Assembly (NCBI GenBank): GCA_947498705.1
Contig: CANMLW010000012.1
Span: forward strand, 1 to 64,000
Source: an uncultured Aquimarina sp.
Lineage (GTDB): Bacteria > Bacteroidota > Bacteroidia > Flavobacteriales > Flavobacteriaceae
Direction of reading: 5' to 3'
DNA: 64,000 nt
A model generated the notes under the pieces. It ran no database searches. It was not told where the DNA came from and saw nothing but the letters and a program-made list of their open reading frames with translations. The translations under genes and the position numbers were made by a program. This document shows, in pieces, positions 1 through 64,000 of this stretch; position 1 is the stretch's first letter; every line of letters starts with the position of its first letter.

Positions 1-8
1 TGTTGTGG

Positions 9-45
9 GTTTTTTCAAATTTTGCATAGCAAAATTTGAAAAAAC
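9..45 (-). terminator. Perfect 17-bp stem-loop after receptor fragment
   Basis: GTTTTTTCAAATTTTGC is followed by a 3-nt loop and its exact reverse complement. It lies about 70 nt past the stop of the fragment on the minus strand. It is the same hairpin as at 695-731 and probably acts as the transcription end or 3' stabiliser of the receptor mRNA. Confidence 0.55.
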
Positions 46-116
46 AGATGTTTAAGAGATTGTCTCGTCATAAAAAAAGTGTACCCATTTAAGGATAAGA
101 CACCCCACAATACAGA

Positions 117-617
117 TTAAAAATACAATCGAAATACCATATTGGGCATGATACCCAAAGATTCTTGTTGTAACCGGTCTAATTGGATTTCTCCTGTTGC
201 TGTATCGTCTAGTCGATACCCAATAGATAAAGGTACTTGTCGATTATATATATTTAGTATCGAAGCACCCAATTGCCCTCTCCAATTTCCTTTTTGGTTG
301 ATTTTAAAACGGTAAATAGCAGAAACATCTAATCGATGGTAGGCCGGTAATCGTTTGGCATTGGTGGCACCAAACTCGATAGTGTCATCTACAAGGTCTG
401 CATCGGTAAATGGAGCCCCAGATCGCCATAACCAACCTAATGAAAACTCCCAATGCTCATTTTCATAGGTATTCGAAATTCGAAAATTATGTCGAATATC
501 GTTATTACCCGAGAAAGACGTTTCCTGTATTTCTGTAAAGGTATAATCAATATCATTAAAGGTATATCCCATCCAGGATCTAAAATTTTTAAACTTTTTT
601 TTCAGTAAGATATCTAC
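117..617 (-). pseudogene. Orphan C-terminal fragment of TonB-dependent receptor
   Basis: The reading frame matches the last ~165 residues of the intact receptor encoded at 802-3402 and ends in the same aromatic residue expected of an outer-membrane barrel. Compared with the intact copy the deduced protein differs at only two places I could see (T for A and S for P, in the stretch after FTEIQE). Upstream, the frame runs into linker sequence and meets a TAA stop within about 35 bp. There is therefore no signal peptide, plug or start region. It cannot make a functional receptor by itself. It is either a recent duplication scar or a donor for gene conversion. The near-perfect identity implies a recent event or ongoing homogenisation. 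Confidence 0.85.
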
Positions 618-686
618 CCAGCTCTGCGAAGTTTACAACTTCGTAGCGGTATGAGTAAGCCATAAAAGATAAGCCCACAGCAGTAA
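618..686. other. Linker between the two receptor repeats
   Basis: 69 bp that belong to neither repeat. It contains a small hairpin, CGAAGTT-TAC-AACTTCG (627-643), and at its right end the left arm of a CCCACA/TGTGGG inverted repeat. It has no coding capacity. It may be a remnant of a dispersed palindromic repeat or the sequence at which the duplication junction formed. Confidence 0.5.
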
Positions 687-1302
687 TGTTGTGGGTTTTT
701 TCAAATTTTGCATAGCAAAATTTGAAAAAACAGATGTTTAAGAGATTGTCTCGTCATAAAAAAGTGTACCCATTTAAGGATAAGACACCCCACAATACAG
801 ATTAAAAATACAATCGAAATACCATATTGGGCATGATACCCAAAGATTCTTGTTGTAACCGGTCTAATTGGATTTCTCCTGTTGCTGTATCGTCTAGTCG
901 ATACCCAATAGATAAAGGTACTTGTCGATTATATATATTTAGTATCGAAGCACCCAATTGCCCTCTCCAATTTCCTTTTTGGTTGATTTTAAAACGGTAA
1001 ATAGCAGATACATCTAATCGATGGTAGGCCGGTAATCGTTTGGCATTGGTGGCACCAAACTCGATAGTGTCATCTACAAGGTCTGCATCGGTAAATGGAG
1101 CCCCAGATCGCCATAACCAACCTAATGAAAACTCCCAATGCTCATTTTCATAGGTATTCGAAATTCGAAAATTATGCCGAATATCGTTATTACCCGGAAA
1201 AGACGCTTCCTGTATTTCTGTAAAGGTATAATCAATATCATTAAAGGTATAACCCATCCAAGATCTAAAATTTTTAAACTTTTTTTTCAGTAAGATATCT
1301 AC
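687..1302. repeat. Direct repeat, copy 2 (3' end of intact receptor gene)
   Basis: This is the natural 3' end and downstream flank of the intact receptor gene. It matches 1-617 with an offset of 685-686 bp. The two copies are separated by a 69-bp linker (618-686). Confidence 0.95.
695..731 (-). terminator. Perfect 17-bp stem-loop downstream of TonB receptor
   Basis: Identical 17-bp stem with loop ATA, located 70-107 nt past the receptor stop codon. The A/T-rich arm ends provide the U-run expected of an intrinsic terminator in either direction. Just beyond it (672-694) a second small inverted repeat, CCCACA / TGTGGG, is visible. Confidence 0.6.
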
Positions 1303-3402
1303 TCCAAAAATAGAGCTTTTACCGGTAGACAACTCATCCTCTGTGGTATTAAAGCCATTGGTAAGCGAGGTTAGACCCGTGATATTTTTATAATACGTAT
1401 CGATCTCAAAATTCCATCCTCGCTCAGAAAACAAGAACCCACCAGAAAACTGAGTACTTTTTAATACGGGTACCTCATCATCACTATGTAACCAAATCTT
1501 ATTTTCTAAACGTAGCTGGGTATCCTCAAATTCTATTAGTTGACTTATGGGTTGGTACCGCTGTTCTCCTGTTGCTTTTATTCGTAATTGTCGGGTTAAA
1601 GGATACTCTACATTTGCTCTGGGCTCTATAAAAAATTTATCTACTACAGAGTAGTGAGATACACGCGCACCAAGATTTACAAAACCTTTGTTTACGGGTA
1701 AAAATTTATAGTTCGCGTATAATGTATTAACGTTATTATCAACTTTATTCGATTCGTTTATGGTAGTTTCGAACTCACTCTCTCGGGTAACGGCATAAAA
1801 AACTTCATTATTCGAAAACTGATACCCCATTTGCACTACATTTTTTGAATCTAGTGTATACGCAAGCTCAAGATCCAGACCTCTATCCTTTACCACATTT
1901 TTTCTAACAGACTGCTCTTCTATCACCGTTTCTTGTTTTTCGGTAAACAGATAATCAGAGTCAAATTTTGAGTAATATCCTTTTATGCTATGTGTAAGAT
2001 GTTTTAATTTGGTTCCTTCCCAGGAGAAACTAACTCCTTTGTTTTGTACATTCAGTTCATCTGTGATCAAATCTTCTTCATCACTTATCTCAAAAACCAG
2101 ATCATTACGGGTATAAATACCACTTGCTAGAATTTTATCTGTTTCAGAAACATCGATAATCAGTTTTGCGCTTAGATCATAAAAGAAAAAATTGTTATTT
2201 GTTATTCGTTCTACCAATTCCTCTTCCTCCTCCTCATCTTCTTCCTCTTCATCTATTGGTATAGTGTTAACTTGATTAGCGGTTTCTACAATTTTTGTGT
2301 TCTGAAATACTTTTTCGGAAAGCGCATTATAAGTAGGCGTTTCGATATAATCGGTATAAGATCGTCTTGCCGAAACGACCAACCCCACGGTATTGGCTAC
2401 AGGAATTTTGAGAAACGCATCTGCATGGGTACCATTTACACCCACTCCACCTTCAAATGATTTAGGTACCTCTTTATCGCTTGATATATCGATAATCCCC
2501 GATACACGATCTCCATATTTGGGGTCTGCTCCTCCTTTAAAAACTTTTGCACTTTTTATTACGTTTGGATTAAAGGCAGAGATCATCCCAAAAAAATGAC
2601 CTGTATTGTACATTTTTATTTGGTCCCAAAGAATCAGGTTTTGATCTGGAGACCCTCCTCTAATTTCGATCCCGGCAGCCGATTCATCCAGACTATTGAT
2701 CCCAGGAATCAATTGTATACTTTGTAAAACATCGGCTTCGGTTTGTCCCGGAAGAATCCCGAGTTCTTTATTAGATATCCCAATAGATCCATCTATATTT
2801 TTGTCGATTCCGGTGGTAATATATTCTGTAATAAGCACCTCATCGAGAGATGTAGTACTAAGAAGTAAAGGAATTCTAGGGCAATCAGAATTTTTAAAAA
2901 AAGAACCAGGCACTTTTTTATCATGATACCCAACAAAACGTATTGTGATGAAAGAATTTTCTTCGACAAGACCTAACTGAAAAAAACCATCATCATTAGC
3001 AATGGTTCCTGTTTGATCACTTTCTACTAATACCGACGCATAAGAAAGTGGTTCATTGGTGATTTGATCGTATAAATACCCACAGACTTCTACTTTGGTA
3101 CTGGGAATACTAACAATAACCTGTCGGTCAGATATTTTCTTGAATGTAAGGTTTGTTAATTTTCCTAAAGTAACCAATACCTCATCTAATGGTGTATTTT
3201 GAATTACTAATGAAATAACTTTGTTTTTTACCGTATCATCACTAAAAGAAAAAATAAGGTCATATGATTGTGCAAGTTCATCAAGAACCTGTTGCAATGA
3301 AGTATTCTTATAATTTTTGGACACCTGTCCTTGAACTGTAGATAGACAAAAAAATATCAACAATAAAAAATACCTCATAGTGGTTGTAACATATTTATTC
3401 AT
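802..3402 (-). CDS. TonB-dependent outer-membrane receptor with STN domain
   Basis: 866 residues. A signal peptide (about 1-26, ending VQGQ) is followed by a secretin/TonB short N-terminal (STN) domain at 30-100, which in this class touches the FecR anti-sigma factor. Then come a carboxypeptidase-regulatory-like beta-sandwich (105-165), a plug domain (about 215-305, with the IEIRGGSPDQNLILWD segment) and a 22-strand type barrel ending in F. The STN domain together with the adjacent sigma and FecR genes indicates a signal-transducing receptor like FecA. No SusD gene is present, so a siderophore, metal complex or peptide is more likely than a glycan, but the ligand is unknown. Residues 384-395 are twelve consecutive Asp/Glu in a predicted outer loop. 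M9 is an alternative start with a shorter signal peptide. The 3' end is duplicated at the window edge. Confidence 0.93.
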   Translation of the reverse strand: MNKYVTTTMRYFLLLIFFCLSTVQGQVSKNYKNTSLQQVLDELAQSYDLIFSFSDDTVKNKVISLVIQNTPLDEVLVTLGKLTNLTFKKISDRQVIVSIPSTKVEVCGYLYDQITNEPLSYASVLVESDQTGTIANDDGFFQLGLVEENSFITIRFVGYHDKKVPGSFFKNSDCPRIPLLLSTTSLDEVLITEYITTGIDKNIDGSIGISNKELGILPGQTEADVLQSIQLIPGINSLDESAAGIEIRGGSPDQNLILWDQIKMYNTGHFFGMISAFNPNVIKSAKVFKGGADPKYGDRVSGIIDISSDKEVPKSFEGGVGVNGTHADAFLKIPVANTVGLVVSARRSYTDYIETPTYNALSEKVFQNTKIVETANQVNTIPIDEEEEDEEEEEELVERITNNNFFFYDLSAKLIIDVSETDKILASGIYTRNDLVFEISDEEDLITDELNVQNKGVSFSWEGTKLKHLTHSIKGYYSKFDSDYLFTEKQETVIEEQSVRKNVVKDRGLDLELAYTLDSKNVVQMGYQFSNNEVFYAVTRESEFETTINESNKVDNNVNTLYANYKFLPVNKGFVNLGARVSHYSVVDKFFIEPRANVEYPLTRQLRIKATGEQRYQPISQLIEFEDTQLRLENKIWLHSDDEVPVLKSTQFSGGFLFSERGWNFEIDTYYKNITGLTSLTNGFNTTEDELSTGKSSIFGVDILLKKKFKNFRSWMGYTFNDIDYTFTEIQEASFPGNNDIRHNFRISNTYENEHWEFSLGWLWRSGAPFTDADLVDDTIEFGATNAKRLPAYHRLDVSAIYRFKINQKGNWRGQLGASILNIYNRQVPLSIGYRLDDTATGEIQLDRLQQESLGIMPNMVFRLYF

Positions 3403-3481
3403 AACCTAGACCTGATAGGTTATTAGAAAACAAGACTCAATTAGAACTGACAAGTAACTCATTTGTAACAGAAATGGTTTC

Positions 3482-4387
3482 TTATTGGGATGTAGAAAGT
3501 ATAACTACTTTTCCATTAATAACATATTCTATCCCCATAGGAACCAAAACAGCTTCTAAAGCAATTTGTAAATCATCATAATTAAACCCACCTGTATAAA
3601 GCATTTCCTGATCAATAGTTGAACGCCTAAAAGTGATTTTATATTGTCGTTCTAATTCGTCTAATACGTTTCTAAGTGGTGCGCTATTAAACAAACTTTC
3701 TCGATTTTTCCAGAGGGGTTCTGTACCCGTAATCGTTTCTTTTACAAGGTTGTTATTTTTTAAAGATACACCTTCTCCTCTTTCTAGTACTTCTTGTTGT
3801 TGGGTATGGGTAGCTACTTGTACTTTGCCTTCATAACATCCTACAGTAAATTCGTTTGTTCTGCTTTTTACATTAAATTGAGTTCCTAGTACAGCTACTT
3901 CTCCATAGGTGGTCACTACCGTAAATTTTTTGCCAGGGTTTACCTTAAAATACGCCTCTCCATCCAGAGTTATTTCTTTATTACTAGTCCAAAAAAAGCG
4001 ATTATGACTTAGGCTAGAAGCTGCATTAAGCTCTACAGAGCTTTCATCGGGTAATTGGATTACCAAGCGCTCTCCCGGTTGTGCGGTATACGTTATTTTA
4101 CTAAAGAAGACACCTATAAGTAATGCAATAGAGGCTGCCGCAGAAAGGGTATATATAATAGGTCGTAACCTAATTACTTTTTTGCTTTTGGGTTCAAAAA
4201 TTTTTCCTAAGGTAGTTGCCAATGAGGATTGCACCTCAAAAGACGGAGGAGTAAAATACTCTAATCCTTCTACAATCTTTTTGTAATCCTCATACTCTGG
4301 AAGTTCCTTTAGCGCTTCCAACTCTTTGGGATCGAGGTCGTCATTTAACCACTTAGCCAAATATGGATTTTCTTTTTCGTTCAACAT
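3482..4387 (-). CDS. FecR-family anti-sigma factor
   Basis: 301 residues. An N-terminal cytoplasmic segment (about 1-75) that would bind the sigma factor is followed by one transmembrane helix (about 77-95, SAAASIALLIGVFF). A periplasmic FecR domain follows (about 100-195, with the LDGEAYFKV and VLGTQFNVK motifs). The C-terminal STN-like/DUF4974 domain (about 230-300, LRNVLDELERQYKITF) is typical of Bacteroidota. It sits between the ECF sigma gene (upstream) and the STN-containing receptor (downstream), all on one strand. This is the standard cell-surface signalling arrangement: ligand-loaded receptor contacts FecR, which frees the sigma factor. Assignment to the family is firm; the signal is unknown. 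Confidence 0.93.
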   Translation of the reverse strand: MLNEKENPYLAKWLNDDLDPKELEALKELPEYEDYKKIVEGLEYFTPPSFEVQSSLATTLGKIFEPKSKKVIRLRPIIYTLSAAASIALLIGVFFSKITYTAQPGERLVIQLPDESSVELNAASSLSHNRFFWTSNKEITLDGEAYFKVNPGKKFTVVTTYGEVAVLGTQFNVKSRTNEFTVGCYEGKVQVATHTQQQEVLERGEGVSLKNNNLVKETITGTEPLWKNRESLFNSAPLRNVLDELERQYKITFRRSTIDQEMLYTGGFNYDDLQIALEAVLVPMGIEYVINGKVVILSTSQ

Positions 4388-4442
4388 ATTTTCTTCCTTA
4401 TATCAGAATTATAACAGGTGAGTTTCAAAATTCCCTACCTTC

Positions 4443-4955
4443 TTATATATTTTTTACTAGTTTTCTAAGTTGCTTAAGCGCATTGTGCATTCTTTTTTCT
4501 ACCGCCTTAACAGAAATATCCAGCATTTCGGCAATTTCATTATAAGTTTTTTTATCGATTCGGTTTAACAAAAAAACCTCTCGTTGTGCCTCAGAAAGTT
4601 CGGCAATGGCTGCTTGTAGTTTATCCATAAACTCTTTTTCTTCCATTATAAAATCGGGAGATTCTATATTACTATTGCGATGAGGTAGCTTGGTGTATTC
4701 TAACCGAACTTTTTTACGAGCTACCTGATTTAAGAACAAATTATTAGCCACAGTACACAAAAATCCTTTTGACTTTTCAAAAATTACTTTTTTACAGTTG
4801 TCCCACAATTTTATAAAAGCTTCCTGCATCACATCCTCTGCCTGTTGCTTATCGCCACATTTATAATAAATAAAATTTCTAACAGATTCTGCATGGGACT
4901 CAAACAATTTGGTAAAGACAATTTGATCACATACAGATTTTGAGGATTGCTCCAT
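4443..4955 (-). CDS. ECF sigma-70 factor, FecI-like
   Basis: 170 residues from the internal Met at 4955 (MEQSSKS). The frame is open to 5009, but the 18 extra residues have no sigma-like content and would reach to within a few bases of the divergent gene, so the shorter start is preferred. Region 2 spans about residues 14-78 (DVMQEAFIKLWDN is the core-binding/-10 helix). Region 4 spans about 112-165 (EVFLLNRIDKKTYNEIAEMLDISVKAVEKRM, the -35 helix-turn-helix). The final helix continues as NALKQLRKLV. It heads the sigma-FecR-receptor set and probably drives transcription of the receptor. There is a gap of about 55 bp to fecR. Confidence 0.92.
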   Translation of the reverse strand: MEQSSKSVCDQIVFTKLFESHAESVRNFIYYKCGDKQQAEDVMQEAFIKLWDNCKKVIFEKSKGFLCTVANNLFLNQVARKKVRLEYTKLPHRNSNIESPDFIMEEKEFMDKLQAAIAELSEAQREVFLLNRIDKKTYNEIAEMLDISVKAVEKRMHNALKQLRKLVKNI

Positions 4956-5021
4956 AATTTTTTTTTGCTTCGAGGTAGGGTGAAATGGTTTCCACCTGTT
5001 ATAATCCAAAAATAGCTGATT

Positions 5022-6608
5022 ATGACTTTGAAAACAAATCTAAAAACTGCATTATTCTTATTAACAATTCTTGCAATAATCTCGATCGGGTTTAAAATTC
5101 CTCCGGTATTTCAGAACTATGATAATTTTAATTCTGCTCGGGTTTATCAAGTTAACTATCGGTTTTTTTTCAAATCAACAGATACTACAAATATCTCATT
5201 AAAAACCTATGTTCCTAAAAGTAACAGCAGACAAAGAATCTCTAAAGAACAGATCATAAATGACAACGATTTATCTTTTCTAAAAAGAGTAGAACAAAAA
5301 GAAAATACAAGAGCTATCTGGAGTATCAAAGATAAAAATGCTTATCATTCTATTGATTACTCATTTACTTTTGAAGGGAAAGAAAAGTGGTTTGTTGTCC
5401 CCAAAACCTTTAGCAAACCAACTCATGTTTCTAAGGAGTATTTAAGTCCTACAGCTAATATTCAATCTGATAACACACTGGTCGACAATCTTGCAAAAGA
5501 ACTTGTAAAAGGCGCAAAAAACGACAAAGAGGTTATCCAAAATATATATGACTATATCTATGCAATCCCATCGGCTCCTATCATTACCCTTACCGATGCG
5601 GTAACTACTATTCTTCAGAAAAAAGCTTCTTGTAATGGTAAAAGTAGACTATTCGTAGCCTTATGCCGAAACCTGGGATATCCTGCCAGAATAAAAGGAG
5701 GTATTATTTTAGAAACAATTACTAAGAGAACATCACATGCCTGGGTAGAGCTATTGATCAATGATACATGGGTCCCCTTTGATGGGCTTAACAACCACTT
5801 TGCATACCTACCTGCCAATTATTTAGAAATTTACCAGGGAGATCAATCTCTAATAACACATACGGCAGGTATTCAGTTTGATTATATCTATGAGATGAAC
5901 AAACTACATCATGTTTCTTTTCTAAAAATGAGTTCTCAAGAACTTCATAACTTACCTGGGTTTTCTCTTTGGAATCTGGTTGATAAAGACATTATATCCC
6001 TTTCATCATTATATCTATTATTATTGCTACCCATTGGCGGACTATTAGTGGCTTTACTAAGAAATATTATTGGTTTAAAAACCTTTGGCGTATTTCTGCC
6101 TGTACTTATCGCTTTTTCTTTATCGCATACAGGTTTTGTATCGGGAATGGTAATATTTGTATCCCTTATCGTACTTATAGGACTTATATCTTATCCCTTT
6201 GATAAAATGGGATTACTATATACTCCCAAGCTCGTCATCTCATTAACAATTATGGTATGTGTAATATTGATTGCTACCCATTTAGGAATTCAAAACAATA
6301 TTCAATGGCTTACCAAACTAACTTTTTTTCCTATCATCATTCTTACCATATCAGCAGAGCGCTTTTCTCGTGCAACGGTAGAAGATGGATATCTAAGAGC
6401 GATCGATAAATTGTTTCAAACTCTTATCGCTACCACTATTTCTTACCTAATACTATCCTGGTCGTGGCTGCCTTCTATTTTGATTCTGTTTCCAGAACTT
6501 ATCTTATTGGTCATCGTATTTGCAGCTTTCTTAGGGCGATATATTGGTATACGATGGGTAGAACTTTTTAGGTTCAAACCTTTATTGCTCTCTGAGCGTA
6601 ATATATAG
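5022..6608 (+). CDS. Transglutaminase-like/7TM membrane protein (UUP1 family)
   Basis: 528 residues. An N-terminal membrane anchor (about 8-26) is followed by a periplasmic region with a transglutaminase-like core. Several hydrophobic helices then fill about 330-515 (7TM_transglut architecture). The family is usually described as an inactive transglutaminase, but here a papain-like triad is in place: C204 (KKASCNGKS), H239 (TSHAWVE) and D254 (VPFDG), with normal spacing. It may therefore be a real thiol peptidase or acyl transferase. Outside this window, members are typically paired with an alpha-L-glutamate ligase-like ATP-grasp protein, and that gene follows here after 43 bp. This suggests an envelope peptide or amino-acid ligation/transfer pathway; the substrate is unknown. 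The gene starts a plus-strand unit divergent from the sigma factor. Confidence 0.85.
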   Translation: MTLKTNLKTALFLLTILAIISIGFKIPPVFQNYDNFNSARVYQVNYRFFFKSTDTTNISLKTYVPKSNSRQRISKEQIINDNDLSFLKRVEQKENTRAIWSIKDKNAYHSIDYSFTFEGKEKWFVVPKTFSKPTHVSKEYLSPTANIQSDNTLVDNLAKELVKGAKNDKEVIQNIYDYIYAIPSAPIITLTDAVTTILQKKASCNGKSRLFVALCRNLGYPARIKGGIILETITKRTSHAWVELLINDTWVPFDGLNNHFAYLPANYLEIYQGDQSLITHTAGIQFDYIYEMNKLHHVSFLKMSSQELHNLPGFSLWNLVDKDIISLSSLYLLLLLPIGGLLVALLRNIIGLKTFGVFLPVLIAFSLSHTGFVSGMVIFVSLIVLIGLISYPFDKMGLLYTPKLVISLTIMVCVILIATHLGIQNNIQWLTKLTFFPIIILTISAERFSRATVEDGYLRAIDKLFQTLIATTISYLILSWSWLPSILILFPELILLVIVFAAFLGRYIGIRWVELFRFKPLLLSERNI

Positions 6609-6651
6609 CCTCTGCCAAAAACTAATAAATAATCTTAAAAATCATAGTTCT

Positions 6652-7530
6652 ATGTTTTCTATACTATTTACTAAAAAACCAAATACCTATTCGAAGGTGA
6701 TTGGGCTAAACGAAAGAAATATTAATCTGATTTATCCTAATAATCCAAAAAAACACTATGCCCTTGCAGACGATAAAGTATTGACCAAAGAAGTGTTACA
6801 TCAAAACAATATTGCCTGTGCAAAAACATATGCTGTGATCGAATACAACAGTGACATAAAAAAAGCATGGGACCTATGCAAACAGCACCCTGCAATGGCC
6901 ATAAAACCAGCCAACGGATGTGGTGGCGGAGGTATCAAAATACTTAAAAAAAATGCACATGGTAATTGGGAATCCAGCGGAAAAACAATCTCTGAAAGAG
7001 AAATATTTCAGCATATGGCATCGATCATTATGGGATTTTTCTCTTTGGGTTCTCATGATCGGGTTCTTGTAGAAGAGTGTATAGAACCTCATCCTTTCTT
7101 TCATGAAATATACCCAGTGGGAGTTCCTGATTTTAGAGTTATCACTTTACATCATAGGCCTTTGATGGGCATGCTACGAATGCCTACTAATAAATCTGAC
7201 GGTAAAGCCAATCTTCATCAAAATGGCGTAGGCATCGGCGTAGATATGAAAGAAGGAAGGTTATTAGAAGTTTATGACGGGAGACGATACATGAACCATC
7301 ATCCTGATAGCGATTTTTTGGTGTATGGTGCCCCCATACCCTATTGGAAAGAGATTCTCGAAATATCGGTGGCTACCGCAAAGGCTTTTCCGCTCAATTA
7401 TCTGGGAATTGATATTGTCATCGATGCCAATAAGGGGCCGCAAATTATGGAAATAAATGTACGACCAGGCCTGGGAATACAACTGGTAAACAAAATGGGA
7501 TTAAAAGAAGTAATAGCACAAGCTATATAA
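6652..7530 (+). CDS. RimK-like ATP-grasp ligase (alpha-L-glutamate ligase-related)
   Basis: 292 residues, cytoplasmic, no signal peptide. ATP-grasp features are visible: the nucleotide-binding lysine and glycine-rich loop at about 83-94 (AIKPANGCGGGG), a DFRVI segment near 163, NLHQNGVGIGVD, and the metal-binding C-terminal DIVID...IMEINVRPG segment near 255-275. This is the sugar-transfer-associated / RimK-related ligase family. Its members form an amide or peptide bond using ATP, with an acyl-phosphate intermediate. It is sandwiched between the 7TM transglutaminase protein and an outer-membrane barrel, so the ligated product probably serves the envelope. The acceptor and donor are not deducible from sequence. 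Confidence 0.85.
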   Translation: MFSILFTKKPNTYSKVIGLNERNINLIYPNNPKKHYALADDKVLTKEVLHQNNIACAKTYAVIEYNSDIKKAWDLCKQHPAMAIKPANGCGGGGIKILKKNAHGNWESSGKTISEREIFQHMASIIMGFFSLGSHDRVLVEECIEPHPFFHEIYPVGVPDFRVITLHHRPLMGMLRMPTNKSDGKANLHQNGVGIGVDMKEGRLLEVYDGRRYMNHHPDSDFLVYGAPIPYWKEILEISVATAKAFPLNYLGIDIVIDANKGPQIMEINVRPGLGIQLVNKMGLKEVIAQAI

Positions 7531-7556
7531 CAAAATTTAAAAAAGAAAAAATTGTA

Positions 7557-8684
7557 ATGAGAATAACAACTTTAATATGGATCGCACTATTAGTGTGTAC
7601 AATCAGTTTTTCGCAAAGTAAAAATACGTTTACTATAGAAACGCAAGGAGGGTACGAGTACAATTACTTTAAAAGTCCTAACGAAATACGAGTGAATGAT
7701 ACTATACTGACCAAAGAAGACCTAATATCCAGTAGTTTTTATCAGGATGCTGCCATTACCTACAGATTTAGGTATAAAAAAGGAAAAAACAAACTGAAAC
7801 TATTTGTAAATCCTTTTTATAGGGTATTTTATGAAAATATAGACGATAGCTACTGGAGTCTAAATGCCAGAGCTCGATATGAATACCGTTTTACTAAAAA
7901 AGTGACCTTTTTGTCTGAAGCTAGATTTAAAAGAATGAATAGAGAAGGTTTGGGCGGAGATCAAGATGTATTGATTAATCCTTTGGGGTATACCAATTAC
8001 GGAGCAACAACAGGAATTGAGTTGGTACCTTTTAAAAAACACGAAATTTCGATAGAAGGATTCTACAATTTTAAAGACTTTGATGCATTTGGAGTTAGGG
8101 ATTTACAGTTTGATGAATTTGGAGCGCAACTATCCAGCGTACAATCTTTTGAAATAAGCAGACTTGAACATAAAGTAGGCATCAGTTTTTTAGCTAAAAA
8201 ACGACTGTACGATACTTTTAATGCCAGTGATACTTTTACAGAAGGAGAACGAGACTGGGATTATTTAAAAGGAAATTTGTTTTATGAACTCCCCATAAGT
8301 GAGCAATTTAAAATAAGACCAAAGTTTACCTACTACGCCAGAATAGATAACTCTACCAATCGTTCTGGGTTTGACCAAACGGCACCAGAAATTGGACTAT
8401 TCTATAAAAACAAAACCACCAAAATAAGCAGCTCATTCGCTTTTGTAACCAGAAATTACAAAGAGATTGAAGCAAGAGATACAGAAGCCCGTATCGGAGA
8501 AAAGCTTAGATATCAATACACCAATTTTACATTAAACGCTTCGCATCGAATTAGTGATGGGTTATTTATAACCGCAACACTCTATTCGAGAGTTCGAAGC
8601 ACTAACTATACAGACATAGATGCTCGTTCTTTTAGAAATTATAGAAATCAATATGCCGGAATAGGCATACTATGGAAACTTTAA
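7557..8684 (+). CDS. Predicted outer-membrane beta-barrel protein
   Basis: 375 residues with an N-terminal signal peptide (about 1-20, TISFSQ). The rest alternates short hydrophobic/aromatic strands with polar loops (for example YTNYGATTGIELVPFKKHEISIEGFY), as in outer-membrane barrels. It ends in a C-terminal strand, YAGIGILWKL. I cannot place it in a named family. It lies 26 bp after the ATP-grasp gene and before a strong terminator, so it closes this transcription unit. The retropepsin-like peptidase that often accompanies the other two families is not here. The barrel may carry or receive the product of that pathway, but this is inference from position only. Confidence 0.65.
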   Translation: MRITTLIWIALLVCTISFSQSKNTFTIETQGGYEYNYFKSPNEIRVNDTILTKEDLISSSFYQDAAITYRFRYKKGKNKLKLFVNPFYRVFYENIDDSYWSLNARARYEYRFTKKVTFLSEARFKRMNREGLGGDQDVLINPLGYTNYGATTGIELVPFKKHEISIEGFYNFKDFDAFGVRDLQFDEFGAQLSSVQSFEISRLEHKVGISFLAKKRLYDTFNASDTFTEGERDWDYLKGNLFYELPISEQFKIRPKFTYYARIDNSTNRSGFDQTAPEIGLFYKNKTTKISSSFAFVTRNYKEIEARDTEARIGEKLRYQYTNFTLNASHRISDGLFITATLYSRVRSTNYTDIDARSFRNYRNQYAGIGILWKL

Positions 8685-8732
8685 GATTACCCCCCACCCC
8701 CCATGTTGATTTTAGTTATTTGTAACTAAAAG

Positions 8733-8762
8733 AAGCCGTATAAAACATGTTTTATACGGCTT
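8733..8762. terminator. Bidirectional terminator between convergent genes
   Basis: Perfect 30-bp palindrome, AAGCCGTATAAAACA followed by its reverse complement, with A- and T-rich flanks. It sits between the plus-strand barrel gene and the minus-strand aldehyde dehydrogenase and can stop both transcripts. Confidence 0.85.
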
Positions 8763-8823
8763 TACTTTAACCTTCTTATGCAATAGAAAATTAAAAGTAT
8801 ACTAGTTCATATAAGAACTGGTA

Positions 8824-10377
8824 TTATAAGTCAAACTTGATCCCTTGTGCCAATGGCAATTCGGTAGTATAGTTAATCGTATTGGTCTGTCTTCTCATAT
8901 ACACTTTCCAAGCATCAGATCCAGACTCACGACCTCCTCCTGTTTCTTTTTCTCCTCCAAAAGCACCACCAATTTCTGCTCCAGAAGTACCAATATTTAC
9001 ATTGGCAATACCACAGTCTGATCCGGCATGCGAAAGAAACCTTTCTGCTTCTCTTAGGTTATTGGTCATAATAGCCGATGACAATCCTTGCGCTACACCG
9101 TTCTGGATTTGAATGGCGTCCTCTATCTCTCCTTTATATTTTAATAAGTATAAAACCGGTGCAAAGGTTTCGTGTTGTACAATATCAAACGTATTATCTG
9201 CTTCTGCAATAGCCGGTTTTACATAACAACCACTCTCATAACCTTCGCCAGAGAGCACTCCTCCTTCTACCACAATGGTACCTCCTTCTTTCACTACACT
9301 TTCTAGAGCATTTTGATATCCTTTTACTGCATCTTTATCAATCAAAGGCCCTACATGATTGTTTTCATCTAGTGGATTACCAATTCTTAACTGGCCATAT
9401 GCATCTACTACTGCATTTTTTACTTTATCATAGATTGATTCATGAATAATCAATCGACGGGTCGATGTACAACGTTGTCCTGCTGTTCCTACAGCTCCAA
9501 ACACAGCTCCTATTACGGTCATTTTGATATCAGCATCTGGGGTTACAATAATTGCATTGTTGCCTCCTAATTCTAAGAGTGATTTTCCTAAACGCTGTCC
9601 TACGGTAGATGCCACTATTTTTCCCATACGAGTAGAACCTGTAGCAGAAATTAATGGTATTCTTTTATCAGTAGTCATCATTTCACCTACTTTATAATCA
9701 CCATTAATCAAACACGAAATTCCTTCTGGCAGGTTATTATTTTTTAATACTTTGGCAATTATATTTTGACAAGCTACCCCACAAAGAGGTGTTTTTTCGC
9801 TAGGTTTCCAAATACAAACATCTCCACAAATCCAAGCCAGGGCGGTATTCCAGGCCCATACAGCAACCGGAAAATTAAATGCAGAAATAATCCCCACAAT
9901 CCCTAATGGATGGTATTGTTCATACATTCTATGCCCAGGACGTTCAGAATGCATCGTAAGCCCATGCAATTGTCTAGATAATCCTACTGCAAAATCACAG
10001 ATGTCGATCATCTCTTGTACTTCTCCCAACCCCTCTTGATAGGATTTCCCCATTTCGTAAGAAACTAGTTTACCTAGTGGTTCTTTTAAAACGCGTAATT
10101 CTTCTCCAAACTGCCTTACGATTTCTCCTCTCTGGGGAGCTGGCAACACTCTCCAACTTTTAAAAGCTTCTACAGCTGTTTGTACCACTTTTTCATAATC
10201 TGATGTTGAAGTCGTCGCTACTGTACCAATTAATGCTCCATCAACTGGTGAATATGATGAAATTACATTTTCAGACGAGAACCAATCTGTTCCCGTTGAC
10301 GTTCCTTTATTATTTTCAGAAACACCTAATTGTTGCAATGCTTCCTGGATTCCGAAATCTACTATTGCTGTTGCCAT
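8824..10377 (-). CDS. Aldehyde dehydrogenase, ALDH7 / piperideine-6-carboxylate type
   Basis: 517 residues, full length for the ALDH7 (antiquitin) group. The catalytic cysteine is C303 in GTAGQRCTS, the general base is E269 in LLELGGNN, and the oxyanion asparagine is N168 in AFNFP. The C-terminus (AFGGEKETGGGRESGSDAWK...) is characteristic of L-aminoadipate-semialdehyde / L-piperideine-6-carboxylate dehydrogenases. These oxidise the lysine-derived semialdehyde to alpha-aminoadipate with NAD+. It is a single-gene unit: terminator on the 3' side and about 375 bp of non-coding DNA on the 5' side. A lysine catabolic role is the likely one, but no lysine 6-aminotransferase gene is visible in the window to confirm it. 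Confidence 0.9.
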   Translation of the reverse strand: MATAIVDFGIQEALQQLGVSENNKGTSTGTDWFSSENVISSYSPVDGALIGTVATTSTSDYEKVVQTAVEAFKSWRVLPAPQRGEIVRQFGEELRVLKEPLGKLVSYEMGKSYQEGLGEVQEMIDICDFAVGLSRQLHGLTMHSERPGHRMYEQYHPLGIVGIISAFNFPVAVWAWNTALAWICGDVCIWKPSEKTPLCGVACQNIIAKVLKNNNLPEGISCLINGDYKVGEMMTTDKRIPLISATGSTRMGKIVASTVGQRLGKSLLELGGNNAIIVTPDADIKMTVIGAVFGAVGTAGQRCTSTRRLIIHESIYDKVKNAVVDAYGQLRIGNPLDENNHVGPLIDKDAVKGYQNALESVVKEGGTIVVEGGVLSGEGYESGCYVKPAIAEADNTFDIVQHETFAPVLYLLKYKGEIEDAIQIQNGVAQGLSSAIMTNNLREAERFLSHAGSDCGIANVNIGTSGAEIGGAFGGEKETGGGRESGSDAWKVYMRRQTNTINYTTELPLAQGIKFDL

Positions 10378-10752
10378 ACGATACTATTGCTTTTTGAAAG
10401 GAGTAAAGATACTTCCTTTTAGAAATAAATTAAATTTTGATTGTATTTTGAGTCAATTTTAAATAATTTTCAATCATAATACATTACAAACAATCAATAT
10501 TTACAATAAATTATGAATTCATAATCAAATTGACTTTCAATTTATTGGTATTATACAACAACTCAATTCCATTTTTATGGATAACAGCTGTCTTTTATAA
10601 AAATACGGAATTGGGCCTAAAACTGTATAAAAAAAGTGCTTTTAGATTAAAAAAGCACTTTATCAAAGTTTCTACTATAAAAAGTAATGCACTTAATTTA
10701 GAGGTTTTATCTTTTTACCCAATCAAACCCCAAATGTTATCCTCATATATAA
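10378..10752. other. Intergenic region, 375 bp
   Basis: Very AT-rich. The left part is the upstream region of the aldehyde dehydrogenase; a near-consensus -7 box TATCTTTA lies on the minus strand at 10404-10411. The right part holds the terminator of the lipoprotein operon (10633-10661). No protein of credible composition is encoded. Confidence 0.6.
10633..10661 (-). terminator. Intrinsic terminator of LVIVD lipoprotein operon
   Basis: Stem AAAGTGCTTTT / AAAAGCACTTT with a 7-nt loop, followed on the minus strand by a run of seven T residues. It lies about 90 bp beyond the stop at 10753. Confidence 0.8.
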
Positions 10753-11508
10753 TTAGAAGTTAAAAGTGCTTATTTTCTTGAAATTTTCAATATCCTCATT
10801 ATTCAATTCGTATTGTTCTATACTATACGCTGAAATAATAAAGGCATGATTATCCCTAATAATAATGTCTATAGCATTTTTGGTAGGGATCTCTTTTATA
10901 AACTTTGAATCATTTGGATCAGAAACATCAAATATTTTGACAGTGTCATCGCAAACCAAAAGATAATTGGTGCCAAATAAACTTAGCCCTTTTGGCTCTT
11001 TTAGATTTCTTGTGTTTAATAAAATTGGTGCTTCAACATCTTCTATGTTATAGGTTCTAAGCTCATTTACTAACCCATCACAAAACGAATTAGTATGCAA
11101 AGTTACATAGGCATTGGTATCATTTGCCACTACGGGATCACAAGACCTAAAATGATCAGATCGAGACATTAGTTTTGGTAATTCTGCATTGGTGATATCA
11201 TAAATAAACATAGCATCACTCGAACCGATAAACAAAAAGTCCTGGTAATTAAATAATGTTTCGATATTAAAACCTACGTTAATTGAATTTACCTCAACTG
11301 GGTTTTTAGCTTCTTTTATATTAAAAACAGTGAGGTCAAATGAATCGACGGTATATAAATAATCATTCTTTAGTATAAATGTTGCCAAAGAACCTCCTTG
11401 CCCATCTGAGGTAGACTCTGCAGCCGAACTATCACTATCTGTGCTACAACCAACAAACAAGCTTATAATAATAAAACTTATTAGTAGTAAAATATGTTTT
11501 GTATTCAT
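10753..11508 (-). CDS. LVIVD-repeat lipoprotein (beta-propeller)
   Basis: 251 residues. The signal peptide ends in a lipobox with Cys21 (LFVGC) followed by a Ser/Asp-rich linker, so it is a lipoprotein. The body is built of repeated strands of the LVIVD type: a short hydrophobic block, then IYDITNAELPKLM / IFDVSDPNDSKFI / TYNIEDVEAPILL. These match the 'xxDIsdPxxPxxxG' pattern and predict a beta-propeller. The function is unknown; such proteins in Bacteroidota are surface or periplasmic and probably bind proteins or glycans. It is 13 bp downstream of a second lipoprotein with the same repeat type, and the two surely share an mRNA. Confidence 0.8.
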   Translation of the reverse strand: MNTKHILLLISFIIISLFVGCSTDSDSSAAESTSDGQGGSLATFILKNDYLYTVDSFDLTVFNIKEAKNPVEVNSINVGFNIETLFNYQDFLFIGSSDAMFIYDITNAELPKLMSRSDHFRSCDPVVANDTNAYVTLHTNSFCDGLVNELRTYNIEDVEAPILLNTRNLKEPKGLSLFGTNYLLVCDDTVKIFDVSDPNDSKFIKEIPTKNAIDIIIRDNHAFIISAYSIEQYELNNEDIENFKKISTFNF

Positions 11509-11521
11509 TATACTATTGTTT

Positions 11522-12019
11522 TTATTTTTCTAACCAATTTACAACCACACTATCTTCATTTGCATGCTCTATATAGCCGTCTGGAGAAGCTACTTTAGGA
11601 AATACGTTTTCAACCCGTTTAACAATCTCGAAACTAAAATCATTTAGGTCAAAAGTAAGTACTACCAAATCTGTTGCTTGATTGATATAAAAAGTACTAT
11701 TTCTAATAGCAATATCGGTGCAGCCTGGTACTTTTAAAAAGCTCTTTTTTACAGGATTTACAGGATCTGAATTATCAAAAATGTGAAAACCTCTTCGCTT
11801 GTCATTAATAAAAATATAATCCTCGACAACATAAATTTTTGCTGGTTCGACAGTGGCTTGTTTTTCTTGTAGAACAATAGAACTGTTCAATTCACTTCTT
11901 TTTAGTATTACAGCTTCATAAGGAGGTTCATAAGGAGGAGATGTGGTATCATCATCATTTGGATGATACCAACAACTCGATAAACATAAGCATAGTATTA
12001 TGCAAAATAGTTTTTTCAT
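11522..12019 (-). CDS. Small LVIVD-type lipoprotein
   Basis: 165 residues. Signal peptide with lipobox LSSC (Cys16), then an Asp/Pro-rich tether. The remaining ~120 residues include one or two LVIVD-like units (FHIFDNSDPVNPVKKSFLK and LVVLTFDLNDFSFEIVK). It precedes the larger LVIVD lipoprotein by 13 bp, so the pair may fold together or act as partners. The separate, intact signal peptides argue against these being two halves of one broken gene. No catalytic motif is visible. Confidence 0.75.
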   Translation of the reverse strand: MKKLFCIILCLCLSSCWYHPNDDDTTSPPYEPPYEAVILKRSELNSSIVLQEKQATVEPAKIYVVEDYIFINDKRRGFHIFDNSDPVNPVKKSFLKVPGCTDIAIRNSTFYINQATDLVVLTFDLNDFSFEIVKRVENVFPKVASPDGYIEHANEDSVVVNWLEK

Positions 12020-12142
12020 AATTTGTTTGATTAAATAGTCTTACTTTTTCTAATAGATGCAGGATATCGCAAAGAGTTGCTTAATTATTTTTATTTAGTT
12101 TAAATAATTATTAAGTTGATCTGTGCTACCTATCAAAAAAGA

Positions 12143-12177
12143 AATCGCTCAAACAAGATTTCTCTTGTAGAGCGATT
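12143..12177 (-). terminator. Intrinsic terminator after the 310-residue lipoprotein
   Basis: Stem AATCGCTC / GAGCGATT extended internally by ACAAGA / TCTTGT. On the minus strand it is followed by TCTTTTTTGA. It lies about 60 bp past the stop at 12236. Confidence 0.8.
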
Positions 12178-12235
12178 CCCAACTAAATAACCAACCAAAA
12201 AGTTAACTATCTTTAAGCTACCAACTAGCTATATT

Positions 12236-13168
12236 TTATTTTGTAAGCTTCATAAAATCAGCTTTTTTAATTCTTTTTCTATCGTTTTGAGAGATCGATT
12301 TTTTAAACACAATATTACCTCTACCCGCAAATCGATATACAGTTTCTGACGATGGGTGAAATAATTCTATCGTACTGTCATTGATAACGGACAACTCGAA
12401 GAATTCATTGTCTAGATAACCGTAATCAAGTGTTAAAGTTTTCTTATCAAAAATGTTAAGAATATCTTTAATTTCGTAATGTCCTACATAATCATAGATA
12501 ATATCGTCGAGAGATATCCCCACTTGATCCCTAGAACTCTCAAAATTATCTCCTGCTCCAAAGTATGCGAATTTCAAATAGTTCTCATTATCAAATTCAT
12601 TTAGCACACCCATTTCACTGGTATATATTTTCTCCCAAACTTCATATTCCTGTAAGAAATAATGAATGTTATCATAAAAGACGGCATCATAGTCAAAGTT
12701 GTTGCGTTGATGACCAATTAAATAATAACTGGTTCCAGAAACAATGTCACGTAGTTCTATTTCGTTATTAGAAAGCTGGTTAACTCTAAACGTATAGGTT
12801 CCATCAATATCATGGGTAATATCTACTTCTATTCTAAATGGATCATATTCTCCAACATCCAACCCAAAACCATTACCATTACTCCCCATACCTACAAGGT
12901 TATTATTAGCATAAAAAATTCCATTCTTAAAAGAAATCGTGAATGCTTTTTGTAAAAAAGGAATTTCTACATTACCGTTTGTACGTTCGATATCAACATA
13001 CCATATCTCATAAGAATTCAATAATGCATTTAGGCTAATTCCTGTATTCGAATTTACAAACGGTTGTGGTTCAATGTATACATCTTCTTCTACAACAACC
13101 TCTGCTACACAAGAAGTAAGTATAATAGATCCTAAAAAAATAATCGAAAGTAATTTTAGCGTTTTCAT
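12236..13168 (-). CDS. Lipoprotein of unknown function
   Basis: 310 residues. Signal peptide with a clear lipobox LTSC (Cys20), then an acidic tether (VVVEEDVYIEPQP). The mature part looks like two related beta-rich halves: each has a 'YEIWYVDI / YEVWEKIY' block followed by strands and ends with a hydrophobic unit (SGTSYYLIG and SSETVYRFAG). This suggests an internal duplication of a small beta-barrel or lipocalin-like fold. I do not recognise a characterised family. Related flavobacterial lipoproteins are sometimes given a nucleotide-adenylyltransferase name in databases; nothing in this sequence supports that. It is monocistronic, with its own terminator. Confidence 0.7.
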   Translation of the reverse strand: MKTLKLLSIIFLGSIILTSCVAEVVVEEDVYIEPQPFVNSNTGISLNALLNSYEIWYVDIERTNGNVEIPFLQKAFTISFKNGIFYANNNLVGMGSNGNGFGLDVGEYDPFRIEVDITHDIDGTYTFRVNQLSNNEIELRDIVSGTSYYLIGHQRNNFDYDAVFYDNIHYFLQEYEVWEKIYTSEMGVLNEFDNENYLKFAYFGAGDNFESSRDQVGISLDDIIYDYVGHYEIKDILNIFDKKTLTLDYGYLDNEFFELSVINDSTIELFHPSSETVYRFAGRGNIVFKKSISQNDRKRIKKADFMKLTK

Positions 13169-13291
13169 AAGCTCTGTGTTTTCAATTTCAAAATGTAACT
13201 TCCAAAAGACGTGCCAAAATCACAACTAATTGATTGTTAGATTTTTAATATGACTTCTATTTTCCTTATTTTTGACCCCAGAAAATATTTT

Positions 13292-14287
13292 ATGGAAAAT
13301 AGTCCAAAATTTGCAGTGCTAGGAGGTGGTAGTTGGGCAACTGCCATTGTAAAAATGCTTACCGAAAACCTTAATGAAGTTGGATGGTATATGCGAAGTA
13401 CCTATGCCCTTGAACATCTTAAAAAGCAACAACACAATCCTAACTATCTAAGTTCTGTAGAATTTAGAATAGATCAGCTTAAACTTACCAATGATATAAA
13501 TGAGGCTGTGGCCTATGCAGATTATCTGATTTTTGCGATTCCGTCGGCCTTTCTTCATAGTGAATTAGAAAAGTTAAAAACTTCTATCCAAGATAAAATT
13601 ATATTTTCTGCTATTAAGGGTATTGTACCCGAAACAGGGCTTATTGTTGGAGAACATTTTCATGATGAATATACTATTCCTTTTGATAATATAGGGGTAA
13701 TTACCGGGCCATGTCATGCAGAAGAAGTTGCTCTAGAACGATTATCTTATCTTACGATTGCATCACGAGACAAAGAGAAAGCCACTATTATGGCAAATCA
13801 TCTAAGTAGCGAATATATCAAATGTAAAATAAGTGATGATATTATAGGTACCGAATATGCGGCAGTGCTTAAAAACATATACTCTTTGGCAGCAGGAATT
13901 GCTCATGGACTTGGGTATGGTGATAATTTTCAGAGTGTATTAATGAGTAATGCCATTAGAGAAATGAAGCGTTTTATTAAGAAAATACATAAAATGAAAC
14001 GTAATATTAATAATTCTGCCTATTTAGGAGATTTATTAGTGACGGGGTATTCTACTTTTTCTCGTAACCGTATGTTTGGCAATATGATTGGTAAGGGGTA
14101 TACGGTAAAAAGCGCTCAAATGGAAATGAATATGGTCGCAGAGGGATATTATGCTGCTAAAACAGCCTATGAACTGGATACTACCAAAAAGACACGAACC
14201 CCTATCATAGATGCCGTACATGCAGTTCTATACGAAGATAAAAATCCTAAAAAAGTATTTAAGAAACTGGCCGATAAACTCGATTAA
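13292..14287 (+). CDS. gpsA: Glycerol-3-phosphate dehydrogenase [NAD(P)+]
   Basis: 331 residues from the Met at 13292. The frame is open to 13250, but the preceding 14 residues are hydrophobic filler absent from the family, while MENSPKFAVLGGGSWATA begins exactly at the Rossmann dinucleotide loop. Further motifs are VITGPCHAEEVA (substrate loop), the catalytic lysine region EYAAVLKNIYSLAAGIAHGLGYG, and GDLLVTGYSTFSRNR. It reduces dihydroxyacetone phosphate to sn-glycerol-3-phosphate, the backbone for phospholipids. It is the first gene of a four-gene plus-strand run (gaps 42, 17 and 21 bp). Confidence 0.95.
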   Translation: MENSPKFAVLGGGSWATAIVKMLTENLNEVGWYMRSTYALEHLKKQQHNPNYLSSVEFRIDQLKLTNDINEAVAYADYLIFAIPSAFLHSELEKLKTSIQDKIIFSAIKGIVPETGLIVGEHFHDEYTIPFDNIGVITGPCHAEEVALERLSYLTIASRDKEKATIMANHLSSEYIKCKISDDIIGTEYAAVLKNIYSLAAGIAHGLGYGDNFQSVLMSNAIREMKRFIKKIHKMKRNINNSAYLGDLLVTGYSTFSRNRMFGNMIGKGYTVKSAQMEMNMVAEGYYAAKTAYELDTTKKTRTPIIDAVHAVLYEDKNPKKVFKKLADKLD

Positions 14288-14329
14288 TTATTCTTATCTT
14301 CATCATCCTTATTTTAATGCGTAGATGTT

Positions 14330-14785
14330 ATGGAGAAACTTATAGAAACCTTTTATACCGCATTTAATAATCGTGATGCAGATACAATGATAGCCTGTTA
14401 TCATGAAGATATTATTTTTGAAGATCCTGCTTTTGGAAAACTACAAGGAGAGCATGCAAAAAGTATGTGGCGAATGCTATGCAAAAACGCAAAGAATCTT
14501 CAGATAGAATTTTCTGACATTAAGATACATAAGCACACTGGTAGTGCACATTGGGAAGCTTGGTATTTGTTTAGTAAAACTGGTAGAAGTGTTCATAATA
14601 AAATAGATGCACAATTCGTGTTTAAAGACGGTAAGATTATAAAACATACCGATAATTTTGATTTACATAAATGGGCATCGCAGGCCATGGGTTGGAAAGG
14701 AAAAATTTTGGGCGGCACTCGTTTTTTTAAGAAAAAACTGCAGCAACAAACCCATCATATGTTACACAAATTTATGACCTCTTGA
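14330..14785 (+). CDS. NTF2-like / SnoaL-type protein
   Basis: 151 residues of the cone-shaped alpha+beta NTF2 fold: an N-terminal helix (EKLIETFYTAFNNRDADTMIACYHEDIIFEDPAFG) and then beta strands with HWEAWYLFSKTGRSVHNKIDAQFVFKDGKI. This is the polyketide-cyclase/ketosteroid-isomerase-like group, often annotated only as nuclear transport factor 2 family. The substrate is unknown. It contains conserved acidic and His positions lining the putative pocket, but no assignment of catalysis is possible. It sits between gpsA and a sulfurtransferase, probably cotranscribed. Confidence 0.8.
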   Translation: MEKLIETFYTAFNNRDADTMIACYHEDIIFEDPAFGKLQGEHAKSMWRMLCKNAKNLQIEFSDIKIHKHTGSAHWEAWYLFSKTGRSVHNKIDAQFVFKDGKIIKHTDNFDLHKWASQAMGWKGKILGGTRFFKKKLQQQTHHMLHKFMTS

Positions 14786-14802
14786 TAACCTATCTTTAAC
14801 AC

Positions 14803-15654
14803 ATGAATACATTACAAATCACACAACCACTCGTTTCTGTTCAATGGCTTGCAGAACACTTAGATCATCCTGATTTGGTAATTCTTGATGCTACGATCAA
14901 AAAAGTTACTACTACAAATGATTCTAGTGTTTCGAATTTAAAAATTATAGGAAGTCGTTTTTTTGATATTAAAAAAACATTTTCTGATCTGAATACTGAC
15001 CTCCCTAATATGTTACCTTCTCCAGCATCTTTTTCTGAAGCTTGCAAACAATTAGGTATTGATACGCATCATACCGTTGTAGTATACGATAAGTTAGGCA
15101 TTTATTCAAGTCCCAGAGTATGGTGGATGTTTAAAATTATGGGGCATAAAAACGTGGCAGTGTTAGATGGTGGGCTTCCTATATGGCAAAAGGAAAAACT
15201 ACCTTGTCAACCCGAAAATAAAGAAGAAGAATTATATCCCAGGGGTAACTTTGAAGCTAATTTTAACCCCAAACTAGTTAGTGATGCTAAAAACGTTTTA
15301 GCCGCTATAACTCTAAAAGATACCTTAATCCTAGATGCTCGTTCTTCTGGTAGATTTAACGCCACAGAACCAGAGCCCAGAACAGATTTAAAAGGGGGCC
15401 ATATACCAAATTCGAAGAACCTGCCTTATAAAACTCTCATAGAAAATACCCAAATGAAGTCTACTAAAGAATTAAGTAAAATTCTAAAAGACTTTTCAAT
15501 AGAAAATAAAAAACTGATCTTTACCTGTGGATCAGGAATCACGGCATGTATTCTTATGCTTGCAGCCGATTTATCTGGATATCAAAATATGTCTGTATAC
15601 GACGGTTCCTGGAGCGAATGGGGACAATTGGATCATGTACCCATCGAAAAATAA
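14803..15654 (+). CDS. sseA: 3-mercaptopyruvate/thiosulfate sulfurtransferase
   Basis: 283 residues with two rhodanese domains. The N-terminal domain (about 1-140) is catalytically inert. The C-terminal domain (about 155-283) has the active-site loop C242-GSGITA. This loop matches the CGSGVTA form typical of mercaptopyruvate sulfurtransferases rather than the CRxGx[RT] loop of classic thiosulfate rhodaneses. R107 in SSPRVWWMF and D179-R180 in LILDARSSGRF are conserved family positions. It transfers a sulfane sulfur to cyanide or thiols in the cytoplasm. The gene symbol is by homology with the E. coli enzyme. Confidence 0.88.
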   Translation: MNTLQITQPLVSVQWLAEHLDHPDLVILDATIKKVTTTNDSSVSNLKIIGSRFFDIKKTFSDLNTDLPNMLPSPASFSEACKQLGIDTHHTVVVYDKLGIYSSPRVWWMFKIMGHKNVAVLDGGLPIWQKEKLPCQPENKEEELYPRGNFEANFNPKLVSDAKNVLAAITLKDTLILDARSSGRFNATEPEPRTDLKGGHIPNSKNLPYKTLIENTQMKSTKELSKILKDFSIENKKLIFTCGSGITACILMLAADLSGYQNMSVYDGSWSEWGQLDHVPIEK

Positions 15655-15675
15655 AAATGATATAAACCTTTATTT

Positions 15676-16776
15676 ATGCAAAAATTTTCAATTAGTATTT
15701 TTATTATATTCTTTTGCTCGTTTGGGGTAAACGCTCAGTCTCCAAAATTTAGCCTTCAAGACTTTTATTCCTATAATTCTGAATTAGAATATACTGTTGA
15801 TTCTATTTACAATACATTATCTGATCGTCAAAAGGTGGCACAAATGATTATTACGTCTGGCGGTGAGATTGGGAAACCACATACAACAATAAAAAAATTA
15901 GTTACTCAAAATGCTGTTGGTGGGGTTGTATTTTTAAAAGGCAGTAAAAAACAACATACAGAAGATATTATAGCTCTTAACAAACTTTCTATTGCCAACA
16001 AAAGCTTGCCTTTGTTGTATAGCATGGATGCAGAACCCAGTCTATTTGCAAGTAGAATTAAAGGTGCTCGTGATGTGGGTAAAACAATAGATATCAAAAC
16101 AGAACAAAGATCTGATGAGGTTGTTACTGCAATAAATCAAGAACTTAGAGAAATAGGCGTACATCATAATTATGCGCCTGTATTGGATATTAGTCCAAAT
16201 AATGAGGCGATCAAATCCAGAAGTTATGGTAATACTAAAGAAACTGTAGTTCGATTGGCTAATCACTTTATAAAATGTACTCAGCAAGGGGGTATTATTG
16301 CTACTGCAAAACACTTTCCTGGCCATGGCCTTGTTAAAGGGGATACACATAAACAAAGTGTTTATATTGACGGCCCTATGCAAGAAGTCGACAATTATAA
16401 AAAAATAATTGAAGACGGTGTGCTCTCTATAATGGTGGCTCATATTACAATAAAAAATAACAAAGAATACGATACTAATGGGATACCTTCTAGTTGTTCG
16501 AGAAAAATTGTAACCAGTTTGTTAAAAGAAAAAATGGGTTTTAAAGGGGTTATTATTTCTGATGCACTTAATATCATGAAAGCGGTTACAATTTTGGATA
16601 ATGCTCCTCTCCTAGCCTCTAAAGCTGGTTGTGACCTGATCTTGATGCCACAAGATGAAGTAAAAACAATAAATACCATTCTTGCAGAAATGAAAACCAA
16701 TGCTTCTTATAAAAGGCAAGTAATACAGTCTATAAAGAAAGTTTTACGATTAAAAGTGTGCTCGGGGGTGATTTGA
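15676..16776 (+). CDS. Exported glycoside hydrolase family 3 (NagZ-like)
   Basis: 366 residues with a signal peptide (about 1-21, VNAQ). The single TIM-barrel domain of GH3 is present: KSRSYG near 180 binds substrate, KHFPGHG at 212-218, the D223-T-H225 dyad as in NagZ-type acid/base loops, and the nucleophile D296 in GVIISDALNI. This points to a beta-N-acetylhexosaminidase acting on peptidoglycan or chitin fragments. Unlike the cytoplasmic NagZ of Proteobacteria it is exported. There is no second (beta-sandwich) domain, in contrast to the longer GH3 glucosidases. It is the last gene of the gpsA run. Confidence 0.88.
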   Translation: MQKFSISIFIIFFCSFGVNAQSPKFSLQDFYSYNSELEYTVDSIYNTLSDRQKVAQMIITSGGEIGKPHTTIKKLVTQNAVGGVVFLKGSKKQHTEDIIALNKLSIANKSLPLLYSMDAEPSLFASRIKGARDVGKTIDIKTEQRSDEVVTAINQELREIGVHHNYAPVLDISPNNEAIKSRSYGNTKETVVRLANHFIKCTQQGGIIATAKHFPGHGLVKGDTHKQSVYIDGPMQEVDNYKKIIEDGVLSIMVAHITIKNNKEYDTNGIPSSCSRKIVTSLLKEKMGFKGVIISDALNIMKAVTILDNAPLLASKAGCDLILMPQDEVKTINTILAEMKTNASYKRQVIQSIKKVLRLKVCSGVI

Positions 16777-16980
16777 TGCTTAATACGTAAACACTGTAAG
16801 GAAAAATAAATCATACTGTAAAAAGGTAAATCAATAAACGACCACTGGTTTATTGCGATTTATGAAATTTTATAAACCTGTATTACATTGGTTAGAATAT
16901 ATGGGTTAATTAACAAATATGCCTTATTAGCATCTTTCATAATTCACATCTATATGTTAACAAGATCGTATTGTATTTTG

Positions 16981-17331
16981 TTAATTTTTACTCTCTTCTT
17001 CAATATGTAATCGTACTCTAAGGGCCACATAAAAATCAAAAGCTACGGACCTTATCACTACACTATCACCAAATTTCACTCTGGCAATATAGGTTTTTAA
17101 AATAGCATGATACCATTCCCATAATTTATCATTTTTATGTTTAAAGCCCATAAGTGATAAAATTGCTTCACCTAATTCTATACCTCCAAAAGAAGTATCA
17201 ATGCCTACGGTATTTAATTGATTCATAAACTTGGTTCCCAATAATTCATTCTTGATCAAAAACAAAATAAAGTCTTGATTAGGTAATAGTTCGAATTTTG
17301 GAAAGTTCTGAGTTTTCAGCTCTATTTTCAT
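16981..17331 (-). CDS. Conserved hypothetical protein, 116 residues
   Basis: A soluble protein with no signal peptide, membrane segment or motif I can assign. It has an N-terminal beta-strand block (MKIELKTQNFPKFELLPNQ), a central helix-rich part (IELGEAILSLMGFKHKNDKLWEWYHAILKTYIARV) and a terminal block, IRSVAFDFYVALRVRLHIEEE. The composition is normal for the region and the start has no competing Met upstream. It stands alone: a convergent GH3 gene on one side and about 400 bp of non-coding DNA on the other. It is probably real because of coding-like codon use, but the function is unknown. Confidence 0.65.
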   Translation of the reverse strand: MKIELKTQNFPKFELLPNQDFILFLIKNELLGTKFMNQLNTVGIDTSFGGIELGEAILSLMGFKHKNDKLWEWYHAILKTYIARVKFGDSVVIRSVAFDFYVALRVRLHIEEESKN

Positions 17332-17740
17332 TTGTTATAATTTTAAACTATCGTACATCAACGTAGTTCCCGGCCTTTGCTAAAGCAAGTATTGTAGAAA
17401 GTCTCCAAATACTATACCAAGTGCTAACTTCTATTATGAAGCGGGTCTATAATACCATTAAAATTGTTCTAATTTTTAACAGTAAATGAATAGCTCTCTA
17501 TAAAATCGATGTAAGAGTTTTATAAACCTGTTAGTCGTCAAATGGTGTAATTTGTCCTTGCCTATTATCAAAATAAATACACAATTTTTTCTAGCCATAA
17601 AATATGCTAAACGAACACCATTCTCTTACATCCAATCTTAATTCTTTATGATATTGATTGTAAACTCATTCGAACTTTTCTAAATCTTTGTATAGTTCGA
17701 AATAAGATCACAATAAAATTGCAGGGTAGGAAATGCAATT
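17332..17740. other. Intergenic region, 409 bp
   Basis: No credible gene. It should contain the promoter of the minus-strand gene ending at 16981 (a weak TAGTTTAA is just upstream) and, at the right end, the inverted repeat at 17712-17745. I see no repeats or RNA structure of note in the middle. Confidence 0.6.
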
Positions 17741-17745
17741 TTATT
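17712..17745. terminator. Hairpin overlapping the XRE gene stop
   Basis: Perfect 12-bp stem AATAAAATTGCA / TGCAATTTTATT around a 10-nt loop. The right arm overlaps the stop codon of the XRE gene. The T-rich tail lies on the plus side, so as a terminator it would work best for plus-strand read-through. On the minus strand it may protect the 3' end. Confidence 0.55.
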
Positions 17746-18046
17746 TTTTAAATTTTCTTCTATATTCGGCTTTTTCTTCTGCTACCTTAAGTAACTCTGT
17801 CGAACAATCCATTTCATAGATTTGTTTTGCCAATTGATCACTAACATATTCCTCTTTTAACTTCTGGATATCTAAATCAAAAACTTTGGCCAGTTTTGAG
17901 AGTCGTTTGACATCAAACTCCCTTCTTCCATTTTCAATTTTACTTAGGTTAGCCGCATCCAAATCTAATTGTGCTGCCAACTGAGTTAATGTAAATCCTC
18001 TTTTTGTTCTCAAAAGTCTAATGTACTCTCCAAAAGTTTCTTTCAT
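17741..18046 (-). CDS. XRE-family HTH transcriptional regulator
   Basis: 101 residues from the Met at 18046. The open frame reaches 18091, but the added residues have no domain content and would place a palindromic operator inside the gene. Residues about 6-62 form a Cro/CI-type helix-turn-helix (FGEYIRLLRTKRGFTLTQLAAQLDLDAANLSKIENGRREFDVKRLSKLAKVF). The C-terminal ~40 residues are charged and helical (YEMDCSTELLKVAEEKAEYRRKFKK), probably for dimerisation. Small regulators of this kind often accompany restriction-modification or plasmid functions, but none is adjacent. A perfect TTGTCA-N5-TGACAA immediately upstream suggests autoregulation. Confidence 0.85.
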   Translation of the reverse strand: MKETFGEYIRLLRTKRGFTLTQLAAQLDLDAANLSKIENGRREFDVKRLSKLAKVFDLDIQKLKEEYVSDQLAKQIYEMDCSTELLKVAEEKAEYRRKFKK

Positions 18047-18051
18047 ATGAC

Positions 18052-18068
18052 TTGTCAAATCCTGACAA
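18052..18068. promoter_or_regulatory. Candidate operator of the XRE regulator
   Basis: TTGTCA, 5-nt spacer, TGACAA: a perfect two-fold symmetric site 6-22 bp upstream of the preferred start codon of the XRE gene. A dimeric Cro-like protein bound here would block its own transcription start or ribosome entry. No second copy was noticed in the neighbouring upstream region. Confidence 0.5.
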
Positions 18069-18199
18069 ATGTAGTGTATTTTTTTGTTCAAAAAGCATTA
18101 AATCTATTTTTTTAAGTAAAAAACCAAAAATAGTGAGGTAACACTTTGTTGTATTTGGGCACATACTAATTGTATACAAAACCTTAAATCATACTAAAC

Positions 18200-19498
18200 A
18201 TGAAATCAAATTTTTTAAATCTAATACTTTTCTTTTCAATTTCTTTTATGTATTCTACAGAGATTGTTTTACCAGGAGGTAATCAACAAACCATATTAAA
18301 CGCTATTAACTCCTTGAACGAAGAAGGGGGTACAATAATAATTAACGGTGATATCAATATAGATAACGACATTACTATCCCAAAAAACATATCTTTAAAA
18401 TTTATTCAGCCACATAAACTCATTATTAAAGGTAGAGTTATTCTTACCATTAATGGATTTATTGATTCTGCTCCATACCAAATATTTGAATTAAAGAATA
18501 ATGGGACAATTGATGACTGTCCTTTTGATAGGTTTGATCTTACATTAGATGATGGTAAAGTAACCGGCAAACCACTCAATGAATATGTAACTCCACAATG
18601 GTGGGGTGTAAACAATAAAGGTGAAGTCCCAGTTGGAGAGATCTTTCAAAAGGCAATAGAATCTTTTCCTAACGTTGGTAAATTTGTAGCAAATGGTACT
18701 TTTCTACTTGATCTAACTTTACATTTGAATCAAGATAACACATACTATGATTTTAGCGGAGCTACTTTTATTGGTGTCAATCAACCAAGAACGGTTTGTA
18801 AAAAATTAGAAAATGTATACCTTCAATATTATACACAACAGGAAATAGATAATTTTCAAAAACCATGGCCAGCAACAGATATAGGAGGGCTTATTAATAT
18901 TGGTAAAAAAAGAGATTTAACTGAAACATCTCCTTATTCTGTCCAAAACATTACGCTGTATGGCGGGAATTATATTCCTAAAAACAAGTACGATAATGCA
19001 CTAGGAATTTTAAATGCAAAAAATATAAAAATCCTAAATGTAAATATAGATTGTACAAATGGGTTTAGAGGTATTGCTATTCAACATCCAAAATTTTGGA
19101 ATTTAGAGTCAGTAACAGAAAATGTTATTATAAAAGATGTAATTCAAAATGGCGGGGTTAATGTATTTAATATAGATATGGCAACTGGTCGCCCACATAG
19201 TACAAAAAACGTAATTATAGATAATGTAATTGGTAACAATATTCGAAATATCAATCCAAAAACAAATAAATATGAAGCAGCTTTTAGGCTTAGTTCACAA
19301 ATGCAACCAATTGATATGAATCAAAAAATATTTAATATATCTATCACCAATGTTATACTAAACGATATTTACAAAGGTTTTGAGATTACTGGAATTGATG
19401 GAATACTATCTGGCTTACAAATCATTGGTTCTCAAACAAATTGGATTGACACTAAGTATTCTAGAGATTTTACAATTACCAATAGTAGGATTAAATAA
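18200..19498 (+). CDS. Secreted right-handed beta-helix protein
   Basis: 432 residues with a signal peptide (about 1-19). The N-terminal part resembles the pectate-lyase/tailspike entry region (LPGGNQQTILNAINSLNEEGGTIII, then a TPQWWGVNNKGE segment like the PEWWGA motif of such proteins). From about 230 onward short repeats of beta-strand rungs are evident (NITLYGGNYIPKN, ALGILNAKNIKILNVNID, NVIIKDVIQNGGVN, NVIIDNVIGNNIRN, NISITNVILNDIY). A polysaccharide lyase or hydrolase, or an adhesin, is likely. Catalytic residues cannot be assigned. There is no T9SS C-terminal domain and no sugar-utilisation genes nearby. It is very AT-rich, like the XRE gene that lies divergently beside it, so the patch may have been acquired. 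Confidence 0.7.
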   Translation: MKSNFLNLILFFSISFMYSTEIVLPGGNQQTILNAINSLNEEGGTIIINGDINIDNDITIPKNISLKFIQPHKLIIKGRVILTINGFIDSAPYQIFELKNNGTIDDCPFDRFDLTLDDGKVTGKPLNEYVTPQWWGVNNKGEVPVGEIFQKAIESFPNVGKFVANGTFLLDLTLHLNQDNTYYDFSGATFIGVNQPRTVCKKLENVYLQYYTQQEIDNFQKPWPATDIGGLINIGKKRDLTETSPYSVQNITLYGGNYIPKNKYDNALGILNAKNIKILNVNIDCTNGFRGIAIQHPKFWNLESVTENVIIKDVIQNGGVNVFNIDMATGRPHSTKNVIIDNVIGNNIRNINPKTNKYEAAFRLSSQMQPIDMNQKIFNISITNVILNDIYKGFEITGIDGILSGLQIIGSQTNWIDTKYSRDFTITNSRIK

Positions 19499-19513
19499 AA
19501 AGATCATATTTTA

Positions 19514-19565
19514 AAAACTTGTTTAAACTTTTTTCGACTCTAACAAAAAAGTTTAAACAGGTTTT
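19514..19565 (+). terminator. Terminator after the beta-helix gene
   Basis: 15-bp stem TGTTTAAACTTTTTT / AAAAAAGTTTAAACA with outer A- and T-rich arms and a 10-nt loop, starting about 16 bp after the stop at 19498. Confidence 0.8.
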
Positions 19566-19647
19566 ATAATTCAATGCTGCATTCAAATACAATTGGGCAG
19601 CTGACTATGTATGCATAACTCGATTTTTGTTCTTAAAATCCTAATAA

Positions 19648-20133
19648 TTAAACCAAATACACCAGTTGATTTTCATGATTTTTCATAGTCGCAATACTAG
19701 TTACCTCTATTGCACTTTCTACTTTATTTTTCAATACAACCAACACCTCTTCTTCAGTGTATTTGGTAATGGCCTTAAAAAGCATTCTTCCTATGTTATT
19801 ATTATGTAAATCCATAGCATTTTCTATAGGAGCATTAGGTGCAATTTTTTCATATAAATCGGTAATCGTTTTTGCCCATTTTATCGCTTTTTCTTTATTT
19901 TTTGTGCGTATAAAAACCTGATAACACAATAGCATATTCCACAATGCATGTCGATATGCATTGGCGACCCCGTTACCATGGTGTTCCTTGCCATAATTTT
20001 TATTACAAATAAGCATGGTGCGTTGTGTTGCACGAAGTGTTGGTAAAATACATATAGGATTAAGGAACATGACCCAGGATAAACGACCTATTTGTTGGTA
20101 ACTTAATCCTATGATCACCCTGTATAGATTCAT
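19648..20133 (-). CDS. DUF6973-like protein downstream of hemE
   Basis: 161 residues, soluble or weakly membrane-associated. Two conserved blocks stand out: HHGNGVANAYRHALWNMLL (about 51-69) and NAMDLHNNNIGR (about 105-116). The His/Arg/His and Asp-His-Asn-Asn pattern looks like an active site and fits the uncharacterised DUF6973 group. No function is established to my knowledge. Its start is separated from the hemE stop by a single base, so it is almost certainly translated from the heme operon mRNA. That position gives only a weak hint of a heme-related role. Confidence 0.7.
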   Translation of the reverse strand: MNLYRVIIGLSYQQIGRLSWVMFLNPICILPTLRATQRTMLICNKNYGKEHHGNGVANAYRHALWNMLLCYQVFIRTKNKEKAIKWAKTITDLYEKIAPNAPIENAMDLHNNNIGRMLFKAITKYTEEEVLVVLKNKVESAIEVTSIATMKNHENQLVYLV

Positions 20134-20134
20134 A

Positions 20135-21166
20135 CTATCCCTGATACTCTTTTACTGCGTCTACAAAAGCTCTAGCATTTTCTACCGGAATGTTTGGTAA
20201 AATACCATGTCCTAAATTAGCTACATATCGATCCTTACCAAACTCATCAATCATCTGTTTTACCATTTTTTTAATCTCGGCAGGGGGTGATAACAACCTT
20301 GATGGATCAAAATTACCTTGCAACGTAATATTTCCTCCGCTTAGGTAACGTGCATTACGTGCAGAACAAGTCCAATCAACTCCTAATGCTGCAGCTCCCG
20401 ATTTTGCCATTTCCTGTAGTGCAAACCAGCACCCTTTTCCAAAAACGATTACCTGAGTTTCGTCTTTTAATGCATCTACTATTTGCTGAATATATTTCCA
20501 TGAGAACTCTTGATAATCTACAGGAGAAAGCATTCCTCCCCAACTATCAAATACCTGTACAGCATTTACACCCGTAGCCACTTTTGCTTTTAAGTAGGCA
20601 ATAGTGGTATCTGTAATCTTTTGTAGTAATTGATGTGCAGCTTCTGGTTGTGTAAAGCACAGTTCTTTGGCTTTATCAAAATTTTTAGACCCTTGTCCCT
20701 GCACAGCATAACATAAAATGGTCCAAGGCGATCCTGCAAAACCAATAAGAGGAACACGATTATCCAAACGTTCTTTGGTTAGTTTGATCGCATCCATCAC
20801 ATATCCTAATTCTTCATAAACATCGGGTACAACTACTTGTTCAACATCTTTAAGAGATCGAATAGGGTTGGGCAACCAGGGGCCAATTCCGTCCTTCATT
20901 TCGACTTCGATATTCATTGCCTGCGGAATCACCAAAATATCGCTAAACAAAATCGCAGCATCCGGCCCAATGATATCTATAGGTTGTACTGTAATTTCTG
21001 ATGCTAGTTCTGGAGTCCTACATCTTGTAAAGAAATCATACTTTTCTTTTAACGCCATAAACTCTGGCAAGTATCTACCTGCCTGACGCATCATCCAAAC
21101 TGGAGGTCGCTCCACAGTTTCTCCCTTTAAAGCCTTTAAGAATAAGTCGTTTTTAAGTTGTGTCAT
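20135..21166 (-). CDS. hemE: Uroporphyrinogen decarboxylase
   Basis: 343 residues, full length. The N-terminal signature [15 protein letters not shown] (about 22-36) contains the conserved arginines for the substrate carboxylates. D72 lies in the [17 protein letters not shown] segment, and [20 protein letters not shown] and GNFDPSRLL are further family blocks. The enzyme removes four acetate carboxyl groups from uroporphyrinogen III to give coproporphyrinogen III. It follows hemD (75-bp gap) in the hemA-C-D-E order. No terminator is seen in that gap, so cotranscription is likely. Confidence 0.96.
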
Positions 21167-21241
21167 ATAATTACAGCCCTATCGGGTCTTTTATTAAGGG
21201 TAGTGTCATGAAGTTTTTATGCACCTGTCAACATCTACCTT

Positions 21242-22324
21242 TTATTTTTTAAAATATTTTATAGCCTGTATAATAACATTTTCTACAGTAGGTTTGTTCG
21301 CTACTCGAACGGTATCTGTATAATTAATCGCTTCTGAAGCGGTGGTATTACCTATACAGAAAGTAATACTGTCTCCAATTCTATTTTTTGCAACATAGCT
21401 TTGTATACCAGACGGGCTAAAAAACAAAATCCCATCAAAAACACGATCAAATATACGCGAGTTCATATGAGTATTATATACTATTTGTTCTTTTAATTTT
21501 ACACTGTGTTGTTTCAAAATATCGGGTAATTCGTTTCTTCTTAAGTTTCCACAAAAAAATTGAAACGAAGTGTTTTTATAGTTTTCTACAATAATTTTGG
21601 CCAAATCAGAAGCATTTTGAGCAGTTTCTATCACATTTTGCCCATGATCTACTAATAGCTTTTTAGTATTGTCTCCTACACAATAACAGTTTTTAATATT
21701 CAATTGTGATGTCGTATTTAAAACTGCTTTTACAGCATTCTTGCTCGTAAAAATTGCATGGCGCACCTCATCATTCATTTCAACTTCAAGCAATTCAATC
21801 TTTATAGCATCATATTCTACAAAACCAAGGCCACTATTCAATATCAGTTCCTTTTGCGCAACTGATAATTTTTTGGTAGATAATATGGTATAACCTTCTT
21901 CTTTATTATCCTCATTATCCTTAATAAGATGTTTCTTTGCAATTCCCTCACCCCGACCCTCTCCCTGAGGTAGAGGGAGAAATTCTTCAACACTCTTTTT
22001 TATACTTTGCAAAATCAGTTTATGATTATCAAAAACTACATCATTTTTAAATCTTAGTACTTTATATCCCAAAGTTTCCAAATGCAAATCTCTTAATTGA
22101 TCTTTTTCTTTCTGGATATCACTATTATGATATTTTCCGTCAAGCTCAATAACGATTTGGTATTCAATATTTATAAAATCAACAACATACTCTTTTATTG
22201 GATGTTGTCTCCTAAATTTCAAATTATCAAAATTTCTATTACGAAGAAGTTTCCACAATGCTGCCTCAGCTGTTGTTGGCTCTTTTTGAAGTAATCTTGA
22301 TATTTGAGTTTTTTTATTCATCAA
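21242..22324 (-). CDS. hemD: DUF559 nuclease-like domain fused to uroporphyrinogen-III synthase
   Basis: 360 residues in one frame. Residues about 1-115 are a DUF559 domain (PD-(D/E)XK, Vsr-like fold: E20 in TTAEAALW, FRRQHPIKEYVVDF, VIELDGKYH). Residues 116-127 read LPLPQGEGRGEG, the translation of a GC-rich repeat. From about residue 145 the protein is a normal flavobacterial HemD (ILSTKKLSVAQKELILNSGLG..., FTSKNAVKAVLN, YNT, FFSPSGIQSY, IGNTTA, PTVENVI) of ~215 residues, the family's full length. I find no in-frame ATG, GTG or TTG between the repeat and the HemD core, so HemD may now be made only as this fusion. It closes the linear tetrapyrrole to uroporphyrinogen III and sits between hemC and hemE. 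Confidence 0.88.
   Translation of the reverse strand: MMNKKTQISRLLQKEPTTAEAALWKLLRNRNFDNLKFRRQHPIKEYVVDFINIEYQIVIELDGKYHNSDIQKEKDQLRDLHLETLGYKVLRFKNDVVFDNHKLILQSIKKSVEEFLPLPQGEGRGEGIAKKHLIKDNEDNKEEGYTILSTKKLSVAQKELILNSGLGFVEYDAIKIELLEVEMNDEVRHAIFTSKNAVKAVLNTTSQLNIKNCYCVGDNTKKLLVDHGQNVIETAQNASDLAKIIVENYKNTSFQFFCGNLRRNELPDILKQHSVKLKEQIVYNTHMNSRIFDRVFDGILFFSPSGIQSYVAKNRIGDSITFCIGNTTASEAINYTDTVRVANKPTVENVIIQAIKYFKK
21945..21978. repeat. Inverted GC-rich repeat, left end of DUF559 insert
   Basis: Begins CCCTCACCCCGACCCTCTCC and forms a small hairpin (CCCTCT / AGAGGG). It is the inverted partner of 22332-22364: 19 of the first 21 positions match its reverse complement. It is translated in frame inside the hemD fusion. 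Confidence 0.85.
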
Positions 22325-22331
22325 TCACAAT

Positions 22332-22364
22332 TCCCTCTCCTTTGGGAGAGGGTTAGGGTGAGGG
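22332..22364. repeat. Inverted GC-rich repeat, right end of DUF559 insert
   Basis: TCCCTCTCC-TTTG-GGAGAGGG hairpin followed by TTAGGGTGAGGG. It lies between the hemC stop (22374) and the fusion start (22324), mirroring the repeat at 21945-21978. Repeats of this type commonly flank DUF559 genes in diverse bacteria. Confidence 0.85.
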
Positions 22365-22373
22365 TATTTAAGT

Positions 22374-23285
22374 TTATTTTATCGCTGCTTTTATCCTCTT
22401 CATAAGTGCTTTCCCACCATTATTTAATACTTCTTGTGCACAGTTTTTACCAAAATCTTCTTTTTCTGAAATCTTAACTGTTTTTGTCACCGATATCATA
22501 TCTTTTCCATCCAAACCATGCAATACTCCTGTAAAATGAATTTGATCGGCATCTATTTTCGCCAATGCTCCAATAGGTGCAGTACAACCTCCTTCTAACT
22601 CTCTTAAAAACTCACGTTCTATATGAACGCAAATTTGTGAGGCCTCATCATTAAGACTTGCCAAAGCCTCTCTACAAAAAGTATCTTCTTCTTTTGCAAC
22701 AACCAGCATAGCACCTTGAGCAGGAGCTGGAATCATCCAATCTAAATCAATATAATTCTCTGGCTTTAGGTTAATTCGTTCTAAACCTGCAGCTGCAAAT
22801 ATAGCACCTTGCCAATCATTATCGGTTAGCTTTTGCATTCTTGTGTTTACATTACCGCGTAAATCTACAACTGTATGCGATGGATATTTATGTAACCACT
22901 GAGCTTTTCTACGTAAACTTCCTGTAGCGATCACTCCCTCTGTCTCTAAAAAATCTAATCCCTTATGTACTAAAATATCTTTAACATCTGCTCTTTTCAA
23001 AACCGCAGCCTCCACAATTCCACTTGGTAAAGCCGTGGGTACATCTTTCATAGAGTGAACCGCAATATCTATATCGCCATTTAACATGGCAATATCGAGT
23101 GTTTTCGTAAAAATGCCGGTTATTCCTAATTCGTATAGAGGTTTATCGAGAACAAGATCTCCTGTAGATTTTACAGGGACCAAATTCGTGTCGTATCCTA
23201 AATCATTTAATTGTTTTTGTACAGTATTGGCCTGCCAAAGTGCTAATTCACTATCTCTGGTACCTATACGAATTGTCTTTGTCAA
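22374..23285 (-). CDS. hemC: Hydroxymethylbilane synthase (porphobilinogen deaminase)
   Basis: 303 residues. The N-terminal IGTRDSELALWQA, the catalytic aspartate D81 in HSMKDVP, the arginine-rich GSLRRKAQW and DLRGNVNTR, and the cofactor cysteine C234 in EGGCTAPIGA (attachment point of the dipyrromethane) are all present. It polymerises four porphobilinogens into hydroxymethylbilane in the cytoplasm. It overlaps nothing but is only 2 bp from hemA upstream. Downstream, the DUF559 insert separates it from the hemD core. Confidence 0.96.
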   Translation of the reverse strand: MTKTIRIGTRDSELALWQANTVQKQLNDLGYDTNLVPVKSTGDLVLDKPLYELGITGIFTKTLDIAMLNGDIDIAVHSMKDVPTALPSGIVEAAVLKRADVKDILVHKGLDFLETEGVIATGSLRRKAQWLHKYPSHTVVDLRGNVNTRMQKLTDNDWQGAIFAAAGLERINLKPENYIDLDWMIPAPAQGAMLVVAKEEDTFCREALASLNDEASQICVHIEREFLRELEGGCTAPIGALAKIDADQIHFTGVLHGLDGKDMISVTKTVKISEKEDFGKNCAQEVLNNGGKALMKRIKAAIK

Positions 23286-23287
23286 TG

Positions 23288-24538
23288 TTACTTATTTTGT
23301 AATTGAAAAACTTTCTGAATTAATTCTAAACTCTCATTTGCCGAAGTAGTATCATCTTTAAGATGATTGGCAAAATGATTGGTAATTTTCTGAATGATAC
23401 GACTACTTATAATATCGGCCTGTTCCTCATCAAAATCTGCATACTTTTTTCGTTGTAAGTTAATCTCCATATCCTTCATAGTAATTAACTTATTCTTAAG
23501 CGCTTTGATTGTTGGAGCAAATTTTCTTGTCTCAAGCCAATCATTAAATTCAGTTTTTACTTCTTCTATGATTGCTTCGGCCTGTGGTACATACTGCTTT
23601 CTTTTCTGTAAAGTATCATCTGTCATTTTGGACAAGTGATCCAAATGAACCAATGTTACATTAGGCAATTCTGTAACGTTTGTTGCTACATTTTTAGGAA
23701 TCGACAGATCCAAAATTAGCAAAGGTTTGTCAGAATGGATTAATTGTTTAGAAATAGTAGGATTCTGGGCACCTGTAGCGACAATCAAAATGTCTGTATT
23801 CTTAATTTCAGATTGAATATTAGCATACTCCTTTACCACAAGATTAAACTTACCGGCCACCTTTTCTGCTTTATCTTTGGTACGATTAATTAAAGTAATA
23901 TGATCATTTTTGGTATGCTTAATTAAATTTTCGCAAGTATTACGACCTATTTTTCCTGTACCAAAAAGTAATATATTCTTATCAGAGATATTTTCTACGT
24001 TCTTAAGAATATATTGTACCGATGCAAATGACACCGAAGTGGCACCAGAAGATATTTCGGTTTCATTTTTGATTCGCTTACTTGCCTGGATTACAGCATT
24101 GATCAATCGTTCTAGAAAAGGGTTTGTTATTCCTACCTTTTTTGACGTTTTAAAACTCAGTTTTAATTGACTAATAATCTCAAAATCTCCTAGTATTTGA
24201 CTATCCAATCCCGTACCCACTTTAAACAGATGGGCTACGGCTTTACTGTTTTTATGAACGTAGGCAACCTTTTCAAACTCTTCTACAGTACCATGTGTGT
24301 GTTCACATAACAACTTGATTAACTGAAATGGGTGTTGGGCAAAACCATGCAACTCTGTTCTGTTACAAGTTGATGTAACCAATAACGCTTCTATACCTTC
24401 AGTTTTTGCCTGTTGCAATATGCTTTCTTTGGCATGATCACTAACACTAAAGCGTCCTCTAATCTCTGCGTCAGCTTTTTTATAGCTAAGTCCTATGGTA
24501 TAAAAATTTGTTCCTTTCGCTCTTAAATGGGGCTCCAT
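23288..24538 (-). CDS. hemA: Glutamyl-tRNA reductase
   Basis: 416 residues. The N-terminal catalytic domain holds the nucleophile C58 in TSTCNRTELHG. The next block is GTGLDSQILGDFEIISQLK, and the NADPH-binding domain has LLFGTGKIGRNTCENL. The C-terminal dimerisation helices follow. It makes glutamate-1-semialdehyde from glutamyl-tRNA, the committed step of C5-pathway heme synthesis. It is the promoter-proximal gene of hemA-C-D-E, with a TATTTTTG -7 box about 27 bp before the start. It is transcribed divergently from an AraC-type regulator, a likely control point. Confidence 0.96.
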   Translation of the reverse strand: MEPHLRAKGTNFYTIGLSYKKADAEIRGRFSVSDHAKESILQQAKTEGIEALLVTSTCNRTELHGFAQHPFQLIKLLCEHTHGTVEEFEKVAYVHKNSKAVAHLFKVGTGLDSQILGDFEIISQLKLSFKTSKKVGITNPFLERLINAVIQASKRIKNETEISSGATSVSFASVQYILKNVENISDKNILLFGTGKIGRNTCENLIKHTKNDHITLINRTKDKAEKVAGKFNLVVKEYANIQSEIKNTDILIVATGAQNPTISKQLIHSDKPLLILDLSIPKNVATNVTELPNVTLVHLDHLSKMTDDTLQKRKQYVPQAEAIIEEVKTEFNDWLETRKFAPTIKALKNKLITMKDMEINLQRKKYADFDEEQADIISSRIIQKITNHFANHLKDDTTSANESLELIQKVFQLQNK

Positions 24539-24564
24539 GCAGTTATGATCTATTTTCCTTGGGA

Positions 24565-24572
24565 CAAAAATA
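24565..24572 (-). promoter_or_regulatory. -7 promoter box of the hem operon
   Basis: TATTTTTG on the minus strand, matching the Bacteroidota TAnnTTTG consensus, 27 bp before the hemA start. No convincing -33 TTG was found at the usual spacing. Confidence 0.45.
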
Positions 24573-24667
24573 TTTTAGATAGTTTTAAAAAAATAACGCT
24601 AGAAGAGTTTTTAGTATCGAAAAACGTTATTTGCGGCATTATTTTATCATAAATCCTTAAAAAGGGC

Positions 24668-24675
24668 TATTTTTG
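24668..24675 (+). promoter_or_regulatory. -7 promoter box of the AraC regulator gene
   Basis: TATTTTTG on the plus strand, 65 bp before the AraC-type start codon. Together with the box at 24565-24572 it makes a divergent promoter pair in a 202-bp space. Confidence 0.45.
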
Positions 24676-24740
24676 TAATGTTACGGGTTGTTCTTGCAAC
24701 GACAGTTTAGACTTATTCTAAATAACTAATAGATTGTATT

Positions 24741-25631
24741 ATGGAAATTGAATTGAAAAACAACGCTCCAGGAATTCTAGAAGAAACTCAAATTGAAACC
24801 GGTTTTCACATTCTTAAATTTCAAAATGAAACAAATGAAAATCAATGCGTTGTGCGCGATATTGATAGTAGTTATATTCAATTTCATTTTTGTATAAAAG
24901 GCGCTGTAACCTTTAACTTTAATAACGGAAGTTATTCGATTAACCTTTCTGAAGAAAATTCGTTACTATTATACAACCCGCAACGAGATTTACCGATGAA
25001 TCTCGAAATGCAAACAGATGCCTGGCTTATCACAGTTCTTATATCTATAAAAAAATTTCATGCTTTGTTTTCTAAAGAAGCAGATTATATACCTTTTCTA
25101 GGTGAAGGCAATAGAGATAAAAAATATTATACAGATGCAGACATATCTCCATCTATGGCAGTTGTTCTAAATCAAATCATGAGTTATAGCCTCCATCCTT
25201 CTGTAAAATTGTTATACCTTAAGGCTAAATGCTATGAATTACTAAGCTTGTACTTTAACAGGCCAGAAGATGCTAACATAGAACAATGCCCATTTTTGGT
25301 AGATGAAGAAAATGTTCTAAAAATAAGAAAAGCCAAAGAAATAATCATCGCCAGAATGTCAGAACCACCTACATTACAGGAATTATCCAAAGAAATAGGG
25401 TTACCTTTAAAAAAACTCAAAGACGGATTTAAGCAAATCTATGGTGAACCTGTATATGCTTTTTTATTCGATTACAAAATGGAAGTGGCTAGGCAACTAC
25501 TTGCATCTGGTGGACACAATGTAAATGAAGTAGGATTAAAGGTAGGGTATAGTACTGCAAGCCATTTTATTGCAGCATTTAAAAAGAAATTCGGTACTAC
25601 TCCAAAAAAGTACGTGACAGGTTTATCATAA
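24741..25631 (+). CDS. AraC-family transcriptional regulator
   Basis: 296 residues. The N-terminal ~190 residues are beta-rich and probably a ligand-sensing cupin-like domain (YIQFHFCIKGAVTFNFNNGSY). The C-terminal ~100 carry the two helix-turn-helix motifs of the AraC family (PTLQELSKEIGLPLKKLKDGFKQIYGEPVYAFL and HNVNEVGLKVGYSTASHFIAAFKKKFGTTPKKY). It is divergent from hemA across 202 bp and is followed, past a small minus-strand gene, by hemH. It is therefore a good candidate regulator of heme synthesis or iron homeostasis, but this rests on position only. Confidence 0.9.
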   Translation: MEIELKNNAPGILEETQIETGFHILKFQNETNENQCVVRDIDSSYIQFHFCIKGAVTFNFNNGSYSINLSEENSLLLYNPQRDLPMNLEMQTDAWLITVLISIKKFHALFSKEADYIPFLGEGNRDKKYYTDADISPSMAVVLNQIMSYSLHPSVKLLYLKAKCYELLSLYFNRPEDANIEQCPFLVDEENVLKIRKAKEIIIARMSEPPTLQELSKEIGLPLKKLKDGFKQIYGEPVYAFLFDYKMEVARQLLASGGHNVNEVGLKVGYSTASHFIAAFKKKFGTTPKKYVTGLS

Positions 25632-25640
25632 CCTATGTAA

Positions 25641-25811
25641 TTATTCGTTTCTAGGGATTCCAACTCCTTTTTGTAAGGATACAATAGAATCATACATTCC
25701 TTTATCTTCCTCGGTGGCATCGCCAATAATCGATACAAATTCGAATTGCTCTAATAACTCAATTACAAAAGGTAATTTCTCTTTTTCGACATCTAAAATT
25801 ATTCGTTTCAT
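25641..25811 (-). CDS. Small hypothetical protein, 56 residues
   Basis: Starts MKRIILDVEKEKLPFVIELL and ends QKGVGIPRNE, with a normal start and a TAA stop. It is acidic and soluble: an N-terminal beta strand (RIILDV) followed by a helix (KLPFVIELLEQF) and a second strand (FVSIIG). This resembles the shape of small orphan antitoxin-like proteins of Bacteroidota. No toxin gene is next to it. It lies convergent with the AraC gene, 9 bp past its stop. I include it because composition and codon use look coding and the frame is clean. Confidence 0.6.
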   Translation of the reverse strand: MKRIILDVEKEKLPFVIELLEQFEFVSIIGDATEEDKGMYDSIVSLQKGVGIPRNE

Positions 25812-26248
25812 GTGTTTTTAAATTAAATAGGTATCATCACATGTAACCATAAGTTCATTATAATAAGATTATAAAATTAATTTTATAATCCCTATAAACG
25901 AACACGGTTCATCGTTGCTTTTAATCGTCTACAAAATACTAAAATAAAACTATTTTGCATTTTAGTTTATCATTATTTAACGTATTTTAACCCTGATATT
26001 ACCATATCAGAATACACTTTTACTTTGGTTGATTTTGAATTAATCGTCTCTTGCACTTATTAAATTTTAGCAGAATACCTTTCTGTAAAAGCAAAAAATA
26101 CTGTTGTTTACATATCTTAAGCCTTATACTATACCGTTTCAGTTTAAAGCATATCATGCGCTCATCAATACCATCATCAAAAAGTCTTATCGTTTTTAAG
26201 CTCATAACATTTGATAGTTTGTATTTTTGCGCTACAAAAATACAAACC
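25812..26248. other. Intergenic region, 437 bp, upstream of hemH
   Basis: Very AT-rich. It holds a small perfect palindrome, CTGATAT-TACC-ATATCAG (25993-26010), and a TATTTTTG -7 box (26222-26229). An open frame runs into hemH from 26051, but its residues have no ferrochelatase similarity and are not regarded as coding. Confidence 0.6.
26222..26229 (+). promoter_or_regulatory. -7 promoter box of hemH
   Basis: TATTTTTG matching TAnnTTTG, 20 bp before the hemH ATG at 26249. It leaves a very short leader. No good -33 element is apparent. Confidence 0.45.
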
Positions 26249-27283
26249 ATGAGTAAAGGAGTTCTTCTTGTTAATTTAGGATCACCAGACAGCACCGATC
26301 CAAAAGATGTAAAAAAATATCTTGGTGAATTTTTAATGGACCCTCGAGTGATCGATGTTCCTTTATGGGCTCGTACATTAATCGTTAAAGGAATTATTCT
26401 AAATACAAGACCAAAAAAATCTGCAGCTGCCTATCAAAAAATCTGGTGGAAAGAAGGATCGCCTCTTATCGTATTATCAGAACGCTTACAAAAAAAAGTT
26501 TCAGATCGTACGGCTATCCCTATCGGACTTGCAATGCGATATGGATCTATGAGCATAAAAAAAGGGTTACAGGAGTTGCATGATCAAGGAGTGAGAGAAG
26601 TAATGATTGTCCCTCTTTATCCTCAGTTTGCAATGGCGACTACAGAAACCATTTTGGTATTAGCAGAAGAATTGAGAGCAGCTCACTTTCCTGAAATGAA
26701 ACTAACGAATGTACCCGCATTTTATAAAGATACAAGGTACATTGATATCTTATCTCAAAGTATTGGAGAAAAGTTAGAAAGTTTGGATTATGAACATCTT
26801 TTGTTTTCGTATCATGGTGTACCCGAACGACATATCAGAAAAAGCGATGTTACTCAATCACATTGTAAGATAGATGGTAGTTGTTGCAATACACCATCCT
26901 CTGCGCATGAATTCTGCTATCGTCATCAGTGCTATACAACCACCAAAATGGTTGCAGAAAAACTAAGTTTACCAGAAGGAACCTATTCAACTTCATTTCA
27001 ATCACGATTAGGATTTGATCCTTGGTTACAACCCTATACCGATCGTACTATAGAACGAATGGGAAAAGAAGGAATCAAGAAAATGGCTATTGTTACTCCT
27101 GCTTTTGTTGCTGACTGTTTAGAAACGCTGGAAGAAATCGCTATGGAAGGAGAAGAAATTTTTCATGAAGTTGGCGGAAAAGAGTTTACTACCATTCCTT
27201 GTCTAAATGATCGTGATGATTGGGCTGATCTTATTGCCAATTGGGTAAATAAGTGGGCACCTGTTAAAACGCAATCAGTATAA
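26249..27283 (+). CDS. hemH: Ferrochelatase
   Basis: 344 residues from the ATG at 26249 (MSKGVLLVNLGSPDS), the family start; the longer frame from 26051 is filler. The family blocks LLVNLGSP, YGSMSIKKGLQEL, VPLYPQFAMATTETIL and LLFSYHGVPERHI (the metal-binding histidine) are present, as is SFQSRLGFDPWLQPYT. A cysteine-rich loop (CKIDGSCCNTPSSAHEFCYRHQC) is present as in other Bacteroidota members. It inserts Fe2+ into the porphyrin. Its stop overlaps the start of the MATE gene (TAATG), so the two are translationally coupled. Confidence 0.95.
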   Translation: MSKGVLLVNLGSPDSTDPKDVKKYLGEFLMDPRVIDVPLWARTLIVKGIILNTRPKKSAAAYQKIWWKEGSPLIVLSERLQKKVSDRTAIPIGLAMRYGSMSIKKGLQELHDQGVREVMIVPLYPQFAMATTETILVLAEELRAAHFPEMKLTNVPAFYKDTRYIDILSQSIGEKLESLDYEHLLFSYHGVPERHIRKSDVTQSHCKIDGSCCNTPSSAHEFCYRHQCYTTTKMVAEKLSLPEGTYSTSFQSRLGFDPWLQPYTDRTIERMGKEGIKKMAIVTPAFVADCLETLEEIAMEGEEIFHEVGGKEFTTIPCLNDRDDWADLIANWVNKWAPVKTQSV

Positions 27284-28674
27284 TGGCCAAAGTAACCTCT
27301 GAAGCACTTGGTACAGAAACAATAGGAAAACTACTTATTAAGCAAGCGGTTCCTGCTTCTATAGGAATATTGGTGATGTCACTTAATGTCCTCATCGATT
27401 CTATTTTTGTTGGTAATTGGATCGGACCTATTGCCATTGCTGCTATTAATGTAGTATTACCTGTGTCTTTTTTTATTGCAGCATTAGGAATGGCAATTGG
27501 TATTGGAGGCTCTAGCATTATATCGAGAGCATTAGGGGCTGGTAATAAAGAAAAGGCATTACAAACTTTTGGAAACCAAATCATCTTAACCCTACTATGC
27601 ACAGTTTCATTAGTAATTTTGGGGCTTCTATTTGTAGATACTATTATCCCAAGGTTTGGAGGAAAAGGAGGCATTTTCGATCCCGCTAAAATATATTATA
27701 TTATCGTTTTGTACGGGGTTCCCATCCTTGGTTTTGCCATGATGGGAAATACAGTAATACGAGCAGAAGGAAAGCCAAAATTTGCAATGACGGCCATGAT
27801 CATACCAACGGTCGGAAACTTGTTAATGGATTATGTTTTCATTAAACTATTGGACATGGGCATGCATGGTGCTGCATGGGCAACTACGGGATCTTATCTT
27901 GCATGTTTTTTATACATTGCATGGTTCTTTTCTTCTAAAAACTCTGAACTAAAAGTAAGATTTAGACATTTCGTACTGCAAAAAAAAATAGTTTCAGAAA
28001 TTGCCTCACTTGGTGGGGTTACATTGGCCAGACAAGCGGTTGTTAGTATTACTTATTTATTGATGAATAATATTTTATTCGATCTGGGACAAGAAGGTTT
28101 GGTAGCTGTATACGCAATCATAGGGCGTATGCTTATGTTTGCATTGTTTCCTGTTTTTGGTGTTACGCAAGGATTTTTACCCATTGCTGGTTACAACTAT
28201 GGTGCAAAACACTATAACAGAGTTCGAGAATCTATCAATACGGCCATCAAATATGCTGCTTTGGTAGCCACTCTTGTGTTTGTAGGTTTAATGATTTTTC
28301 CCTCAGAAATCTCTGCATTGTTTCTAAGTGACAACCCTAATCTTACTGCAAAAGAATTGGCATTAAACCAATTTGTACTTTCTCATACAGCAACACCAAT
28401 GCGTTTGGTATTTGCAGCCACACCAATAATTGCGCTTCAGTTAATAGGGGGTGCTTATTTTCAGGCCGTTGGAAAAGCAATCCCTGCATTGCTTCTCACT
28501 TTGTCACGCCAGGGATTCTTTTTTATTCCTTTAATTTTGGTTTTACCAAAATTTATGGGAGAATTAGGGGTTTGGATCTCATTTCCTATTGCCGATGTAT
28601 TAGCTACTATTGTTACCGGGTATTTTCTTAATAGAGAAATCAGAACAAAGCTTTTAAAGGCAAAGACCAGTTGA
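27283..28674 (+). CDS. MATE-family efflux transporter
   Basis: 463 residues with about 12 hydrophobic helices in two pseudo-symmetric bundles (for example LVMSLNVLIDSIFVGNWIGP at the start of the first, GGVTLARQAVVSITYLLMNN at the start of the second). The first bundle has the typical GIGGSSIISRALGAGNKEKA loop and the second RLVFAATPIIALQLIGGAYFQ. These proteins export cationic drugs or metabolites with Na+ or H+. It starts on the last base of hemH, so expression is coupled to ferrochelatase. Export of porphyrin or a toxic intermediate is possible but only a guess from position. Confidence 0.9.
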   Translation: MAKVTSEALGTETIGKLLIKQAVPASIGILVMSLNVLIDSIFVGNWIGPIAIAAINVVLPVSFFIAALGMAIGIGGSSIISRALGAGNKEKALQTFGNQIILTLLCTVSLVILGLLFVDTIIPRFGGKGGIFDPAKIYYIIVLYGVPILGFAMMGNTVIRAEGKPKFAMTAMIIPTVGNLLMDYVFIKLLDMGMHGAAWATTGSYLACFLYIAWFFSSKNSELKVRFRHFVLQKKIVSEIASLGGVTLARQAVVSITYLLMNNILFDLGQEGLVAVYAIIGRMLMFALFPVFGVTQGFLPIAGYNYGAKHYNRVRESINTAIKYAALVATLVFVGLMIFPSEISALFLSDNPNLTAKELALNQFVLSHTATPMRLVFAATPIIALQLIGGAYFQAVGKAIPALLLTLSRQGFFFIPLILVLPKFMGELGVWISFPIADVLATIVTGYFLNREIRTKLLKAKTS

Positions 28675-28688
28675 CACCTTAGACCAAA

Positions 28689-28724
28689 TAAACCATAAGA
28701 TGTGACGTTGCTTTATGGTTTTTT
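28689..28724. terminator. Terminator between convergent MATE and aminotransferase genes
   Basis: Stem AAACCATA / TATGGTTT followed by TTTT on the plus strand. An outer TTAGAC / GTCTTAG arm pair encloses it. It separates the convergent stops at 28674 and 28729. Confidence 0.7.
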
Positions 28725-28728
28725 AGTC

Positions 28729-29889
28729 TTAGAATCTCATTATATTACTAATTACATTTTTTCTTTTCGTTTTTATATCAAAACGTTCCTCTAACGCTTC
28801 TTTAATACGCTCCAGGCCTTCTAAAATATATTGCTTACGTTCTCCTATTCCAATTCTAAAATGATAATCCATCCCGTAACAATCGCCTGCCAGAATAAAA
28901 ACACTTTTTTCTGTTCGCAACCATTCTGCTAATTTGGTAGAGTTAATATCTAGATTGTATTTTACAAATAACATTCCACCTCCTTTGGGAGCGACATACT
29001 CGAATAAATCCCCATATTGATCTAACCACTCTTTTACTGCCACCAGGTTTTCATTCAACATGGTCCTATTTCTTCTCAATATCTGTTGTCGTCTTTCTGG
29101 TCGTAATGCAATTTCTGCAATATGATGACTCATAACCCCTGCCGTTATAGAAGTATAATCATGATATGCCCAGGTATCTGCAATAACATCTTCTGGTCCA
29201 ACCAACCAACCAAGACGCAATCCGGGTAAAGCATATGCTTTGGATAACCCCCCATTTACCATTACTTTATCATATACCCCTACAAAACTATCGATGGTTT
29301 GACCATTTAGTTCTGCTCCCATATAGACCTCATCACAATAAATCCAAGCATCAACGCTCTTTGCTATATCAACAATTTCTAACATTTCATCACCACTAAG
29401 TGTATACCCCGTTGGGTTGTTAGGGTTGCAAAGTGCTATCATCTTGGTTTTTGATGTCACCAAAGACCTTAACTCTTCTAAATCAGGTCTCCAATGGTCA
29501 TCTTCTTTAAGGTGAAATGCTTTTGTAATACAACCCATTTCTTTTGCAATCCCCCATATTTGCATATAGTTTGGAACCATCATCACTACTTCATCTCCTT
29601 TTTCTAATAAGGTATGACAAGCAATAAAATTAGCTTCTGAAGAACCATTGGTTACCAGTATATTCTCCTCATCTGCTCCACTATAAAGTGCGCTTATTCT
29701 TTTACGAAGTGGTATAGAACCATTTGTTTGTCCATATCCTAATACCAAATTTGTTAAGTCTTTTATTTCATCATTGGTCAACAATTCTTGTAAGGTATAA
29801 GGATGAAAACCACTTTCTGTTAAATTATAATCTACAGTATTTTCGAATAATGACTGTACTCGCTCTAGCTCAAAAATTGGAATATTCAT
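28729..29889 (-). CDS. PLP-dependent aminotransferase, class I/II
   Basis: 386 residues of fold-type I. NPNNPTGYTLS (about 158-168), YCDEVYMGAE with the pyridine-nitrogen aspartate, the PLP lysine in GGLSKAYALPGLRLGW, and a C-terminal RIGIG arginine for the substrate carboxylate are all visible. It is the third gene of a minus-strand operon after a dehydratase and an ornithine-cyclodeaminase-family gene, 12 bp from the latter. The substrate is unknown; the close linkage implies it handles the same amino/oxo acid pair. The last few residues (TKRKNVISNIMRF) extend beyond the usual end. Confidence 0.9.
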   Translation of the reverse strand: MNIPIFELERVQSLFENTVDYNLTESGFHPYTLQELLTNDEIKDLTNLVLGYGQTNGSIPLRKRISALYSGADEENILVTNGSSEANFIACHTLLEKGDEVVMMVPNYMQIWGIAKEMGCITKAFHLKEDDHWRPDLEELRSLVTSKTKMIALCNPNNPTGYTLSGDEMLEIVDIAKSVDAWIYCDEVYMGAELNGQTIDSFVGVYDKVMVNGGLSKAYALPGLRLGWLVGPEDVIADTWAYHDYTSITAGVMSHHIAEIALRPERRQQILRRNRTMLNENLVAVKEWLDQYGDLFEYVAPKGGGMLFVKYNLDINSTKLAEWLRTEKSVFILAGDCYGMDYHFRIGIGERKQYILEGLERIKEALEERFDIKTKRKNVISNIMRF

Positions 29890-29901
29890 ACTTCATCTTT
29901 T

Positions 29902-30849
29902 TTAATTATTCATATATTTTTTATACACTGCTTTTGCAATCATAATATCTTGTACCGCAACACCTGTTAAATCGGCAACGGTGATCTGTGTATCGTTTTT
30001 ACGTTGTAAAGAGGGAGTCTGGATTGCTATTCCCAACTCGACGACATTGGCTTGTGTTATAAAACCATCTTTTAACGCTCTAAATACCTCTCCTCTTGTT
30101 TTACTTTGACTAATACTATCTACCACCACAATATCTGCTTTCTGTAGCAATGCACTTTCTAGCTCTTGTTTGTTTTCTGTATCAGCACCTACCGCAGTAA
30201 TATGTGTACCTTCCAAAATATCTTCTTCTTTAAGCAAAGGAATTTCTGATGGGGTTGTGGTTACAATCAAGTTACAATTTTGTGCAACCTGGGTAGTAGA
30301 TGACGCTATTTTTATTTCACACTCCCCTAATTGATTTTTAAATTTTTTCGTATTCTCAGCATCTCTTCCCCATACCCAAACCGAAATATTCGGATAAAAT
30401 CTCTGAAGATATTGTAATTGCAATTTTGCCTGAATACCGGTACCTATAATGCCAATTCCTTTTATTTTTTTGGGAGCAAAATATTGTGAGACCATGGCAC
30501 CTGCTGCCGCAGTACGAATATCTGTAAGTAATCCTTCATCTAACAATATCCCTCTAGGCTCACCTGTTTTTTGACTAAAAAGAAGCATCATTCCCTGGCT
30601 AGTCGAAATCCCAAACTTAACATTACCATAGAAACCAGAAGCCACCTTAATCACAAAATAATCATCCTCTTTTATGTATCCATATTTGATATGGGTTTCT
30701 CCTTTAGGGTTATTAAAAAGTAATTCTCCTACTGGCGGAACCATCGTATTCTGGTTACTATATTGTACAAAACCCTCTTTCATTGCTGCAACAACATCGA
30801 TATCCTTAACAATAGATTTGATTTGCTTTTGATTAATAATTGTGGTCAT
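29902..30849 (-). CDS. Ornithine cyclodeaminase / mu-crystallin family protein
   Basis: 315 residues. The N-terminal half forms the dimer/substrate domain, with SGFYGNVKFGISTSQGMMLLF and LLTDIRTAAAGAMVSQ. The Rossmann motif GIGIIGTGIQAKLQLQYL is next, followed by TTTPSEIPLL and AVGADTENKQEL. Members deaminate and cyclise ornithine, or reduce imino acids with NAD(P)H (alanine, iminosuccinate or ketimine reductases). Next to a dehydratase and an aminotransferase, an imine reductase is the most attractive reading. The start overlaps the dehydratase 3' end by 17 bp, showing translational coupling. Confidence 0.88.
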   Translation of the reverse strand: MTTIINQKQIKSIVKDIDVVAAMKEGFVQYSNQNTMVPPVGELLFNNPKGETHIKYGYIKEDDYFVIKVASGFYGNVKFGISTSQGMMLLFSQKTGEPRGILLDEGLLTDIRTAAAGAMVSQYFAPKKIKGIGIIGTGIQAKLQLQYLQRFYPNISVWVWGRDAENTKKFKNQLGECEIKIASSTTQVAQNCNLIVTTTPSEIPLLKEEDILEGTHITAVGADTENKQELESALLQKADIVVVDSISQSKTRGEVFRALKDGFITQANVVELGIAIQTPSLQRKNDTQITVADLTGVAVQDIMIAKAVYKKYMNN

Positions 30850-31795
30850 ACTCTATTAATATTTCGGTTAGTAATGTTGTGTTTATTTTTTTTCCGGTAA
30901 GTACCAAAACCACATTTTTTCCTTGGTATTTTTTATGTTCGAACAGCGCTGCAACCGGAAGTGCTGATGCAGGCTCTATTAATGTATGGTGGTTATTGAC
31001 TATAAATGCTATTGCCTTTTTGATGGTGTTTTCTTGTATAAGTTCGAAACTAGAGAGGTGTTTTTTACATATATCAAAGGTGATTGCTTTGTCTTCGATT
31101 CCTCCTGCCGTAGCATCAGAAATAGTATTTTGTATACTTGGTTTCACTATTCTATTATTCTGCACAGATTCATACATCTCTGCTGCATTTTTAGGCTGGC
31201 ATCCAACAACTTCTGTTTCAAACTCCTTAAAATATGAAGCTATGCCTGCAACAAGTCCACCCCCACCAACAGGTGTAAGCACAACATCTACATTTGGTAA
31301 TTGTTTCTTTATTTCTAAACCTATGGTCCCCTGCCCTTTAATAATTTCTAAATCGTTATAAGGATGAATCATAATTCCTTGTATTTCTTTGGCATACGCA
31401 ACTGCTTTTTGTTCGGCTTCCATACTATTTTTTCCATAAAAATGGATTGTCAAATCATATGACTGTAACGCTTTTACTTTTACCTTACTGGTTGTATGCG
31501 GAAGGAATAAAACGCCTCTAAAACCAAAAACCTTTGAAGCATATCCAAAAGCTGCTGCGTGATTTCCTGTTGAAGCGGCAACAAACGTCTTTTCGAAGTC
31601 TTCTTTGTCAACACTATATAACTTACTTAATAATCCTCGTATTTTAAAAGAACCTGTATGCTGTAAATGCTCCATTTTTAGATATACATTCGCTCCTGAT
31701 ATAGCACTCAATGCTGATGAATAAATCAGTGGTGTCTCATAAATATCATTTTTAATAAGTTGATACGTATTTGTTATATCAGACATTGAAATCAT
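30833..31795 (-). CDS. Fold-type II PLP dehydratase (threonine/serine dehydratase or serine-racemase-like)
   Basis: 320 residues, the short form without the C-terminal ACT regulatory domain of biosynthetic IlvA. The PLP lysine is in TGSFKIRG (about 48-55), the phosphate-binding glycine loop in VGGGGLVAG, and the asparagine loop in STGNHAAAFG. This class includes catabolic threonine dehydratase, serine racemase, hydroxyaspartate dehydratase and the EutB protein of hydroxyectoine use. It is the first gene of the operon, directly behind a structured leader with a terminator. M1 or M4 could be the start; a GGGGA stretch suits M4 better. No second pathway gene is nearby to fix the substrate. Confidence 0.88.
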   Translation of the reverse strand: MISMSDITNTYQLIKNDIYETPLIYSSALSAISGANVYLKMEHLQHTGSFKIRGLLSKLYSVDKEDFEKTFVAASTGNHAAAFGYASKVFGFRGVLFLPHTTSKVKVKALQSYDLTIHFYGKNSMEAEQKAVAYAKEIQGIMIHPYNDLEIIKGQGTIGLEIKKQLPNVDVVLTPVGGGGLVAGIASYFKEFETEVVGCQPKNAAEMYESVQNNRIVKPSIQNTISDATAGGIEDKAITFDICKKHLSSFELIQENTIKKAIAFIVNNHHTLIEPASALPVAALFEHKKYQGKNVVLVLTGKKINTTLLTEILIEYDHNY

Positions 31796-31828
31796 TCCCC
31801 TACTTTTTTCTTTAACTCAATTTATCCA

Positions 31829-31884
31829 TAAAAAAACCTCCGTACACCAAAATCCTATTTAAATGGATAAGGTATACGGAGGTT
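31829..31884 (-). terminator. Leader terminator before the dehydratase operon
   Basis: On the minus strand: AACCTCCGTATACC, a ~22-nt apical region with an inner GGAT/ATCC pairing, GGTGTACGGAGG, then eight T residues. The 14-bp stem has one imperfect pair. It ends about 33 bp before the start codon. Confidence 0.85.
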
Positions 31885-31900
31885 TCCGCAAAAAATTCAC
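31859..31900 (-). CDS. Possible 13-residue leader peptide
   Basis: GTG start 9 bp after a GGGAG sequence on the minus strand, coding VNFLRKPPYTLSI and stopping with TAA inside the terminator loop. Ribosomes on this frame would cover the 5' arm of the terminator, as in translation-controlled attenuation. It is too short to trust on coding grounds and has no obvious run of one regulatory codon. Confidence 0.25.
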   Translation of the reverse strand: MNFLRKPPYTLSI

Positions 31901-31970
31901 TTATTCTCCCAGTTTCTTCCTTATGACAGAGAATAGGTGTGTAGCAACCGCTACATAATTTTTTCTATAA

Positions 31971-31978
31971 CAAATATA
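31971..31978 (-). promoter_or_regulatory. -7 promoter box of the dehydratase operon
   Basis: TATATTTG, a perfect TAnnTTTG, placed so that transcription would begin just before hairpin 1 of the leader. A second possible box (TATTTTTG, 32023-32030) lies about 50 bp further upstream. Confidence 0.5.
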
Positions 31979-32122
31979 GAAAAAATATTACAATAATTCA
32001 TTGATAAACAATATGCTACTTTCAAAAATATACTTATCAGGATTATTATTTATTAGTCAAAACAAATTGAAGTTGCTTAAAAAAGCAACTTATATAATCA
32101 GAACACATTCGAGATTTTCAGT

Positions 32123-32130
32123 TATCTTCG
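32123..32130 (+). promoter_or_regulatory. -7-like box of hemJ
   Basis: TATCTTCG, one mismatch from TAnnTTTG, 48 bp before the hemJ start. The identical octamer precedes yicC at 32799-32806. Confidence 0.35.
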
Positions 32131-32177
32131 CCCAAGAATCAAAACGTTCTTTCTTCTATCATTGATTTATTATTTAT

Positions 32178-32729
32178 ATGAGCGAATATTACAATTACAT
32201 AAAGTCATTACACCTCATCTTTGTTATTACCTGGTTTGCAGGGTTATTTTATATCCCCAGATTATTTGTTTATCAAATAGAAGCTTCTCAAAAGCCACTC
32301 CCTGATAAAGAAATATTAGGTAAACAACTTAAATTAATGGCCAAAAGACTTTGGTTTATTATTACCTGGCCATCGGCCATACTAGCTACCTTATTTGCTG
32401 TATGGTTGTTGATCATTGTCCCAGAATGGTTACAAGAACCCTGGATGCATGTTAAACTTGGTTTTGTAGTATTGTTATTTGCATATCACTTAAAATGCCA
32501 TCATATTTACAATCAACTTCAGAATGATATAATTAAATGGTCTTCTGGTAAAATGCGTATCTGGAACGAAGGTTCTACAATAATTTTGTTTTCGGTTATT
32601 TTCCTTGTAATACTAAAAGATGCAGTAAATTGGGTATTTGGCGTTATTGGTATCATATCTCTATCAGTACTACTAATGCTAGGAATCAGACTATACAAAA
32701 AGATAAGAGATAAAAACCCAGAAGCCTAA
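32178..32729 (+). CDS. hemJ: Protoporphyrinogen IX oxidase HemJ
   Basis: 183 residues with four to five transmembrane helices. The HemJ/UPF0093 N-terminus is clear: SLHLIFVITWFAGLFYIPRLFVY, with the conserved histidine at about 12. The FITWPSA, WMHVKLGFV and YHLKCHHIY blocks of the family follow. It oxidises protoporphyrinogen IX to protoporphyrin IX in the inner membrane using a bound heme, the step before ferrochelatase. It belongs functionally with hemH and the hemA operon, but here it is separated from them by the dehydratase operon. Nothing downstream is tightly linked. Confidence 0.9.
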   Translation: MSEYYNYIKSLHLIFVITWFAGLFYIPRLFVYQIEASQKPLPDKEILGKQLKLMAKRLWFIITWPSAILATLFAVWLLIIVPEWLQEPWMHVKLGFVVLLFAYHLKCHHIYNQLQNDIIKWSSGKMRIWNEGSTIILFSVIFLVILKDAVNWVFGVIGIISLSVLLMLGIRLYKKIRDKNPEA

Positions 32730-32798
32730 ACGACCTAAACATTTACCTTGTATTATCCTGTAAATTATCCTTACTGCTCTTACCTCACTACTTTTCAT

Positions 32799-32806
32799 TA
32801 TCTTCG
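32799..32806 (+). promoter_or_regulatory. -7-like box of yicC operon
   Basis: TATCTTCG, 22 bp before the yicC start. It probably drives yicC-gmk-nadD. Confidence 0.35.
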
Positions 32807-32827
32807 TGTAATTTTTAGTACAATTCT

Positions 32828-33685
32828 ATGATCAAATCGATGACGGGCTTTGGGAAATCTATCCTTCAGTTACCCACAAAAAAAATAACTATTGAAGTAA
32901 AATCACTTAATAGTAAAAACCTAGATCTCAATGCCAGAATCCCTTCTCAATATAGAGAGAAGGAGCTTGAAATGCGAAACACTATAGCCAAAAAACTAGC
33001 ACGAGGTAAGGTAGATTTTGGGCTTTATGTAGAAATAACAGCAGAAGAGACGTCGAACAAAGTGAATGAAGGAGTTGTAAAAGAATATATGAAGCAACTC
33101 TCTGTTATACACCCCGGAGATGCTACAGAACTTTTAAAAATGGCTATTCGCATGCCCGACGCATTAAAAACAGAACGAGAAGAAATTGATGAAAAAGAGT
33201 TTAATGCGATCAAGGAAGCTTTAGATAAAGCATTATCTGAAATTGAAAGTTATCGTGTTGATGAAGGAAAAGCTCTAGAAAAAGATTTTAATATTCGTAT
33301 CAAAAATATAAGTGCTTTACTTGACAAGGTGATGGAAATGGATCCTGAGCGTATGGAAGGTGTTAGAGAACGACTGAATAAAGCTGTTGCCGAACTAAAA
33401 GAAGAAGCCGATCAAAATCGTTTTGAACAAGAATTAATCTATTACTTGGAAAAATTCGATATTACAGAAGAAAAAGTGCGATTATCAAATCATCTCGAAT
33501 ATTTTGCAACTACTTTGGACTCTGCAGATTCTAACGGTAAAAAATTAGGTTTTATCACACAAGAGTTGGGTCGCGAAATCAACACTATTGGTAGTAAATC
33601 TAATTATGCTCCCATGCAGCAGTTGGTGGTGCAGATGAAAGATGAACTCGAAAAAATCAAAGAACAATTACTAAACGTATTATAG
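32828..33685 (+). CDS. yicC: YicC/YloC-family endoribonuclease
   Basis: 285 residues. The N-terminal MIKSMTGFGKS and VEVKSLNSKNLDLNARIP-type block (here IEVKSLNSKNLDLNARIPSQYREKE) and the C-terminal LGFITQELGREINTIGSKSNYAPMQQLVVQMKDELEKIKEQLLNVL are diagnostic. The middle is helical and charged. Members are endoribonucleases involved in small-RNA decay. It begins the run yicC-gmk-nadD, with only 4 bp to gmk; the yicC-gmk pairing is common across bacteria. Confidence 0.93.
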   Translation: MIKSMTGFGKSILQLPTKKITIEVKSLNSKNLDLNARIPSQYREKELEMRNTIAKKLARGKVDFGLYVEITAEETSNKVNEGVVKEYMKQLSVIHPGDATELLKMAIRMPDALKTEREEIDEKEFNAIKEALDKALSEIESYRVDEGKALEKDFNIRIKNISALLDKVMEMDPERMEGVRERLNKAVAELKEEADQNRFEQELIYYLEKFDITEEKVRLSNHLEYFATTLDSADSNGKKLGFITQELGREINTIGSKSNYAPMQQLVVQMKDELEKIKEQLLNVL

Positions 33686-33689
33686 CTAA

Positions 33690-34262
33690 ATGAACCAAGG
33701 TAAACTTATTGTGCTTTCTGCTCCTTCAGGAAGCGGAAAAACTACTTTAGTTAAATATTTACTGAATCAAGAAGAACTTAATCTTGGCTTTTCTATTTCT
33801 GCTGCATCTCGTGAGCCACGAGGAGGAGAAATTCATGGAAAAGATTATTATTTTTTATCCTTAAGAGATTTTAAAGATAAAATTAAAGCCGACGAATTTC
33901 TAGAGTGGGAAGAGGTATATCGTGATAACTTTTATGGTACTCTAAAAACCGAGGTACAACGCTTATGGGATCAGGGAAAACATGTAATATTTGATATTGA
34001 CGTAGTAGGTGGGTTAGATATTAAAAGAATTTACCCCGATAGAACGCTTGCGGTTTTTATCAAACCTCCTAGTATTGAAGAATTAAAAATTCGTTTAAAA
34101 AAGCGTAAAACAGAATCTGAAGATAAAATCAATATGAGGGTCTCTAAAGCATCGACAGAAATGGCCACGGCACCTCAATTCGACGCTATCGTAACTAACG
34201 ATAATCTGGAAAACGCAAAAAGCGAAGTACTGCAACTAGTGAAAAAATTTCTTTCTAAATAA
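33690..34262 (+). CDS. gmk: Guanylate kinase
   Basis: 190 residues. P-loop SAPSGSGKTTL (about 9-19), the GMP-binding block SAASREPRGGEIHGKDYYFLS, EWEEVYRDNFYGT, and DIDVVGGLDIK (Walker B) are all in place. It phosphorylates GMP to GDP. Length and motif order are standard. It is 4 bp downstream of yicC and 51 bp upstream of nadD, all on the plus strand. Confidence 0.96.
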   Translation: MNQGKLIVLSAPSGSGKTTLVKYLLNQEELNLGFSISAASREPRGGEIHGKDYYFLSLRDFKDKIKADEFLEWEEVYRDNFYGTLKTEVQRLWDQGKHVIFDIDVVGGLDIKRIYPDRTLAVFIKPPSIEELKIRLKKRKTESEDKINMRVSKASTEMATAPQFDAIVTNDNLENAKSEVLQLVKKFLSK

Positions 34263-34313
34263 GCTTTCTAGATACTAGATGGTAACGTATCTACAAGAAA
34301 AAGATTCTTTCTG

Positions 34314-34895
34314 ATGAAAAAAATTGGACTCTACTTTGGCACTTTTAACCCAATACATATTGGGCATCTTGCTATTGCAAATCATATGGCAGAATATTCT
34401 GATCTGGACGAATTATGGATGGTAGTTACTCCTCATAACCCTCATAAAAAAAAGAGTTCCTTATTAGATAATCATCATCGCTATGAAATGGTGTATCGAG
34501 CTACACAATCTTACCCAAAGTTACATCCTAGCGATATAGAGTTTAAATTACCACAACCAAACTATACGGTAAATACATTGATTTATTTACAAGAAAAATA
34601 TCCTGAAGATGAATTTCATTTGATCATGGGCGAGGATAATTTAAAAAGCTTTCATAAATGGAAAAATTATGAGGTGATCTTAGAAAAACATCACATTTAT
34701 GTATATCCTCGTATTGCAGAAGGTGTGGTAGAAAATCAGTTTACCGATCACCCAAAAATCCATAGAATAGATGCTCCTATAATGGAGATTTCTTCGACTT
34801 TTATAAGGAAGGCTATCCCCTTAGATAAAAATATTAGGCCATTATTGCCAGAACCCGTTTGGGAGTATATTGATGAAATGAATTTTTACAAATAA
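34314..34895 (+). CDS. nadD: Nicotinate-nucleotide adenylyltransferase
   Basis: 193 residues of the HIGH-motif nucleotidyltransferase fold. GTFNPIHIGHLAIAN (about 9-23) holds both histidines. MVVTPHNPHK contacts the nicotinate mononucleotide, and ISSTFIRKAI is the C-terminal S-x-T-x-x-R adenylate motif. It converts nicotinate mononucleotide plus ATP to deamido-NAD in NAD synthesis. It is the last gene of yicC-gmk-nadD, convergent with dprA across about 98 bp in which I see no strong terminator. Confidence 0.95.
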   Translation: MKKIGLYFGTFNPIHIGHLAIANHMAEYSDLDELWMVVTPHNPHKKKSSLLDNHHRYEMVYRATQSYPKLHPSDIEFKLPQPNYTVNTLIYLQEKYPEDEFHLIMGEDNLKSFHKWKNYEVILEKHHIYVYPRIAEGVVENQFTDHPKIHRIDAPIMEISSTFIRKAIPLDKNIRPLLPEPVWEYIDEMNFYK

Positions 34896-34993
34896 GAGTG
34901 TTTTACTTTGTTTGGAACGATTGTTTTATTTAACCTAAATTTCCCTGTAAATCAATAAAATACAAACAAAAAAAATAGCATTAGCAATCTATA

Positions 34994-36100
34994 TTAAATT
35001 GCCTCAAACAATTTGCCAGGTAAAGGTTTAATCACTCCTTTTAGCTCCATTGTAAGCAAAACTGCAGCTACTTTATAAGTAGGTATTTGGCATTGCAGGG
35101 CAATGACATCTAATAATTCTTTTCCGTTTTTATTTAAAAAAGTATAGATCTTCTTTTCTTGCGCGTCCAACTCTACAAATAATTTCTTTTGTACTGGTTT
35201 TTTCTTTTTTTCTTCATCAAGACTCCAATTTAACATATAAATCAGATCCGATGCATTGGTAAGCATGTGTGCCTGCTGTGTTTTAATAAGCATATTGCAA
35301 CCTTCACTAAAGGGATCATCTGCACGACCAGGGACTGCAAAAACATCTCTGTTATAAGAATTGGCAATATCTGCTGTAACCAAAGAACCTCCTTTACCTG
35401 CGCTTTCGATCACTACAGTGGCTTCACTAAGTCCCGCAATAATTCTGTTACGTCCCAGAAAATTTTTACGATCAAAAGTATCGGTACTCCAGAAATCTGT
35501 AAAAAAACCTCCGTTTTCTTCTACTTGTGCAACATATTTTTTGTGTACTTTGGGGTATATCTGATCAAAACCATGCGCTAGGCAACCAATTGTTTGTAAA
35601 TTATGCTTGATCGCACCCAAATGTGCAGTAATATCAACACCATAGGCAAAACCAGAAACAATTACGGGGTCTAAAGGAGCTAGGGTTTCTATGAGTTCCT
35701 GACAAAATCGTTGTCCATAACTTGTAATTTGTCGAGTCCCTACAATACTGATTATCTTCTTATTTCTAAGATCTATATTTCCTTTACTAAATAACACTAC
35801 TGGGCTATCCAAGCAATGTTTTAATTTTTCTGGATATCCTTTTTCATCAAACACATCATATTTGATATTATTTTGCTCTATAAATAACAGTTCTTTTTCT
35901 GCTGCTTTGAAATGTTCTGGATTATGAATATCCTTCACTTTTGCTGCACCAATCCCATCAATTTTTAATAGATTACTCTTTTTTTCGTTTAAGACAGCTT
36001 CTGCACTTCCAACAACTCCTATTAGTTTTTTAATAGAACTGTCCCCCAGGTGCACTACTTTTTTAAGTGCTAATAGTGCCAAAAAATTTTTGATCGTCAT
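34994..36100 (-). CDS. dprA: DNA-processing protein DprA
   Basis: 368 residues. The N-terminal helix-hairpin-helix region (LLKIDGIGAAKVKDI) is followed by the Rossmann-like DprA core. SIVGTRQITSYGQRF, IVSGFAYGVDITAHLGAI, GRNRIIAGLSEATVVIESAGKGGSLVTA and VFAVPG can be read there. The C-terminal DprA winged helix occupies about 305-368. It loads RecA on incoming single-stranded DNA during transformation. Its presence does not prove competence. It is monocistronic, divergent from the HU/SPOR gene. Confidence 0.95.
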   Translation of the reverse strand: MTIKNFLALLALKKVVHLGDSSIKKLIGVVGSAEAVLNEKKSNLLKIDGIGAAKVKDIHNPEHFKAAEKELLFIEQNNIKYDVFDEKGYPEKLKHCLDSPVVLFSKGNIDLRNKKIISIVGTRQITSYGQRFCQELIETLAPLDPVIVSGFAYGVDITAHLGAIKHNLQTIGCLAHGFDQIYPKVHKKYVAQVEENGGFFTDFWSTDTFDRKNFLGRNRIIAGLSEATVVIESAGKGGSLVTADIANSYNRDVFAVPGRADDPFSEGCNMLIKTQQAHMLTNASDLIYMLNWSLDEEKKKKPVQKKLFVELDAQEKKIYTFLNKNGKELLDVIALQCQIPTYKVAAVLLTMELKGVIKPLPGKLFEAI

Positions 36101-36192
36101 GTAATAATTTGTAAGTCAGTGCAAGAAACAAAAAAAATAGAAACTGTTAATAAAATCAAAAGTCAAGTTTAAAAAACCCTTGGATTTTTTCA

Positions 36193-36200
36193 TACCTTTG
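36193..36200 (+). promoter_or_regulatory. -7 promoter box of the HU/SPOR gene
   Basis: TACCTTTG, an exact TAnnTTTG match, about 93 bp before the start at 36293. No -33 element at the usual distance. Confidence 0.45.
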
Positions 36201-36292
36201 ATTATCCAAACAAATCATCTGTTAATTACCGATATTTTTTAGTTAAAACACTATTTTACAGGTAACTAACCAAATAATTATAAAGGGGAAAA

Positions 36293-37267
36293 ATGAACAA
36301 TACCGCCAAATATATATGTGAATTATTATATCGTTATGAATGTGTGATACTACCAGGGTTTGGAGCATTTTTAACAAGGCGTCAACCAGCTACCATCCAA
36401 GAAAGTAGCGCTACATTTTACCCTCCTAAAAAGTTAATTTCTTTTAACAAACAGCTTCAGAATAACGACGGTCTTTTGGCAAATTACATTGCTTCTGCAG
36501 AAAATATTTCGTACACAGACGCTTTGGCCAAAATACAACGTTTTGTATTATCTCTTAACGAGAAAATATCTTCTGGGCAACGTATTGAATTAGATAAGAT
36601 CGGTATTTTTTATACTTCGGTAGAAAATACACTGCAGTTTGAGCCTTTACAAGACGAAAATTATCTTACAGAAGCGTTTGGCTTAAGTTCTTTTTCTTCT
36701 CCTGTGATTACAAGAGAAGTTCTTAAGGAAGAAGTCGAAGCACTTGAGGAGTCTACTCCACTTACATTTACACCAGAAAAACGTAACGCTAAGCCTTATT
36801 TACAATATGCAGCTGCAGCCGCTATTGTTTTTGGAATGTTTGGATATTTAGGACTTCAAAAAGTAAGTAACAATACCATTTCTTATAACAATAGCGAATT
36901 AAAAAAGGCGAATGAAGAGATCGAAAGTAAAATTCAGGAAGCTACTTTCGAAATTTCTAATCCACTTCCTGCTATTGACCTTACACTTACCAAAGAGGAG
37001 GACATAACTAGTAACACCCAAACAACCCTTGAAGAAGGAAAGTTTTTTATTGTAGCAGGAGCTTATAGAATTGCCGATAACGCAAATAAAAAAGTACAAA
37101 AGCTAAAGGCCGCTGGATTTACCAATGCACATGTTATTGGAGTGAATAAATATGGGCTTCATCAAGTTGCTTATGAGAACTATCAAGACCGATTAGAGGC
37201 AAGACAAGCATTGGCAAAAATCAAAAATGAACAAAATGGTTCTGCCTGGCTATTGATTCGTAATTAA
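36293..37267 (+). CDS. HU-CCDC81 and SPOR domain membrane protein
   Basis: 324 residues. Residues about 1-125 carry two HU-like domains of the CCDC81 bacterial type (YICELLYRYECVILPGFGAFLTRRQPA and ISYTDALAKIQRFVLSLNEKISSGQRIELDKIGIFY). A transmembrane helix follows at about 168-187 (YLQYAAAAAIVFGMFGYLGL), then a short coil. The C-terminal SPOR domain (about 247-322) would bind denuded peptidoglycan at the division site. The cytoplasmic HU-like half is thought to bind partners rather than DNA. The architecture is standard in Bacteroidota and implies a role in cell division or envelope organisation. It is monocistronic. Confidence 0.9.
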   Translation: MNNTAKYICELLYRYECVILPGFGAFLTRRQPATIQESSATFYPPKKLISFNKQLQNNDGLLANYIASAENISYTDALAKIQRFVLSLNEKISSGQRIELDKIGIFYTSVENTLQFEPLQDENYLTEAFGLSSFSSPVITREVLKEEVEALEESTPLTFTPEKRNAKPYLQYAAAAAIVFGMFGYLGLQKVSNNTISYNNSELKKANEEIESKIQEATFEISNPLPAIDLTLTKEEDITSNTQTTLEEGKFFIVAGAYRIADNANKKVQKLKAAGFTNAHVIGVNKYGLHQVAYENYQDRLEARQALAKIKNEQNGSAWLLIRN

Positions 37268-37476
37268 ACCTACTTCATCCTAAAGTATTTTTTATAGTAT
37301 TTGTATTGTATTCTTTTCAGTTTTGTTAACAACAAGCAAAAAAAACGGAAATGAAGTTAGTTATTAAACATGACTTAAGTTCTAAATCTTCAAAAAGAAT
37401 ATAAAATGTTTTGGAGATCTTTTTTCAGAAATAGAAAGGTGATTAAATCGACTACTTACTAAAAGTCTGATAAGCA

Positions 37477-37782
37477 ATGATTCACATAACACAATTAATC
37501 TATATAAAGGATGGAAAGGAAGAAGTATTTCATGAATTTGAAGAAATAGCAATTCCCACTATTCTTAAATACAATGGGCGTCTAACTTTACGGGTTAGAC
37601 CTAATAAAACTTCTATTATCGAAAATAACATCGAAGTTCCTTACGAAATTCATTTAGTTGAATTTGATACTCAAGAAGATTTTGACAACTTTAAATTAGA
37701 TGAAGAACGCAAAAAGTTTCTTCATCTTAAAGAAGAATCGATCGAATCGGCTATTATGATTCAAGGAACGATATTAAAGTAG
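37477..37782 (+). CDS. DUF1330-like / ferredoxin-fold small protein
   Basis: 101 residues, soluble. The pattern MIHITQLIYIKDGKEEVFHEFEEIAIPTILKYNGRL...EIHLVEFDTQEDFDNFKLDEERKKFLHL matches a ferredoxin-like alpha/beta barrel of the DUF1330 or dimeric alpha-beta barrel type. The function is unknown. It stands alone between two AT-rich gaps (about 210 bp before and 130 bp after). The start lacks an upstream alternative. Confidence 0.7.
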   Translation: MIHITQLIYIKDGKEEVFHEFEEIAIPTILKYNGRLTLRVRPNKTSIIENNIEVPYEIHLVEFDTQEDFDNFKLDEERKKFLHLKEESIESAIMIQGTILK

Positions 37783-37925
37783 AAATGTAGTCCGCAACAA
37801 TACATGCAACGTATATTCAATAGTGTCAAGATATTATCTGCATAGAACCTATTGGTAACCTACAAAATTTCTAAGTATTTTATTTTGATTAAATCTAAAT
37901 AAAAGGTATTTTCGTGCCCTTAATT

Positions 37926-38237
37926 ATGGAATTAGTTTTTTCTTCAAAATATTACACCTCCTATCAATCCTCTGTAGAACGTTGTTTTTACATTGATTTT
38001 GGACACAAAAGCGTTAAGGTTTCCTTTTGCCAGTTGCTTAGTTTACGATATAAAGCCAAGCAAATGTCTTCTTATGAGTACCTAGATCAATTGTTAAATC
38101 ATAACGACACAGTACTATTATCTTTATGCGATAAACAGCATATGATCCTGCTGGATACACTAATGGTTTTGGACTTTATAGATCTTATGAAAGGTACCTT
38201 TGCTATGTTAGAACTAAACGCTGTACTTACCTCCTAA
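37926..38237 (+). CDS. Hypothetical protein, 103 residues
   Basis: From the Met at 37926 (MELVFSSKYY); the frame also offers a Met four codons earlier, at 37914. It has no signal peptide. There is a beta-rich N-terminal half (CFYIDFGHKSVKVSFCQLLSLRYKA) and a C-terminal LLSLCDKQHMILLDTLMVLDFIDLMKGTFAMLEL, rather rich in Cys, Leu and Met. I do not recognise it. It precedes the ferritin gene by about 90 bp on the same strand, which is suggestive but not proof of a shared iron-related function. Confidence 0.6.
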   Translation: MELVFSSKYYTSYQSSVERCFYIDFGHKSVKVSFCQLLSLRYKAKQMSSYEYLDQLLNHNDTVLLSLCDKQHMILLDTLMVLDFIDLMKGTFAMLELNAVLTS

Positions 38238-38327
38238 CAACTGCCATAGAATTAGACTTAGTATAAATTGAGGACCGATCAGGTTTTAACGTGAGATTTT
38301 CCATATTTTTATTAAAAATACCCGGGC

Positions 38328-38837
38328 ATGGAAAATCTGACAAGACAAGAAATAAGCATTAATCTAGAGGTAATGGATATGCTTAATCAGCAAATTGAAA
38401 AGGAACAAAAGGCGTCATCCTTATATTTGGCAATGGCATCTTGGTGTGATCAAAGAACATTAGTAAATAGCGCAACTTTTTTTTATAAACAAGCAGAAGA
38501 AGAAAGAGAACATATGATGAAAATTTTTAAATTCATCAATGATACTGGAGGATCAGCATATTCTCCTAATGTTTCTGACATCACACATGAGTTTTCTTCC
38601 TTAAGAGAAATTTATGAAACTGCACTACAACATGAAATAGCTATCACACAGTCTATCTATAAAATTGTTGCAAAATGTAGATCGGTAAATGACTTTGGTT
38701 CTGAAAACTTCTTAATGTGGTTTGTAGAAGAACAACTTGAAGAAGAAGAGACGATCAAAGATATTTTGGACATGTTTGATTTATCAGGAGATATGCCACT
38801 TCAATACATCGATGAAAGAATACCAACTGATAAGTAA
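38328..38837 (+). CDS. ftnA: Ferritin (non-heme)
   Basis: 169 residues, the four-helix ferritin bundle. Ferroxidase-centre ligands are visible: E26 in the first helix (EKEQKASSLYLAMASW), then E59 and H62 in AEEEREHMM, with later Glu in QHEIAITQSIY and WFVEEQLEEEE. It stores iron as ferric mineral in a 24-mer. The start is right after a C-rich CCCGGGC and a TATTTTTA box. A strong terminator lies at 38921-38957. It complements the heme cluster in iron handling. Confidence 0.94.
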   Translation: MENLTRQEISINLEVMDMLNQQIEKEQKASSLYLAMASWCDQRTLVNSATFFYKQAEEEREHMMKIFKFINDTGGSAYSPNVSDITHEFSSLREIYETALQHEIAITQSIYKIVAKCRSVNDFGSENFLMWFVEEQLEEEETIKDILDMFDLSGDMPLQYIDERIPTDK

Positions 38838-38920
38838 AACAATCAACTTCTCACATTGAAAAAAGTTTAAACCAGTTCTTAAAAGACAACTTATATCAAA
38901 GATATAAGCGAAGAAAAACT

Positions 38921-38957
38921 CAGCTACTTTGTTGATAAATAAAGAACAAAGTAGCTG
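38921..38957 (+). terminator. Terminator of the ferritin gene
   Basis: Perfect 13-bp stem CAGCTACTTTGTT / AACAAAGTAGCTG with an 11-nt loop and TTTTCTATTT tail. Confidence 0.88.
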
Positions 38958-39036
38958 TTTTCTATTTAAATTTTCAAATAACTCCATCATTCGTTACCAT
39001 AATCATACACTAAGACTTAAAAACAAATAGTCATTA

Positions 39037-39065
39037 TTGTATTTTTATAGTATATCCTATCTTTG
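39037..39065 (+). promoter_or_regulatory. Promoter of the thioesterase gene
   Basis: TTG at 39037-39039 and TATCTTTG at 39058-39065, separated by 18 bp. This fits the Bacteroidota -33/-7 consensus. The -7 box ends 16 bp before the start at 39082. Confidence 0.55.
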
Positions 39066-39081
39066 CCAAAATTTGAATTGT

Positions 39082-39591
39082 ATGGAAGCTAAATCACCTT
39101 CTGCATCGGTTGCTATTCTTACCGACCTTGTTTTACCAAGCGAAACAAACCCACTAAACAATCTTTTTGGAGGAGAATTACTCGCTAGAATGGATCGAGC
39201 AGCAAGTATATCTGCAGGCAGACATTCTAGAAGAATTGTTGTAACCGCATCGGTAAATCACGTAGCTTTTAACAGAGCTATTCCTTTAGGAAGTGTTGTA
39301 ACGGTCGAAGCAAAGGTTTCTAGAGCTTTTAAGACCTCTATGGAGGTTGTTCTGGATGTTTGGGTAGAAGATCGACAAAGTGGTGATAGAAGCAAAGCAA
39401 ATGAAGCCATATACACCTTTGTTGCAGTAAATGAAAGTGGAATTCCTGTATCGATTCCTCCTATCGTACCCGAAACAGAAGAAGAAAAACAACGATATGA
39501 TGCTGCATTAAGACGCAAGCAATTAAGCTTAGTCCTGGCCGGAAAAATGAAACCAAGCGAAGCCACAGAGCTTAAGGCTTTATTCATATAA
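39082..39591 (+). CDS. Acyl-CoA thioesterase, hotdog fold
   Basis: 169 residues from the Met at 39082 (MEAKSPSASV). The longer frame from 39037 would include the promoter box. The single hotdog domain has LPSETNPLNNLFGGELLARMDRAASISA, with the conserved Asn-Gly segment, and VVTASVNHVAFNRAIPLGSVVTVEA. It belongs to the YciA/ACOT group that hydrolyses acyl-CoA to fatty acid and CoA. The C-terminal ~35 residues are a charged helix (EEEKQRYDAALRRKQLSLVL) found in Bacteroidota members. Its acyl-chain preference cannot be read. It is monocistronic. Confidence 0.9.
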   Translation: MEAKSPSASVAILTDLVLPSETNPLNNLFGGELLARMDRAASISAGRHSRRIVVTASVNHVAFNRAIPLGSVVTVEAKVSRAFKTSMEVVLDVWVEDRQSGDRSKANEAIYTFVAVNESGIPVSIPPIVPETEEEKQRYDAALRRKQLSLVLAGKMKPSEATELKALFI

Positions 39592-39742
39592 CACTTATAA
39601 TCAATCTACTAAGAACATTATATTATTGGATATTTTTTAATTGAAACGATTGTTTTAATTAATTATGTATTTAAAAGCTCAATATTGTTTTGCAATAAGA
39701 GTAAGACCTATGCAGAATATGAGCCGTAGCATAAGTAGATAA

Positions 39743-39784
39743 AAAAAACCATGAATTCTCAACAATCAGAATTCATGGTTTTTT
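39743..39784. terminator. Bidirectional terminator
   Basis: 17-bp stem AAAAAACCATGAATTCT and its reverse complement, loop of 8 nt. It lies just beyond the stop of the minus-strand metallophosphoesterase gene. Confidence 0.85.
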
Positions 39785-39808
39785 GGTAGAATCAACACTT
39801 AAAATTAT

Positions 39809-42800
39809 TTACTTTCTAATCAACCTTTGCGTATACAAAGGATTATCGTTTTGATCATTGATGGATAAGAAATAGATCCCAGAATGTTTAACTTCAGGGC
39901 GTATTGTTAATACCTTATCTTTTATAGCAACTATATTTTTACTAAACACAACCGTTCCATTAACATTATACATTACCACTGTATAACCTTCTCCTTCTCT
40001 AAGCCACGAGGTATCGATTGTTACATCTCTTGTAAAAGGATTTGGAAATACTACCAATTGCTGGTTTTTGATAGTTGAAATTCTTTCGGACTTACTGGAC
40101 GATGTTACATATTCTACAATCAACTTGGCAGCTTTACTCGCTCCTCCTTCATAAGAATCTGCCACCCTTTTTGCAGAAGTACTTGTCAAACTATTTCCTG
40201 TTCCTCTAATTATAAATCCAGCATTGTTTCCCGATGACCAGCTACCCAGATTCACCAAACTTTGCACCATTGCTTTAAGATCTGGTGTACGCTGTGCACT
40301 ACCGTTTTGGTTGCTAGACCAGGCCCCAGGACTCCAGATAACTTTATTAGAAAAAGTAGTTCTACTGGACACATTATTAGTACCAGAAAACGCTGGCGAA
40401 TTTGAATCGTTATGTAATGATATCTCCAAAGATGCACTTGCACTGTTACTTTCATCTGCATTAAACTGGATATAGGCATTTGTGATCGTTGCATTTTTGG
40501 GTATTGTAACCGATCTAAAACGCAATCCTATTGTTTGATACCCATTACTATTATAACTATCATATACCATTTCAAGATCACTACTATTAGCATAGATCGT
40601 ACCATTTTGACTTTCTTCAACATCGTCACTCCCGCTGGTAATGGCTACTTCTACTCTTCCTGTTTGTCCTCCTGTTATCTCACTAAAATTAGCAGTAACA
40701 CTCTTATTAGCGTTCATGACAATGGTATTTGGACTGGTTGTTCCAGAAAGTGATCCGCTCCAACTATCAAATTTCCAACCCGATGCTGGAGATGCCGTAA
40801 CCGTAGCGGCACTACCACTATTATAAGTACCTCCACCACTTACAGAACCTTGCCCTGTAGTATTGGTGGTTAGGGTATATGTTGTAGAAGTTGTAGATCT
40901 TGTATAATTAGCATAAATAGAATACCTATAATTGCTTTGTGAACCTGAACCATAACTTGATGGCATATTGTTACCACTACTTGACCAACTGGATCCAGTG
41001 GCTTGATATCTACCTGGACTACCACTTACATAAGCAATACCAGGATTATTAGAAAATATCCATGCTAACCATACTTGGGCTCCATTTGCAACAGTCACCG
41101 GACTTTGCAAAGAAATTGTTTGCCAACCTCTTGTAGATCTTATAGCGGTGATCGGTGTTTGACCTAATCTGTTACCAGGCACCCCATTATTATCTGCATA
41201 TACTCCCAATTGCACACTTCCAGAACCTTCTTCAATATGCACAGCAAGACTTTGTAAAGTACCATTTTCGTTAATAGTATAAGGCATTGCTCTTCTTGTA
41301 GAGTGTGTAGCATTACTTGTGCCAACAGAGGTAATACCCAAGGTATATAACTGGGAAGAACCATCTAATGTAGTTGCAGAAGCAGTATTACCATATCCCG
41401 AAGTGTTTCCGGCAGCATCCTTTGCTCTTACTTTAAAAGAATAAGATGTATTAGGACTTAAACCAGTTGCTGTATATGAGGTTCCTGTTACACTTGCAAT
41501 AATACTATTGGTATTTACCTGATGAATATCATAACCAGTTACGCCTATATTATCAGAAGAAGCACTCCAATTTAAAGAAATTGTACTAGCAGTTGGATTG
41601 GATGCTACTAAATTTGCAGGAATAGTCGGAGCTTGATTATCTACAACATTAGTATTATTAATAGTGACTACACTACCATTAGAAGGATTCCAGATATCTA
41701 TACCAGAAGGGATTTGAAAAACATTATTATTTGATACCGCACTTACTTGTGATGCATTATCAACTTTTATAGTTCTTATTTCAATTTTATTTTCATCTAC
41801 AAATATCCATTTAAACTGATTAAATCTACCAGAGTTACGAGTCCAGTTCTTACTATCATTATTACTTCGTAACGGTGCTCCCCAACATCCTTCTCCTGCA
41901 TATACAGTTCCGTTTTGATCGTCTCTGACAAATCCTTCATCACTGCCAGATCCAGTAGAAGGTCGCACGGGCCATGTAGTTTTTACAGTATGAGAATCAC
42001 ATTCCATAACGAACTTAACACCTTTATCATAAAATAACTGTGCCCAATTACTATATTCACTATTTCCTTCGGATTTTGAAGAAACGTGAGGTCTCATAGG
42101 TTTATGATATTGTGCCATTTTCCAGATAACTCCACTATTTGCATTCAAATCACTTTGCAGCCAGTTTGTTTGGCTTCCAGAAATAGATATTTCACTATTT
42201 AAGGTATAGGCTCTTATTAGATTATTTCCAAAAGTCAATGCATAGTAAACACTCGAAGAAGGAGTATCAAATAAATTGTAAATACTATTATTACTATCCT
42301 CATGGTTTCCACGAGCAGCCACTATAGGAAACATTCTATTATCAGAAGCAATCGTTAGCTGCCAATCGTTAAACCAATCTTGCCACTCTCCGCTAGAATC
42401 ACCATTGGTCATATCTCCTCCAAATAAAATTGCATGAGGCTTTAACTTGGCAACCAGACGATTCGCATTTTGCCTTGGTGTACGATTGTTTCTAGAATCT
42501 CCCCCAGCAATAAAAGATAAGCGGCTATTATTAGCGGGTGCTGTTTTAAACCAAAAACGTTGACTTGTTCCTTGGCTATCCCTAATCACAAAATAATACG
42601 CAGTGTCAGGTTGTAAACCTGTTAATCTTGCAAAGGTATTGGTCATTCCCTTATAAGAAACGGTACGATCTGGTGTTTTTGAATTGGGATAACTTGTATA
42701 ATTGGTTCCAAAATCTGTAGTTCCGTAATAAACGGTAGGGTTACTCCCAGAAATTTGATTCCACCCTACTACTATAGAGGTTGACGGATTTCCTCTTAAG

Positions 42801-42877
42801 GTAAGGCGATATTTGTCATTTGAAGAATACGCATGTAACCCCATTAGGATTACAATCAATATTATGAGTTTTTTCAT
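39809..42877 (-). CDS. T9SS-exported metallophosphoesterase with FN3 and sorting domain
   Basis: 1022 residues. Signal peptide (about 1-17); an N-terminal fibronectin-like cap as in purple acid phosphatases (about 22-112); a calcineurin-like phosphoesterase core with GGDSR (125-129), GGDMTNGD (153-160), GNHED (190-194), YHKP (257-260) and DSHT (294-297). A fibronectin type III domain spans about 415-503, a carbohydrate-binding-like beta-sandwich about 515-660, and a divergent InlB-like repeat about 667-732. A DNRLRE/CBM96-like domain (about 740-910) and a T9SS type A sorting domain (about 945-1022, FPNPFTRDVTID...GIYFLSIND...QRLIRK) complete it. It is a surface or secreted phosphatase or phosphodiesterase, probably linked to polymer binding. 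The gene stands alone. Confidence 0.9.
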   Translation of the reverse strand: MKKLIILIVILMGLHAYSSNDKYRLTLRGNPSTSIVVGWNQISGSNPTVYYGTTDFGTNYTSYPNSKTPDRTVSYKGMTNTFARLTGLQPDTAYYFVIRDSQGTSQRFWFKTAPANNSRLSFIAGGDSRNNRTPRQNANRLVAKLKPHAILFGGDMTNGDSSGEWQDWFNDWQLTIASDNRMFPIVAARGNHEDSNNSIYNLFDTPSSSVYYALTFGNNLIRAYTLNSEISISGSQTNWLQSDLNANSGVIWKMAQYHKPMRPHVSSKSEGNSEYSNWAQLFYDKGVKFVMECDSHTVKTTWPVRPSTGSGSDEGFVRDDQNGTVYAGEGCWGAPLRSNNDSKNWTRNSGRFNQFKWIFVDENKIEIRTIKVDNASQVSAVSNNNVFQIPSGIDIWNPSNGSVVTINNTNVVDNQAPTIPANLVASNPTASTISLNWSASSDNIGVTGYDIHQVNTNSIIASVTGTSYTATGLSPNTSYSFKVRAKDAAGNTSGYGNTASATTLDGSSQLYTLGITSVGTSNATHSTRRAMPYTINENGTLQSLAVHIEEGSGSVQLGVYADNNGVPGNRLGQTPITAIRSTRGWQTISLQSPVTVANGAQVWLAWIFSNNPGIAYVSGSPGRYQATGSSWSSSGNNMPSSYGSGSQSNYRYSIYANYTRSTTSTTYTLTTNTTGQGSVSGGGTYNSGSAATVTASPASGWKFDSWSGSLSGTTSPNTIVMNANKSVTANFSEITGGQTGRVEVAITSGSDDVEESQNGTIYANSSDLEMVYDSYNSNGYQTIGLRFRSVTIPKNATITNAYIQFNADESNSASASLEISLHNDSNSPAFSGTNNVSSRTTFSNKVIWSPGAWSSNQNGSAQRTPDLKAMVQSLVNLGSWSSGNNAGFIIRGTGNSLTSTSAKRVADSYEGGASKAAKLIVEYVTSSSKSERISTIKNQQLVVFPNPFTRDVTIDTSWLREGEGYTVVMYNVNGTVVFSKNIVAIKDKVLTIRPEVKHSGIYFLSINDQNDNPLYTQRLIRK

Positions 42878-43073
42878 TGAGGTAGGTTTGATTAATATGT
42901 GTTAGTTACAATTATTTCAAAGACATCTATTCATACAAATCTACTATCATGTGGTGTTAAAACAATCCCAACATTTTTTTTTTAACGAACATTTAATCTT
43001 CTTAACCCAAGCATCTTACAGATATATCTTTTAATTTCCGTTTTCTTAACATTAAAACCAGATCTTTACTTTT

Positions 43074-43937
43074 ATGAAACAATTAAATCTAAAAGTTTTA
43101 TTAAAAATATCAGTTTGCTTGATATTTATTGGCCGTGCATGGCAGCATCTTTTTTGGGATGCTCCTTATCGATCTTTTTTTTGGGATGAAGCCTTATTAA
43201 AACCTATTATTGAAGGACTTTTTAATACCACATGGTATGAATATGTAACCAGCGAACGTACAGATTGGTATATACAAAGTAGTATTAGAATAAATGGTTT
43301 TATCTATCTTATTGCAGCAATTGCCACCCTATTTATACATCAAAAAAACAGAAAATGGGTACAATACCCTATATTTCTGGGAGGACTTAGCTTAATTATC
43401 CTTTCGTTATTAATGACCAAAGAAAAGTTCTATCATATCGCTCAATTTTTTGAGCATAGCATTCAGTTTGGACTTCCTTTTGTTTTACTCTATAGTTTTA
43501 AGAAAAAAGCAACTTACAAAACTATAGTAACCACTTTAAAAGTTCTGATTGCCGTTACCTTTGTCTCTCACGGATTATATGCCTTCGGGTTTTATCCAGT
43601 ACCCGGAAAATTCATCGATATGGTTATTCATATTTTTGGATGTTCTGAAACTACCGCCATATCGTTTCTATACATCGCGGGCATTTTAGATTTTATAATA
43701 GCTGTTCTGATTTTTATTCCTAAAGTCTCAAAATTTGCATTGTGGTATGCAATTGTCTGGGGATTACTAACCGCATTTGCCAGAATTGTTGCCAATTTTT
43801 ATATTGATTTCCCATGGCAATCTATTCATCAAAACTTGTATGGAGTACTGTATAGGTTACCTCATGGTTTGGTTCCATTTATCACATTGTTATTGATACT
43901 TCCAACTTTCAATTTGTTCAAAAAAGAAGTACAATAA
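43074..43937 (+). CDS. Polytopic membrane protein of unknown function
   Basis: 287 residues with roughly seven hydrophobic segments (at about 10-24, 75-93, 102-118, 130-146, 158-178, 200-222 and 225-285). Charged and aromatic stretches near the N-terminus (RAWQHLFWDAPYRSFFWDEALLKP) and conserved His/Trp (FEHSIQFGLPF, VSHGLYAFGFYPVPGKF) might bind a cofactor or quinone, but I do not know the family. No neighbours share its strand closely: it is divergent from the metallophosphoesterase and convergent with the EnvC-like operon. Confidence 0.7.
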   Translation: MKQLNLKVLLKISVCLIFIGRAWQHLFWDAPYRSFFWDEALLKPIIEGLFNTTWYEYVTSERTDWYIQSSIRINGFIYLIAAIATLFIHQKNRKWVQYPIFLGGLSLIILSLLMTKEKFYHIAQFFEHSIQFGLPFVLLYSFKKKATYKTIVTTLKVLIAVTFVSHGLYAFGFYPVPGKFIDMVIHIFGCSETTAISFLYIAGILDFIIAVLIFIPKVSKFALWYAIVWGLLTAFARIVANFYIDFPWQSIHQNLYGVLYRLPHGLVPFITLLLILPTFNLFKKEVQ

Positions 43938-44110
43938 CCTTATCGGGTATTGTTGTTTTCTAATTTTTAGCTCAAATAAAGAGGTCTTTAAAAAATATAG
44001 TATCCTAAAAACTAAAAATTACTGCTTAAACTTAACATTTCAAATACTATTGAAAGCTTTGTTATTGAAAAAAACATAGCTTTCTAAAAGAAGAGTTTTG
44101 TTGGCTATTA

Positions 44111-45340
44111 TTACATTTTATAGATCCAACTTTGCGGATTAAGTCTTTTGGCATTCTGATAAATCAAGAATTTCATAACCGCTCTTCCTGTAGTAGGATT
44201 GGTTCGTACCTCTCCTATTGCCTGCTTAGTCCCTACCTTCTCGCCTTCTTTGACAGATATATTCTCGATATTATAGTAGGTAGTAATATAATTACCATGT
44301 CGTATTTGTACCAAACGACTCGCACCTTTTAATTTTTGAATCGCAATTACTTCTCCCTCAAAAATTGCCCTTGCCCGTTCACCTACTCGGGTTTCTATTT
44401 CTACTCCACTACTATTAATTTGGATATTAGGTAAGGTTGGATGGGGTTGCCTTCCAAATTTTTTGGTCACCTTACCCGTACCAACAGGCCAAGGTAATCG
44501 TCCTTTATTTGATGTAAAATTATCTGCTAATTTTTTTGCTTCTGCTGTTAAAGCAAAAGTGGTAGCAGATCCTTTTTTGGTTACTTTTTTACCAGCTTTT
44601 TTATTTGCTTTGGCAATTGCCTCACGAATCAATTTTTCTATCGCTTTATCGATAGCACTTGCTTGTTGTTCCTTTTTCTTAATCTGTTTGGTATACACTC
44701 CTCGTTTCTTTCGAATCGAAGCCATCAACACCTGTTGTTCTTTTTTTTCTTTTTTGAGGTTTTCTTGCGCCTCTCGGTTTTCATCGATTAACTTCTGCTT
44801 ATCCTCTTTTTGTCCACTAAGCTTTGTATTAAGTGCCTGAAGTTCTTTTGTACTCCCTTCTATTTTTATAGCTTGCTCTTTACGATGCTCGTTATACTGT
44901 TTCATATATTGAAGGCGCTTATAGGCCTGCGCAAAATCTGAAGAAGAAAGCAAAAACATAATTTTACTTTGATGTGATTTACTTTTATACGATTTGGAAA
45001 TCATTTTTGCGTAATCTTCTTTTAATAAAGAAAGTTCCTTGCGATAAGTATCAATCTTCTTAAAATTAGTATTGATCTCCCGAGTTAATAAATTAGCTTG
45101 TTGATTGGTTACCTTTATAAGATTTTGCCTTGTATTAATCTGCGAACTAAGAGTCTCTACTTCATCCAACACAGAACGTTCTTTAAGTTTATTATCGGCT
45201 CGCAATTGCTTCATTTGCTCGATCTCTTGCCGAAGACGTTGTCGCTCTTCTTCTAATTGCTGTTGCTTAGCACTCTGAGAAAAAGAAGGTATACTTACCC
45301 ATAAAAAAGCTATAAAATATATAATCTGTGTACATCTCAT
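44111..45340 (-). CDS. EnvC-like murein hydrolase activator
   Basis: 409 residues. Signal peptide (about 1-22), a long coiled coil (about 24-250, LEEERQRLRQEIEQMKQLRAD...), and a C-terminal LytM/M23-like domain (about 280-405). The zinc ligands of active M23 peptidases are lost: the HxGxD position reads SSGVEI, and the later HxH-type position reads YYNIENI. It should be a non-catalytic activator of amidases, as EnvC is. It overlaps the DUF4292 lipoprotein gene by 4 bp (ATGA) and ends a long minus-strand envelope operon. Confidence 0.88.
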   Translation of the reverse strand: MRCTQIIYFIAFLWVSIPSFSQSAKQQQLEEERQRLRQEIEQMKQLRADNKLKERSVLDEVETLSSQINTRQNLIKVTNQQANLLTREINTNFKKIDTYRKELSLLKEDYAKMISKSYKSKSHQSKIMFLLSSSDFAQAYKRLQYMKQYNEHRKEQAIKIEGSTKELQALNTKLSGQKEDKQKLIDENREAQENLKKEKKEQQVLMASIRKKRGVYTKQIKKKEQQASAIDKAIEKLIREAIAKANKKAGKKVTKKGSATTFALTAEAKKLADNFTSNKGRLPWPVGTGKVTKKFGRQPHPTLPNIQINSSGVEIETRVGERARAIFEGEVIAIQKLKGASRLVQIRHGNYITTYYNIENISVKEGEKVGTKQAIGEVRTNPTTGRAVMKFLIYQNAKRLNPQSWIYKM

Positions 45341-46113
45341 TGAATAGTAACTTGCTTATATCCTGATGGTATTTTAAACGGAAAACTTACTCTTGGATTA
45401 TAATCCACTGCTTTATAATCGATTTGTAGTACAGTTTTTTCTTCTTCCTCATGCGCTTCGATACGTATTTCTTTAGGGAAGTCCTGATTTTCTACTTTTT
45501 GATAGCTTTGATAATCAATCACAATCCCTTTCTTTTCTTTGGGTTGCATCAATCGTTGCGAAGCCATTTTATAACTATCGGGGTGTATAAAAAACAATCT
45601 ACTAAATAATTCTAATTGTGTTTTTGGTTCTAATTGATACTTTTTTTCTACAACAGCCGACCTGTACTTATCTTTTCTTAGGTCAAAAAGGGATTGTCCT
45701 AATAACATTTGCTGTACTTTTTCAAAATCTAACTCAGTACCCAACCAATCACTTAATAGCTTAAAATCGCCTTCAAAATAAGTGTTATCTATTTTTTCAT
45801 AATAACTCACTTTTTGCGGAGTTATTAACGCCTTAGCCAAGGTAATACCCAGCATTTTTACACTTACCCATATGGTCTTGTCTTTTTCGATTCTTAGAGA
45901 TGCACTAGGACTGAAAGATTGTTTACCATCATCATATTTTACTTTGATGCGTGCATTAATAGTTTTGAACTTAAATGACTGATCATAATGATGAGAGATT
46001 ACTTTCTCTGCATTAAGTTTTTTTACCCTAGACTCGCTTATTGTTTTGGTTCCTTTACATGATGTAAGCATTATGCTCAAAAAACATACAAAATAAAGTA
46101 CTTTATTCACCAC
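45337..46113 (-). CDS. DUF4292 lipoprotein
   Basis: 258 residues. Lipobox LTSC (Cys19). The mature part is beta-rich and of the LolA/LolB-like type: AKALITPQKVSYYEKIDNTYFEGDFKLLSDWLGTELDFEKVQQMLLGQ is the hallmark of DUF4292, a conserved Bacteroidota family. A role in lipoprotein or lipid handling is plausible by fold analogy but unproven. Its start is immediately after the TPR gene stop, and its end overlaps the EnvC-like gene, so it is fully within the operon. Confidence 0.88.
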   Translation of the reverse strand: MVNKVLYFVCFLSIMLTSCKGTKTISESRVKKLNAEKVISHHYDQSFKFKTINARIKVKYDDGKQSFSPSASLRIEKDKTIWVSVKMLGITLAKALITPQKVSYYEKIDNTYFEGDFKLLSDWLGTELDFEKVQQMLLGQSLFDLRKDKYRSAVVEKKYQLEPKTQLELFSRLFFIHPDSYKMASQRLMQPKEKKGIVIDYQSYQKVENQDFPKEIRIEAHEEEEKTVLQIDYKAVDYNPRVSFPFKIPSGYKQVTIQ

Positions 46114-47487
46114 TTATGATTTTTTCTGAAGTTGTTCTACTTTTTGCTGATACTTAGAGGCATTCTCTGTATCTCCTAACTGCTGATAGGCCTGGCTTAT
46201 CTGTTTGTAAAAATCTGATTCCATTTTTATATCATCTATGACATAGTCTATCCCAATTGTTAGAATTTCTATGGCTTGTTGAGCTTTCTCAAGATGAATT
46301 AGTGAAAAACCATTTACCCAATAAAAAATTGGCTGTGCAGGGTATAGCTCTAATGCCAGTTCACTACCTGCCTCTGCCTTATCAAATCGTTTTAAATCTA
46401 TTTGCAAAAGCAATATTTTTTTTAGAAGAGTAAAATCGTTTACATTGCTTTGTATTCCTCGTTCATAATAATTAAGAGCCTGTTCTTTATAGTTTTTTTT
46501 GTAATAATAATGTCCTAGCTCTGTAAATACCTTTACATTATTTTGCTCGCTCGATAATAGACTCACAATTTCTTTTAGTCTTTCTTCGAACTGAGGATTT
46601 TTCTCTGTAAAGTTTAAGAAATCAGTAATTACTTTATATTTGGATTCGGCATCTATTTTTCTACTCTTAAGGGTAATTTTCATTGAGGTGATCGCTTCAT
46701 CTATTTTATTATCATCAAGATAAAACTTATACAAAGCCATATGAACCAATTCTGATTTTGGCTTTTCTTTCAAGAGCGCCTGGGCTGTTTGATAGGCCTT
46801 TTGTTTTCTGTTATCCTTACTATAATGATAAATCAGGTTAAGATAATGCTGTTCTACTTTGGGATGTTTTTTTATTTTATCCTCTAGGCTCTTAATTTGA
46901 TTGTTTGGATTGATGATTTTTGCCGAAATCGTTTTGCGTAAACGATTCCTATACGCATCTGTCCCAAATTCATTATCCAATTCGTCCAGAGCTGTTAATG
47001 CTTCATCATATCGTTTTTGATGATAGTACAAATTGGCCAGTTGTTCTTTGAACATTGGATTAAAAGTTACCAACTTTTCTACTACCTCAATAGACTCATC
47101 TAACTTATTCTGTTTAAAATAACATTCAAACAATAGTTCGAGTACGTATCTATCGTTTGGGTTATTGGTTAAAACCTTTTTAAAGTTATCTTCTGCCTGT
47201 TGATAAAGTTTAAGTTCCAGATAGTTTTTTGCCAATTCTGAATATAAAAAATTAGCTTCTGGATCGATTTCAACGCACTTATTAAGAGCCACTATTGCTT
47301 TGTCATAATTAGTAATTGCCTTTTGTTTTAGAGCTTCAAAAAAAAACTCCTGAAACTTATCAGAAACATCCCCCAGGTCATCGATATTTACCTCTTGTTT
47401 AGGTTCAATTTCCTGAGCAATCACAAGACTCTGTCCCATTCCTAAAAACAGACAAAATACATAGATATGTTTCCAAAAACAATTCAT
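46114..47487 (-). CDS. Exported tetratricopeptide-repeat protein
   Basis: 457 residues with a signal peptide (about 1-24, SLVIAQ). About ten TPR-type helix pairs fill the rest (for example NYDKAIVALNKCVEIDPEANFLYSELAKNYLELKLYQQAEDNFKKVL, and KEQALNYYERGIQSNVND). It is a periplasmic scaffold with no enzymatic motif. It lies 3 bp after the nucleotidyltransferase gene and abuts the DUF4292 gene. The conserved cluster TPR-DUF4292-EnvC suggests a complex that couples envelope building and peptidoglycan remodelling. Confidence 0.88.
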   Translation of the reverse strand: MNCFWKHIYVFCLFLGMGQSLVIAQEIEPKQEVNIDDLGDVSDKFQEFFFEALKQKAITNYDKAIVALNKCVEIDPEANFLYSELAKNYLELKLYQQAEDNFKKVLTNNPNDRYVLELLFECYFKQNKLDESIEVVEKLVTFNPMFKEQLANLYYHQKRYDEALTALDELDNEFGTDAYRNRLRKTISAKIINPNNQIKSLEDKIKKHPKVEQHYLNLIYHYSKDNRKQKAYQTAQALLKEKPKSELVHMALYKFYLDDNKIDEAITSMKITLKSRKIDAESKYKVITDFLNFTEKNPQFEERLKEIVSLLSSEQNNVKVFTELGHYYYKKNYKEQALNYYERGIQSNVNDFTLLKKILLLQIDLKRFDKAEAGSELALELYPAQPIFYWVNGFSLIHLEKAQQAIEILTIGIDYVIDDIKMESDFYKQISQAYQQLGDTENASKYQQKVEQLQKKS

Positions 47488-47490
47488 AAA

Positions 47491-48507
47491 TTATTCTAAA
47501 ACCGAATAGTCTCCAATGCTTATTGTAGTAAAGTTTCCATCATACACGGCATTGTTTCCTATCATAGCGTTGTCTAAGTTAGCATTTTTTATGATAGTTT
47601 TCGTCTGTACTAAGCTATTTTTAATGGTGGTGTTTTCTACTACGCTTCCATTTCCGATAGATACATTTGGTCCAACAGTTGCATTCTTAAGTACTACACC
47701 TTCTCCCAGGTAACAAGGTTCTATTACCGTAGAATTTTCTTGTGTTATAGAATCGCTAATCAAATGTTCTCCATCATTTCTTAAAAAACCAAGCATTCTT
47801 GTGTTGGTTTCTACAGTAACATTTTTATTTCCGCAATCCATCCACTCTTCTACTTGCCCTGTTACAAACACTTTTCCGTTACTCATCATCCTCTTGATAC
47901 CATCATTAATTTGGTATTCGCCTCCATGTATAATATTATTATCCAGGACATATTGAAGTTCATTTTTAAGAACGGCTACATCCTTAAAATAGTATATCCC
48001 TATTACTGCCAGATCAGATACAAACTCCTTTGGTTTCTCTACCAACTCGACTATTTCTTTTTTCTCATTTAATTTTACAACTCCATAGGCCTCTGGTTGA
48101 TCAACCTGCTTTACCCAAATGACCGAATCTGCTTCTTTATCCAAATTGAAATCTGCTCGTATCAATGTATCTGCATAGGCAATTACTGCAGGCCCAGAAA
48201 GTGATTCTTTGGCACACATAATAGCATGACCGGTACCCAACGGCTGGTCTTGTCTGTAAATCGAAGCTTTGGCTCCTAAACCTTCTGCAAGCTCTGTTAA
48301 ACTCGCCACTACATCATCCCCAAAAAAGGCCGGATCTCCTAATACAAAAGCTATCTCTTCGATGGGTTCTCCTAAAACCTTGGCAATATCAGATACTAGT
48401 CGGTGTACAATTGGTTTTCCTGCTACAGGAATTAATGGTTTTGGAACAGTAAGTGTATGAGGCCTTAATCTAGAACCCCTTCCTGCCATTGGTACAATAA
48501 TTTTCAT
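47491..48507 (-). CDS. Sugar-phosphate nucleotidyltransferase with left-handed beta-helix
   Basis: 338 residues from the Met at 48507 (MKIIVPMAGRGSRLRPHT). The frame extends to 48558, but the 17 extra residues are unlike the family. The Rossmann-like GT-A core has the G-x-G-x-R-L loop, PKPLIPVAGKPI and GEYQINDG. From about 250 a hexapeptide-repeat beta-helix follows (GEGVVLKNATVGPNVSIGNGSVVENTTIKNSLV), as in GlmU/RmlA-like dual-domain enzymes. It activates a sugar phosphate to a nucleotide sugar for polysaccharide or LPS. The exact sugar is not readable. It is between dut and the TPR gene. Confidence 0.88.
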   Translation of the reverse strand: MKIIVPMAGRGSRLRPHTLTVPKPLIPVAGKPIVHRLVSDIAKVLGEPIEEIAFVLGDPAFFGDDVVASLTELAEGLGAKASIYRQDQPLGTGHAIMCAKESLSGPAVIAYADTLIRADFNLDKEADSVIWVKQVDQPEAYGVVKLNEKKEIVELVEKPKEFVSDLAVIGIYYFKDVAVLKNELQYVLDNNIIHGGEYQINDGIKRMMSNGKVFVTGQVEEWMDCGNKNVTVETNTRMLGFLRNDGEHLISDSITQENSTVIEPCYLGEGVVLKNATVGPNVSIGNGSVVENTTIKNSLVQTKTIIKNANLDNAMIGNNAVYDGNFTTISIGDYSVLE

Positions 48508-48582
48508 GTGTTTTTTGTTTGATTGTTGTTTGTTGTTTTCCCTATAAACCCAATTCACATATAACCGAATTGGTGTATCAAA

Positions 48583-49017
48583 TTATTTTACTCCTGTACT
48601 TCCAAATCCTCCTTCTCCTCTTGAAGTTTCAGAAAGCTCTTTAACCTCAACCCATGTTGCTCGTTCATGTTTTGCGATGACCAATTGCGCTACTCTTTCT
48701 CCATTTTCTACCACAAAGTCTTCATTAGAAAGATTTACTAATATCACCCCTATCTCACCTCTGTAATCTGCATCTATAGTTCCTGGTGCATTAAGTACAG
48801 TAACTCCTTTTTTTGCTGCTAATCCACTACGTGGTCTCACTTGCGCTTCATACCCAACAGGTAATTCTATAAACAACCCTGTTTTCACAATGGCACGTTC
48901 CAAAGGTTTTAGAGTTATCGGCGACTCAATATTAGCTCTCAAATCCATCCCTGCCGATGCAACTGTTTCATAATTTGGCAACTCATGAGATGATCGGTTA
49001 ATTATTTTAATATCCAT
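48583..49017 (-). CDS. dut: dUTP diphosphatase
   Basis: 144 residues, the trimeric dUTPase. All five motifs are seen: [33 protein letters not shown] (with the catalytic Asp), RVAQLVI and GEGGFGSTG. It hydrolyses dUTP to dUMP, preventing uracil incorporation. It sits between the flippase and the nucleotidyltransferase genes, an arrangement common in this phylum and probably not functional linkage. Confidence 0.96.
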
Positions 49018-49038
49018 ATACGCTGTGATAAAGAGTAT

Positions 49039-50490
49039 TTATTTTTTTAAAATTTGTTTTAATTCTTTTCTTTCGAAAGCGTACAAAATTACTAAAAACC
49101 CACATAACAATGGGATCGAAATCATATAATTACTCTCAAAAACGTAAAATGACAGGACAGAAAAAATGATAGACACCACCAGATATGCTCCTATTTTTTT
49201 TAAGTCGTAAGGTATTGGATAGTATTTACGCCCAAAATACCAAGATAGGATCATCATGGACCCATAGGCTCCCAAAGTTGCTATAGCAGATCCCAAATAG
49301 GTATACTTTGGGATTAATAAAAAGTTTAAAATCAAGGTAATTATAGCCCCTACGACAGAAATATACGCTCCAAACCTGGTTCTATCGGTAATCTTATACC
49401 AAACCGACAAATTATGATAAATCCCTAGACAAAGATTAGCTAGTAGTATCATTGGCACAATCTTTATAGCCACCCAATAGGATTCATCTCGTATAATTAA
49501 TTGTTTTAAAGGATGCACAAGGACAATTACCGCCAACAAAATAAACGTACCAAAAGCCACAAAGTACTTTGTAATTCTTGCATAGGTTTCGGGAGCATTT
49601 TTATTATTAGAATAGTTGAAAAAAAACGGCTCTATCCCCAATCTAAATCCAGTTGCAAAAAGTGTCATAAATAACGCTATTTTATAACAAGCCGAGTATA
49701 CACCTACCATATGTTCTGCTACATCTTCTGGCAATAAGTGGCTTAATAAAATCCTATCAAAAGTTTCGTTAATCGAATAGGCAACTCCCGCAATAAGAAC
49801 AGGAAAAGCATACTTCATCATTTTTTTCCATAGTTCTTTGTCAAAACGATACGTAATTTTTGTGTAAAATGGTACAAGCAATAACAAAGTAAATCCACTG
49901 GCTACCAGATTCGAAATAAAAATATAATTGATCTCGAAATCATCGATATAAAGAATATCTAGAATAGTAATGGTGTCTGTAAGTTTTACCAGATACACCA
50001 ATAGAAAAACATTTAGCCCTAAATTAATAGCAACATTACTAATTTTAATAATGGAGTATCGAATGGGCCGTTCATTTGCTCGTAGCCATGCAAAAGGAAT
50101 AATTACCAACGCATCCAACAGTAATATCCAAATAACTAGTACAATATAATCTACTCGAATATCTATTAATGCAGCTATTTGATCTCTACATAGTAGTGCC
50201 CCAATAAAAAAGACCACTGATGATAATAGCAAGGAAATCGTCGAGGTACTTACTACCGTATCTTTATTAGACTCTTTATTATAAAATCTAAAAAAGGCGG
50301 TCTCCATCCCATAAGCCAATATCACATTAAAAAGAACGAAATACGAAAATATAATAGACACTTTACCGTACTCATCTGTTGGTAAAAGATTCGTATATAA
50401 AGGAACCAATAAAAAAGACAACATTCGCGGCAGTACAGTCGCTAGTCCATAAATAAAAGTTTGCTTAAAAAGTTTCTGAAAAATGCCCAA
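49039..50490 (-). CDS. Polysaccharide flippase (Wzx/MOP family)
   Basis: 483 residues with about 14 transmembrane helices. The start MGIFQKLFKQTFIYGLATVLPRMLSFLLVPLYTNLL is typical of the RfbX/Wzx group. KYAFPVLIAGVAYSINETFDRILLSHLLPED (about 220-250) and SACYKIALFMTLFATGFRLGIEPFFFN follow. It would flip lipid-linked oligosaccharide across the inner membrane. It is located just before dut and the sugar nucleotidyltransferase, which may supply its substrate. Confidence 0.9.
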   Translation of the reverse strand: MGIFQKLFKQTFIYGLATVLPRMLSFLLVPLYTNLLPTDEYGKVSIIFSYFVLFNVILAYGMETAFFRFYNKESNKDTVVSTSTISLLLSSVVFFIGALLCRDQIAALIDIRVDYIVLVIWILLLDALVIIPFAWLRANERPIRYSIIKISNVAINLGLNVFLLVYLVKLTDTITILDILYIDDFEINYIFISNLVASGFTLLLLVPFYTKITYRFDKELWKKMMKYAFPVLIAGVAYSINETFDRILLSHLLPEDVAEHMVGVYSACYKIALFMTLFATGFRLGIEPFFFNYSNNKNAPETYARITKYFVAFGTFILLAVIVLVHPLKQLIIRDESYWVAIKIVPMILLANLCLGIYHNLSVWYKITDRTRFGAYISVVGAIITLILNFLLIPKYTYLGSAIATLGAYGSMMILSWYFGRKYYPIPYDLKKIGAYLVVSIIFSVLSFYVFESNYMISIPLLCGFLVILYAFERKELKQILKK

Positions 50491-50553
50491 TTGATCTATT
50501 GCTTAAAGCTATAAAAATACATTTTTTTATGACCTATACCACGTTTGTCAGAA

Positions 50554-51057
50554 TTACCTTGTTTTATTAGGTATGTCTACAATTTTGAAATGCCCTTTTT
50601 TTCCACTTTTTGTGTATCCAACCACACCTTCATTTTCTTTAATTTCGAAAGGAATTTTTTCTTTTACTGCAGGTAATTGGTTTTTAAACTCTTCTTTAGG
50701 ATCATCGCTCATTATCAAATCAGGTTTATCTGAAAAAACATGCTTGGCAACATACATTGTATTCTTATCATCATATTGTAAAGCAACTTTTTTTCCTTTA
50801 AAATAGATATATTCTAATTCTACATCTGGTTTTTTATCTACGGGTATATACACCGTAAATCCTTTTGATTTGGTTCCGCCTTCATAACGCATCAGGTAGT
50901 ACACATTCTCTGTGGTTATTGGAGCTTCTTTATCCATTACTTGTTCTTTTGGGAGATTACCTTCTTTATTTTGAGCAGAAGCACACTGTGTAAATATTGC
51001 AAAAAGTGCTACCACACTTAGTGCAACACCTAGTCTTTTTAAATATATCATTTTCAT
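50554..51057 (-). CDS. Exported hypothetical protein
   Basis: 167 residues. The N-terminal hydrophobic segment VALSVVALFAIFTQC is followed by ASAQ, so it is either cleaved by signal peptidase I after ASA or is a lipoprotein with Cys25; the surroundings of that Cys do not fit a lipobox well. The mature part is Lys-rich with a beta-stranded middle (FTVYIPVDKKPDVELEYIYFKGKKVALQYDDKN). No family known to me. It is 63 bp upstream of the flippase gene, so it may start the envelope operon. Confidence 0.65.
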   Translation of the reverse strand: MKMIYLKRLGVALSVVALFAIFTQCASAQNKEGNLPKEQVMDKEAPITTENVYYLMRYEGGTKSKGFTVYIPVDKKPDVELEYIYFKGKKVALQYDDKNTMYVAKHVFSDKPDLIMSDDPKEEFKNQLPAVKEKIPFEIKENEGVVGYTKSGKKGHFKIVDIPNKTR

Positions 51058-51201
51058 TGTTTAAACGTATTAAAAACAAAATTGATACCAAAGATACTAT
51101 ATTGGTTTTGTTTTTTTGATATAGAAAAATAGCCTGACATAAACCTATATGGTTCCTTATATGAAACCAATTGTTTTTCAAGCATAACAGTAGCAACAAA
51201 A

Positions 51202-51233
51202 AAACCCTCATAAGAAAACTCTTATGAGGGTTT
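51202..51233 (-). terminator. Terminator of the ATP synthase operon
   Basis: 14-bp stem AAACCCTCATAAGA / TCTTATGAGGGTTT with a 4-nt loop. It is followed on the minus strand by T residues. It begins about 20 bp beyond the atpG stop. Confidence 0.9.
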
Positions 51234-51253
51234 ATATTATAAAATAACTATCT

Positions 51254-52117
51254 CTAGTTATTCAATGCTTCTGCTCCACCAACGATCTCTAAGATCTCAT
51301 TGGTAATAGAAGCTTGTCTTGCTTTGTTATAAGATAATTTAAGCGCATCTCTAAGCTCTGTAGCATTATCGGTCGCTTTATGCATTGCTGTCATACGTGC
51401 TCCATGTTCTGAAGCAAATGAGTCTCTAATGGCTTTATACAACTGCGTCTTAAGTGACTTTGGGATTAACTCCTCTACAATTTCCTCTTTAGAAGGTTCG
51501 AAGATATAATCTAAGTTTGCACTAGCAGTTTCATTAGCTACAGGAACTATTGGCAAAAACTGCTCTGTAGTCACCACTTGCGTAGCAGCATTCTTAAACT
51601 TATTATATACTACAACAATCTTATCATAAGAACCGTCGGTAAACAACTGCATCAACTCCTCTGCAATTACAGCAACGTTAGCAAAAGTAAGATCATCAAA
51701 AACTTCGCTCTTATTCGCTATCACTGTATGCGTTTTTGACACCACATCATTTACTTTCTTACCAATAGTAACAAAGTCTACTTGTTTACCCGCATATACG
51801 TTCTCATACAATTCTCTTGCACCCTTAATGATATTGGTATTAAAAGCCCCAGCCAAACCACGGTTAGAAGCAATTGCAACCACCAATACCTTATTTATGT
51901 CACGTTGTTCTGCATAAGTACTCGCGCTATCTCCTTCTAGAGAAGCACTTAGACTTTGCAATAACTCTGTTAATTTATCTGCATAAGGACGCATTGCTGT
52001 AATAGCCATCTGTGCCTTATTCAACTTTGCTGCAGATACCATTTTCATAGCACTGGTAATTTGCATCGTTGAAGATACAGAGGTTATTCTACTACGTAAT
52101 TCTTTTAAGTTTGCCAT
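51254..52117 (-). CDS. atpG: ATP synthase F1 gamma subunit
   Basis: 287 residues from the Met at 52117 (MANLKELRSRITSVSSTMQITSAMKMVSAAKL). The frame extends to 52153, but the added 12 residues are not family-like. The N- and C-terminal helices form the rotor shaft, and the C-terminal motif SEHGARMTAMHKATDNATELRDALKLSYNKARQASIT is conserved. It is the last gene of the operon. A strong hairpin at 52198-52236 lies between it and atpA. Confidence 0.96.
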   Translation of the reverse strand: MANLKELRSRITSVSSTMQITSAMKMVSAAKLNKAQMAITAMRPYADKLTELLQSLSASLEGDSASTYAEQRDINKVLVVAIASNRGLAGAFNTNIIKGARELYENVYAGKQVDFVTIGKKVNDVVSKTHTVIANKSEVFDDLTFANVAVIAEELMQLFTDGSYDKIVVVYNKFKNAATQVVTTEQFLPIVPVANETASANLDYIFEPSKEEIVEELIPKSLKTQLYKAIRDSFASEHGARMTAMHKATDNATELRDALKLSYNKARQASITNEILEIVGGAEALNN

Positions 52118-52197
52118 TTTGTTTAGTATTGAAAATTGATAACTAAGTAGCAAAAAACCTACTTACATCAACACTTTTGTAATATGAATCTTTTGAG

Positions 52198-52236
52198 GCG
52201 CAAAGCAGTGATATATCACATATCACCGCTTTGCGC
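52198..52236 (-). other. Intercistronic hairpin between atpA and atpG
   Basis: 17-bp stem (GCGCAAAGCAGTGATAT against ATATCACCGCTTTGCGC, one mismatch) around a 5-nt loop. It begins 6 bp after the atpA stop. There is no U-run behind it on the minus strand, so it is more probably an RNA-stability or processing element than a terminator. Confidence 0.75.
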
Positions 52237-52242
52237 TCAATA

Positions 52243-53820
52243 CTAATTATATTTTGCCGAAATCTCTTTCGAAGCAGAAGTCAATACATCGATCACCTCG
52301 TCTGTAAGTTTTCCTGCTTTTAATGTATCTAGTGTATCTCTATGCTTAGCATTAAGATATTCTATAAAATCTCCTTCAAATTCTTTTACCTTATTTACAG
52401 GAACATCTCTTAATAAGTTCTTAGAACCTGCATAGATAATTGCAATCTGATCTTCTACTGTATAAGGATCGTTTTGAGCTTGCTTTAAGATCTCTACGTT
52501 TCTCTTTCCTTTCTCAATTACATTTAAAGTAGCTGCATCAAGGTCAGAACCAAATTTAGCAAACGCTTCTAATTCACGGAACTGAGCCTGATCAAGTTTT
52601 AAGGTACCTGCTACCTTTTTCATTGACTTAATCTGTGCCGATCCACCTACACGTGATACAGAAATACCTACGTTAATTGCAGGACGAACACCAGAGTTAA
52701 ATAAGTCTGAAGTTAAGAATATCTGACCATCTGTAATCGAAATTACGTTGGTTGGGATATATGCAGATACATCACCTGCTTGTGTTTCAATAATCGGAAG
52801 TGCTGTTAATGATCCGCCTCCTTTTACCTTAGATTTTAAAGAATCAGGAAGGTCATTCATATCTTTTGCAATCGTATCATCTGCAATTACTTTTGCAGAA
52901 CGCTCTAATAATCTAGAGTGAAGATAGAAAACGTCTCCAGGATACGCCTCACGACCTGGTGGACGACGTAATAATAAAGATACCTCACGGTATGCCACTG
53001 CTTGCTTAGATAAATCATCATAAATGATTAAAGCAGGACGACCTGTATCTCTAAAATATTCTCCGATCGCAGCACCTGCAAATGGAGCATATACCTGCAT
53101 AGGAGCAGGATCAGAAGCATTAGCCGCTACAATTGTAGTATATGCTAAAGCACCTTTATCTTCTAATACTTTTGCGATACCTGCAACTGTAGATGCTTTT
53201 TGCCCGATAGCAACATAAATACAGTATACTGGCTCTCCAGCATCATAAAATTCTTTTTGATTAAGAATGGTATCGATACAAACTGTTGTTTTTCCAGTTT
53301 GACGGTCACCAATTACCAATTCACGTTGTCCTCTTCCGATTGGTACCATCGCATCGATAGATTTGATACCTGTTTGAAGTGGCTCGTTTACTGGCTGACG
53401 AAAAACTACACCTGGAGCTTTACGTTCTAATGGCATTTCGAAAGTTTCACCTTCTATTGCTCCTTTACCATCGATTGGGTTACCTAGTGTGTCAACAACA
53501 CGACCTACGATACCCTCACCAACGTTGATAGATGCAATACGCTGTGTACGCTTTACCGTTGCTCCTTCTTTAATTTCTGTTGAAGAACCTAAAAGTACTA
53601 CCCCAACATTATCTTCTTCAAGGTTAAGTACGATACCTTCTAACCCAGATTCGAACTGCACTAACTCTCCGTATTGAGCATTAGACAATCCGTATACACG
53701 AGCGATACCATCACCTACTTGTAGTACGGTACCTACTTCCTCTAATGAAGCCGACGCTTCAAATCCAGATAACTGTTGTTTTAATATTGCTGATACTTCA
53801 GCAGGATTCACTTCTGCCAT
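52243..53820 (-). CDS. atpA: ATP synthase F1 alpha subunit
   Basis: 525 residues from the Met at 53820 ([17 protein letters not shown]); the 9 extra residues upstream are not family-like. P-loop [14 protein letters not shown], the alpha-subunit nucleotide region [48 protein letters not shown], the signature [17 protein letters not shown] and the C-terminal helical domain are all present. It forms the catalytic ring with beta subunits encoded outside this window. It lies 78 bp after atpH. Confidence 0.97.
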
Positions 53821-53898
53821 TTTATAATAGTTTAAAAGAATAAGCAAAACACTTATCCTATTATTATTAAATTAATATTTTAAAGTGCAATTACTTTA

Positions 53899-54426
53899 TT
53901 AATTGCTTAATTCTCTTTTTAAAGTTGTAAGCTTATTTGCAATGCTAGCGTTATACTGTAAATCACCTACTCTTAATATAAATCCACCGATAATACTCTC
54001 ATCGACCACATTCTCTAGAGTTGCATCATTACCTGTTAACTCTTTTACTTTTGCCAACACTACCTTGGTCAATGCTTCATTTAAAGGCACTGCAGTTGTC
54101 ACTTTTGCTGCTTGAATGTTGTTTAGTTGATCAAACAAAACAATATATTGCTTTGCAACATCTGCCAACAAATCTACTCTTTTGTTTTCTATCAACACAT
54201 CAAAAAGCTTTTGTGTTACCTCACCAGAACTTTTAAAGATTTCTTTTAAAGAAGCTAGCTTAACCTCATTTTTAATTAATGGGCTATTTAGTACCATTCT
54301 AAGCTCTGCACTACCATCAACAGTTTTGATGATGTCTTGCATATCTGCCTGAACATCTTGTGTAGCGTTTTTATCCTGAGCTAAGCTCAAAACTGCTTTT
54401 GCATAACGTATTGCTGCTCTACTCAT
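53899..54426 (-). CDS. atpH: ATP synthase F1 delta subunit
   Basis: 175 residues. The N-terminal helical bundle (SRAAIRYAKAVLSLAQDKNATQDVQADMQDI) and the C-terminal part (AKVTTAVPLNEALTKVVLAKVKEL...IIGGFILRVGDLQYNASIANKLTTLKRELSN) match OSCP/delta. It links F1 to the b-subunit stator. There are 7 bp between the atpF stop and its start. Confidence 0.95.
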   Translation of the reverse strand: MSRAAIRYAKAVLSLAQDKNATQDVQADMQDIIKTVDGSAELRMVLNSPLIKNEVKLASLKEIFKSSGEVTQKLFDVLIENKRVDLLADVAKQYIVLFDQLNNIQAAKVTTAVPLNEALTKVVLAKVKELTGNDATLENVVDESIIGGFILRVGDLQYNASIANKLTTLKRELSN

Positions 54427-54433
54427 CTAGTTT

Positions 54434-54934
54434 TTAGTTTAAAGTAACATCTTCTAGCATTGACTCAACCAATTCTAATTGTTTGTCATTGCCAGATAAT
54501 TCTTTCTTAAGCATTTTTTCTGCTATCTCTACAGATAATCCTGCTACTTGATTTTTTAAGTCTGCAATTGCTGCTTTCTTCTCACTAGCAATTGTAGCTT
54601 GTGCCTGAGCAACTATCTTATCAGCTTCTGTTTGCGCTTCTGTCTTTGCATCTGCAATCATATTCTCTTTAAGCTGTCTAGCCTCCTTAAGCATCCCATC
54701 GCGCTCTGCTCTTGCCTCATTTAAGATACGCTCGTTATCTGCCTGAAGGTTTTGCATCTCTTTCTTTGCCTCTTCTGCAGACTCTAATGCATTTTTAATA
54801 CCTTCTTCACGATTATTAACCGCATCCAAAATAGGTTTCCATGCAAACTTTCTAAGCAATAATAGTAATCCTACAAAAATTAAAATTTGCCAGAAAAACA
54901 GACCGAACGAAAAATCATTAATTAACTTCTCCAT
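54434..54934 (-). CDS. atpF: ATP synthase F0 b subunit
   Basis: 166 residues. One N-terminal transmembrane helix (FSFGLFFWQILIFVGLLLLLRKFAW) is followed by a long charged coiled coil (EEAKKEMQNLQADNERILNEARAERDGMLKEARQLKENMI...) and a C-terminal delta-binding part. It is the stator stalk. The a-c-b-delta-alpha-gamma order of the operon is standard. Confidence 0.95.
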   Translation of the reverse strand: MEKLINDFSFGLFFWQILIFVGLLLLLRKFAWKPILDAVNNREEGIKNALESAEEAKKEMQNLQADNERILNEARAERDGMLKEARQLKENMIADAKTEAQTEADKIVAQAQATIASEKKAAIADLKNQVAGLSVEIAEKMLKKELSGNDKQLELVESMLEDVTLN

Positions 54935-55018
54935 GATTAATTATGTTATGTTTTTTAATGTTTAATTTTAAAATTAGAACAATAGCTATAACCAACCGTT
55001 ATAGCTATTGTTTGTAAA

Positions 55019-55210
55019 TTAAGCTGCAAATAAGGCAGCAAATCCAATACCTTCGATAAGTGCTGCTGCAATAAGCATAGCAGTTTGAATTTTACCAGAA
55101 GCTTCTGGCTGACGAGCGATAGCTTCCATCGCTTGACCACCGATTCTACCGATACCTAAACCAGCACCGATAACGATTAAACCTGCTCCTACAATGTTTG
55201 GAATTGTCAT
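55019..55210 (-). CDS. atpE: ATP synthase F0 c subunit
   Basis: 63 residues, shorter than most c subunits (75-80) but usual for flavobacteria. Two transmembrane helices flank the polar loop ARQPEA. The ion-carrying glutamate lies in the second helix (AALIEGIGFAALF). The Gly after it, in place of the Ser/Thr of sodium c-rings, suggests proton coupling. It sits between atpB and atpF. Confidence 0.96.
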   Translation of the reverse strand: MTIPNIVGAGLIVIGAGLGIGRIGGQAMEAIARQPEASGKIQTAMLIAAALIEGIGFAALFAA

Positions 55211-55243
55211 AACTATTATAATTAAAAATTAAACTTTCAAATC

Positions 55244-56311
55244 TTAATGATGTGCCTCTTCATTTGCCATACCAAAATACAGCGCAGACAACATCGTAAA
55301 TATATATGCTTGTAATGCCGCCACTAATAACTCTAGTATTGACAGTGCAAATGCTAATCCAAATGATAGTGGGCTTCCAATCCAACTCTTAAATAAGAAA
55401 ATCATTCCTATAATACTCATTAATACCACGTGACCAGCAGTCATGTTGGCATACAAACGTATCATTAATGAAAATGGCTTGATAAACACCCCTAATAATT
55501 CGATAGGCGCTAACACAACCTTCATAAAAGTTGGCACACCAGGCATCCAGAAAATATGTCCCCAGTAGTTCTTATTAGCAGTAAGGTTTGTAATCAGAAA
55601 AGTTAATAACGCCAAGGCAAAAGTCACAGCAATATTACCTGTAACATTTACTCCTAGTGGAGTCATTCCTAAAAGATTTAAAAACCAGATAAAAAAGAAC
55701 ACGGTAAGCAAAAAGCTCATGTACTTTTTATATTTCTTTTCTCCAATATTAGGGATTGCTATTTCATCTCTTACAAATAACACTAAAGGCTCTAAGAAAC
55801 GACCCACTCCCGTAGGAATACTATTATTCTTTTTGTACGACTTTGCAAGACCTCTAAACATAAAAAACATAAGAAGACCAATCAACAACATACTTACTAC
55901 ATTTTTTGTAATAGAAAAGTCTAATGGTTTTGCATTGGTTGCATGATGCTCTTCATCATATGTAATAGTACCCGCTGCATCTGTCTTATAAATTTTACTA
56001 TGGTATAGCTTGTAGAAATTACCATCTACTTCTGCCACTGTTTCACCGTGATGAAACTTTGAAGAAGAAAAAACTTTTAATCCGTTATCCCAAAGAATTA
56101 CTGGTAACGGAAATCCAACATGCGAATTTGCTTCTTTATCAGAAAACAATGTAAAATCATGTGAGTCCTGAAGGTGATGGTTTATAAACTCTTTGATCTC
56201 TGACTTCAAATCTCCTTTCCCTTCCTTTTCGGTTTCTTTTGCGAACAAATTCGAAGAGGTAAAAATCAGTATAAAAATCAATAAAATCTTAACTACAGTA
56301 CTTTTTTGCAT
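55244..56311 (-). CDS. atpB: ATP synthase F0 a subunit
   Basis: 355 residues from the Met at 56311 (MQKSTVVKILLIFILIF). The frame extends to 56347 with 12 unrelated residues. The N-terminal ~130 residues are the extended, signal-peptide-like and periplasmic region known in Bacteroidota a subunits (LPVILWDNGLKVFSSSKFHHGETVAEVDGNFYKLYHSKIY). The membrane part has the catalytic arginine in KPFSLMIRLYANMTAGHVVLMS and a GAALALQAYIF-like helix near the C-terminus (LLVAALQAYIFTMLSALYF). It forms the proton half-channels. Confidence 0.95.
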   Translation of the reverse strand: MQKSTVVKILLIFILIFTSSNLFAKETEKEGKGDLKSEIKEFINHHLQDSHDFTLFSDKEANSHVGFPLPVILWDNGLKVFSSSKFHHGETVAEVDGNFYKLYHSKIYKTDAAGTITYDEEHHATNAKPLDFSITKNVVSMLLIGLLMFFMFRGLAKSYKKNNSIPTGVGRFLEPLVLFVRDEIAIPNIGEKKYKKYMSFLLTVFFFIWFLNLLGMTPLGVNVTGNIAVTFALALLTFLITNLTANKNYWGHIFWMPGVPTFMKVVLAPIELLGVFIKPFSLMIRLYANMTAGHVVLMSIIGMIFLFKSWIGSPLSFGLAFALSILELLVAALQAYIFTMLSALYFGMANEEAHH

Positions 56312-56433
56312 CACGCGTAAAATTTCGGTTCCTAAATTTCGGTGCAAATGTACATAATTATGTTAGATTCTTAAACTATTTTGACTAAATAAGTTGAATT
56401 ATCTTTGATTTACATTAAAATTCTGAAAATCAA

Positions 56434-56811
56434 TTATTTGTAATTATTCAGGATTTTAGAAATACAGATCACCTCAAAGATCAAGCAGATAACATAAGCA
56501 ATAAAGAAATCTACAAAGGTGTTTTTATTAACCTCTATATCTCCTATTTTACAGATAGCCATAAAGATACCGATCTTTATCAAACTACCTGCCATAAAAA
56601 CAAAGCCCAATTGATCATTATATTTTTTGCTTAAAAGAGTCATTGCAATAATAAATAGAATAGCAAACAAACTATTAAAAATATAGGACAACTGAATAAG
56701 CGGTATATCCCTATCAAGAAAGAAAGCATTAATAATTCCTATTTGAATCAAATAACTACTTATAACTACTACAACAAAAAGAATTAAAAGGCGGTATAGG
56801 TTTTTACCCAT
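56434..56811 (-). CDS. Small membrane protein of ATP synthase operon (DUF6168-like)
   Basis: 125 residues with four hydrophobic helices (at about 7-30, 38-60, 66-86, 100-120). It lies between atpZ and atpB. Its position is that of AtpI in other bacteria, but its sequence is different. It appears to be the flavobacterial DUF6168 group. A role in assembly of the c-ring or ion supply is possible. The spacing to atpB is about 120 bp. Confidence 0.7.
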   Translation of the reverse strand: MGKNLYRLLILFVVVVISSYLIQIGIINAFFLDRDIPLIQLSYIFNSLFAILFIIAMTLLSKKYNDQLGFVFMAGSLIKIGIFMAICKIGDIEVNKNTFVDFFIAYVICLIFEVICISKILNNYK

Positions 56812-56848
56812 AGATTGAGAAGATTATTTACAAAAAACAACCGATTAA

Positions 56849-57082
56849 TCATTTGTTTGGTCTATTAATTCTATCGAGTTGTTTTATTACCATGTAAAGT
56901 GAGACAACAACTCCCAAAATAACAAAAACCATAGTAAACCATTGTTTTTCATATTGATAGTGAGCATCTAACTTTTTACCAGCATAGGCTGCCAGAAAAA
57001 TGGTAGCCCCCATCTGAAATGCTATTCCTGTGAGGGCAATATATTTATTTAAGGATTTTTTGTCGCGATTTTTATCTTTCAA
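56849..57082 (-). CDS. atpZ: AtpZ/AtpI family protein
   Basis: 77 residues with two transmembrane helices (IALTGIAFQMGATIFLAAYAGKKLDAHY and WFTMVFVILGVVVSLYMVIKQLDRI), the signature of AtpZ/AtpI proteins. They help c-ring assembly and may conduct Mg2+ or Ca2+. It is the first gene of the ATP synthase operon, about 255 bp from bactofilin. A TATCTTTA box is seen at 57309-57316 on the minus strand. Confidence 0.85.
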   Translation of the reverse strand: MKDKNRDKKSLNKYIALTGIAFQMGATIFLAAYAGKKLDAHYQYEKQWFTMVFVILGVVVSLYMVIKQLDRINRPNK

Positions 57083-57337
57083 AACGTTTTTCTTTAGTTA
57101 AGAATCTACATCAAGATATCTTCAGTATCAAGAAATTGAATAGCCAACAAAAACAACGATATACTAACGTCAGGCTTTGTAACTATCTTATTTCTTAGAA
57201 CATCTAAAAATAACCTGATTTTTACTTTTAAAACATTAACCAAATAATCATGGGATAATGCAATCCTTTATGAAATATTATAATGCCATTGTTCTAAAGC
57301 TCTTTCACTAAAGATACGTAAAAAAAGTTATTTCTGA

Positions 57338-57784
57338 CTATGCAGATTTTCCTTGACCCGCTCCTGCAGGTTCAGGTTTTTGTGCACCAGAAGAAGGCTT
57401 ACTTAACGACTTAACACCGCCTTTCATAGAACATGATGCATTAAAGTTAGCTCCTGGCTCTACTGCCAATTTACCTACAGATACTTCACCTTCTATTTGC
57501 GCAGTCGGTTTTAATGATAACGTATTTGAAACAATTAGGTTACCCGAAAACTTACCTTCAAAATCGGCATCAGAACACTCTAAGGTACCCTGAATAAACC
57601 CTGATTTACCTACCACAACTTTACCTGTGGTTTTAAATGTACCTTCGATAATACCTTCTATTCTAAAACCTCCTTCAGAAATAATATCGCCAACGATTTT
57701 AGTTCCTTCAGAAATTTTATTTTGATTGCGTGAGAAATCGGTCATGCTGCCCTGGTCTCTTCCTTTTTTATTGTCTGAAAACAT
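57338..57784 (-). CDS. Bactofilin (polymer-forming cytoskeletal protein)
   Basis: 148 residues. The central DUF583 right-handed beta-helix has regular rungs (GTKIVGDIISEGGFRIEGIIEGTFKTTGKVVVGKSGFIQGTLECSDADFEGKFSGNLIVSN), with disordered N- and C-terminal tails (the C-terminus is rich in Pro, Ala, Gly and Ser). It forms filaments that recruit cell-wall enzymes. It lies 24 bp after sprE on the same strand and before the atp operon, so it may be made from the same transcript as SprE. Confidence 0.92.
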   Translation of the reverse strand: MFSDNKKGRDQGSMTDFSRNQNKISEGTKIVGDIISEGGFRIEGIIEGTFKTTGKVVVGKSGFIQGTLECSDADFEGKFSGNLIVSNTLSLKPTAQIEGEVSVGKLAVEPGANFNASCSMKGGVKSLSKPSSGAQKPEPAGAGQGKSA

Positions 57785-57808
57785 AGTATAAAGGGGGATT
57801 TAAAATGA

Positions 57809-60457
57809 TTATTCTGTTTCTTCTTCTTCTATTTTGGGACCTTCTTGATTATAATTCTCTAGATTCTTATGAATCTGAAGCACTCGATAGTTAGGTGATG
57901 AAATAGTAAAATAAGTTGCCTCTACCTTAGCAAAATACTTCTTTTTTCTATTCCATTTGGTAAGATCGACTCCTCTGGTATCCTCTATCTTTCCTAAAGA
58001 TAGTAATTCTCCTAATCCTTCTGCTGCCAATCTGTTACTTCTAGTATGTATAACTACAAATTGTTGGTCTTTAGTATACGCATCTAAAGAAACCTTCATT
58101 TTATCATATTTAAGCTCTTTGACAATGGTTTCTACAAGCTCTTTAAGGTCCTCTGCTTGGTTCTCTCCATAAATCGAAAACGTATACATTAATTTATGAT
58201 TTTCCTGATCATCAGTATTCTCTAAAAACACTTTACTTTCTATCTGCGGAATGGTATTTCTATATACCATTTGCGCTTTTTTACCCTCTGGGCTTTGAGG
58301 ATAATTAAGTGCCACATAATTGAGCGCTTCTTTGTAGGCTTCAAACCCTCTATAACGACCAATCGCCTGTGCTTTTAACAATTCAAACTTCGGTAAAAAA
58401 TCATCATCATCTCCAAACTTAGTAATTAATTCATCACTTTCTTTTATAACAGAAGCATACTTTTGATTCTGAAAATCACTATATAATCTATTATATCTCG
58501 ATTTTGGACTATTACTATCATCCTGTAACTCTTCATCCGGATTCTGAAGAATTTTTGCATAACGAGATTCAGGATGGTTATTAATAATATCCCTCATATA
58601 CTCATTAGCCTTTGGAGCATTTCCTTGAGCCTGATATATTTTATGTAAATTATATTTTGAAGGAACTATCAATCGTTCTTCTGGGTCATTTTGTAATACC
58701 CCCTCTAACTTACCAATTGCTAAATCGTATTCCTGAAACTTCTCTTTATAAATAACCCCCAACTGATAGTACGCAAAATTACGGACAGTTTTTAAGCTAT
58801 CCAGTATTGCTGGATCTGTTGGCAATTGTGTTATATATGTCTGAGGATCAAAAGCCGGATCTGTGTCTATCGAATACTCTTCTCTTTCTGGAGCGTCTTC
58901 TTTTTCTACAAAGTCTTTGGGGCTCGAAACACTAGATACTCTCCAGTTATCTTGTAACTCTCTGTTACCGTATGTTCTCTTAAAAGCAGTTTTACCATAG
59001 GCCACAGTGGTTTGATTATAAAAATAAAACGTACCTCCTTCTTTATCACCCGTTGTTGGCCTTACTCCTCCTACTTTTGGCTGATTAAATCTTTTCTCTG
59101 CAGGAAGTGCTCCTTTCATTCGCTCTATCTCTGCGGCTTTCTCTCTTTGTATTGCTTCTTCTTTTAGCGCATTGGTATACTCTAGATAATACGCCAACCT
59201 TTCTTGTGGCGACATAGCTGCCACATTAAGAATACTATCATTTACTTTAGAAATACCCTCATATAAAATCACATCATCAAGGTTGTCTCTTTTTTTCTTT
59301 AGTACTCTATATCTTTTAGAGTCTACAATCATTTTTTCTAATGTACTATCGTAGTAAGCACCAGAAATGGTATACTCTTTTCTATCAAAACTAATATCTC
59401 CCAGAGTATAGTAATTAAGTGATTGCAGATAGGTGTCTTCAGAGTCTGTTCTAAGTGACTTTTTATAATAAGCTACTGCCAGATCAATAGAGTCCAGAGT
59501 TTTGAAATACTCTGCTTTTTGATTGTATATTTTATCTAAAAAGGGTCTGTTTTCTCTATTCTCTTCAAGGTCTGTTAATAATTCCAGAAACTCTTCCTTA
59601 TTATCGGTTTCATAATCAAAGTTTCTGGCTTTGGCCATATAGGCATTCATCATATACCTTCTTGGAGCTCTTCTGTTTAAATCGATCACCTGATCAAAAA
59701 CATAATTAGCACTATCTTTAAGACCAAGCTCATTTAGCAATTGCCCCTTTATATAAAGATACCTTCCTTTTTCTTCGTTTTTTCTGGTATGAATAGCCGC
59801 TCTTGAGATATAACTAATTGCCGAATCTTTTTGTTTTAGATTAACATAAGCTTGTGCAATCATTGCAGAAGCATCTGCATAATCCTGCGGGTCCATATAC
59901 TCTTGCACAATCATGCGGTTAAGATCAGCTATTGCCTTTTCATTATAATCGAGACGCATATTGGTTTTGGCTTTCCAAACCTTGGCATGATTAATTGTAT
60001 TACTAGTAGGATATTTGTAAAGTATATAGTTAAAAGCTTCTAAAGCGGGAATAAAACGTTGCTCAAAATATCTTGCTTTACCCAATAACAAAAAGGCTTC
60101 ATCAATTTTTGGATTGCGCTCTCTACCATCGATTAGCATAGTATGTTTTTGAATAGCTTTTATCGCTTTTTCTTCTGCTTTATCAAAATTAGCATTAAGT
60201 ACTTCATTAGGAAGTCTAACATCTTCACTTACAATCATTCTTTCTATTGGCAGCAATTCCCAAAAATTGTCCTTGTAGTTTTGAACAATATCTTCTTTAC
60301 CTAAATCAAAAGCTAATCTACCATTGTAAAGTGTATTGTTTTTTGTGGTAATATCATGCCATGCACGATTTACAAACTTGTCTTTTTTACGTGAACAAGC
60401 AAACCCTACAACAATCAAAAGTAGCACCAAGGCGATTTGTGATATTTTTTTCCCCAA
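57809..60457 (-). CDS. sprE: T9SS/gliding lipoprotein SprE (PorW)
   Basis: 882 residues. Lipobox GFAC with Cys21, then a conserved NRAWHDITTKNNTLYNGRLAFD segment. Many TPR-like helix pairs follow (for example AFLLLGKARYFEQRFIPALEAFNYILYKYPTS), plus a C-terminal globular part. This is the architecture of SprE/PorW, a T9SS periplasmic lipoprotein needed for secretion and gliding in flavobacteria. It supports the T9SS-exported protein at 39809-42877. Bactofilin follows closely. A TATTTTTG box (60520-60527) is the likely promoter. Confidence 0.9.
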   Translation of the reverse strand: MGKKISQIALVLLLIVVGFACSRKKDKFVNRAWHDITTKNNTLYNGRLAFDLGKEDIVQNYKDNFWELLPIERMIVSEDVRLPNEVLNANFDKAEEKAIKAIQKHTMLIDGRERNPKIDEAFLLLGKARYFEQRFIPALEAFNYILYKYPTSNTINHAKVWKAKTNMRLDYNEKAIADLNRMIVQEYMDPQDYADASAMIAQAYVNLKQKDSAISYISRAAIHTRKNEEKGRYLYIKGQLLNELGLKDSANYVFDQVIDLNRRAPRRYMMNAYMAKARNFDYETDNKEEFLELLTDLEENRENRPFLDKIYNQKAEYFKTLDSIDLAVAYYKKSLRTDSEDTYLQSLNYYTLGDISFDRKEYTISGAYYDSTLEKMIVDSKRYRVLKKKRDNLDDVILYEGISKVNDSILNVAAMSPQERLAYYLEYTNALKEEAIQREKAAEIERMKGALPAEKRFNQPKVGGVRPTTGDKEGGTFYFYNQTTVAYGKTAFKRTYGNRELQDNWRVSSVSSPKDFVEKEDAPEREEYSIDTDPAFDPQTYITQLPTDPAILDSLKTVRNFAYYQLGVIYKEKFQEYDLAIGKLEGVLQNDPEERLIVPSKYNLHKIYQAQGNAPKANEYMRDIINNHPESRYAKILQNPDEELQDDSNSPKSRYNRLYSDFQNQKYASVIKESDELITKFGDDDDFLPKFELLKAQAIGRYRGFEAYKEALNYVALNYPQSPEGKKAQMVYRNTIPQIESKVFLENTDDQENHKLMYTFSIYGENQAEDLKELVETIVKELKYDKMKVSLDAYTKDQQFVVIHTRSNRLAAEGLGELLSLGKIEDTRGVDLTKWNRKKKYFAKVEATYFTISSPNYRVLQIHKNLENYNQEGPKIEEEETE

Positions 60458-60770
60458 ATCAGATAAAATTTATAAGTGTGATAACTAAAAAACTTGCGTT
60501 TTAGTGTGTTAATCAAGTACAAAAATATAATGTACGTGGTAAAAATACATTTCTTTCATTAAAAAAGAGGCGGTTACTCTACTTTTCTCTTTAAGAATAC
60601 ACTTTTTAAGAAATATTCTTATGTATCTCAAGTAAATTTATGATCCTTTCATAAGTAAGAATATATTTTACCGCATAACTATTTATAAAAAGCTAAATTT
60701 TTATAATTCACTAACAGAGCTGGTTACTTAACCAATCAATTTTTTCATAAAAAAACCACACCCATTTCTT
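60458..60770. other. Intergenic region, 313 bp, upstream of sprE
   Basis: It contains the sprE -7 box and, in the minus-strand downstream of the ABC gene, a short possible terminator AGAG-taaccgc-CTCT followed by T residues (about 60565-60590), plus an imperfect CTTATG/CATAAG inverted repeat (60618-60658). No gene. Confidence 0.5.
60520..60527 (-). promoter_or_regulatory. -7 promoter box of sprE
   Basis: TATTTTTG on the minus strand, 63 bp before the sprE start. Confidence 0.4.
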
Positions 60771-61463
60771 CTAGCTAAAATGCTCTTCAAGTTCTTTTAA
60801 TGTTTCTTCTGAAGTTGATAAGTCTTTAACGACTTCTCCTTTATCCAATACCACTATTCGATCGCAAACTTCTGTAACATGCATCAAATCATGACTGGAT
60901 ACCAAGATGGTAACTTCAGAGTTTGCCGATAATTCTTTAATTATGTTTTTTAAACGAATCTGTGTTGTGGGGTCCAAATTCGCAAAAGGTTCGTCGAGAA
61001 TAATAACCTCTGGATTACCAATAAGTGCAGCTACTATTCCTACCTTTTTTTGGTTTCCTTTTGAAAGATCTCTAAGGTATTTTTTCTTACCCAGAATTTC
61101 ACCATGAAAAAAATCTTCGAAATTTAAAATCAAAGCATCTACTTCTTCTTTACTTTGTCCTCTAAGATCTCCTATAAAATAAAAATACTCTTCTGCTGTT
61201 AAATATCCAATCAAAAAACTCTCATCGATAAAAGCAGAAGTAATAGATTTCCATTCTTCGCTTTCATCTACTCTAATACCACTATTTTCTATATATCCTG
61301 TGGTGGGCTGGATAAGGTCTAATAATGCGCTAAATAGGGTTGTTTTTCCTGCTCCGTTATTGCCTACCAACCCAAAGCTAGTCCCTTTTTCAATCTCCAG
61401 GTGATCAATAGAAAGCACCTTACTTGCTGCATACGTTTTGGAAAGATTTTGTATTCTAATCAT
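60771..61463 (-). CDS. ABC transporter ATP-binding protein
   Basis: 230 residues from the Met at 61463 (MIRIQNLSKTYAASKVL). The frame extends to 61544, overlapping the permease gene, and its extra residues are not ABC-like. Walker A GLVGNNGAGKTTLF, Q-loop, signature LSKGNQKKVGI, Walker B EVIILDEPFANLDP and the H-loop SSHDLMHV are all normal. It starts 4 bp after the permease stop, so the two form an exporter. The cargo is unknown. Confidence 0.93.
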   Translation of the reverse strand: MIRIQNLSKTYAASKVLSIDHLEIEKGTSFGLVGNNGAGKTTLFSALLDLIQPTTGYIENSGIRVDESEEWKSITSAFIDESFLIGYLTAEEYFYFIGDLRGQSKEEVDALILNFEDFFHGEILGKKKYLRDLSKGNQKKVGIVAALIGNPEVIILDEPFANLDPTTQIRLKNIIKELSANSEVTILVSSHDLMHVTEVCDRIVVLDKGEVVKDLSTSEETLKELEEHFS

Positions 61464-61467
61464 AGTC

Positions 61468-62943
61468 CTACTTTTTTTGTTTATAAGCATGAATCGTTTT
61501 GTACTTTTCTGCTTTATAAATTTTTTCAATTTTATCAAAAACAATGTTCTTAAACATAAAACCAGAGATACCCGCTATGGTCACCAAAGCATATCCCGCA
61601 TACATATTATAGGCATAATGTCCAATTGCATACAAGATCATCGGTAATGCCATTTTGGGGAGCGCCAACATCATGGTTTTTATATTAAAAGCTTGTTTGT
61701 CGCCAAATGCATTTTTATTACTGGTAAGATCAATCGGGCTTTTTACATAAGCACCTGCCCATAATACGATATGTGAGTTCACACCAATATTATATACTGC
61801 TGATACAAGTATAGCGAGATATACATCCCAACCAAAATACAAATATCCAGACGCCAGTATAGTAGAAATTAAAGTTGCCACCACCATAAGCCACCATTTT
61901 GAAGACAAATATTCTTTATATCGTATATTCTGGCTCATCATTAAGGGATAATAAGAACTATCCCAGCTTGGTACAAACTGACCAAAACTTAGCAAAAAAC
62001 CACCAGTAACAAAAATAGCGGCAAAAATCCTCCAAACGGGTCCTTCATATGCCTCTACTGTGCCTGTAAAAAATAATAATCCATAAAACAGAAATAGACA
62101 ACTTACCAGAACCGTAGACCTTGGCCTTTTATTTCTCTTAATAAGTTTGATATCATTCTTTAGGAATGCTGCACGTTTCCCAAATCTATCCAGCCATTCC
62201 AGATTTTCTGTGGTGATGTTTTTGGTCTTAACACTTAATCCTGCATCCAAATATAAATCCCCAACAAAAGATCGAAAAGCCCACAAAATCAAAATCAGAG
62301 TTATTGCGATTGGTATTATAATTAAAACAGGTGTATCATACATTCCTTTGAAGAAAGGTGCTGTATATACCGTGATGTCATAATATCCAAAATAGTGTAA
62401 TCCTCCTAAAACAAGTACAATACCTGCAATGATAAAAATAAGGTTGTCCTTTTTATTTAAAAGAATGTTTAAAAAGTTATTGCCATATACAAGAGCAATC
62501 AAACCAATATGCCATACTATTACATTAGCCGGCAAATAGCCATTACTAATCAACACTATAGAAAAAGGAATAAAAAAGAAAGCATGTATAATATTAAAAA
62601 ATGAAAATAATGTTTTGCCAAAAGCAAAAAAGACGATTTTACTTTTATTAAAAGGGAGTGTAAGCAGTGGCTTAATATTGATAACTGGCATTTTTTGTAA
62701 TGCATATCTAAATACCAAATCTGCCACCCACCAATAGATCAAAAGTTTATTAATCATCACAAAAGGATCCAGGCACAATTTATCTTTGATAAAAAAGAAT
62801 GAACCTACTCCTGCAAAAGCAGTCATTGTAACAAACCATACTACCCAAAAACCCATAAACAGCTTCATAAACAAGCTTGAGGTTAAAGCGGCCGATCGCC
62901 AAAATGATTTCCATTGTAATGTTAGAAAGTGCTTAAACATCAT
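61468..62943 (-). CDS. DUF5687-family ABC permease
   Basis: 491 residues with about 11-12 transmembrane segments spread over the length (FMGFWVVWFVTMTAFAGVGSFFF near the N-terminus, LALPKMALPMILYAIGHYAYNMYAGYALVTIAGISG near the C-terminus). A cytoplasmic stretch (KRAAFLKNDIKLIKRNKRPRST) lies in the middle. This is the DUF5687 group, found in Bacteroidota next to ABC ATPases. It supplies the membrane channel for the ATPase gene 4 bp downstream. Confidence 0.88.
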   Translation of the reverse strand: MMFKHFLTLQWKSFWRSAALTSSLFMKLFMGFWVVWFVTMTAFAGVGSFFFIKDKLCLDPFVMINKLLIYWWVADLVFRYALQKMPVINIKPLLTLPFNKSKIVFFAFGKTLFSFFNIIHAFFFIPFSIVLISNGYLPANVIVWHIGLIALVYGNNFLNILLNKKDNLIFIIAGIVLVLGGLHYFGYYDITVYTAPFFKGMYDTPVLIIIPIAITLILILWAFRSFVGDLYLDAGLSVKTKNITTENLEWLDRFGKRAAFLKNDIKLIKRNKRPRSTVLVSCLFLFYGLLFFTGTVEAYEGPVWRIFAAIFVTGGFLLSFGQFVPSWDSSYYPLMMSQNIRYKEYLSSKWWLMVVATLISTILASGYLYFGWDVYLAILVSAVYNIGVNSHIVLWAGAYVKSPIDLTSNKNAFGDKQAFNIKTMMLALPKMALPMILYAIGHYAYNMYAGYALVTIAGISGFMFKNIVFDKIEKIYKAEKYKTIHAYKQKK

Positions 62944-63109
62944 ATCAAAAAGAATGTTAGTACTTTATTTAGTACCTAAAACATCTTTTTTGTTACAAAT
63001 TATTCCCTTTTGCATCACCAGATTTTCATGGTTAAACAAAACCCCCAAACTTAATCGCTTGAGGGATTGGTTTTTTTAATAACCTGGATTGCATTATAGG
63101 ATACACTTA

Positions 63110-64000
63110 CTAGATATCCTCTTCTGGGATATGTGTATCCAAAAATTGCATAGAAATCACATTCCAGGCAAGGACAATAGAACCTCTAAGATCGTTTAAT
63201 TTTTTTTGAGTTTTGTTATAATTTTTACTCGCTTTATTAATCTCCTTCACTGCCTTATTATACTGATCGACCATTTTCTGGGTCAGTTTATTTTTTGGGG
63301 TCTCTTTCATTTGTTTTTCTGATACCGCAAACTTTTCTTTGGCCTCATAATAGTTTACCAATACAGGGATATGTTCTTCTGCTTCCTTCTGATAAGAATC
63401 GAAAATACCTTGAACCGTTTTGATCAATTGATCATCGTTTTCATAACTCTTACGGTTGGATAGTTTCTTTTTACCACTAGCAATTGCGTTCTTTAATTTT
63501 TTATTGTTTTGTTGGATCAAACTGGCATCCTCATGTTTTAGGGATGCTATTAAGTTTATCTCTGCAATGTAGCTTTCAAAAAAATCAAGGTGTAGTTGAT
63601 CTCTATACCCGATCACTGCTACAGATTTTTTAATTTTTTGGGCTAGCTCTGTATGATAGTCTATAAGTGTAATCCCATGTTGATTGGCAAAAGTCTCATG
63701 TGCACTATTAAAATCATCAAAATAACTATCCATTTTTTGATTGGCCAGGTCTTGTAGTTCCAGGTAATTTTCTAATGCATTATAAGAAGTGAGCGTCACT
63801 TCTTTTAGATCGATCATTTCTTTATATTCTTTTTTAAATACCATTAGCGTACTCTCAAAATAATCTGTAGTAGCATCCCGGTAGTTGGTATCCCCTCCAA
63901 AATCAGGCATCGATTTGATTTTATCCAAACTTTTTTCTACCCCTCTGATCAGCTCTTTTTGGGCTTTGGTAATTTTGTCTATATCAAAACTATGAGCCGC
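63110..64000 (-). CDS. Hypothetical helical protein (5' end outside the window)
   Basis: The open frame continues through the right edge of the window with no stop, so the true start lies beyond 64000. A Met at 63928 is internal. The visible ~296 residues are strongly helical and charged, with coiled-coil-like stretches (VEKSLDKIKS, YNKAVKEINKASKNYNKTQKKLNDLRG). It is perhaps a LIC11966-type surface protein, but this is only a weak impression. It contains no enzymatic motif. A GAGGGATTGG-type gap separates it from the ABC permease. Confidence 0.6.
   Translation of the reverse strand, partial: AAHSFDIDKITKAQKELIRGVEKSLDKIKSMPDFGGDTNYRDATTDYFESTLMVFKKEYKEMIDLKEVTLTSYNALENYLELQDLANQKMDSYFDDFNSAHETFANQHGITLIDYHTELAQKIKKSVAVIGYRDQLHLDFFESYIAEINLIASLKHEDASLIQQNNKKLKNAIASGKKKLSNRKSYENDDQLIKTVQGIFDSYQKEAEEHIPVLVNYYEAKEKFAVSEKQMKETPKNKLTQKMVDQYNKAVKEINKASKNYNKTQKKLNDLRGSIVLAWNVISMQFLDTHIPEEDI

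Follow-up and report, generated by a model that had tools for sequence, protein, structure and literature searches.

The window, that is the whole 64,000-nt stretch of DNA from an uncultured Aquimarina sp. that was analysed, carries on its minus strand the gene order hemA, hemC, a 360-aa open reading frame (ORF) and hemE. Analysis of ORFs in the window revealed that 21242-22324 of the minus strand is one open frame (360 aa, 41.3 kDa) in which a DUF559 nuclease is followed by a translated palindrome and then by HemD. An earlier reading made from the sequence only, that the DUF559 frame runs through the left repeat into HemD without a stop, was borne out by this single ORF. The features of the locus, and a further gene elsewhere in the genome, are as follows.

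20135-21166, minus strand: hemE, the downstream neighbour (ORF list and Pfam)
21242-21892, minus strand: HemD (uroporphyrinogen-III synthase) core, complete (Pfam; ~70% identity to the unfused HemD of sister species)
21893-21940, minus strand: 48-nt linker, translated as IAKKHLIKDNEDNKEEG (comparison of HemD fusions)
21938-21982, minus strand: downstream palindrome, translated, with PLPQGEGRGEG at 21944-21976 (aa 117-127) (repeat, fold and translation)
21989-22315, minus strand: DUF559 nuclease domain, motif residues E, D..E-x-D..H intact (Pfam and motif)
22319-22324, minus strand: start codons of the fusion, TTG 22324 with ATG 22321 directly after (ORF analysis)
22330-22368, minus strand: upstream palindrome, consisting of the tail CCCTCACCCTAA and the hairpin CCCTCTCC-CAAA-GGAGAGGG (repeat and fold analysis)
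22374-23285, minus strand: hemC (porphobilinogen deaminase), the upstream neighbour (Pfam E 5e-69)
About 286530-287354 of contig C2 of the window genome, G000 (C2:286734; locus L240:331-1155): second HEM4 protein (Pfam)

The DUF559 domain (PF04480) occupies aa 4-112 of the fusion (E 1.3e-32, 112.4 bits against a gathering cut-off of 20.6) and HEM4 aa 180-350 (E 2.5e-24), with the HemD core beginning at aa 145; a single-sequence structure model of the fusion had a pLDDT of 35, too low to be of use. The two palindromes are the same tail-plus-hairpin motif, inverted to each other. Their 30-nt arms (21941-21970 and 22339-22368) are 83% complementary and spaced 368 nt apart; folding gave an 8-bp hairpin for the arm at 22330-22368 (z -4.2) and a weaker result for the other (z -1.25). 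A unit of ~420 bp bounded by repeats had been proposed, and while the bounding inverted repeats are there, comparison with empty sites gives a size of ~468 bp. The 48-nt linker is present as a single copy in the genome and in the window genome only, with little or nothing at its position in other HemD fusions. An intron or intein was ruled out: Pfam scans detected no Hint domain, no Rfam match was found within 20000-24600 and the frame is kept everywhere. HemD in the fusion has no N-extein. A tblastn search of phages returned two weak matches; one of them bears a 'hint domain' label, but the labelled feature is on the other strand and does not count as evidence.

The stretch from the repeat, translated at 21944-21976, to the HemD core, which starts at 21892, contains no in-frame ATG, GTG or TTG, as had been claimed; the final such codon upstream of HemD, TTG 22012, lies within the DUF559 domain. 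The best reading of these sequences is that the cell would make a single nuclease-HemD chain; alternatively HemD could start at TTG 22012 or at a non-standard codon. The related claim that an essential enzyme relies on the inserted start survived in part, in that HemD lacks any standard start codon downstream of the insert, but the word 'essential' is weakened by the second, distant HEM4 protein of the window genome (274 aa, Pfam E 1.7e-29). HemD is perhaps dispensable because of this protein, which may serve as its backup. Weak second HEM4 matches of similar length were found in nearly all Aquimarina genomes searched and the genus may possess two uroporphyrinogen-III synthase-like genes.

Comparison with 61 Aquimarina genomes showed the site to be clean, in agreement with the sequence-only reading. 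In element-free genomes the hemD start, mostly a TTG, usually comes 0-2 nt after the hemC stop. The distance from hemC stop to HemD core is ~10 nt at these empty sites, 479 nt in the window and 357-598 nt across the six carriers, and the insertion point is constant, falling in the same ~10-nt hemC-hemD interval with the native hemD start absent. Fusion carriers, as judged by ORF length, made up six of the 61 genomes; the remaining 55 lacked an ORF of fusion length and the junctions were read in ~25. Sister species are empty at the junction, and the sister pairs G043/G069 (support 99/90) and G000/G012 (84/91) differ in presence of the fusion. A target duplication, which it had been suggested might be defined by aligning hemC-hemD from relatives, was not visible when either the hemC-hemD or the MetH junctions were compared with empty sites. 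A single origin within Aquimarina requires 5-9 exact losses (median 8, 200 bootstrap trees), which random deletion would hardly yield; recombination with empty alleles could possibly do so. One genome (G003) has two small unrelated ORFs resembling a RelE/HigA-type toxin-antitoxin pair at its hemC-hemD junction (L039:2412-3140), so that insertions are either tolerated at this junction or drawn to it.

A search across 397 family genomes identified the same arrangement of DUF559 and HemD in at least nine genomes from other genera, the genera being counted from genome-set labels. It also revealed that HemD is one of several hosts. Among 57 fetched loci with DUF559 in a long open frame the hosts were LeuS (24), MetH (10), RecG (10), HemD (9), IleS (2) and HisD (2), identified by motif with Pfam confirmation for IleS, RecG and HisD; Aquimarina carriers exist for HemD, MetH, LeuS and IleS. 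In the wider Bacteroidota HsdR, type ISP and PurL-like proteins carry DUF559 in frame, and here too it lies between palindromes that are translated, e.g. as PLPLGEDLGEG. The insert in MetH occupies a variable linker (non-carriers have NPKAAEGNGSNG), and the sites in LeuS, IleS and RecG are presumably surface loops, judging from the known folds. MetH carries inserts at two sites and one MetH ORF (L128) has both DUF559 copies, the second of which is sister to the first copy of the same gene in the domain tree. Fixed sites recur in several genes. The domain sequences group by host gene, with eight label changes on the domain tree against a minimum of seven and a shuffled mean of 60.6. The HemD inserts form one clade (support 99/99) and free-standing DUF559 copies occupy separate branches. 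The idea of a domestication event must therefore be modified, as the fusion to hemD is real and its recurrence in other genera and other core genes rules out a single domestication as the whole story.

The E, D, E-x-D, H motif of the nuclease core is intact in the window copy and in most others. The dN/dS of the DUF559 part was ~0.1-0.2, a sign of purifying selection on the nuclease and similar to that of the HemD part, with silent sites near saturation. Decay in frame was also observed. The HemD fusion of G049 (L089) has lost the catalytic core and kept the frame into HemD, and in another copy (L179) the E of the motif has become K. Because its core has been lost, the nuclease is dispensable in the G049 HemD, and decay of this kind is the expected outcome where the host gene is needed and the nuclease is not. 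The MetH linker of G049 (L264) contains a short, palindrome-bounded stretch, APQHSTEQGARGAGK, the ends of which match the insert ends of relatives; from the sequence it looks like an in-frame scar that a DUF559 element left behind on losing its interior. When nine DUF559 domains were combined in a profile, it matched PDB entries 3hrl (E 5.5e-30) and 3r3p (E 1e-5, 73 positions), the latter a 'mobile intron protein' which we take to be I-Bth0305I, whereas a single DUF559 sequence matched 3r3p with an E of only 0.058. By profile its catalytic domain is homologous to that of I-Bth0305I, and DUF559 is read as having an EDxHD/Vsr-like fold. No extended DNA-binding region was found beside the nuclease, the unit consisting of ~107 aa and short linkers.

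At ≤3 mismatches the 21-nt repeat core GGGAGAGGGTTAGGGTGAGGG was counted 20 times in the 5.08-Mb genome and its reversed control not once. All 18 other loci examined lie outside ORFs of ≥120 aa and many genomic copies are arranged as hairpin-tail/tail-hairpin pairs. A search for other copies of the repeat-DUF559 unit, which had been recommended, gave a divided answer: the repeats are multicopy and no second unit was found in the window genome. Among the 61 Aquimarina genomes the palindrome was present in 13, namely all six with HemD fusions (5-28 copies each) and seven of the 55 others (Fisher p 3e-5, computed treating genomes as unrelated). One of those without a HemD fusion, G075, has 34 copies, and has either lost the source or has another driver of palindromes. 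Hairpins rich in C/G flank the inserts far above the local background, for example on both sides in nine of ten RecG loci and upstream in 20 of 26 LeuS loci, where 0-1% would be expected, and palindrome orientation varies among HemD copies. The IleS of G015 (L086), which also has a DUF559 insert, contains a 28-aa in-frame mini insert, SPPTPKGGDRNSVSKAFNITPPLGETEG, with no nuclease. Because its left 23 nt are identical to the left end of the MetH insert in the same genome, the mini insert favours ends that may move with or without the nuclease gene. Two LeuS loci (L145 and L146) have arrays of translated palindromes beside DUF559 (EGSNLNPEVPSG... repeats; two copies of VLSPTLSEGKGV), which may have been amplified locally. 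A further LeuS, that of G057 (L088), has a second extra stretch downstream, ending LPLGEDLGGD, which is probably another palindrome-derived insert.

Evidence on movement differs between hosts. The conflict between insert and host trees for LeuS was 191 lnL, compared with 31-133 for 12 equal-sized LeuS blocks, and because it exceeds all 12 host blocks the inserts have a history separate from that of LeuS. The conflict in RecG was borderline (18.7 lnL against host blocks of ≤15.1), and those in HemD (11.4 lnL; host blocks 5-22) and MetH (13.9 lnL) fell within the host-block range. AU p-values that lack calibration with host blocks should therefore not be used alone. We infer transfer of HemD inserts between lineages; simple horizontal movement of these inserts was not upheld by the tree test calibrated with host blocks, nor was that of MetH inserts. 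The high identity of the L151 and L152 inserts was rejected as a sign of transfer, as the flanking DNA is equally similar. Mobility of the element is nevertheless supported by the patchy exact sites, by the new-site copy in one MetH and by the LeuS tree conflict.

The best reading of these comparisons is of a Bacteroidota-wide set of elements which would sit in frame at fixed positions in core proteins and would use no splicing device. The explanation that we favour, and hold to be reasonably probable, is a compact selfish element, made up of a DUF559 nuclease gene and REP-like palindromes, that is non-splicing and homing-like and persists through the tolerance of the host protein. Such an element would have inserted exactly at the hemC/hemD junction, so that its nuclease frame crosses the downstream palindrome into hemD. 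The nuclease would cut element-free alleles and repair would copy the element in, with rare jumps to new sites. Splicing would not be needed where the host protein tolerates insertion, and deletion or frameshift would be selected against, since the host gene would break. The dispersed palindromes would either be relatives unable to move by themselves or mark where earlier insertions had occurred, and the palindromes in general may be recognition ends, insertion relics or a partner repeat family. Several observations count against homing. The ~107-aa domain is without the DNA-binding regions of I-Bth0305I and site specificity is thus unaccounted for, the HemD and MetH insert trees fit the host trees, no target duplication was seen, palindrome-rich G075 has no HemD fusion and the palindromes of HemD copies vary in orientation. 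That these units constitute a distinct class of mobile element, in which a minimal nuclease with REP-like ends homes among orthologous core-gene sites, stays in the host protein permanently as one of its domains and yields dispersed palindromes and scars, is put forward tentatively, as a proposal with somewhat less than an even chance of being right.

Three other explanations have to be weighed. The element might be transposon-like, with the palindromes as terminal repeats on which DUF559 acts in trans to move them, the intergenic pairs as miniature derivatives and the fixed sites reflecting survival in permissive loops and not homing. The tracking of HemD-fusion genomes by palindromes, the match of hairpin-tail/tail-hairpin pairs to the ends of some DUF559 units, the 23-nt left end shared by the G015 mini insert and MetH insert and the two copies in one MetH all fit such an origin. 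However, random transposition does not predict the strict grouping of domains by site, a target duplication is missing, G075 is rich in palindromes without a HemD fusion and we know of no transposase activity in DUF559, so that we consider this rather unlikely. It is unlikely, too, that an old DUF559-HemD fusion was inherited vertically from a family ancestor, had a use for the host, whether in defence, DNA repair or regulation, and underwent many losses. The single clade of HemD inserts (99/99), an insert tree consistent with the host tree and purifying selection on the nuclease would all be explained, but the distribution is patchy (6/61 in the genus and nine further loci among the 397 genomes of the family) and each of the 5-9 losses in Aquimarina must have restored hemC stop, 0-2 nt and hemD start, unless there was recombination with empty alleles. 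Moreover, the same domain is present in unrelated proteins, palindromes are still found at the element ends and G049 has dispensed with the nuclease core.

Chance read-through appears quite improbable. On this view an ordinary free-standing DUF559 gene arrived in front of hemD, and separate synthesis of HemD continues from a non-standard codon or a start within the frame. Bacteria can initiate at ATT or CTG, and both in-frame ATT codons upstream of the HemD core and TTG 22012 in frame within DUF559 would be available, but the frame across the junction is kept in 15 HemD loci and the mid-protein inserts in LeuS, MetH, IleS and RecG allow no other reading.

Homing nucleases are usually thought to require an intron, an intein or a free-standing gene to spare the host gene. 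Under the favoured explanation, that of a non-splicing, homing-like element, the same kind of nuclease seems to persist in frame in tRNA synthetases, MetH, RecG and HemD without splicing. If true, the inserts would show in nature where core enzymes permit insertion and could be a source of the in-frame palindromes of bacterial proteins; they would also suggest what DUF559 may do and how domain fusions can arise. There is also a warning for annotation, in that 'DUF559 fusions' may be mobile-element insertions and not functional fusions. A search of open-access papers on DUF559, on homing nucleases read in frame and on inserts in tRNA synthetases found no description of palindrome-bounded DUF559 elements lying in frame in core genes.

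EDxHD enzymes are one of six homing endonuclease families (PMC3943268) and a DUF559/EDxHD protein has been mentioned among the intein-containing genes of Thermosynechococcus (PMC9403480). The element resembles the EDxHD homing endonuclease I-Bth0305I (3r3p) in its catalytic domain, homologous by profile, and in its fixed sites in conserved genes. Unlike I-Bth0305I it has no intron or intein and is read in frame within the host protein, and it lacks the extended DNA-binding region and is bounded by palindromes. It has the same domain as free-standing DUF559 (3hrl, E 5.5e-30), and a free-standing DUF559 gene of 123 aa, without such a palindrome, also occurs in the window genome. Unlike a classical insertion sequence, it shows no visible target-site duplication. 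Rickettsia palindromic elements are likewise palindromic, lie in frame in metabolic genes and are translated (PMC10969869, PMC3733652); compared by description, those elements are short (~150 bp), whereas here a nuclease gene lies between palindromes that are read in frame within the host ORF. REP/BIME sequences with RAYT have a hairpin and unpaired tail, pairs in opposite orientation, intergenic copies and a repeat-flanked gene (PMC3733652). The palindromes described here share all of these features; they differ in that the tail is GGTGAGGG, not GTAG or CGTC, that the partner protein is DUF559 and not a tyrosine transposase, and that the units lie inside core genes.
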